DNA of 32,078 bases from Desulfamplus sp. (GTDB taxonomy: Bacteria; Desulfobacterota; Desulfobacteria; Desulfobacterales; Desulfobacteraceae), in assembly GCA_015232465.1 (NCBI GenBank), contig JADFZO010000036.1, positions 1 to 32,078 on the forward strand, in the 5' to 3' direction. This document shows, piece by piece, positions 1 through 32,078 of the stretch. The translations under genes were made by a program, and so were the position numbers. The notes beneath the pieces were generated by a model that made no database searches, was not told the DNA's origin, and saw only the letters and a program-made list of their open reading frames with translations. The first letter of the stretch is position 1; each line of letters begins with the position of its first letter.

Positions 1-33
1 TTCGAACAACTCAAAATCCCTAAAACAGGATAA
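1..33 (+). CDS. Possible 3' end of an upstream gene (partial)
   Basis: Frame 1 is open from the first base and ends at a TAA at 31-33, giving ten residues (FEQLKIPKTG). It could be the tail of a gene beginning outside the window on the same strand as hemW. Ten residues are too few to recognise a family, and the run could be chance. Confidence 0.25.
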   Translation, partial: FEQLKIPKTG

Positions 34-86
34 ATTTTCAAATTTAGAATTGCTGTAATAAAAATAGTAAATATGGTTAAATTTAT

Positions 87-1322
87 ATGAATTATCAAAA
101 ACAAAGCCATTTGTCCGCTAAACATGCAGGAATCTATATACATATCCCATTTTGCATCAAAAAATGCCCATATTGCGATTTTTATTCAATCTCTGAGCTA
201 TCTCTAAAAGAGCCTTTTATCTTAGCCCTGTTAAAAGAGATTGAACTTCGCTCTGATACTGATCTTGTTGTTGATACAATCTATTTTGGCGGAGGCACTC
301 CATCTCTTTTGACATCTGAAGAGTTGGAAAAAATCTTATCAGCAGTTGCCAAAAACTTTAAACTTGCAAGCAGTAAAAGTTTGGCTGACAAAGTTAGTGA
401 AAATTTGCAAATTACGTTTGAAGTCAACCCAGGTAGCCTTAATCCTAATAAGATAAAAGATGGCTCTTTGAGCAGATACAACTATCTAAAAGAGATAAAA
501 AAAATTGGGGTAAATCGTTTAAGCATTGGGGTTCAATCTTTTGACAATAATAAGCTCAACTTTCTTAAAAGAGTTCACTCTTCAGATGATGCACAAAAAA
601 CAATCTTATCTGCAAGAGATGCTGGATTTGATGATATTGGCTTTGATCTTATCTATGGGTTGCCAGATGAGAGGCAAAATTTGTGGCTAAACGATCTTAA
701 TTCTGCACTTGAGTACAGCCCTGAACATCTATCGTGCTACATGCTAAGTTATGAGCCTGAAACCCCTATGTTTAGGGCTTATAAAAGGGGCTATATAACT
801 CCGCTTGATGATGAAAGTGTGGCATCTCTTTTTAGATTAACATCAAAATATTTAACAGCTAACAGCTTTTGCCATTATGAAGTATCAAATTTTGCCTCAA
901 GCTATGAGCACCAATCGAAGCACAATAAAAAATATTGGCAGATGGTTAAATATTTAGGATTTGGACCATCTGCCCACTCCTATAACGGTCAATCTGAACG
1001 ATTTTGGAATATTAAAAGTGTTGAAAAATATATCTTAATGGTCAATCAAGGCAGATTGCCAATAGCAGAAAAAGAGATATTAACAGATAATCAGCGTCTG
1101 ATTGAATATACAATGGTTGGTCTTAGAACAGAAAAAGGGGTTGAGCTAAAATATTTTAAAGGGTTAAAGGGTCTAAATAGCGTTATAGATGAGATTAAAC
1201 AAAGAGCATGGGGAGAAGAAGAAGAATGTCCAACAGATGGGGATAGATTGAGATTAACACCTGACGGGTGGCTGTTTCTTGATACAATCACCCGTTGGTT
1301 TGTTGATTTAATTGAAAAATAG
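87..1322 (+). CDS. hemW: Radical SAM heme chaperone HemW (coproporphyrinogen III oxidase-like)
   Basis: This is a cytoplasmic radical-SAM protein of the HemN/HemW family. HemW binds heme and a 4Fe-4S cluster and is thought to deliver heme to target enzymes rather than to oxidise coproporphyrinogen. The N-terminus has the cluster motif CxxxCxxC (C23, C27, C30) followed by DFYS, the HemW-type CDFxS context. A GGGTPS SAM-binding motif follows, and the HemN_C-like region (PSAHSYNG, FWN) is present. At 411 aa it is slightly longer than the usual ~380, mainly through a charged insert near residues 95-108 and an N-terminal tail. No Shine-Dalgarno sequence precedes the ATG at 87. A TTG at residue 9 is an alternative start, but it has no ribosome site either. 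It converges with the MFS gene, with only 15 bp between the stops. Confidence 0.9.
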   Translation: MNYQKQSHLSAKHAGIYIHIPFCIKKCPYCDFYSISELSLKEPFILALLKEIELRSDTDLVVDTIYFGGGTPSLLTSEELEKILSAVAKNFKLASSKSLADKVSENLQITFEVNPGSLNPNKIKDGSLSRYNYLKEIKKIGVNRLSIGVQSFDNNKLNFLKRVHSSDDAQKTILSARDAGFDDIGFDLIYGLPDERQNLWLNDLNSALEYSPEHLSCYMLSYEPETPMFRAYKRGYITPLDDESVASLFRLTSKYLTANSFCHYEVSNFASSYEHQSKHNKKYWQMVKYLGFGPSAHSYNGQSERFWNIKSVEKYILMVNQGRLPIAEKEILTDNQRLIEYTMVGLRTEKGVELKYFKGLKGLNSVIDEIKQRAWGEEEECPTDGDRLRLTPDGWLFLDTITRWFVDLIEK

Positions 1323-1337
1323 CAAAAATATAAGAGG

Positions 1338-2552
1338 TTAATTTGTCGATCTAACATCAGGAAATTTTGCAATAATAAAGATGCTAATCACTGGTAAAAA
1401 CGCAATATAAAAGAGAACAGACTCAATTGAGTAAATATCAGCAAGTTTTCCCACAATAGGAGATGCAACCCCGCCAAGACCATAAGCAAGACCCATCATA
1501 AGGCTTGAGACCATTGATCTTCCTTTTGGTGCAAGGGTTTGAGCCATTGCAACACCAAGTGGTAAAGATGCTAAAACAAAAAATCCAGCAACAAAAGCAC
1601 CTAAATAGACCCAGTTGTCAGGTAGCCTCAAGTAGAGCAGAGTTGCTGGAACCATAAATATATTTGTTGCTGTAAATATAGATTTATAGCCGAGCCTATC
1701 TGATGAGTATCCTGCCAAAAGCCCGCTTATAGTTCCAGCAATGATAAAAAGAGCAACAATCATACCAACAGCCACAAGATCATGACCATTCTTAGATAGA
1801 TAGACAGGCATAAATGTCATGTATGATTGAGCCACAATTGAGCGTAGCACCATCACCAACCAGATAAGTGCAATAGGCTTCCAAACCTCTCCAATGCTCT
1901 CCTTTAAAGAGCCTATAAATCCAGTGTTTTTAAAGCCTTCGCTAACTGGCATTGGAATATAATTAAGGCAGATAAAAAAAGAGACAAAGCCGATTAACAT
2001 TGTTAAAGGCATCTTTTCTAATCCAAATGTTGCAACATACCAAGAGATAAAGATAGGACCCACACCAAACGCAAAAGTTCCACCTGTATTAAATATTGAT
2101 AGTGCAAACGCCTTTTTTGAGCCGCTGTAAAGCGGAACCATTCCAGTAACTGATGGGTGAAACATTGATGAGCCAACTGAGCCAATAGCCATCATTAAAA
2201 GCAAAATATAGTAATTTGGTGCAATTCCAGAGAGGGGAATAAATACAATCGTAAATAGAAGTCCACAAAAGATAAATGCCCTTGTCTGATAGCGATCAGC
2301 AAGATAGCCAACACACGGCTGAATCACAAAAGATAAAAGCCTAACTAAGCCAGTCATAAGCCCGACTTGAGCAAGGGATAGAGAGAGTTTATCCACAAAC
2401 ACAGGGATTAAGGGGCTTGCAAATGAGCTGTAAAAATCTCCAGTAAAGTGAACAAGCGTAAGTGCAAAGATTATCTGCATATTTACTCTTCTGCTCTCAT
2501 CTTTTACTGTAACATCACTGTTTGTAATTGTTGTTTCTGTTATTGTAGCCAA
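1338..2552 (-). CDS. MFS transporter, fosmidomycin-resistance (Fsr)-like
   Basis: This is a 12-helix-type inner-membrane protein of the major facilitator superfamily. The start of helix 1 (LTLVHFTGDFYSSFASPLIP) and the following segment (VGLMTGLVRL, QPCVGYLADRYQTR) match the Fsr branch of small-molecule exporters. The DRYQTR loop after helix 2 and DRLGYK in the second half are the MFS inter-helix motifs. Length is 404 aa, close to E. coli Fsr. The longest frame starts with TTG at 2552, which has no well-spaced ribosome site. An ATG at 2480, preceded by a purine-rich AGAAGAG, would remove a 24-residue hydrophilic tail; the true start is open. It is the last gene of a minus-strand run, 37 bp after the UPF0210 gene. 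The substrate cannot be told from sequence. Confidence 0.85.
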   Translation of the reverse strand: MATITETTITNSDVTVKDESRRVNMQIIFALTLVHFTGDFYSSFASPLIPVFVDKLSLSLAQVGLMTGLVRLLSFVIQPCVGYLADRYQTRAFIFCGLLFTIVFIPLSGIAPNYYILLLMMAIGSVGSSMFHPSVTGMVPLYSGSKKAFALSIFNTGGTFAFGVGPIFISWYVATFGLEKMPLTMLIGFVSFFICLNYIPMPVSEGFKNTGFIGSLKESIGEVWKPIALIWLVMVLRSIVAQSYMTFMPVYLSKNGHDLVAVGMIVALFIIAGTISGLLAGYSSDRLGYKSIFTATNIFMVPATLLYLRLPDNWVYLGAFVAGFFVLASLPLGVAMAQTLAPKGRSMVSSLMMGLAYGLGGVASPIVGKLADIYSIESVLFYIAFLPVISIFIIAKFPDVRSTN

Positions 2553-2589
2553 ACCTTTTTTACGCCTTTTTTAAAAAAAAATGTTGATT

Positions 2590-3963
2590 TTAATTCTTTA
2601 AACTGTGAATCGGTGCTGGAATCCTGCCACCTCTGGTTACAAAGCTATCTTTATTTGTGGCATGAGGAACATTCATTATTGTTGCCTCTCCAAGAAGACC
2701 GCCAAAACTCACCTTTTCACCAGCCTTTTTGCCAGGAACAGGAATGATTCTTGTTGCTGTTGTTTTGTTGTTGATCATGCCAATAGCCATCTCATCAGCA
2801 ATAATTCCAGCTAAAGTCTCTTCAGAAATATCGCCCGGAACTGGCACCATATCAAGACCAACTGAGCAAACACAGGTCATAGCTTCAAGTTTTTCAATTG
2901 AGAGATAGCCATTTGCAGCAGCCTCAGCAATGTTTAAATCTTCGCTTACTGGTATGAATGCTCCGCTTAACCCTCCAACATGAGAGCTTGCAAAAGCACC
3001 ACCTTTTTTGACTGCATCATTTAGCATTGCCAAAGCAGCAGTGGAGCCAGGAACTCCAATACTTGTCAACCCCAAAGTTTGGAAAATCTCGCCAATGCTA
3101 TCTCCAACCGTAGGTGTTGGGGCAAGCGACAGATCAACCACACCAAATTTGATATTTAAATTTTCAGCAACCTCTCTGCCAATCAACTCACCTACCCTTG
3201 TAACCTTACAGGCTGTATTTTTTATAATCTCAGCAATTTTGCCAAGATCAAGATTTGGTGATGTTTCAATTGCCCTTTCAATTGCCTTTTTAACAACACC
3301 AGGTCCACTTACACCAACATTTATAACAGCATCAGCCTCGCCTACCCCTAAATATGCTCCAGCCATAAATGGCATATCTTGCGGAATGTTGGCAAAAACG
3401 CACAACTTTGCACAGGCAAGACCATCATCAGATTTTGAAAGCTCTGAAGCCCTTTTAATTGCATGAGCCATCTTAAGAACAGCGTCCATATTGATTCCTG
3501 AGCGTGTAGTTGCAACATTAACAGAAGCACAAAGCCTCTGAGTTTGTGCAAGAGCTTCAGGCAGAGCCTCAATCAAGGCACAATCTCCAGTAGCCATTCC
3601 CTTTTCAACAAGAGCAGAAAATCCGCCCAAAAAGTCAATATTGACCTCCCTTGCAATATCGTTGAGCGTGTGGGCAATCTCCACCATTTGAGAAGCTGAA
3701 AATGGTGCCCCAACCAAAGCAATTGGGCTAATTGAGATTCGCTTATTAACAACCTCAATCCCATACTTTTCACCCACCATATTGCAGGTGCTAACAAGAT
3801 TTTCAGCCTTTTTTATAATTTTAGAGCGGATATTGTTTTTAAAGGTGGTTAAATCATGGCTTACGCAGTCAAACAGATTGACACCAAGGGTTACAGCACG
3901 AACGTCAAGGTGTTCATTCTTAACCATCTCTATTGTTGAGATGATCTCTTGAGAGTTAAACAT
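2590..3963 (-). CDS. UPF0210 (DUF711, PFL-like) family protein
   Basis: At 457 aa this matches the UPF0210/DUF711 family over its whole length. The N-terminus has the family context DVRAVTLGVNLFDC. The middle has the GVGEADAVINVGVSGPGVV segment, and GVPGSTAALAMLNDAVKKGG and SSHVGGLSGAFIPVSED lie in the second half. The family has a pyruvate-formate-lyase-like fold by structural work on homologues, but its function is not established. It has neither the glycyl-radical motif nor the CC pair of true PFL. It starts at ATG 3963 with an AGGA about 10 nt upstream and lies 25 bp downstream of a double-ACT gene. That pairing is recurrent for this family in many bacteria and suggests an amino-acid-linked role. 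The cytoplasmic location is inferred from the absence of membrane segments. Confidence 0.88.
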   Translation of the reverse strand: MFNSQEIISTIEMVKNEHLDVRAVTLGVNLFDCVSHDLTTFKNNIRSKIIKKAENLVSTCNMVGEKYGIEVVNKRISISPIALVGAPFSASQMVEIAHTLNDIAREVNIDFLGGFSALVEKGMATGDCALIEALPEALAQTQRLCASVNVATTRSGINMDAVLKMAHAIKRASELSKSDDGLACAKLCVFANIPQDMPFMAGAYLGVGEADAVINVGVSGPGVVKKAIERAIETSPNLDLGKIAEIIKNTACKVTRVGELIGREVAENLNIKFGVVDLSLAPTPTVGDSIGEIFQTLGLTSIGVPGSTAALAMLNDAVKKGGAFASSHVGGLSGAFIPVSEDLNIAEAAANGYLSIEKLEAMTCVCSVGLDMVPVPGDISEETLAGIIADEMAIGMINNKTTATRIIPVPGKKAGEKVSFGGLLGEATIMNVPHATNKDSFVTRGGRIPAPIHSLKN

Positions 3964-3988
3964 ATTTTCATTTTCCTAAATTATGGTT

Positions 3989-4570
3989 TTATATTTTGTT
4001 AATGGTCTCAAATATATTTTTATGCTGAATACTTATATCAAGTCCAAGCTCTGACGCCTTATCTCTTATGCTCTTAAACAGCCCTGATTGATCTGTGTCA
4101 GGTTTTATCTCTACCTGATAGCACATAATATTAGCTGTTGGATCATCTCCGCCTTTAAATATTGCAGTAAGATTAACAATATTGACACTATAAGAGGCTA
4201 TGATCTCAGTAAAGCGAGCCACAAGCCCCTTTTGATCTGGACCTATTGTTGTTATAAAAAATATATCACAACCATTGCTTGACTTTGCATTTTTAAGAGC
4301 TTTGTCGCTGTTTGAGTGGTTTGCATCTTCAACTCTATCAGCATGAACCTTTAAATTTAACCCTTTTAAATCATCTTCAAGCTGCTTTAATATAGCCTCA
4401 ATTGTTAAATTTAAAGGAAGCTCAACAACAAAAAATCCTGCAAATTGATTTTGCAAGATCATCTGATTTACATTCTGAAGATTGCACCCCATAAGATAAA
4501 GGCTCTTGGAGACAGCAGCAATAATGCCTGGTCTATCTTTGCCAATAACTGTTACTATTATTTTGTCCAT
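3989..4570 (-). CDS. Double ACT-domain protein (GcvR-like)
   Basis: This 193-aa protein has two ACT domains. The first spans about residues 3-80 and opens IIVTVIGKDRPGIIAAVSKS. The second spans about 102-180 and opens FFITTIGPDQKGLVARFTEI. Both carry the (G/D)RPG- or DQKG-type ligand turn between strand 1 and helix 1, the usual amino-acid-binding spot. This layout is that of GcvR, the glycine cleavage repressor accessory protein, and of small UPF0237 relatives. No DNA-binding domain is visible, so any regulatory effect would go through a partner. A good SD-like AGGAG lies about 15 nt before the ATG, wider than ideal, but no alternative start is available in frame. It immediately precedes the UPF0210 gene. 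Confidence 0.85.
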   Translation of the reverse strand: MDKIIVTVIGKDRPGIIAAVSKSLYLMGCNLQNVNQMILQNQFAGFFVVELPLNLTIEAILKQLEDDLKGLNLKVHADRVEDANHSNSDKALKNAKSSNGCDIFFITTIGPDQKGLVARFTEIIASYSVNIVNLTAIFKGGDDPTANIMCYQVEIKPDTDQSGLFKSIRDKASELGLDISIQHKNIFETINKI

Positions 4571-4615
4571 AAAATCTAAAAAATCTCTCCTGATAAATTT
4601 TTGTAAGTTAAAATT

Positions 4616-6322
4616 TTACACCCTCTTTGTTGGAATTAATAGGGTGATTGTTGTCTCGTTATTTTCATCTGATGTATCCATCTCTATTTTGTATCTCATT
4701 GCAGTAGCAAGAAGTTTTGCAGAATATGTCCCTAAACCAGTTCCTGATGTTTTGCCATAAGTTTTATATTTTTCAAAAAAATATTCTCTAACAGACTTTG
4801 GAACTGCACCTTTATTGTGTAGAGTAACCACCACTAAATTATCAACAATACCATTGCCAACGCTATTGGGAGCAAAATTATCTGCTGCTGGCTGCTCTGT
4901 TATCTCAAATGTTATCTTCTCATTTTCAGGGGACGCCTCAATTGCATTGATAAATAGATTAGATAAAAGAGAGTACAAAAGCCTCTCTTCTGATAAAATT
5001 AAAAGCGTTTGCTTCTCACTTTTATCTTCTACGATCGATATTCCATTTAAGATAACTTTGCACTCTAAATCTTTTCCAGATAACCTTGAGTAGCTCTGGT
5101 CAATGATCTTCAAAATAACAGAAATTACATCAACCATTTTTGGAATATATACGTACGTTCCAGACTCCATCTTAAACATATCTAAGGAGTTATCGATCAT
5201 CTCAAGCATCTTTTTACCAGCACTCTCAATCATCTTGATAATTTTTATCTGATTTTCGTTAAGATTGCTGCTTGTCTGTAAAACTTTAGGAAATCCAATT
5301 ATTGCGTTAAGAGGAGATTTTAGGTCATGGCGCATTATTCGGTCAACATCATCTTTAAGCCTCTCAAGCTCTTTGTGATCAGTAATATCATCTTTAACAG
5401 CAACGTAATTTTTTATATTTCCATCTTCATCTTGTATGGGAGATATTGAAGCAAGCTCCCAAAATATGCTCCCATCTTTTCTTTTATTGGCTATCTCGCC
5501 TCTCCATGTTGCACCGCTTGATAGAGTCTCCCACATCTGTTTATAAAAATTATCATCATGTAATCCAGATTTTAATACTCGCGGATTGTTGCCAATTGCC
5601 TCCTCTTTTGTGTATCCAGTTGCCTTTGTAAAAGATAGATTAACATAGGCTATCTTGCCGTCAGTATCAGTAATTACAACAGAGTTGGGGGTATTCTCTA
5701 TTGCCTGCATCAATATTTTTGTATCCTCCTCTTGTCTCTTTTGCTCAGTTATGTCTATGGCAACCCCTTCAATAACTCTCTCTGCCCTTTCGTGGCTATA
5801 GACTGGAAATTCATAAATCAGAAGATAGTGCCTTTTACCATCTTTATTAATGTATGACATCTCAAGAGGGGTATTATAACCCGTGCCTTCTAATATTTTT
5901 TTATTATGCTCAACTGCTAAAGCAACAGATTCAGGTGTCCATGGAATAATATCTTTCCAAGCCATTCCGATAGCCTCATTTGGAGAACATATACGTAAAA
6001 GGTTAAAACCTTGACTAACATAGATAAGCTCTCCATCTAATGAGTGTGTAAAAAAGATCATTCTATCTTTAAGGTTATCTGCCAAATGTTCATAACGATC
6101 TTTACTCTCTTTAAGCTTTGTTCGCTCTTTATGAAGCTCTTGCTCTAACATATTAGAATTAAACTTCATCACACCAACAACTAAAAATATGGTAAAAACA
6201 ATGGCTATAAACATAAATAGAGAGTGCAAAGAGCTTGGAATAAAACGCTCAATCAGCAAATCTAAAGATAAAATAATCGCACCCATAACTACTGATAGGG
6301 TGTAGATATTAAGCAGTCGCAT
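4616..6322 (-). CDS. Membrane PAS-PAS sensor histidine kinase
   Basis: At 568 aa, it has two N-terminal hydrophobic segments (about residues 8-26 and 33-53) with almost no periplasmic loop. A short coiled coil (55-78) and two PAS domains follow (about 80-193 and 200-318, the second ending VAVKDDITDHKELERLK). The HisKA phosphoacceptor is H332 in MRHDLKSPLNAIIGF. The ATPase domain has N459 in NLFINAIEAS and a glycine box GTGLGTYSAK at 527-536. The minimal sensor loop suggests that the signal is sensed by the PAS domains inside the cell. ATG 6322 has AGGAG 6 nt upstream. No response regulator is adjacent; the nearest flanking genes are the HAD phosphatase and the ACT protein, so it is an orphan kinase. 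Confidence 0.9.
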   Translation of the reverse strand: MRLLNIYTLSVVMGAIILSLDLLIERFIPSSLHSLFMFIAIVFTIFLVVGVMKFNSNMLEQELHKERTKLKESKDRYEHLADNLKDRMIFFTHSLDGELIYVSQGFNLLRICSPNEAIGMAWKDIIPWTPESVALAVEHNKKILEGTGYNTPLEMSYINKDGKRHYLLIYEFPVYSHERAERVIEGVAIDITEQKRQEEDTKILMQAIENTPNSVVITDTDGKIAYVNLSFTKATGYTKEEAIGNNPRVLKSGLHDDNFYKQMWETLSSGATWRGEIANKRKDGSIFWELASISPIQDEDGNIKNYVAVKDDITDHKELERLKDDVDRIMRHDLKSPLNAIIGFPKVLQTSSNLNENQIKIIKMIESAGKKMLEMIDNSLDMFKMESGTYVYIPKMVDVISVILKIIDQSYSRLSGKDLECKVILNGISIVEDKSEKQTLLILSEERLLYSLLSNLFINAIEASPENEKITFEITEQPAADNFAPNSVGNGIVDNLVVVTLHNKGAVPKSVREYFFEKYKTYGKTSGTGLGTYSAKLLATAMRYKIEMDTSDENNETTITLLIPTKRV

Positions 6323-6356
6323 AAATTGCTCCTTTTGTCTGATTTGAGTGCTATTT

Positions 6357-7283
6357 TTAATGTTTTAAAAAGATATTGATTGCATCTGCAACTCCGCTCT
6401 TGTTATTAGCTTTAACCTCTTGAAATTGCTTGTTACCTGTCAGTTTCTCTTTTAACGATTTAGGGGCATTTTTAACGATAAAGCTATGACTCGCCCATTT
6501 GAGCATATCAAGATCATTGTAGTCATTGCCAACTGCCCCTACATCTTGCTGTTTGACTCCAAGCTCACCAGCAAGCCAAGAGATTGCCTGACTTTTAGAG
6601 ACCATTTTGTTAAAAACCTCAATCCAGACAGAAGAGCCATCTAAAGGGGAGGTTGCCCTCACGACGCTAAATTTAGAGAGAGCCTGCTCTATCATATCTG
6701 CTGTTTTATGTCCATATTGAGCTGGCACAATGCTAAGAAGTTCGGTCGCCTCTCCAAAATCTCTTACCGATCCTGCGTAATCTATCTTTTTTATAAAATC
6801 TTGGTATATCTCAACTCTAAGGTTAAAATCAGATTTTAGAGATTTGCCCTCTTTTCTATTGTGCTCTTTGTAGATAAAATAGTGCGAATCTGGCACTGGT
6901 CTGTGAATCATGTAATCTAATTTAAGAGAGTTAAAGTAATCAGCAATATGGATCACATCATCTGTGGTTAAGGAGTGCTTTTTTATAATTTTTGGCTCTA
7001 AATTTATTATATCTTCCCTTGTTAACTCCATAATTCCCGCTCCAGTTGAAAATACAAGATAGTCAACAGGCAGTTTATCGTATGAATTTTTATCAAATCC
7101 AATCTGCTCAAAAGCCTTTTGAAACGAGTATAAAGAGCGTCCAGTAGCAAAGACTCTGACAATCCCCATTTTGCCCAACATCTCAAGGGAGTCAAAATCA
7201 AGCTGGCTTATCTGTTTATTATCAGTAAACAGAGTTCCATCAAGGTCTGTGATGAACATTTTTTTATAGTTTTGGTTTTTCAT
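6357..7283 (-). CDS. HAD superfamily hydrolase, Cof/YbjI-like (subclass IIB)
   Basis: This is a 308-aa cytoplasmic phosphatase of the HAD superfamily. Motif I is D13-L-D15-G-T. Motif II is in FATGRS (47-50). The motif III lysine is in the K230 region, and motif IV is GNDYNDLDM (252-260). A C2-type cap lies between motifs II and III, the arrangement of Cof-type sugar-phosphate or pyridoxal-phosphate phosphatases. The substrate is unknown. The start at 7283 is supported by AGGA 7 nt upstream. The alternative ATG at 7259, which would avoid overlap, has no ribosome site. The chosen start overlaps the end of the DUF2281 gene by 20 bp, suggesting translational coupling. Confidence 0.87.
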   Translation of the reverse strand: MKNQNYKKMFITDLDGTLFTDNKQISQLDFDSLEMLGKMGIVRVFATGRSLYSFQKAFEQIGFDKNSYDKLPVDYLVFSTGAGIMELTREDIINLEPKIIKKHSLTTDDVIHIADYFNSLKLDYMIHRPVPDSHYFIYKEHNRKEGKSLKSDFNLRVEIYQDFIKKIDYAGSVRDFGEATELLSIVPAQYGHKTADMIEQALSKFSVVRATSPLDGSSVWIEVFNKMVSKSQAISWLAGELGVKQQDVGAVGNDYNDLDMLKWASHSFIVKNAPKSLKEKLTGNKQFQEVKANNKSGVADAINIFLKH

Positions 7284-7482
7284 ATTTATTCCTGCTCACC
7301 AATTCTAATTCTGCGTCAAAATCTTTATGAATACGAATTTTGCCTCTATATTCTCCAACTGTTCTTTTTTTGATAAGTTGTTGTTGGTTTTGCTTGCATA
7401 AAAACAACACAAAATCAGATACTTGTTTTTGAAGTTCTGGTGGTAATATTTCGATTTTGTTTAATAATTGCTCAGTTTTCAT
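7264..7482 (-). CDS. Small DUF2281-like (VapB-type antitoxin-like) protein
   Basis: This 72-aa protein has the N-terminal helix pattern TEQLLNKIEILPPELQKQV followed by SDFVLFL, typical of DUF2281 proteins. It ends with a GKIRIHKDFDAELE segment that corresponds to their C-terminal GLIKMSDDFDxPL motif. DUF2281 proteins are usually the antitoxin half of toxin-antitoxin pairs with a PIN toxin downstream. Here no PIN ORF is present. The gene starts 2 bp after the uvrC stop and overlaps the HAD gene by 20 bp. A strong AGGGG lies 7 nt before its ATG. About 12 extra residues (LVSRNKYEKPKL) follow the usual end. The family call is by motif only. Confidence 0.75.
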   Translation of the reverse strand: MKTEQLLNKIEILPPELQKQVSDFVLFLCKQNQQQLIKKRTVGEYRGKIRIHKDFDAELELVSRNKYEKPKL

Positions 7483-7484
7483 AT

Positions 7485-9398
7485 CTATTCCCCTAAAGCT
7501 ATCTTTAATTTTTCAGCCACACTTTTCGACATCCCGGGCAGGGCTGCAATCTCCTCAACAGTTGCCATTTTCATCGCACTTATACCCTTAAAATGGGCAA
7601 GTAGCATAGCTTTTCTCTTTTTGCCAACCCCTTCAACTCCATCTAAAATCGACAACTCAGCACGTTTTGCCCTTCTCTGTCTCTGAAAAGTTATCGCAAA
7701 ACGGTGAGCCTCATCACGCAGACGTTGAAGAAGGTAGAGAGCCTTAATTGACTGAGATGATTGCGTCATATTAATTGGATTACTTCTACCCCAAACATAA
7801 ACTTTATCGTGAGTTTCGCCTTTTTCCAAATCTTTTTTAGCAAGACCAATGACCTTAATTTTGCCCTTTAGTTCAGGTCTTTTTAGCTCTAAATCTGATA
7901 AAACAGCCATTGCCATTGAGAGCTGCCCCTTACCACCATCAACAACTAAAAGGTCTGGCAGATCCATATCCCCATTTTTTCCAATATTAGCATCACTTTG
8001 AATCGAAAATCGCCTTGTAAGTACCTCTGTCATATAGGCATAGTCGTCATGCCCTTTAACGCTTTTAATGATAAATTTACGATAAAGAGATTTTGCAAGC
8101 TCTCCATCTATAAAGACCACCATTGATGAGACAGGATCAGTGCCAGCAATATTTGAGTTATCAAAACACTCAATCCTTTTTGGATAATTTTCCATTCCAA
8201 GAGATTTTTGCAGCGTTGTTAGAATCTGGCTATTTTCGTTATTTTTTAAAATAGAGGTCTCAAGCTCTCTTTGTGCGTTGTTGATTGCCATATCAACAAT
8301 TAGCCTCTTTTCCCCACGCTCAGGCACTAAAATATTGACCTTTTTACCTTTTGCCAAGCTAAGAGCCTCTTCAAGAAGAGCTTTATCTTCAAAATTTTCT
8401 GCTGTAAGTATTTGTGATGGAATAAATCGTCCAGCTTGATAATACTGCTTTAAAAAAGCCTCCAATATTTTAGATGTTGCACTTTTAATAGTTGTGGTAT
8501 CTAAGTTATCGCTATCAACAACATTTAGATTTAACTTAACGTCAAATAGATGGTGCTCAGTGCCCACCACATAACCAGAGCGAACAAAAAGAAGCGTAAC
8601 CACTGCTCTGCCCTCTTTTTCGACAGAGGCTACAACATCTCTATCCATCAAATCTGCTGATACTGCAATCTGCTGCTCAAGACTTCTCTCAATCGCAAAT
8701 ATGGTATCTCTTATATAGGCTGCCTTTTCAAACTCCTGATTCTCAGCCTCTTGTGCCATCTCTTTTTTCAGTCTTTTTACCAAATCTGGCGATCTACCTT
8801 TAAGAAATAGGGCTACATCACCAACCATTTTTTTATAAATTTCAACTGGAACCTTGTTGCAACATGGTCCTAAACACGCCTTTATCTGAAACTGAATACA
8901 TGGTCGTGTTCGATTTTGAAAATTTCTATCGCGACATTTTCTAAGTTTAAATATTCGATTAACCTGCCTTAATACTGTTTTGATGTTATGCCCTGATGAG
9001 TATGGTCCAAAGTAGGTAGCACCATCATTTTTAATCTTTCTTACAACCTGCAAAAGAGGGTAATCTTCAGTAGTGTCGATACGAAAACAGGGGTAATTTT
9101 TTCCATCTTTTAAAAAGATGTTGTACTTAGGTTTATGCTTTTTTATTAAAGTGGCTTCAAGAATAAGGGCTTCGTGCTCTGTTGAGGTTATAATAATATC
9201 AAAATCTGCGATATTTTTAATAAGAAGAGTGGTCTTATTATCGTGCCCAGACTCTCGTACAAAATATGATGCAAGCCTCTTTTTAAGATTTTTTGCCTTT
9301 CCAACATAGATGATCCGCCCCTGAATATCTTTCATCAGATAGACACCAGGATCAGAAGGGGCAAGATCATATCGCTGTTTTATTAAATCAGATACCAT
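7485..9398 (-). CDS. uvrC: Excinuclease ABC subunit C
   Basis: UvrC makes the two incisions around a lesion handed over by UvrAB in nucleotide excision repair. The N-terminal GIY-YIG nuclease domain is intact (GVYLMKD, IIYVGKAKNLKKRL, about residues 17-46). Four cysteines follow with the spacing CX11CX7CX3C (CRDRN...PC...KACLGPC), the same spacing as the 4Fe-4S ligands reported in E. coli UvrC. A UVR motif (EFEKAAYIRDTIFAIE) is next, then the RNase H-like 3' nuclease domain (ECFDNSNIAG, LLVVDGGKGQ). Two helix-hairpin-helix units close the protein (LDGVEGVGKKRK, ALPGMSKSVAEKL). Length is 637 aa, normal for the family. The ATG at 9398 lacks a close ribosome site. The gene follows the acyl-CoA ligase by 23 bp. 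Confidence 0.96.
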   Translation of the reverse strand: MVSDLIKQRYDLAPSDPGVYLMKDIQGRIIYVGKAKNLKKRLASYFVRESGHDNKTTLLIKNIADFDIIITSTEHEALILEATLIKKHKPKYNIFLKDGKNYPCFRIDTTEDYPLLQVVRKIKNDGATYFGPYSSGHNIKTVLRQVNRIFKLRKCRDRNFQNRTRPCIQFQIKACLGPCCNKVPVEIYKKMVGDVALFLKGRSPDLVKRLKKEMAQEAENQEFEKAAYIRDTIFAIERSLEQQIAVSADLMDRDVVASVEKEGRAVVTLLFVRSGYVVGTEHHLFDVKLNLNVVDSDNLDTTTIKSATSKILEAFLKQYYQAGRFIPSQILTAENFEDKALLEEALSLAKGKKVNILVPERGEKRLIVDMAINNAQRELETSILKNNENSQILTTLQKSLGMENYPKRIECFDNSNIAGTDPVSSMVVFIDGELAKSLYRKFIIKSVKGHDDYAYMTEVLTRRFSIQSDANIGKNGDMDLPDLLVVDGGKGQLSMAMAVLSDLELKRPELKGKIKVIGLAKKDLEKGETHDKVYVWGRSNPINMTQSSQSIKALYLLQRLRDEAHRFAITFQRQRRAKRAELSILDGVEGVGKKRKAMLLAHFKGISAMKMATVEEIAALPGMSKSVAEKLKIALGE

Positions 9399-9421
9399 AA
9401 TAAATGCGTATTAAAACCTTT

Positions 9422-10903
9422 TTAAGCTCCGCTACCATAAAGCTCTTTAACCTTTTTACGATCAATAGAGCCATCGCTTTTTTGGGGCAAACTTTGGACA
9501 AACTCAACGTACCCTGGCTTTTTATATCGAGCAATACGTGATCCCACAAATTCGATAAGCTCTTTTGCCGATAACTCAGAGCCAGATTTTAGCACGCAAA
9601 CAGCTTTAACCCCTTCCCCAAATTTTGGGTCAGGGACACCAATAACGCTTGTAGCTTCAACGTCAGGGTGCTCTAAAATCACACTCTCAACCTCAGCAGG
9701 ATATACGTTTTCGCCGCCCGGTTTAATCAGCTCTTTTTCAGGTTTTCTACCCTCAAACCAGAGATAGCCATTAGAGTCAATACGACCAACATCACCAGTA
9801 AGATGCCAACCATTTCTGATGGTTGATGTGTCAAATCCCCCATTTTTCCAAAATCCTTGAAAGACAAGAGGACCGCGAACAGCAATCTCTCCGCTCTCAT
9901 TGCAAGGAACTATCGAACCATTTTCATCAACAATTGCCATATTTGAGATGCAGCACTGACGACCCGCAGATCCCGGGCACTCTAAAGCGTCAGATAGAGT
10001 TACAAATCCAGATGTCTCGCTTTGACCGTAGAGAATCCAGAATCTGCTTGATGTTTTTTCGCAAAATTTTGCAATATTTTGGGGTGAATCTATGCCAACT
10101 GTATGTTTTAGCGATGATATGTTGTAAGTTCTCTCTGCTTTCTCCATCTCCTCCATAATATTTGTTAAAATTGGCGGAAAGCTCGCCATGAGTGTAACTC
10201 TTTGATTCTCTATTATTTTAAGAGCCTCTTGAGCGTTAAATTTCTCCATAATCACATTTTTCCCACCCATCTGCATCACGGCAAGGGATAGATTCATGCC
10301 AGTTATGTGAAAAAGTGGCAGCATGTTTAAATAGGCATCGGATTTGCCTATATTCATTGTAAGACAGGTTTGAAGATTAGATGCAATGATGTTGTTGTGA
10401 GATAGAGCAGCTCCTCTTGGCTTTCCAGCAACTGCAGCAGTATAGATTAGGGTAAAAATATCATCTTTTTGGTGAAAAAATGGGGTAAAATTGCAAGATT
10501 CTCTCTTATCAAAACAAGATATATCAAGTTTCTTTTCACATTTTAAGGCATCGGCAATTTGGCTCTGAGTTGAGTCAAAAAATAGAATCTTTGAGTCAGA
10601 ATCTTGAAGTATGTATCCTAACTCATCTTGCGATAGCCGCCAATTTAACGGCACAAGTATCGCACCAATTGCAGAGGTCGCACCATAAAGAGCAAGATAT
10701 TCGTACCTGTTCATTGCAAGAGCTGCAACGCTTTGAGATGCTTTAACTCCACAGCGAGAGATTTCAGAGGCAAGTGAGTTTACCTCAATAAAAAATTGAT
10801 GGAAAGTGAGCGATTTCTCACCATCTACAATTGCTGTCTCGTCTGGAAACAGCATGGCATTTCTTTTGATCATATCATAAACAGAGAAGGTAGAAGCTGA
10901 CAT
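9422..10903 (-). CDS. AMP-binding (class I adenylate-forming) acyl-CoA synthetase-like protein with altered motifs
   Basis: This 493-aa protein has the ANL (acyl-CoA synthetase) fold. The LYGQSETSG box, HLTGDVGRIDSNGYLWFEGR (motif A7/A8) and KPGGENVYPAEVE hinge are clear. Two diagnostic sites differ from consensus. The phosphate-binding A3 loop, usually YTSGTTGxPKG, reads YTAAVAGKPRG (residues 154-164). The A10 catalytic lysine in the C-terminal TGK motif is replaced, because the segment reads SDGSIDR with Ser479 at the lysine position. In acetyl-CoA synthetase that lysine is required for adenylation but not for thioester formation. It is therefore either a divergent ligase subfamily or a protein with a restricted reaction. 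ATG 10903 has AGGAG about 10 nt upstream. It heads the minus-strand run leading into uvrC. The substrate is unknown. Confidence 0.85.
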   Translation of the reverse strand: MSASTFSVYDMIKRNAMLFPDETAIVDGEKSLTFHQFFIEVNSLASEISRCGVKASQSVAALAMNRYEYLALYGATSAIGAILVPLNWRLSQDELGYILQDSDSKILFFDSTQSQIADALKCEKKLDISCFDKRESCNFTPFFHQKDDIFTLIYTAAVAGKPRGAALSHNNIIASNLQTCLTMNIGKSDAYLNMLPLFHITGMNLSLAVMQMGGKNVIMEKFNAQEALKIIENQRVTLMASFPPILTNIMEEMEKAERTYNISSLKHTVGIDSPQNIAKFCEKTSSRFWILYGQSETSGFVTLSDALECPGSAGRQCCISNMAIVDENGSIVPCNESGEIAVRGPLVFQGFWKNGGFDTSTIRNGWHLTGDVGRIDSNGYLWFEGRKPEKELIKPGGENVYPAEVESVILEHPDVEATSVIGVPDPKFGEGVKAVCVLKSGSELSAKELIEFVGSRIARYKKPGYVEFVQSLPQKSDGSIDRKKVKELYGSGA

Positions 10904-11106
10904 TGTTAATTTACTCCTAAGTTAAATGGACATTATTGCCAGATTAAAATAGAGATTTTACTCGTTTAAAACATGTATAGAAATAAACGATAAAAACTAC
11001 TGCTTAAATATAAACTTTTAAGATGTTAATCTGTTAGGATTTTGAAAAAAAGTCAATAGTCAGGTAAATAAGAGGGGAAAATATTTGGGAGGTAAAACGA
11101 TGAGAT

Positions 11107-11181
11107 TGGAGCGGGAAACGGGATTTGAACCCGCGACTTCGACCTTGGCAAGGTCGCACTCTACCACTGAGTTATTCCCGC
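11107..11181 (-). tRNA. tRNA-Gly (anticodon GCC)
   Basis: The minus strand folds into a complete 75-nt cloverleaf. The acceptor is GCGGGAA/TTCCCGC and the D-stem is ACTC/GAGT. The anticodon stem CGACC/GGTCG has loop TTGCCAA and anticodon GCC. The T-stem GCGGG/CCCGT has loop TTCAAAT. The discriminator is T and CCA is encoded. All arms pair, so it should be functional. It has its own promoter upstream (11200-11228) and lies about 200 bp before the acyl-CoA synthetase gene on the same strand. Confidence 0.97.
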
Positions 11182-11199
11182 TCTTAAAAAATATGGAGT

Positions 11200-11228
11200 T
11201 TTCTACATGGAGAGTAAGAGGCTGTCAA
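11200..11228 (-). promoter_or_regulatory. Sigma70-type promoter of tRNA-Gly
   Basis: Read on the minus strand, a perfect -35 TTGACA (11228-11223) is followed by a 17-bp spacer and the -10-like TAGAAA (11205-11200). The mature tRNA 5' end is 19 bp downstream, a normal distance for a short 5' leader. Confidence 0.6.
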
Positions 11229-11257
11229 GATTTTTTTTATCTCTAACCATTTTTAAA

Positions 11258-11286
11258 TTGGATTTTATCATTTGGGGTTGTATGCT
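11258..11286 (+). promoter_or_regulatory. Candidate promoter for the dapB-like gene
   Basis: TTGGAT at 11258-11263 and TATGCT at 11281-11286 are separated by exactly 17 bp, about 60 bp before the chosen ATG at 11347. The match is partial (three of six and four of six consensus bases). It also lies inside the longest open frame beginning at TTG 11272, which favours the downstream start. Confidence 0.3.
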
Positions 11287-11346
11287 CTACATAAATCATG
11301 GCATAGAAGTTACAAACAATTAATTATGGAGTGGAATTTTAAAATT

Positions 11347-12141
11347 ATGAAGCTAAATGTATCTATTGCTGGAGCTACTGGGTGGGTTGGCAAACCTCTT
11401 TGTGTTGCAATCTCAAAATCTGATGACTTAAACCTTGTTGGTGCTGTTGCACGAACACATAAGGGGCATAAATTACAAGATGTTTTGGATTTAAAGAGCG
11501 ATATTACTATTAAAGGCTCTGTAGAGGATGCTCTTCTTAGCCCAACTGACGTATTGGTTGACTACACAAAGGCAGACGTAGTTAAAGCTAATGTTATGAG
11601 TGCTATATCTAAAGGTGTCTCTGTTGTGATAGGCTCTTCTGGATTGACAGATAACGATTTTATTGAGATTAATCAGGCTGCGTTAGAGCATAAAGTTGGC
11701 GTAATAGCTGCTGGCAACTTTGCAATTACCGCTGTTTTACTACAACGATTTGCCTGTGAAGCTGCAAAATATCTATCGCAATGGGAGATAATTGATTACG
11801 CATCAGACTCTAAGCAAGATTCGCCAAGTGGAACTGCAAGAGAGTTGGCATTTCGTCTATCTGAGATCAAAAAGCCAGAGCCTACCTATCCAGTTGAACA
11901 GACAATCGGAGAGAGGCAGAGTCGTGGAGCAACCTTAAACGGCAATCAAATACACTCGATTCGCCTTCCAAACTATGTTCTAAGTATTGAAGCACTATTT
12001 GGTGCAAAAGATGAGCGTCTGACCATTCGCCATGATGCTGGAGCAGGGGCAGAGCCTTATATTCAAGGAACGCTCTTGGCTATCCGTAAAGTTAAAAGTT
12101 ACGTTGGACTAATTAGGGGTTTAGATAAGATAATGCAGTAA
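11347..12141 (+). CDS. dapB: Divergent DapB-type dihydrodipicolinate reductase
   Basis: This is a 264-aa NAD(P)H-dependent reductase of the DapB fold. Canonical DapB reduces 4-hydroxy-tetrahydrodipicolinate in the lysine/diaminopimelate pathway. The nucleotide-binding loop is GATGWVGKP near the N-terminus, and the catalytic-domain motif DSPSGTARELA is present. The usual AHHRHK box just before it reads YASDSK: the general-acid His pair is absent and only the Lys remains. The C-terminal segment (LTIRHDAGAGAEPYIQG) also differs from the usual ITHRAxxRxxFAxGA. These features match a divergent DapB-like group, so the lysine-pathway role is not certain. The frame is open back to TTG 11272. ATG 11347 is chosen because homology begins there and a GTGGAA lies 10 nt upstream. 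Confidence 0.8.
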   Translation: MKLNVSIAGATGWVGKPLCVAISKSDDLNLVGAVARTHKGHKLQDVLDLKSDITIKGSVEDALLSPTDVLVDYTKADVVKANVMSAISKGVSVVIGSSGLTDNDFIEINQAALEHKVGVIAAGNFAITAVLLQRFACEAAKYLSQWEIIDYASDSKQDSPSGTARELAFRLSEIKKPEPTYPVEQTIGERQSRGATLNGNQIHSIRLPNYVLSIEALFGAKDERLTIRHDAGAGAEPYIQGTLLAIRKVKSYVGLIRGLDKIMQ

Positions 12142-12147
12142 TCTCAA

Positions 12148-12254
12148 ATGGTTGACGGTTTAGTGAGGCGATTATTTTTCAAGAATTTTTAAAATCAATT
12201 GCAATTATAAACAATCTGTCTGCCCATAATTTAGAGTGGCTATTTTACTCTGGC
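12148..12254 (+). pseudogene. Possible frameshifted 5' segment of the M23 gene
   Basis: ATG 12148 opens a 14-codon frame (MVDGLVRRLFFKNF) that stops at TAA 12190-12192. With one extra T in the five-T run at 12186-12190, the frame would continue as LKSIAIINN and join the open frame leading to HNLEWLFYSG and the M23 ORF. This is seen directly in the reading frames. Whether it is a mutation, a sequencing error, slippage or coincidence is not decided by the sequence. Confidence 0.35.
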
Positions 12255-12743
12255 ATGTTGTTTCAAAGCGATTTGAAGTGGTGGGCAGATTGGGGAAATA
12301 GATTGACCCCTCACGAAGGGGTTGACATCACTTTTTACAGGTACTCGAAAGAGCCATCAGTTATCTTATCGTTTGATTCGACAACTCTTGTGCCTGCAGT
12401 GGCTGATGGGGTGATATTAAATATTTGCGATGATTTTTTGGGGCAGTCAGTTGTTGCAAAATACCCATTTTACAACAACAATTTAAAATCAACCATTGTG
12501 GTTATTTACTCCCACATTAAAACCCAAACTAATTTAAAGCGTGGCATGGAGATATTTAAGGGGCAGATAATCGGAAAAGTTGCTGATACCTCAACAAAAA
12601 AATCGAAAATTTTACCCCATCTTCACATATCAGTTGCAGAGATACTAAAAGCGATACCATTTGATAGTCTTAACTGGAGTCTATTTGGTAATCCTAAAAT
12701 TGCCAATTGCAGTGTAAATTTTTTTAATCCAATCTTGATTTAA
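12255..12743 (+). CDS. M23 (LytM)-family metallopeptidase-like protein, 5' end uncertain
   Basis: This 162-aa open frame carries all zinc-site elements of M23 peptidases: H20 and D24 in HEGVDI, H87 in IYSHIK, and H122/H124 in LPHLHIS. M23 enzymes cleave peptide bridges in peptidoglycan or related peptides. No signal peptide or membrane segment is seen from ATG 12255. The frame remains open upstream to a TGA at 12153 and still reads as plausible protein (SAHNLEWLFYSG just before the ATG), but that stretch has no ATG, GTG or TTG. A short ORF from ATG 12148 runs into the same coding sense if one T is added to the T run at 12186-12190. The 5' end may therefore be frameshifted. It lies 113 bp after the dapB-like gene. 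Confidence 0.65.
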   Translation: MLFQSDLKWWADWGNRLTPHEGVDITFYRYSKEPSVILSFDSTTLVPAVADGVILNICDDFLGQSVVAKYPFYNNNLKSTIVVIYSHIKTQTNLKRGMEIFKGQIIGKVADTSTKKSKILPHLHISVAEILKAIPFDSLNWSLFGNPKIANCSVNFFNPILI

Positions 12744-12882
12744 AGAGATGGTAAAAATATTGCTCTTAAAAAACTAAGGGATTGAAAAAAATATATTATT
12801 GCTCTATTATCCAGTAACATTTTTAGTTAAAGTCATTGATTTGACATTGAATTTACCATAAAAATCCGATTGGAGATGCACG

Positions 12883-13296
12883 ATGAAAAAGATTAAAATT
12901 ACATTAGGATTGCTTGTTGTTGTTTTTGTAGCACTTGTTATTTACCAAAACAGAGGATATTTTTTTGCAAAACAGGCTCTAATCTTTATTCTTGTTCCTG
13001 AAAAATTTCAATGGACAGCCCCTGAAGTTCAAAATGTTGCCTTTTTTGGTGGATGTTTAGCTATAGGAATCTTAATTGCTGGCTATCTTAGTCTGGTCTC
13101 AAAATTTAGATCAATGAAGAGCATAAAACAGCTTAATAAAACTATTGTATCCCAAGTTGAAACTATTGAATCACTAAAAGCTGAACTTGAAAATTTTAAA
13201 GCCCCATCTAATCCTGACAATCTTGAAAAGAGGGAAGAAAATCTCTCCTCTAATAACGCTTTGCCAAATAACGAGACCCCTCTTTTAAAAGATTAA
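12883..13296 (+). CDS. LapA-like (DUF1049) membrane protein
   Basis: This 137-aa protein has two transmembrane segments (about residues 5-22 and 52-74). The first ends in the LapA-type signature VIYQNRGYFF. After the second comes a predicted coiled coil (about 78-106) and an acidic, Asn/Pro-rich tail. This is the layout of LapA, an inner-membrane protein that with LapB (YciM) acts in lipopolysaccharide assembly in E. coli. No lapB is visible here, so a function in envelope assembly is only inferred. A GGAG ribosome site lies 8 nt before ATG 12883. A TTGACA hexamer at 12841 has no clear -10 partner. mutS follows after 23 bp. Confidence 0.7.
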   Translation: MKKIKITLGLLVVVFVALVIYQNRGYFFAKQALIFILVPEKFQWTAPEVQNVAFFGGCLAIGILIAGYLSLVSKFRSMKSIKQLNKTIVSQVETIESLKAELENFKAPSNPDNLEKREENLSSNNALPNNETPLLKD

Positions 13297-13319
13297 GATT
13301 GTGATTCAAAGCAGAGAAC

Positions 13320-15914
13320 ATGACCACTCAAACCACTACCCCTATGATGGAGCAATATTTTGCCATCAAAAAGAGGTATCCTGATTCAATTCTATTCTAC
13401 AGAATGGGTGATTTCTATGAGATGTTTCACTCAGACGCAGTAAAAGCATCTGCAATTTTAGAGATCGCCCTCACCTCTCGAAACAAGCAGCAAGATGATG
13501 CTATTCCAATGTGTGGTGTGCCATATCGAGCGGCTGACATCTATATCTCAAAACTGATTGAAAACGGCTGCAAGGTTGCAGTGTGTGAACAGGTTGAAGA
13601 TGCCTCAGAGGCAAAGGGTTTGGTGCGGCGTGAGGTTGTTCGGGTCATAACCCCTGGCATGATTTTAAATGAAAATCTGCTTGATAGAGCCTCGAACAAC
13701 TATATTCTTGCACTATGCTTGGTTGAAAACGATGTTGGTATGGCATGGCTTGATATTTCAACAGGGACATTTAAAACAACCCAATCTAAAACCATTAACG
13801 GTAAAATTGGAGATGAGATTTTAGATGAGGTTTTACGGGTTGATCCAAGCGAGATTTTGCTCCCTATCAACTTTAAAACTGATCCAGCATGCAACTATAT
13901 CCGTAAAAGGTTGGAGCACAAGAGCATAAGTTATCTTGATAAGCTAAATTTTAAGCTGCCTGATGCAAAAGAGCGGCTTATGGATAAGTTAAAAATACGA
14001 AGTTTAAAGGGGTTTGGGTGCGATGAGCTAACTGCTGGAGTTGCTGCTGCTGGTGCTATTATATCTTACATTCAAGAGACTCAGCTTCAAGAGACTCAAC
14101 ACATTACAACTATCCAATATTACTCACTAAATAGCTTTCTTATAATTGATGATAGATCGTGCAGAAATCTTGAGTTACTAAAAAACATTGAGCGTGGTGA
14201 TAAAAGAGGCTCTCTTATAAATATTCTTGATAAAACAGTTACAGCAATGGGTGCAAGGCTTTTAAAAAGCTGGCTTTGTTACCCTTTAAAAGATAAATAC
14301 GATATTGAGTCAAGACTTGATGCTGTTGAGGAGGCTTTTGGGCAAAAACAGTTAAGGACAAATTTACGAAATGCCCTAAAATCTGTCTATGATCTTGAAC
14401 GTCTTGGCAGTAAAATCTCAATGGGTCAGGCAAATGCTCGTGATCTGCTCTTTCTTAAAAACTCTCTTTTAAAGTTGCCAGAGATTTTGGATAATCTTAA
14501 TAAATTTAACTCAACCCTTTTAAATTTTAACTCAATAGTTCAAAATAGTATCATCAAAGAGCTTTTAGAGATTGCCAACCTTATTGATTTATCTATACGT
14601 GAAGATGCCCCAATGGTTATAAATGAGGGGCAGATGATAAAAACTGGTTTTAATCCTGAGCTTGATCAAATTATTGAGCTATCAGAAAATGGAAAAGAGT
14701 GGATAATCAAAGAGGGGTTAAAAGAGAAGGAAAAAACTGGTTTAAGCTCACTTAAGATAAAGTTTAACAAGGTTTTTGGCTATTTTATAGAGGTATCAAA
14801 GGGGCAGGCAGCCTCTGTTCCTGATAACTACATAAGAAAACAGACCCTTGTGAACGCAGAGAGGTTCATAACTCAAGAGCTAAAAGAGGTTGAATCTAAG
14901 GTTCTTAATGCGGAAGAGAAAAGAGCAACTCTTGAGTATGAGATATTTTCTAAAATACGCGAAGAGATTATCCTAAAAACCCCATCAATATTGGCTATGG
15001 CTCGTTTTTTGGCAACTGTTGATGTTATTTTCTGTTTTGCTGAAAATGCTGATTTAAACAACTACACTCGACCACAAATTAACGACAATCAGATTATATC
15101 TATCACTGACGGGCGACACCCTGTGGTAGAAAAATTAGTTGATGGCGAACGGTATGTGCCAAACAGCGTAACTCTTGATAATTATAAAAATCAAATTTTA
15201 ATTATCACAGGTCCGAATATGGCTGGAAAATCCACCGTATTACGTCAAGTCGCACTTATTGTTCTGATGGCTCATACAGGCTCATTTGTGCCAGCAGCAG
15301 AGGCTGACATTGCAATCACAGATAGAATCTTCACAAGAGTTGGGGCACTTGATAATCTATCACAAGGAGAGAGTACATTTATGGTTGAGATGGAGGAGAC
15401 CGCCAATATTTTAAATAATGCTACTGAAAATAGTCTTGTGATTTTAGATGAGATTGGTCGTGGTACAAGCACATTTGATGGTTTGAGCATTGCGTGGGCA
15501 GTTGCAGAGTATCTGCATGATCTTGAGGGTAAAGGGGTAAAAACTCTATTTGCTACCCATTATCACGAACTTATAGCACTTGAAGAGACAAAACCAAGGG
15601 TCAAAAATTATAATATTGCGGTAAAAGAGTTTAACGACAATATAATTTTTTTACGCAGACTTGTTGAGGGTGGAACAAATCGAAGTTATGGGATTCAGGT
15701 TGCACGTCTTGCAGGAGTGCCAGAAAAGGTTGTATTAAGAGCTAAAGATATTTTAAAGCAGATTGAAAATAGAGGCAATCAAGCAAACTCAGATAGCGAC
15801 ATAAACAGTATCGGTAATGCTCAATCTAAACAGATTGAACTTAAAAAGAGTGGTCGCAAAGCTAAACCTAAAAGCAGCACAATATCTGAAGATCGAGATA
15901 TTTTTTCGTATTAA
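13320..15914 (+). CDS. mutS: DNA mismatch repair protein MutS
   Basis: MutS recognises base mismatches and small loops and recruits MutL. The mismatch-binding F-Y-E motif is present at F32-Y33-E34 in MGDFYEMF, followed by the connector, core/lever and clamp regions. The ATPase domain has Walker A GPNMAGKST from about residue 631 and Walker B SLVILDEIGRGTS with the adjacent signature FATHYHEL. Length is 864 aa, typical for MutS1. The basic tail (KSGRKAKPKSS) lies in the usual C-terminal dimer/tetramer region. The ribosome site is weak (AGAGA). A second possible start at 13344 is no better. mutL is not in the window. Confidence 0.97.
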   Translation: MTTQTTTPMMEQYFAIKKRYPDSILFYRMGDFYEMFHSDAVKASAILEIALTSRNKQQDDAIPMCGVPYRAADIYISKLIENGCKVAVCEQVEDASEAKGLVRREVVRVITPGMILNENLLDRASNNYILALCLVENDVGMAWLDISTGTFKTTQSKTINGKIGDEILDEVLRVDPSEILLPINFKTDPACNYIRKRLEHKSISYLDKLNFKLPDAKERLMDKLKIRSLKGFGCDELTAGVAAAGAIISYIQETQLQETQHITTIQYYSLNSFLIIDDRSCRNLELLKNIERGDKRGSLINILDKTVTAMGARLLKSWLCYPLKDKYDIESRLDAVEEAFGQKQLRTNLRNALKSVYDLERLGSKISMGQANARDLLFLKNSLLKLPEILDNLNKFNSTLLNFNSIVQNSIIKELLEIANLIDLSIREDAPMVINEGQMIKTGFNPELDQIIELSENGKEWIIKEGLKEKEKTGLSSLKIKFNKVFGYFIEVSKGQAASVPDNYIRKQTLVNAERFITQELKEVESKVLNAEEKRATLEYEIFSKIREEIILKTPSILAMARFLATVDVIFCFAENADLNNYTRPQINDNQIISITDGRHPVVEKLVDGERYVPNSVTLDNYKNQILIITGPNMAGKSTVLRQVALIVLMAHTGSFVPAAEADIAITDRIFTRVGALDNLSQGESTFMVEMEETANILNNATENSLVILDEIGRGTSTFDGLSIAWAVAEYLHDLEGKGVKTLFATHYHELIALEETKPRVKNYNIAVKEFNDNIIFLRRLVEGGTNRSYGIQVARLAGVPEKVVLRAKDILKQIENRGNQANSDSDINSIGNAQSKQIELKKSGRKAKPKSSTISEDRDIFSY

Positions 15915-15945
15915 AAGATTTAATTCATAGGTGCAAAGAATATAA

Positions 15946-17736
15946 ATGTTAAAAGTTCCATTATTAAATAAGTTTGCCCTCTCAATGCTGTGTATGGTCA
16001 TAATATCTATATATATCAGCATAATAGAGATTAGCCTATTTACTCTACAATGCCATGCAGCAACACCAGATGCCTACATAACTGATCTTCGATATTGGAC
16101 AACTCCAGACTACACACGAATTGTTATTAATGTCTCTGATGAGAGAAGGTATATCTATCAATTTCTTGATGAAGACCCTTCAGTTAAGCGTCCCAAAAGG
16201 CTCTATTTAGATATTAAAAAATCGTTAATAGGCAAAGACCTTCCAAGCCATACCCGAATAAATGATGATCTCTTAATGCAGGTTAGGGCTGGTCAATACA
16301 GTGAAGATACTGTTAGGGTTGTTGTTGATATTAAATCTTTTGATAGCTACAAAGTCTTTTCAATGAGCGATCCATTTAGGATTATTGTTGATGTTTGGGG
16401 AGATAAATCAGAAAGTAGTCAAGAGCCAAAGATAGTAGAGAGTGAAGAGCCAAAAGAACCTGCACCCAATGATAATAAATCTATTTTAGACCAAGCAGAG
16501 AAAGAGGAGTTTGCTATAAAAAGATCATTAAAAAGATCGACCAAAATATCTGCTGTTACAGTTGTAGAAGATAGTCTGCCAACTTTAGAGGAACCTCCTT
16601 CTTCTGCTGCTCCTTCTGATACTTCTTTAGCAGAAGAAGAGGCTGAATTATCTTCTAAGACCTCTACAAAAATAGCAACTAAATCTTCATCACCACTGGT
16701 TAAAATTGAGTCTGAAACCGACTCTAAAGATGCAGAGCATCTACCTGTAAAAAAATCTTTAAAAGCATCGACCATGATTCTCTCTGATGCCACAAGAAAG
16801 CTCCTTAGAGACTCTTTGGCTAAACAATCAGAAACCCAATCAAAAGAGCGACCTGAAAAAGAAAATGCACAGACTCAATCTAAGAAGGAGTCTGTAAAGG
16901 TTGCATCTAAAGACAATAGTAAAAAAGAGCCTCAAGTGACCACAAGAGTAGCAACAAAGGGGACAACAAGGGTGGTACAGCAGATTGCTCCTGGTTCAAA
17001 TGTTGATAAAATAAAAGCATCTGCTATTGCAAAACAGCTTGCACTTGGAGTTAAAACTATCGTAATTGACCCAGGACATGGGGGCAGAGACCCTGGCGCC
17101 TCTGGTGGTTGCAGTGGGGGTGTTTATGAAAAAGATGTTGTGCTTACCATATCTAAAAAACTTGCATCTAAAATAAAATCTCGACTTGATTGCAACGTAA
17201 TTTTAACCCGCTCAAGCGATACCTATCTAACTCTTGAGGAGAGAACAGCCATTGCCAACACAAAAAATGCTGATCTCTTTATCTCAATGCACTGCAACGC
17301 CTCAAACGATAGCAGACTTATGGGAATTGAGACATATTATCTTAATCTTGCAACTGACGAGAGGGCAATTAATGTTGCAGCACGCGAAAATGCAACATCA
17401 AGAAAAAATATTAGCGATCTCTCATCAATTCTCAATGATCTTATGAAGAATGCAAAAATTAATGAATCAAGCAGGTTAGCTGCCGTAGTGCAGAGCAATC
17501 TTTATAGTGGCATTGCCAAAAGATACTCACACACTAAAAATCTTGGTGTAAAGCAGGCACCTTTTTATGTTCTGCTTGGTGCAAGTATGCCCTCAATATT
17601 AATTGAAGCCTCTTTTATCAGCAATCCAGAAGAGTGCAGAAGGCTTACCAACTCTACATATCAAGATGTTCTTTGCGATGCTATAACAGATGGTATTGCA
17701 AAATATATTAGAGATACAAATCCACAGAGGTTTTAA
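15946..17736 (+). CDS. N-acetylmuramoyl-L-alanine amidase (AMIN + Amidase_3), AmiC-like
   Basis: This 596-aa exported cell-wall hydrolase cleaves the amide between muramic acid and the stem peptide during cell separation. A hydrophobic N-terminal segment (about 9-33) ending near CHAATPDA looks like a signal peptide. An AMIN domain (about 40-160, YITDLRYWTTPDYTR) follows, which in relatives targets the enzyme to the septum. About 190 residues of Ser/Thr/Lys/Glu-rich linker come next, with two copies of a K(K/R)SLKxST-like motif. The Amidase_3 domain begins at TIVIDPGHGGRDPG (zinc ligand H378). It continues with the catalytic-domain segment LFISMHCNAS and ends in the usual LIEASFISNPEE. The linker is unusually long. 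No SD is obvious at ATG 15946. Confidence 0.93.
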   Translation: MLKVPLLNKFALSMLCMVIISIYISIIEISLFTLQCHAATPDAYITDLRYWTTPDYTRIVINVSDERRYIYQFLDEDPSVKRPKRLYLDIKKSLIGKDLPSHTRINDDLLMQVRAGQYSEDTVRVVVDIKSFDSYKVFSMSDPFRIIVDVWGDKSESSQEPKIVESEEPKEPAPNDNKSILDQAEKEEFAIKRSLKRSTKISAVTVVEDSLPTLEEPPSSAAPSDTSLAEEEAELSSKTSTKIATKSSSPLVKIESETDSKDAEHLPVKKSLKASTMILSDATRKLLRDSLAKQSETQSKERPEKENAQTQSKKESVKVASKDNSKKEPQVTTRVATKGTTRVVQQIAPGSNVDKIKASAIAKQLALGVKTIVIDPGHGGRDPGASGGCSGGVYEKDVVLTISKKLASKIKSRLDCNVILTRSSDTYLTLEERTAIANTKNADLFISMHCNASNDSRLMGIETYYLNLATDERAINVAARENATSRKNISDLSSILNDLMKNAKINESSRLAAVVQSNLYSGIAKRYSHTKNLGVKQAPFYVLLGASMPSILIEASFISNPEECRRLTNSTYQDVLCDAITDGIAKYIRDTNPQRF

Positions 17737-17771
17737 ATCATACAACATAATAAAATTAAGGAGAAAATAAA

Positions 17772-18563
17772 ATGACATTTGAAAATCTTATTTTTGAAGT
17801 TGATAACACAATTGCAACTATAAAATTTAACAGACCCAAAGCTCTTAATGCTTTAAATCAGGCTCTATTTGATGAGCTTGATACTCTGATTAACCAAGTT
17901 GAAAAAAATAGAGATATAAGGGTTTTGATTTTAACTGGTTCTGGTGAAAAGGCTTTTGTTGCTGGTGCAGACATCTCAGAGCTTGCAAAGATGAATCCAC
18001 TTTTAACCAAAAGATTTTCAACTACTGGACAAAAGATATTTTCACATTTAGAGAGCCTTCCTATCCCTGTGATTGCTGCGGTAAATGGTTTTGCACTTGG
18101 CGGAGGCACAGAGGTTGCTTTAGCTTGCGATTTTATCTATGCCTCAGAAAAGGCTGTTTTTGGTCTGCCTGAAATTACACTTGGATTGATTCCTGGATTT
18201 GGCGGCACTCAACGTCTTGCAAGGCTTGTTGGCACAAATTTGGCTAAAGAGCTTATATTTACTGGAAAAACTTTTGGAGCAGAAGAGGCAAAGAGCTACG
18301 GCATTGTAAACAAAATCTTTCCACCTGAATCGTTGATGGAGGAGGTTCTTAAAACTGCTAATGCTATTGCTGCAAAGGGTGCTGTATCGCTCCGTGCTGC
18401 AAAAGAGGCTGTCAATTATGGTAGAGATATTGATCTTGAGATTGGCTGCCGTTTTGAGGCTAATGCTTTTGGTCTTTGTATGGCAAGTAAAGATGGAAAA
18501 GAGGGAACATCAGCATTTCTTGCAAAACGAAAACCAGATTTTACTGGAACTCTTGATGATTAA
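17772..18563 (+). CDS. Enoyl-CoA hydratase / crotonase family protein
   Basis: This 263-aa protein is of the crotonase superfamily, which stabilises an acyl-CoA enolate. The first oxyanion-hole segment is FVAGADISEL and the second is GFALGGGTEVALACD. Both glutamates of true hydratases are in place: E114 in GGGTEVAL and E134 in PEITLGLIPGFGGTQRL. It is therefore likely an active enoyl-CoA or 3-hydroxybutyryl-CoA hydratase, adding water to a trans-2-enoyl-CoA. It has a strong AAGGAG 8 nt before the ATG. The phenylacetate-CoA ligase type gene follows, which suggests a shared acyl-CoA degradation or fermentation role. Confidence 0.92.
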   Translation: MTFENLIFEVDNTIATIKFNRPKALNALNQALFDELDTLINQVEKNRDIRVLILTGSGEKAFVAGADISELAKMNPLLTKRFSTTGQKIFSHLESLPIPVIAAVNGFALGGGTEVALACDFIYASEKAVFGLPEITLGLIPGFGGTQRLARLVGTNLAKELIFTGKTFGAEEAKSYGIVNKIFPPESLMEEVLKTANAIAAKGAVSLRAAKEAVNYGRDIDLEIGCRFEANAFGLCMASKDGKEGTSAFLAKRKPDFTGTLDD

Positions 18564-18634
18564 TCTTTTAATTATACCCAAGTAATTTATCTTAAAAAAT
18601 CACAAGCTATAAAAGTTATAGGAGTAAAAGATCA

Positions 18635-19939
18635 ATGCCAATTTATAATATGGATTTTGAAACCATGCCCCGTGAGGCTCTTGAATCCATACAGTTAAGC
18701 CGCCTTAAAGCCACTCTTGATCGAGTTTATGCAACAGTGCCGTTTTATCGTGAAAACTTTAAAAAAGCTGGTATTACACCATCTGATATAAAAACTCTTA
18801 AAGACCTGCAAAAAATTCCTTTTACAGTAAAGCAAGATTTAAGAGACAACTACCCTTATGGTATGTTTGCTGTTCCTATGCAAAATGTGGTAAGAATCCA
18901 CGCATCTTCTGGCACAACTGGAAAACCTACAGTTGTTGGATACACACGAAGAGACATCGCAACTTGGGCAGAGCTTATGGCACGAAGCCTTGCTGCTGGA
19001 GGAGCTACAAGCCAAGATATTGTTCACAACGCCTATGGGTATGGACTTTTTACTGGGGGACTTGGCGTCCATTATGGTGCTGAAATGCTTGGGGCATCAG
19101 TAATTCCTGTCTCTGGTGGCAACACCAAACGTCAAATAATCATAATGAAAGATTTTAAGCCCACAATTCTTACTGGCACACCATCGTATATTCTTCATCT
19201 TGCAGAGGTTGCTCAAGAGATGGGTGTCTCATTTGAGGAGCTAAACTTTAAATCTGGAATTTTTGGGGCTGAGCCTTGGTCTGAAGATATGAGAGCTGAC
19301 CTTGAGGCAAAATTGCATCTTAAAGCCATTGATATTTATGGATTGAGCGAAGTTATGGGTCCTGGTGTCTCTATTGAGTGTTATGAGGCTCAAAAAGGTC
19401 TGCACATATTTGAAGATCACTTTATTGCTGAGATCATAAATCCAGAGACTGGCGAGTCTCTTCCTTACGGCGAAACAGGGGAGCTGGTTTTCACATCAAT
19501 CACAAAAGAGGCTTTTCCAGTTATCCGTTATAGAACAAGAGATATAACATCTCTAAATCCTGAGCCTTGCGTATGCGGACGCACGCACGTTAGAATGCAA
19601 AAGGTCTCAGGCAGAACTGATGATATGCTTATTATCAGGGGCGTTAATGTCTTTCCATCTCAAATTGAGAGCGTGCTGATGAAAAATAGAGAGATTCAGC
19701 CCCACTATCAGCTTGTGGTTGATAGAGTTGATAATCTTGATACACTTACAGTTATGGTTGAGGTTGGTCAGGAGTTCTTTTCTGATGAGATTAAGACTCT
19801 TCAAAATATGGAGCAAAAACTCTCTAATGATATTAAGGAGTATTTAGGGGTTTCAGCTAAAATTAAACTTGTTGAGCCAAAAACCATTCAAAGAAGCGAA
19901 GGAAAGGCTGTAAGGGTAATTGACAAAAGAAAAAAATAG
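18635..19939 (+). CDS. Phenylacetate-CoA ligase family protein (PaaK-like)
   Basis: This 434-aa adenylate-forming CoA ligase has the PaaK layout. The ATP loop is SSGTTGKPT (91-99). The motif [18 protein letters not shown] is followed by GELVFTS and RYRTRD. The metal-proximal [10 protein letters not shown] segment has the usual cysteines, and [17 protein letters not shown] is the hinge. A C-terminal lysine-containing region ends in [12 protein letters not shown]. PaaK ligases convert aryl- or arylacetic acids to CoA esters in the cytoplasm. In AT-rich Desulfobacterota such genes occur in multiple copies, often beside an ACT gene as here, and their substrates are mostly untested. AGGAG lies about 10 nt upstream of ATG 18635. 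Confidence 0.93.
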
Positions 19940-19975
19940 ATTGTCCATAAAATAATAACAAGGAGGTATTAACCG

Positions 19976-20407
19976 ATGAGGGTTGAGCAGATTTCAATTT
20001 TTCTTGAAAACAAGGCGGGCAGACTTGCTGAGGTTACAGCTATTCTAAGAGATGCCAATGTCAATATCAGGGCGTTATCTCTTGCAGATACAACAGATTT
20101 TGGGATACTTCGATTAATCGTAAATGATAATCAAACGGCTGAAGAAGTATTAAGAAGAGAGGGGTTTACAGTTGGTAAGACAAATGTTTTAGCAATTGAG
20201 GTAGAAGATGTTCCAGGTGGTCTTAATAATGTGCTTGATCCTCTCACATCTGCTGGAATTAATGTTGAGTATATGTATGCCTTTGCAAACACTAAGGGTA
20301 ACAATGCAATCATGATATTTAGATTTCATGATCTTGATAAAGCCATCTCAATTCTAAAAGATAATAGTATCAAAGTGATTAAAGGGGAAGATGTTTATAA
20401 CCTTTGA
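19976..20407 (+). CDS. Tandem ACT-domain protein (COG4747-type)
   Basis: This 143-aa protein consists of two ACT domains and nothing else. The first starts [20 protein letters not shown] (residues 3-68) and the second [20 protein letters not shown] (69-140). Each has the ligand-binding turn (NKAGRL, DVPGGL). Proteins of this type commonly sit directly after PaaK-like ligases and are thought to sense an amino acid or aryl acid, although direct evidence is sparse. A very strong ribosome site AAGGAGG lies 9 nt before the ATG. It is the last gene of the plus-strand run and is followed at once by a hairpin terminator. Confidence 0.88.
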
Positions 20408-20420
20408 TTTAAATTTTGAG

Positions 20421-20460
20421 GCACTGGATTTACATAGTGTGATTCCAGTGCTTTTAATTT
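20421..20460 (+). terminator. Intrinsic terminator between convergent genes
   Basis: GCACTGGA and TCCAGTGC form an 8-bp stem that continues, after a T-T mismatch, with TTACA/TGTGA around a TAG loop. TTTTAATTT follows. It ends the transcript carrying the ACT gene. On the other strand the flank reads CAAAATTT, so it may also stop transcription coming from the PIG-L gene. Confidence 0.85.
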
Positions 20461-20466
20461 AAAGGT

Positions 20467-21891
20467 TTATCTGATTTTATCAACAACCGCTTGATTATAA
20501 ATATCGCTTATTGGAATCACAAAAAATAGCTCATTGCTGCGAACCGCACGCCTATAATAGCTCACATTTTTACCCATAATATCACGTTTTACACTTGCAA
20601 TTGCCATCTTTATCGCACCTATTGAAAAACGCCATGATGTATCTAAACGTAAATCATTCATCGCCTCAAGTGAGAGGATTTTCTCATTTTGCGTATCTTC
20701 TGATAGATAGTGCGAGTAGATGGCTTTAAAATAGATGGCACTATCAAACGCGGGCGGCAAAGAGATCACACTCCCCATTTTTCCGTAAGGGTAATACTCA
20801 TTTAAAACAAGATGGTTTGTGTAGAGATACAAATAGCCCCTTCTAATATCATGGGAGCTACTCTGCCTTGTTGCAGCCATTTTTATCGAATCAAATAGGG
20901 CAATTGAGCTAAATTTATGATCAGGGTGTTTATCAATTGCAGGGTATGGGCTAACAATAATATCTGGCTCAATTTTGATAATCAGATTCATAAGATTTTT
21001 GACTAAAGAGTTCCAACTTGCCTCACCTTCAAGAGTATTGGCAAGCTCTGAGGTGTTCTGCTCTCTAAAAAAGTTAATGTCTGATATTTGAGTGTATAGA
21101 GCCTTTACTCTATTTGGATTATTCTCAAACATTTTTTGCAACGTGCCATCAAAAAATCCAAGATTGATAATATTTTCAGGAGGCACACCACCAAGTAAAG
21201 GGACTGTCAGGCTGTTCCATGTTCTTAATTTCCCCTTTTTGATAAAATGGCTCTCTTTATTGCTATAAATTTCATCATACTGATAAGTGCCAGCATCGCC
21301 AGCAGTAATTGTGATGATGTAGATGTTTTGGCTGTTATTAAATCTATTTGAGCTACTATAAAGCCCAAAAGCTGCAATCTCAGCATCGTCAGGGTGCGGG
21401 GCAATGATCAGTATTTTGGAGCGTGTTATATCTTGATTTTTAAACAAAATTAGCTCTAAAGTTTGATCCTTAAAAATAGCCCTTTTTCCCTTAATCTCTA
21501 TTTGGTATTCAGACTCAAATTTTGAGATCAAGGGCGAAATATTGATATATCTAATCCCGCTTGCACCATTTTCAAAATATTCAAAAATATGATTTTGCTC
21601 TGATTCAGATATTAGTTGTGCCTCTGGCTCAAAGAATCTGCCTAAAAATGTGCTCTCAATTTTGAGCTTTAAAAATGCTGAGTAACTATCTTTGCCTAAA
21701 ACTGGGGTCTTAAATTTTGAATCGTGAAGTTGTAGTTTAAAAATTTGAGCATCTGTTTTTGTAAAATCATAGTTATAATCTGCTGAGGTTTTGTATGGGT
21801 ATGCTGAGGTTCTTACGCCCATTATGTAGATAATTAGAGTAAATATAAGTGCTGCAATCAGGCAGGCAGATAAAAAAAGTGGCTTATTCAA
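20467..21891 (-). CDS. Membrane-anchored PIG-L/LmbE-family deacetylase
   Basis: A 475-residue protein with an N-terminal membrane anchor ([21 protein letters not shown]). A ~135-residue novel domain follows, then a PIG-L N-acetylglucosaminyl deacetylase domain. The metal site HPDD is at 174-177 (AP-HPDDAE) and the distal HPDH at 330-333, numbered from the longest frame. The family removes acetyl or related groups from amino sugars and small molecules; the likely substrate is an envelope sugar, by inference. Starts are uncertain. The longest frame begins with TTG 21915, which has no ribosome site. I chose TTG 21891, which overlaps the kinase stop as TTGAATAA and has GAGATGGA upstream. Translation is probably coupled to the kinase. 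Confidence 0.78.
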
Positions 21892-24544
21892 TAGATATAT
21901 CCATCTCTTTTGCAATATTTTTTAAAATTGTGAGTGCTGGCGGAAAATCAAAGTTATCAATATAACCCTCCATTTTAAGAATCGAATCTCTAAAAATTGA
22001 GTTTATCATAATATCTTTTAAAGATTCAAATACGTTTAAAGAGCTTGCATCGTTGTAGTTAAGAAATTTTGCAAGTTTTAAAATAATAGGTGCAACCTTA
22101 ATTGGATCAACTGGCTCGTCAGTTTGAATAGCGTTTAAAATATATTTTTTTATAACTTTATCAATTCCATGAACCACAAAATCTATCTCATTTTTTAAGT
22201 TTGAGAGCAAAATATCGCACTCTAAACCATAATTGCTACTTATCTCACTTTGCAGACTATTTTTTTGATAGTTAGAGAGTTTATGCTCTAAATCTTTTGC
22301 TGCAACAAATATCTTTTGGGCTGAAAGGTTGCCTCCAACCCCTTTGAGCGTATGGGCAATACGCGAGGCAGAGTCAAGGTTACCCTTATTTATGAGCAAT
22401 TTAATCTCATCAGTTATTGATGCGTAGTGTTTGATAAAATCAATCAGAAGTTCGCGATAGAGTTTTTTATTCCCATTTAGCCTTATTAGTGCAGATTTAA
22501 TATCAAGTCCTGGAAGAGAGTCAGGCAGGTCAACATCTTTTGAGATAACCTCTATCTTATTTATCCCTTCTTGCCTATTCTGTTTTGTTTCAGATTTTAA
22601 TAGATTACGCTCAATATTTGGCTCTATCCACCTTTTAAGGATAGACAAAAGAGTCTTTGGCTCTATTGGTTTTGAAACATAATCGTCCATACCAGCCTCA
22701 AAGCACAGCTCTTTAGCACCAGCCATAGCGTGGGCAGTCATGGCAATAATTGGGATATGGCTAACTCTGCTATCTTTTTTTATGATAGATGTTGCCTCAT
22801 AACCGCTCATTACAGGCATCTGAATATCCATCAAGATAAGTTCATACGACCCATTTTGAGCCATATCAACAGCCTCTTTGCCGTTATGTGCAACATCAAC
22901 AATAAGCTCAAATCCTCTTAAAATTTCAGTTGCAACCTGCTGATTTATCTTGTTATCCTCAACAAGAAGTATTTTTGCTCCAATTATAGATGAAAAATCT
23001 TCATCAGCCTGATTTTGTTGATCTTGCTTGATTTTAGTATATCCTTCTTCTGTTTGCTGGCTCTTAACATTAAAATTTAGAGTAAAAAAGAATGTGCTTC
23101 CAACACCAAACTTGCTTTGAACATCTATCTTGCCGCCCATCATCTCTACAATTTGCTTTGAGATGCTAAGACCAAGACCAGTGCCTCCAAATTTTCGGGT
23201 TACCGATGCGTCTGCCTGTGTAAATGGCTCAAATAGTTTATCAATCTGATCTGGTGTAAGACCTATGCCAGTATCTGAAACTGAAAATCGAATAGAGCAG
23301 CTATTGTCGTTCGCCTCGTTAGATGACAAGTTGCTATCTGACTCTAATGCTTCTTTTTCTGACGCTTCTTCTATTGGCTCTACTTTTACGATAATACGAC
23401 CAGATTCAGTAAACTTAACTGCATTGCTTGTAAGATTGAGCAGAACTTGACCCAAATGCAGAGGGTCGCCAACAAGAAAGAGCGGTGTTTTTTCATCTAT
23501 TGAACTTACAAGCTCAAGCCCCTTTTGTGCTGCACTTATAGATGTCATTGCAACTGTATTTTTTATAATCTCATCAAGTCTAAAATCAACTGATTCGATT
23601 GTAAATTTTCCAGCCTCTATTTTTGAAAAATCGAGAATGTCGTTAATAATTTTAAGAAGAGATTGTGATGCAGATTCTATTTTAGATAGATAGCCGTGCT
23701 GCTGTGAAGATAGCCCGGTTTTAAGTGCAAGATCACAAAAGCCAATGATAGCATTCATTGGAGTTCTTATCTCATGGCTCATGTTTGCTAAAAATTCGCT
23801 CTTTGCACGGGTTGCAGACTCTGCTGCTTCTCTTGCTGCTATTGTGTGGGCTAATGATCTTTCGTTTGCAGCAATAAGAGCATTTATATTTCTTGATAAA
23901 AGCCCTATCTCATCAAAAGCGTGTGTTGGCTTTATGGGTATGTATGAGTTTGTTCCGGGTTTTATGTTAGAGACTGAGCTTGCTAAATCAGCCACTGGCT
24001 GGCTAACAATTCGCTCTGAGGTGTTAAGAATAAGGAGTGCAGCAATTAAAAGCTGTATCAGCATTAGGGTTGTTTGAGTTACAGCAGCTTTTATCGCTTC
24101 GCTCTGGATATACTCTTCATTTTGAATAACAATAATTGACCCTATCTGCTCATTTGAATTAACTGGAGAAAATAGCGGATATATATCACCTTTATCAAAA
24201 TATTTGCTGATATGTTTGGGGTTTATAGATTCATTCAGTTGGTGGGAGAGCTTTTCAATCTTAAAATTTTCAGAAGATTCAATTTTTGCTCCATCTATAA
24301 TGGAGCTTGTTAAAAGTCCTTCTAATATCTCATTGGCAATCTCTTCATTAAATGCAAAAACTGCAACTTCAGCCTGCTGCTGAATAACACGAATCAGCTT
24401 ATCTTGAATAGTTTTGCTCATTTTAAGCTGATAGTAGTATGAGTAGTGATATATTAATATACCTGCAAATGTTAAAAAGATGAGCAGTCCAATAGTAACA
24501 TGGAATACCAACTTGTGCTGAAGAGTTTGGGTTGAATATTTCAT
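21884..24544 (-). CDS. BarA-like hybrid sensor kinase (HAMP-HisKA-HATPase-REC-Hpt)
   Basis: An 886-aa tripartite hybrid kinase. It has transmembrane segments at about 13-35 and 158-175 around a ~120-residue periplasmic region. HAMP comes next (about 178-230). HisKA has phosphoacceptor H257 ([14 protein letters not shown]). The ATPase domain has N374 in [17 protein letters not shown], and the [10 protein letters not shown] glycine box. The receiver domain (523-640) has the pair ED at 529-530, phosphoacceptor D573 and K625 in SKP. The Hpt domain has H731 in [12 protein letters not shown]. The phosphate path H257-D573-H731 is intact. No output domain is present, so a separate regulator is needed, and the HTH-REC protein upstream is the obvious candidate. 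No SD precedes the ATG. The PIG-L gene overlaps its 3' end. Confidence 0.93.
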
Positions 24545-24627
24545 TTAAACAGTTTTGTATTGAACATTCAAAGTTTGCAGAAAAGGCAGATTATTTGACC
24601 ATAAATCCTTAGAGATTTATTAAAATT

Positions 24628-24656
24628 TAGAGACGCACACAAATCATGCGTCTCTA
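24628..24656 (-). terminator. Hairpin downstream of the HTH-REC gene (possible repeat palindrome)
   Basis: TAGAGACGCA (24628-24637) and TGCGTCTCTA (24647-24656) are perfect 10-bp arms around a 9-nt loop. On the minus strand it lies 16 bp after the response-regulator stop and is followed by an AT-rich stretch (AATTTTAAT), so it may act as a terminator. The GAGACGC core resembles widespread repetitive palindromes, so a REP-like element is the alternative. Confidence 0.6.
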
Positions 24657-24672
24657 TGTATATATTGTTCAA

Positions 24673-25284
24673 CTATTTTCTGCGTTTATTTCTAATATGC
24701 TCTTTTACCCAGTGAAGGTCCCTTAGCAGGTCTTCAGATTTATCAACAAGCTCTGCATTATCAACTGGTTTTTCCATATAATCATCAGCACCAGCATCTA
24801 AAATAGCATTCACATTCTCTTTAGTTGCATGACCTGTGAGTATAAGAATTTTGATGTGTGAAGTTGAGTCGTTGTTCTTAAGGAACTTACAAGCCTCAAA
24901 GCCGTCCATCTGAGGCATCATAAGATCAAGAATGATAAGGTCTGGATTGAACTGTTTTGCCTTTACACCAGCCTCAAAACCATCTTTTGCTATCTCAACC
25001 TCAAAAGACTCTTGAATAAAGAGCTTCTCAAGACCCTTTACAACCAAATCATTGTCATCAACAATAAGAACTCTTGCTGGTGCATCAATCTGTCTTATCA
25101 TCATCTTCATGCCTTGGGCTTTAAGTGATTTTTCAAGATCAGATTTGATTATTCTGTGGTGTCCGCCAGGTGTTACGAAAGAGTTTATCTTTCCAGCTTT
25201 AACCCAACGCCACATACTCATCCGAGTTACACCACAATATTTTGCTGCTTGAGGAATTGTTAGAATATCAGGATTTTTACTCAT
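24673..25284 (-). CDS. Response regulator with N-terminal excisionase/MerR-type HTH
   Basis: This 203-aa protein has an unusual order, with the DNA-binding domain first. Residues 8-52 form an excisionase-type helix-turn-helix (TIPQAAKYCGVTRMSMWRWV) with the wing TPGGHHRI. A receiver domain (70-190) follows. It has the acidic pair D76-D77, phosphoacceptor D120 (LIILDLMMPQMDG), T150 and K172 (MEKP), so phosphorylation chemistry looks intact. It ends in a basic tail (KEHIRNKRRK). Winged excisionase domains usually bind short DNA sites in pairs. It is separated from the hybrid kinase by 128 bp with a hairpin. A very good AAGGAGAAG lies about 10 nt before the ATG, and a promoter candidate lies 31-61 bp upstream. 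Confidence 0.88.
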   Translation of the reverse strand: MSKNPDILTIPQAAKYCGVTRMSMWRWVKAGKINSFVTPGGHHRIIKSDLEKSLKAQGMKMMIRQIDAPARVLIVDDNDLVVKGLEKLFIQESFEVEIAKDGFEAGVKAKQFNPDLIILDLMMPQMDGFEACKFLKNNDSTSHIKILILTGHATKENVNAILDAGADDYMEKPVDNAELVDKSEDLLRDLHWVKEHIRNKRRK

Positions 25285-25604
25285 TTTTTTTACTTCTCCT
25301 TTTTTTAAAATATAATTATGTTTCAGTTTGTATTTAAGATGTCAATTCTTCGATAGGTAATTTTCTTGCTTTCAATTTTATGTTTTTTACACATACCCCC
25401 TTTATTTTTCCAAAACTCATACAATGAATGCCAAATAACTACAATTTTATAAGATATTATTTTTACACTAAAATTTTGTAGTATAAAACAAATACATTCA
25501 TAACTTGACCCCTGTAAAAAATAGCAAAAGATAAATGTAAAGGCAAGAGCAAATATAACATTATTTTTATTAAGTTGATTTTTTTTAGAAAACACCCGAA
25601 TTTC
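25285..25604 (-). other. 320-bp intergenic region upstream of the HTH-REC gene
   Basis: This AT-rich stretch holds no gene I can support. An open frame on the minus strand (25595-25323, GTG start) encodes 90 residues, but it has no ribosome site, no recognisable domain and a low-complexity Ile/Lys/Phe composition, so I treat it as chance. The region contains the promoter candidate for the HTH-REC gene at 25315-25345. No clear terminator after pgi was found. Confidence 0.5.
25315..25345 (-). promoter_or_regulatory. Promoter candidate for the HTH-REC regulator
   Basis: On the minus strand a perfect -35 TTGACA (25345-25340) is followed by a 19-bp spacer and CATAAT (25320-25315), five of six bases of the -10 consensus. 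The spacer is 2 bp longer than ideal. The predicted start is about 24 bp before the AAGGAGAAG ribosome site. Confidence 0.4.
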
Positions 25605-27257
25605 TCAAATGAGCATAGACTTAAAAACGCCTATAAGCCCTTTAGTAGAGCCATCATGGCTGGTTATCTGCTCACTATTTTCAAGCTCTGGAAGGATATT
25701 ATTTGCAAGCTCTTTTCCAAGTTCAACACCCCACTGATCAAAACTAAAAATATTCCAAATAACTCCTTGAACAAAAATTTTATGCTCATACATGGCAATC
25801 AGACTGCCAAGTGTTCTTGGGGTCAGCTTTTTAAACAAAATTGAGTTTGTGGGTCTATTGCCTTCAAAAACGCGATGTGGGGCAACTTTTTTTATCTCTT
25901 CATCGCTTTTTCCTTTTGCCTGCATCTCTTTTATAACCTGATCAAGAGTTTTACCGTTCATAAGAGCTTTTGTTTGAGCAAAAAAGTTTGATAGCAAGAT
26001 ATTGTGGTGGTTGCCCACAGGGTTGTGGCTGATGGCTGGAGCAAGAAAATCTGCTGGCACTATTTGGCTTCCTTGATGGATAAGCTGATAAAATGCGTGC
26101 TGTCCGTTTGTTCCTGGCTCGCCCCAAATAATTGGACCTGTTGCGTAATCTATCTTATTGCCCTCTCTATCAACTGTTTTGCCGTTACTCTCCATATTTG
26201 CTTGCTGAAAATAGGCTGGGAATCTGTGCATATACTGATCATAGGGCAAAATCGCCTCACTTTTTGCGTCCCAAAAATTGGTGTACCAAATTCCAATTAA
26301 CCCAAGTATTACTGGGATATTTTTATCAAATGGGGCACTCATAAAATGGTTATCCATCTCATCTGCCCCTTTAAGTAGCTCCTTAAAATTATCAAAGCCA
26401 ACTGCACAGGCAATTGAAAGCCCAATTGCAGACCATAGAGAGTAGCGACCACCTACCCAATCCCAAAACTCAAAAATATTTTCAGGTGCAATCCCAAATT
26501 TTTGGACAGCATCTTTATTTGTTGAGATAGCCGCAAAATGGTATTTTATCGCATTTTCATCTTTAGCATGAGAGAGAAACCAACCCCTTGCGGTTTGGGC
26601 ATTGGTCATTGTCTCAAGCGTGGTAAAGGTTTTTGATGCTATTAAAAAAAGTGTTGTCTCAGGCTCAACTTTTCGTAGCGTCTCCATAATGTGCGTGCCA
26701 TCTATATTTGAGACAAAATAACAATCTATATCTTTGTGGCAGTATGGTTTTAGGCACTCTGTAACCATAACTGGTCCTAAATCAGACCCGCCAATCCCAA
26801 TATTTACAATGCTTTTAATCGGTTTTCCTGTGTAGCCCTTCCATCTGCCAGTTCTAACTTTATCTGAAAAAATCTCCATCTGATTAAGAACCCTGTTTAC
26901 ATCAGCCATAACATCTTTTCCATCAACCACAATTGGGCTGTTTGAGATGTTTCTTAATGCAATGTGCAGAACAGACCTATTTTCTGTGCCATTTATTTTA
27001 TCTCCTGCAAACATCTTATTGATAGCATCGCTAAGGTCAGTTTCAACTGCTAATTGTCTTAAAAGTGTAAGGGTCTTATCTGTGATAATGTTTTTTGAAA
27101 AATCGACTAAAATATCTCTCCATTTTATTGAAAAATTTTCAAAACGGTTTGGCTCTTTTGCAAAAAGCTCTTTTATCTTAACTTTTTTCATAATCTGATA
27201 ATGTTCTGTTAGTTCTTTCCAACTTTCTGTTTTTATTGGATTAATGGCTTTGAGCAT
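25605..27257 (-). CDS. pgi: Glucose-6-phosphate isomerase
   Basis: This enzyme interconverts glucose 6-phosphate and fructose 6-phosphate in glycolysis and gluconeogenesis. The PGI signatures are both seen: [18 protein letters not shown] in the middle and [14 protein letters not shown] near the C-terminus. Active-site context is intact ([39 protein letters not shown], the last with the catalytic His region). Length is 550 aa, as in the E. coli-type enzyme. A GAGGTG site lies about 11 nt before ATG 27257. It follows rnd by 85 bp on the same strand. Confidence 0.97.
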
Positions 27258-27342
27258 AATAATCTTTCACCTCTTTTTTTAATATTTGAATGAAAAATTT
27301 AATAGAATTTTTGCACGATTTGTCTATCACCATTTCACCCCA

Positions 27343-28482
27343 TCACTTAAATAGCTTTATGACCTCTTTGCCTAACAGCCCAACCTGCCAATCTCTTGTA
27401 CCCTCTATTTTTAAAAGCTCCTCTTCAGAGAGCGGTTTTGAAAGTGCAATGGCTGCAATTGTAGCATTATTAATTAAAAAACCTGGCTCAATTCCAGTCT
27501 TTTCACTTATAGATTGCCTTAAATCTTTTAAAGATTTGACCTTTTCTGGCTCTGCTAAATTTGCATCTAAAAATCTCTTTTTAGGTGAGTTTGGCACCTT
27601 AACCCCCTTAGAAAATGATCGGCTCTCTTGAAGCCCTTTTATAATAGCTTCAAGGCATCGCTCTCCATACATAGCTATCTGCTTTGGGCTTAGAGCATTT
27701 GATTGCTTTAGCTCATTCATGCTTTGAGGCTTTCTAAGTGTAAGTGTTGCGATGGATTCTGCACTGATGATCTTAAATAGAGGTAGATTTTTATGCTCTG
27801 CAATTGAGGCTCTCATCTGAAGAAGAGACTCTAAAATGGCAAGGCTCTCTTTGCCCATTTTGCCAGTACCTTTAAACTTCATAAAGAGCGGGGTATCTTC
27901 ATGCCCATCATAACGAACTGCTGTTTGAAGCTCAAACTCCTCCATTGCCCATGAAAGTCTGCCTGATTCAATCAGCTTTTTTTTCAAAATTTCAGCAAGC
28001 TCTATAAGGTAGGCAACATCGGTAATGCTGTATTCAATCATCTGTTTTGAGAGTGGACGCAAAGACCAATCTCTCTTTTGAAAACTTTTGTCTATATTTA
28101 GGTTAAAATGTTTTTTAAGAAGTGCAGCAAGGTTTCTTTTTTGAATGCCGAGAAATCGACAGGCAATTTCAGTATCAAAGAGATTGGAAATTTTTATATC
28201 AAAATCTCTATCAAGGCTTCTTATGTCAAAGTCAGCTCCGTGAAATATTTTGGTTATAGTTGAGGTTTCGCAAATAGGTTTTAAAGGGGAGAAATCGGTT
28301 ATAGTTAAAGGATCAATCAGATAATTTCTTTTAGAATTAGCCATTTGAATCAGGCAGACCCGCTCTTTAAAGTGGTGCATGGAGTCAGCTTCAATGTCCA
28401 TTGCAATTTTCGTTTGACTTGTAAGCTCTTGGCAAACTTCTTTTAACTCTTGGTTGGAGCTTATCAGGGTATATTCAATCAT
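27343..28482 (-). CDS. rnd: Ribonuclease D
   Basis: This 379-aa 3'-5' exoribonuclease trims tRNA and other stable RNA 3' ends. It has the DEDDy catalytic set: D29 and E31 in AMDIEADS, D86 in HGADFDIRSL, and Y151/D155 in EYSITDVAYL. A helicase-and-RNase-D C-terminal (HRDC) domain follows (RASIAEHKNLPLFKII, about residues 228-300), plus a second HRDC-like region at the end. The ATG at 28482 has only a weak upstream AAG. It is divergent from thrS with 142 bp between starts, so the intervening region must hold both promoters. Confidence 0.93.
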   Translation of the reverse strand: MIEYTLISSNQELKEVCQELTSQTKIAMDIEADSMHHFKERVCLIQMANSKRNYLIDPLTITDFSPLKPICETSTITKIFHGADFDIRSLDRDFDIKISNLFDTEIACRFLGIQKRNLAALLKKHFNLNIDKSFQKRDWSLRPLSKQMIEYSITDVAYLIELAEILKKKLIESGRLSWAMEEFELQTAVRYDGHEDTPLFMKFKGTGKMGKESLAILESLLQMRASIAEHKNLPLFKIISAESIATLTLRKPQSMNELKQSNALSPKQIAMYGERCLEAIIKGLQESRSFSKGVKVPNSPKKRFLDANLAEPEKVKSLKDLRQSISEKTGIEPGFLINNATIAAIALSKPLSEEELLKIEGTRDWQVGLLGKEVIKLFK

Positions 28483-28576
28483 TTTTTTTTCTTGACCGTT
28501 TCAGGCAGTTGCCTTAATCTTTCAGTTTCTATAATTTTTGTTTGGTTTGTATAACGACTTTTGTATAAAATTCTCA

Positions 28577-28592
28577 AGTGGTTCAAACCACT
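28577..28592. promoter_or_regulatory. 16-bp dyad in the rnd/thrS divergent region
   Basis: AGTGGTTCAAACCACT has perfect 7-bp arms around a CA centre. It sits between the divergent rnd and thrS starts, 33 bp before the thrS ATG. The size and symmetry suit a dimeric DNA-binding protein, and it is also short enough to be chance. No matching family is known to me. Confidence 0.3.
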
Positions 28593-28606
28593 AATAACTT
28601 AAAAAG

Positions 28607-28648
28607 AATAATGGATAATGAATAATGGACAATAAATCAATGGATAAT
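28607..28648 (+). repeat. Degenerate heptanucleotide repeat over the thrS start
   Basis: The sequence from AATAATGG through the first thrS codons is built of near-identical units (ATAATGG, ATAATGA, ATAATGG, ACAATAA, then ATCAATGG, ATAATAG). The repeat places in-frame ATGs at 28625 and 28640, so the thrS N-terminus reads MDNKSMDNR. No Shine-Dalgarno sequence lies before either. It resembles short tandem heptamer repeats known from several AT-rich genomes. Confidence 0.5.
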
Positions 28649-30565
28649 AGAGCATCGGTTAATATAACACTTCCAGATAATAGTATAAAGACTTTTGAAT
28701 CTTTCCCAACTGGAGTGGAGATTGCACGCTCTATCTCTGAAGGATTTGCTAAAAACTGTGTTGCAATGGAGATTGGGGAAAAACTTCTTGATTTGACCAA
28801 ACAGATAAAAGAGGACTCAGCAGTTAAGTTTATCACAACAAAAGATAAAGAGGCTCTTTCAATACTGCGTCATAGTGCAGCTCATGTTATGGCTGAAGCT
28901 GTGCAAAATCTCTATCCAGATGCAGCTCTTACAATTGGTCCTGTTGTTGAAGATGGATTTTATTACGATATTGACATGAAGCCCATCTCTGAAGAGGATT
29001 TTCCAGCAATTGAAGAGGAGATAAACAAGATTATTAAGGCAAAGCAAACCTTTGAACGCAAAGTTGTAACTAAAGATGAGGCTCTTAATATCTTTAAAGA
29101 TAATCCATACAAAAAAGAGCTTATAAATGAGCTTGTGGATCAGGAGATTTCACTTTACCAGCAGGGTGGATTTATAGATTTGTGTCGCGGTCCCCACATT
29201 CCTAATACTGGCATGATAAAGGGGATTAAACTTATGAAAACATCTGGAGCATACTGGAGGGCTGATCAGTCAAAAGCACAGCTTCAGAGGCTCTATGGCA
29301 CAGCATTTTTTGATAAAAAAGATTTAAGTGCATATTTGTATCTTATTGAAGAGGCAAAAAAGAGAGATCACAGAAAACTTGGCACAAAACTTGACCTTTA
29401 CAGCTTTCATCAAGAGGCTGCTGGTATGCCGTTTTTTCACGCAAAAGGTATGCAGATGTGGAATGTGCTGCTTGAATATTGGCGAGAGGAGCACAAAAAG
29501 GCAGGGTATGTTGAGACAAAGACTCCAGTTATGCTAAGTCGCCACCTTTGGGAGCAGAGCGGTCATTGGGAGAACTATCGAGAGAATATGTACACCTCAG
29601 TTGTTGATAATGAGGAGTATGCAATCAAACCAATGAACTGCCCTGGCGGAATGCTTTTATACAAAACAGGCTCATACTCATACCGTGATCTGCCTCTAAG
29701 GGCGGGAGAGATTGGGCTTGTGCATCGCCACGAGATGTCAGGAGCACTCTCAGGGCTTTTTAGGGTGCGTGCATTTCATCAAGATGATGCCCATATCTTT
29801 ATGACCCCAGATCAGATTGAGAGCGAAATACTTGGCGTGTTGCAGCTTGTAAATAGGATTTATAGCTGTTTTGGTTTAGGGTTTCATTTAGAGCTATCAA
29901 CCCGCCCTAAAAAATCTATCGGCTCTGATGCTCAATGGGAAGAGGCGACAAATGGGCTAAAAAATGCTCTAAACAAGTATGGTAAAGATTATGTTATTAA
30001 TGAGGGGGACGGAGCATTTTACGGACCTAAGATCGATATTCACATAAAAGATGCTTTAGGCAGAACGTGGCAGTGCGGAACTGTTCAGCTTGATATGGCT
30101 CTTCCTGAACGGTTTGATCTCTCATACAAAGGTGCTGACAACGAAAAGCATCGCCCAATTATGATTCACCGTGTAATCTATGGCTCAATTGAGCGATTTT
30201 TTGGAATTTTGGTTGAGCATTTTGCAGGCAGATTTCCATTGTGGCTAACCCCTGTTCAGGCTGTTATTTTGCCCATTAATGATGATCTTGCACCTTATGC
30301 CCATGATGTTAGTGCCAAACTTTCAGATTATGGGATAAGATGTGAGGTTGATACAAGGACAGAGAGCCTAAAAAAGAAGATACGCGATGCCCAAGTTAAT
30401 TACACACCTCTTATAATTACAATTGGCGATAAGGAGCGAGAATCAGCAACGCTTTCAGTCAGAACTCTTGATGGCAATGTTAAGATGGGGCTTACAATGG
30501 AGCAATTTATAGACCCTGTTGTAAAGCATATTAAAGGTAGGGGGCTTGAGGATATTGTGCTTTAG
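28625..30565 (+). CDS. thrS: Threonyl-tRNA synthetase
   Basis: A class II aminoacyl-tRNA synthetase that charges tRNA-Thr with threonine. It has the N-terminal TGS domain (VNITLPDNSIK, residues 12-70). The TGS-SAD editing domain follows (LRHSAAHVMAEAV, RGPHIPNTGMIKGIKLM). The catalytic core has the zinc-ligand Cys at about residue 339 (PMNCPGGM), the HEM motif in HRHEMSGALSGLFRVRAFHQDDAH, and the AMP-binding motif 3 (HRVIYGSIERFFGIL). A C-terminal anticodon domain is present. Length is 646 aa, normal for the family. The start could be 28625 or 28640, both within the repeat. Confidence 0.97.
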   Translation: MDNKSMDNRASVNITLPDNSIKTFESFPTGVEIARSISEGFAKNCVAMEIGEKLLDLTKQIKEDSAVKFITTKDKEALSILRHSAAHVMAEAVQNLYPDAALTIGPVVEDGFYYDIDMKPISEEDFPAIEEEINKIIKAKQTFERKVVTKDEALNIFKDNPYKKELINELVDQEISLYQQGGFIDLCRGPHIPNTGMIKGIKLMKTSGAYWRADQSKAQLQRLYGTAFFDKKDLSAYLYLIEEAKKRDHRKLGTKLDLYSFHQEAAGMPFFHAKGMQMWNVLLEYWREEHKKAGYVETKTPVMLSRHLWEQSGHWENYRENMYTSVVDNEEYAIKPMNCPGGMLLYKTGSYSYRDLPLRAGEIGLVHRHEMSGALSGLFRVRAFHQDDAHIFMTPDQIESEILGVLQLVNRIYSCFGLGFHLELSTRPKKSIGSDAQWEEATNGLKNALNKYGKDYVINEGDGAFYGPKIDIHIKDALGRTWQCGTVQLDMALPERFDLSYKGADNEKHRPIMIHRVIYGSIERFFGILVEHFAGRFPLWLTPVQAVILPINDDLAPYAHDVSAKLSDYGIRCEVDTRTESLKKKIRDAQVNYTPLIITIGDKERESATLSVRTLDGNVKMGLTMEQFIDPVVKHIKGRGLEDIVL

Positions 30566-30620
30566 TTTTTAAGATTGCATTGCATTTTTTATTAAGCCAC
30601 GCATAACGCAACCAATAAAA

Positions 30621-30657
30621 AAAGGGTTATAGTCTGATGACCATAACCCTTTGATTT
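30621..30657 (+). terminator. Hairpin terminator after thrS
   Basis: AAAGGGTTAT pairs with ATAACCCTTT. A further GTC/GAC pairing sits inside, past an A-C mismatch, around a TGAT loop. GATTTTAT follows. It is about 55 bp downstream of the thrS stop. The A-rich left flank means it could also work in the opposite direction. Confidence 0.75.
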
Positions 30658-30662
30658 TATTG

Positions 30663-30693
30663 TGGTACGCCTGGGCGATTCAAACGCACGACG
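30663..30693 (-). other. Degenerate tRNA 3'-end-like scar (candidate attachment-site remnant)
   Basis: On the minus strand this reads CGTCGTGCG, TTTGAAT, CGCCC, AGGCGTACCA: a T-arm-like hairpin, a half acceptor stem and a CCA end. The T-loop has T at the usually invariant C56, one T-stem pair is mismatched, and one base is missing before the acceptor segment. No 5' half of a tRNA follows. It is relatively GC-rich in AT-rich surroundings and lies between the thrS hairpin and the Rpn gene. Confidence 0.3.
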
Positions 30694-30806
30694 GGAAATT
30701 TCTAACTGCTGTGCCTGTATTAAAAAAATATTAATACATTGACAGCTTTTCTATTTTAGAAATAAAGTTGTCAGCAATATTTAGGCAGATACTTAATGGG
30801 GTAATT

Positions 30807-31679
30807 ATGAAAAATCGTCTTGTAAGATTTGATTGGGCAATGAAAAAGCTGTTAAGAAACAAAGCCAACTTTGAAATATTAGAAGGCTTTTTATCTGAGC
30901 TTATAAAGCAGGATGTAAAAATAGAAAAGATACTTGAGAGCCAAAACAATAAATCAGATTTTGACGATAAACAGAATCGTGTTGAGCTTTTAGCAGAGAC
31001 AGATATAAAAGAACTTATATTCATTAAATTGCAGACAGAGTATCAATATGACTATTTTTACCGTCTGGCTTATGAGGCTTCAAAGCTGACAACATACAAC
31101 ATTGTTTCAGGATTTAATTATGATAAGGTGAAAAAGGCAGTATCAATTAATATTGTCTATTTTGATCTTGGTCATGATGAAGATTATATTTACAAAGAGA
31201 CAACTGAATTTAAAGGGATTCATACTGTTGATCAAAAGAATAATATAAAAGACATTGAACAAGTGTCAGATATAGTTCCTGAATATTATATTCTTAAAGT
31301 GAATGAATTTGATAATATTGTTAAAAATACGCTTGATGAGTGGATATACTTTCTCAAAAATTCCGAAATAAAGAGTGAATTCAGTGCCAAAGGGTTAAAA
31401 AAAGCAGAAGAAGAGCTTAATGTTTTAAAGCTCTCTAAAGAAGATCTGGCAGCTTATGAGCGTTATATTGATGACTGGCGTGTTGGCGAAAGCTCTATAA
31501 AGACGGCATTTTTTGAGGGCAGAATTGATGCTGTATCTAAAGCTAAAGGTAAAAAAGAAATAAAGATTGCAATCGCCCTTGAAATGCTTAAAGATGGTGA
31601 ACCAGAAGATAAAATAAGGAAATATACAGGATTGACAGATAATGAGATTATAGAGCTGAAGAAAAATCATAATGAATGA
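30807..31679 (+). CDS. Rpn-family PD-(D/E)XK nuclease/transposase-like protein, active site altered
   Basis: At 290 aa it matches the Rpn (recombination-promoting nuclease) family, formerly called transposases. The N-terminus MKNRLVRFDWAMKKLLRNKA and the helix FEILEGFLSEL are diagnostic. The C-terminal half (YERYIDDWR, EGRIDAVSKAKGKKE, YTGLTDNEI) is also as expected. The nuclease core normally reads (I/V)IE(I/V)QN with the catalytic Glu. Here it reads FIKLQTE, with Lys at residue 74 (AAA at 31026-31028). This predicts loss of nuclease activity, though the gene is otherwise open. ATG 30807 is chosen because of the adjacent GGGG site and because the family begins there. The frame is open back to 30768. 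Confidence 0.85.
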   Translation: MKNRLVRFDWAMKKLLRNKANFEILEGFLSELIKQDVKIEKILESQNNKSDFDDKQNRVELLAETDIKELIFIKLQTEYQYDYFYRLAYEASKLTTYNIVSGFNYDKVKKAVSINIVYFDLGHDEDYIYKETTEFKGIHTVDQKNNIKDIEQVSDIVPEYYILKVNEFDNIVKNTLDEWIYFLKNSEIKSEFSAKGLKKAEEELNVLKLSKEDLAAYERYIDDWRVGESSIKTAFFEGRIDAVSKAKGKKEIKIAIALEMLKDGEPEDKIRKYTGLTDNEIIELKKNHNE

Positions 31680-31917
31680 AACTAAATCCACTCCAAAAAT
31701 TCAATATGTTAATGAATTTATTGACGTTCTTAAAACTATCTATGACTATTTCCCAGAACATAAAGGAAAAGAGCTTATTCCTATCTTTTCAGCTCTAAAT
31801 ATTCCAGAAGATGTTAAAAAATATCTGACAAAAAACAAGTGGTATTTAAAGATACTCAAAGAAAAAAGGATTGATATTGATACCCTTGCTCTCTCTTCTG
31901 AAGATAAAATAGAGTAA
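31672..31917 (+). CDS. Small hypothetical protein, coupled to the Rpn gene
   Basis: I do not recognise this 81-aa protein. It is mainly helical by composition, with a Lys-rich middle (KKYLTKNKWYLKILKEKRI) and an acidic end. It shares 8 nt (ATGAATGA) with the Rpn stop, so translation is probably coupled. It has no clear ribosome site of its own. The overlap and codon use suggest a real partner rather than a shadow ORF. Confidence 0.55.
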   Translation: MNETKSTPKIQYVNEFIDVLKTIYDYFPEHKGKELIPIFSALNIPEDVKKYLTKNKWYLKILKEKRIDIDTLALSSEDKIE

Positions 31918-31947
31918 AAAGGGTTTTCTCAAATTGCGGAGGTTATG

Positions 31948-32078
31948 ATGTTGTCAAATGAAAATAATACAAATGAACAGAAAATAGTTGATGAAATTAG
32001 AGGGCTTGATCAGAATGGTATGGTGAAAATTCTCAGAATGATCCACTTTATGAAAAGAGAATTTTTGACTACAGAAAA
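31948..32078 (+). CDS. Start of an unrecognised ORF, runs off the window
   Basis: ATG 31948 (or 31945) follows a strong CGGAGG with 5 nt spacing. The frame stays open to the end of the window: MLSNENNTNEQKIVDE, then IRGLDQNGMVKILRMIHF. It is 31 bp after the 81-aa gene and probably in the same operon. No domain is identifiable from 43 residues. Confidence 0.55.
   Translation, partial: MLSNENNTNEQKIVDEIRGLDQNGMVKILRMIHFMKREFLTTE

Follow-up and report, generated by a model that had tools for sequence, protein, structure and literature searches.

A conserved ANL subfamily with altered A3 and A10 motifs in Desulfamplus: most likely PtmA2-like, thioester-forming half enzymes in a different gene context

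The window, by which we mean the whole stretch of 32,078 nucleotides of Desulfamplus sp. DNA that was analyzed, carries a minus-strand open reading frame that begins with ATG and encodes a protein of 493 aa. Two Pfam domains were detected in this protein, AMP-binding (PF00501; E = 2.6e-66, 224 bits against a cutoff of 29.9) and AMP-binding_C (PF13193; E = 4e-17, 63 bits against a cutoff of 24.5). This two-domain match, together with an AF2 model that matches ANL structures, places the protein in the ANL superfamily. Among the best 25 of 103 NCBIfam models (MenE, the PRK06187 long-chain acyl-CoA ligase, and others), none exceeded its curated cutoff, the top score being 391 bits against 476. The features of the locus are as follows:

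7485 to 9398, minus strand: uvrC, the next gene downstream, 23 bases off (from gene order)
9422 to 10903, minus strand: TAA-type ANL protein, predicted non-adenylating acyl-CoA ligase, 493 aa (from the ORF, Pfam, family alignment, and tree)
9458 to 9490, minus strand: A10 region LPQKSDGSIDR, residues 472 to 482, with D481-R482 conserved and no lysine after the glycine (from column counts)
9467 to 9469, minus strand: codon TCT for Ser479, where canonical proteins have the A10 lysine (from the sequence)
9707 to 9751, minus strand: A8/hinge GRKPEKELIKPGGEN, residues 385 to 399, the canonical length plus two residues, with E398 and N399 kept (from column counts)
9722 to 9724, minus strand: Lys394, invariant in 112/112 TAA-type and found in 1/57 canonical sequences (from column counts)
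9791 to 9799, minus strand: A7 TGD, residues 369 to 371, with Asp371 kept in 112/112 TAA-type sequences (from column counts)
10016 to 10027, minus strand: A5 GQSE, residues 293 to 296, with Glu296 kept and Gln294 invariant in the TAA-type group (from column counts)
10412 to 10444, minus strand: A3 phosphate loop YTAAVAGKPRG, residues 154 to 164, canonically YTSGTTGxPKG (from the sequence and column counts)

The order of the TAA-type gene and uvrC also occurs in genus-level relatives (L047, L048, L050, and L160) but not in L051; the contig of L049 ends at this point. Upstream in the window lies a dapB-like gene, divergent from the TAA-type gene. The second ligase gene of the window, of the PaaK type (position 18635), is on the opposite strand. 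It stands in a row with genes for an enoyl-CoA hydratase and ACT_8 (17772 to 20407, plus strand), forming an acid-activation cluster of its own some 7 kb from the TAA-type gene. Across the window genome there are 16 AMP-binding loci. The P-loop could be read by pattern in 10 of these (the pattern found no match in the other 6), and the window gene was the sole one with a TAA loop among the 10.

The canonical A3 P-loop, (T/S)SG(T/S)TGxPKG, is absent from the window protein, which reads TAAVAGKPRG there, with the P-loop lysine also replaced (Arg163). The first-pass annotation had reported this altered loop and the replacement of the A10 lysine by serine, and it had assigned them a span, 9467 to 10444, that runs exactly from Tyr154 through Ser479. 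Both sites read as it described, and the GQSE, TGD, and A8/hinge motifs that it called conserved are all present. Residues were counted by column in 82 clade A and 30 clade B sequences (together the 112 TAA-type sequences) and in 57 canonical sequences. Because the canonical set was picked with a TSG-like pattern, its A3 columns are partly preset (all 55 loci tried passed); A10 had no role in choosing it. A156-A157 was found in 112/112 TAA-type sequences, at columns where canonical proteins have mostly S and then always G. The A10 lysine was present in 56/56 canonical sequences reaching the site (the 57th is cut) and absent from 110 of the 112 TAA-type sequences, leaving two with lysine there. 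With counts of this kind, the two replacements are neither chance nor an alignment slip.

Eight columns (156, 157, 158, 159, 163, 242, 385, and 479) were at least 90% conserved in the 57 canonical sequences and kept in fewer than 15% of the 112 TAA-type sequences. Of these, 156 to 159 and 163 lie in A3 and 479 is the A10 lysine position, so that six of the eight fall at the two replaced sites. Column 385, which precedes the A8 Arg, changes from Asp to Gly; this change may have little meaning, since the consensus in PMC8388817 permits G or D there. E296, D371, E398, and N399 were kept in more than 95% of both TAA-type and canonical sequences (N399 in 112/112 of the former), and T155, G160, and P162 of the loop were retained in most TAA-type sequences. 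The two clades differ in other respects. Arg163 (81/82) and Arg482 (82/82) are nearly constant in clade A, whose A8 hinge is longer than canonical by two residues, whereas clade B lacks Arg163 in 29/30 and Arg482 in 27/30, and its A8 arginine is gone as well (P or T instead). A lysine conserved elsewhere in A10 would have spoken against the first-pass annotation; over residues 476 to 481, the part of the region checked, none was conserved (10/82 in clade A, 0/30 in clade B), and the invariant Lys394 sits in the A8 loop, outside A10. In the aligned sequences, then, the replacements are a conserved subfamily signature and not decay.

Some individual sequences depart from this pattern. L142 and L144 (clade A, genus g8) have a TAA loop yet keep the A10 lysine (QGKIDR), and they are natural intermediates for telling which of the two changes matters. 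The loop is further altered to TAAVDVIPRG, with the loop glycine lost, in L067, L085, and L086 (Tectomicrobia, Acidobacteriota), and L226, a clade B relative, has a half-way phosphate loop, TAGFGGRP. Lys394 was considered as a lysine peculiar to the group and rejected, as it also occurs in 4 of 16 added canonical ligases (L278, L283, L286, and L290). A lysine at this place is presumably used in the second half reaction by firefly luciferase and 4-coumarate ligase; a literature search on this point for these two enzymes found nothing.

Work on other ANL enzymes indicates what the affected residues do. In PMC8388817, changes to T161, G163, and K169 of 4-chlorobenzoate:CoA ligase cut activity 2,000-, 1,000-, and 4-fold, mutational effects are given for G166 and P168 too, and the A10 lysine is the key adenylation residue. 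According to PMC6122825, that lysine is fully conserved in a superfamily survey, the side chain of Thr165 contacts the gamma-phosphate, and K492A slows adenylation. In the thioesterification state, the same paper reports, this lysine moves out into solvent, and it is only then that Asn411 touches the alpha-phosphate. By motif, G163, T165, K169, and K492 would correspond to the replaced A157, A159, R163, and S479, and Asn411 to the kept N399. Judged by position, the losses would thus hit the adenylation half of the reaction, and the retained residues would be those of adenylate binding and thioester formation. The first-pass annotation had proposed an enzyme limited to either the thioester-forming or the reverse half reaction. 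The former fits these losses and retentions; the latter, if taken as adenylation in the backward direction, is less likely, since that direction presumably relies on the same residues.

Some of these observations would also fit a full acyl-CoA synthetase whose ATP site has been rebuilt. Here the TAAV backbone and Arg163 would bind the phosphates, and Arg482, Lys394, Lys462, or Lys486 would replace the A10 lysine. The motif shows strict conservation and no erosion, T155, G160, and P162 are mostly kept, clade A holds Arg163 and Arg482 almost without exception, and two members have lysine at 479. However, clade B mostly has neither arginine, L067, L085, and L086 are without even the loop glycine, the same changes occur in PtmA2, and a superfamily survey reportedly finds the A10 lysine fully conserved (PMC6122825), this lysine being given as key to adenylation (PMC8388817). 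We regard a complete synthetase as unlikely. The predicted structure does not bear on this choice. For the window protein, the AF2 model (pLDDT 89.8) matches ANL structures including 3IVR and PtmA2 (5UPS; TM 0.83), with TM 0.86 to 5x8f and 5bsr and 0.71 to 4fut and 5bur. We take the former pair to be thioester-stage and the latter ATP-bound; these labels and that of 5bsm come in part from entry titles. The thioester-like domain arrangement was considered as evidence and rejected, because the canonical control L098 folds alike (TM 0.90 to 5bsr, 0.72 to 0.74 to 4fut and 5bsm), which makes the arrangement uninformative.

The family extends beyond the window genus. Among 58 related genomes, the window's included, 44 had a match at E ≤ 1e-60, and 43 of these were counted as family (full-length matches scoring at least about 390 bits, or, in the window genus, fragments that could be joined; G047, at 231 bits, was excluded). 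Of 43 extracted copies besides the window's, 42 read [YH]TAA[VIM]xGxPRG and one TAAVQGTLRG. In an even draw across the phylum, 36/297 genomes carried the family, and of 240 genomes from the class to which an Afipia carrier belongs, that Afipia alone had it. Carriers include Desulfamplus, Desulfotignum, Desulfobacula, Desulfatitalea, Afipia, a Tectomicrobia, two Acidobacteriota MAGs, and a plasmid of Polaromonas JS666. Clade B was reached via a Sphaerisporangium sequence (L117), which had a match at E ≤ 1e-80 in 57/200 genomes of its order and in eight plasmid records. Two of these genomes (G713 and G750) had only a weaker match, reading TSG, and G601 had such a weak match beside a strong one. 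The loop was TAA in 36/38 clade B loci; of the other two, L226 reads TAGFGG, and L228 went unread because the pattern fell on the wrong place.

Relative to three genus relatives (L047, L048, and L023), the TAA-type gene had dN of 0.138 to 0.152 and dS of 1.10 to 1.19 (0.138 and 1.10 for L047), giving a dN/dS of ∼0.13 for same-genus pairs. The adjoining uvrC had a similar ratio (0.183/1.67, one pair); its comparison with L048, which was out of frame, was left out. The gene is under purifying selection and is maintained. Five Desulfamplus orthologs (L023, L047, L048, L050, and L051) carry in-frame low-complexity loop inserts near window residue 355, variable in length and in some cases tandem-repeat-like, and uvrC of L048 has similar ones; the expansion of coding repeats in Desulfamplus may merit attention. 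Inteins or broken genes were rejected as the cause of split matches in Desulfamplus, which reflect these in-frame inserts in intact ORFs.

In many relatives the TAA-type gene lies at either end of an operon encoding LivG, a 641-aa ligase, LivH, LivM, LivK, and LivF. The linked ligases have a canonical loop, TSGTTGLPKG, or LFYTSGTT[AS]LPKG, in which another residue takes the place of the second glycine, and they keep the A10 lysine (TGKIRR or TRKLRR). For linkage counts, loci under 6 kb were left out and duplicates (identical last 150 residues) dropped; requiring full flanks of 6.5 kb on each side set aside 33/80 clade A, 4/29 clade B, and 21/55 canonical loci. Of the full-flank clade A loci, 25/47 had another ligase gene on their strand no more than 8 kb away, versus 6/34 canonical controls (Fisher P = 0.0013, relatedness ignored), and 24/47 had a LIV permease, versus 2/34 (Fisher P = 1e-5, relatedness ignored). 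Linkage was weak in clade B, with a second ligase at 10/25 loci against 6/34 controls (P = 0.08) and a LIV permease at none. On clade B plasmids, a PaaK-type ligase lay near in 5/7 annotated loci (Massilia, Sphingomonas, R. oxybenzonivorans, R. jostii, and M. branderi) and not in those of DMU1 and Novosphingobium; the eighth record, from Nonomuraea, has an unannotated locus and falls outside the seven. On the Polaromonas JS666 plasmid, the TAA-type gene is two genes ahead of a canonical ligase.

In the window genome, the LIV operon is on contig C90, with a 641-aa ligase (L180:5104-7029) that gave 77% identity. Across the 58 related genomes, both ligases were found in 30, the TAA-type gene only in 13, the 641-aa ligase only in 3 (MAGs at most 72% complete), and neither in 12. 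In Desulfobacterota, the ligase and LIV operon often have a PAS/GAF sensor gene in front of them (L153:5346-7778; cluster 6 in L070, L151, L163, and others), which hints that acid uptake is regulated.

These surroundings would also suit a protein without catalytic function, such as one that senses or carries acyl-AMP, AMP, or acyl-CoA, or that serves the neighboring ligase or LIV transporter as a regulatory subunit. The changes hit both sites that handle ATP, a canonical ligase and a transporter are often linked, many relatives have the PAS/GAF sensor gene upstream, and in the window genus the gene sits beside uvrC. Yet the near-invariant E296, D371, E398, and N399 would have no obvious use in a protein that only binds, and PtmA2 is reportedly catalytic; we consider a noncatalytic role improbable. 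Quite improbable, too, is a half enzyme of another kind, using a different donor (an acyl phosphate, or acyl-CoA and AMP in the backward direction) or acceptor (a carrier protein, an amine, or water). The lost adenylation residues are uninformative on donor or acceptor, and the A8 hinge of clade A is two residues longer than canonical, but the A8 thioesterification residues are retained and the neighbors of relatives are often CoA-thioester genes (thiolases, hydratases, and acyl-CoA dehydrogenases).

Taking the observed sequence changes and their conservation together with the observed likeness to PtmA2 and the gene linkage, the protein is probably a non-adenylating, thioester-forming half enzyme of the PtmA2 type that uses acyl-AMP from another ligase. 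It would be a folded and selected ANL enzyme that has lost acyl-adenylate synthesis. A TAA-type protein of this kind would bind acyl-AMP released by a separate canonical ligase, accept CoA with its domains arranged for thioester formation, and release acyl-CoA and AMP. We infer from these same observations the loss of adenylation, the use of acyl-AMP in trans, and the identity of donor and acid. The canonical 641-aa long-chain fatty-acyl ligase in the LIV-type ABC transporter operon of C90 is a candidate donor, as it is orthologous to the ligase adjoining the TAA-type gene in many relatives. It cannot be the sole donor, since 13 of the 43 genomes with the TAA-type gene lack a 641-aa ligase. 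Other points also weigh against the half-enzyme reading: 22/47 full-flank loci are without a nearby same-strand ligase, the second ligase of the window is on the opposite strand, L142 and L144 combine the TAA loop with the A10 lysine, and support for a single origin with PtmA2 falls in the larger tree described below. A canonical donor would, moreover, be expected to complete the reaction by itself, which leaves the need for a second enzyme unexplained.

In a tree built without the A3 and A10 columns, clade A (33 rows, 3IVR included) and clade B (14 rows, PtmA2 included) formed one group (support 99/98) apart from 37 canonical rows and 3 rows of fatty-acyl ligases. When 16 high-scoring nonfamily ligases from the same genomes were added (53 canonical rows), support for the joint group fell to 88/43, with L286 and L290 adjoining; a rival topology, in which these two join clade A and clade B lies outside, was not rejected (p-AU 0.43). 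In all 16 added ligases, the two threonines of the loop and the A10 lysine are retained. Single origin is the simpler reading because clades A and B also share Q294, K462, and D481. One origin of clade A and the PtmA2 clade is thus favored, not proven, and two parallel losses, in clade A and clade B separately, are the less favored reading. The first-pass annotation had raised the idea of a distinct subfamily, which we likewise infer, with tree support of 100/99.

A full-text literature search, which did not extend to subscription papers, found no description of clade A and no paper naming 3IVR; in the matching passages, "non-adenylating" appeared only in citations of the PtmA1/PtmA2 work. The PtmA2 paper itself (Wang 2018, doi 10.1038/s41589-018-0061-0) may discuss relatives. 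PtmA2, not PtmA1, is reported to be the non-adenylating partner, which fits the order of the two in a sentence citing that work. In PMC6594144, adenylation and nucleophilic addition are reportedly divided between PtmA1 and PtmA2.

Database names such as long-chain fatty acid-CoA ligase and AMP-binding protein credit these proteins with an ATP-dependent activation that is probably beyond them. If confirmed, the two-enzyme split so far reported for PtmA1/PtmA2 would be common in sulfate reducers and many other bacteria, the way in which a reactive acyl-adenylate passes from one protein to another would become a testable question, and TAA-type enzymes would stand outside regulation by acetylation of the A10 lysine. 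More tentatively, and as a single joint proposal that we consider possible but doubtful, PtmA2 would be one twig of a broad half-enzyme group (Desulfobacterota, Pseudomonadota, Actinomycetota, Acidobacteriota, and Tectomicrobia), and anaerobic activation of fatty or aromatic acids would be divided, a canonical ligase passing acyl-AMP to a TAA-type enzyme in a relay beside a LIV-type acid importer.

Compared with known systems, the window protein shares its fold, A5, A7, A8, and two domains with canonical ANL ligases of the FadD13, feruloyl-CoA, and MenE type, which have a TSGTTGxPKG-type loop and the A10 lysine in the sampled sequences (57, and 16 added). The closest solved structure by sequence (E = 2.7e-119) is 3IVR, a "putative long-chain-fatty-acid CoA ligase" of Rhodopseudomonas palustris CGA009 from structural genomics. 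It is a clade A member with both replacements (HTAAVGGRPRG at A3, KGAIDR at A10); library copies hold 393 to 394 residues of the 509-residue chain, and its C-terminal domain is probably not resolved. PtmA2 of Streptomyces platensis (platensimycin biosynthesis; PDB 5E7Q, 5UPQ, 5UPS, and 5UPT) is the nearest characterized enzyme in the tree and has the ANL fold in common with the window protein. Its segments LYTAAMSGRQCG and LPRTVSGARDYDAL align to the window protein, with YTAAMSGRQCG at A3 and SGARDY at A10 (5E7Q). PtmA2 thus has TAA for TSG, both loop Thr lost, and the A10 lysine changed to Ala; the window protein likewise shows this signature of a TAA loop with the A10 lysine lost, and the two share Q294, K394, K462, and D481. 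PtmA2 differs in belonging to the separate clade B (loops such as TAAFDGRPN or TAAMSGRQC, against TAAVxGxPRG in the window's clade; DYDALD against [IVP]DRxxVK; A8 arginine missing), in serving a natural-product pathway, and in having 27 to 28% identity to the window protein in the structural match. The window protein and its relatives form a genuine and conserved subfamily, most probably PtmA2-like half enzymes that make the thioester, in a gene context different from that of PtmA2.
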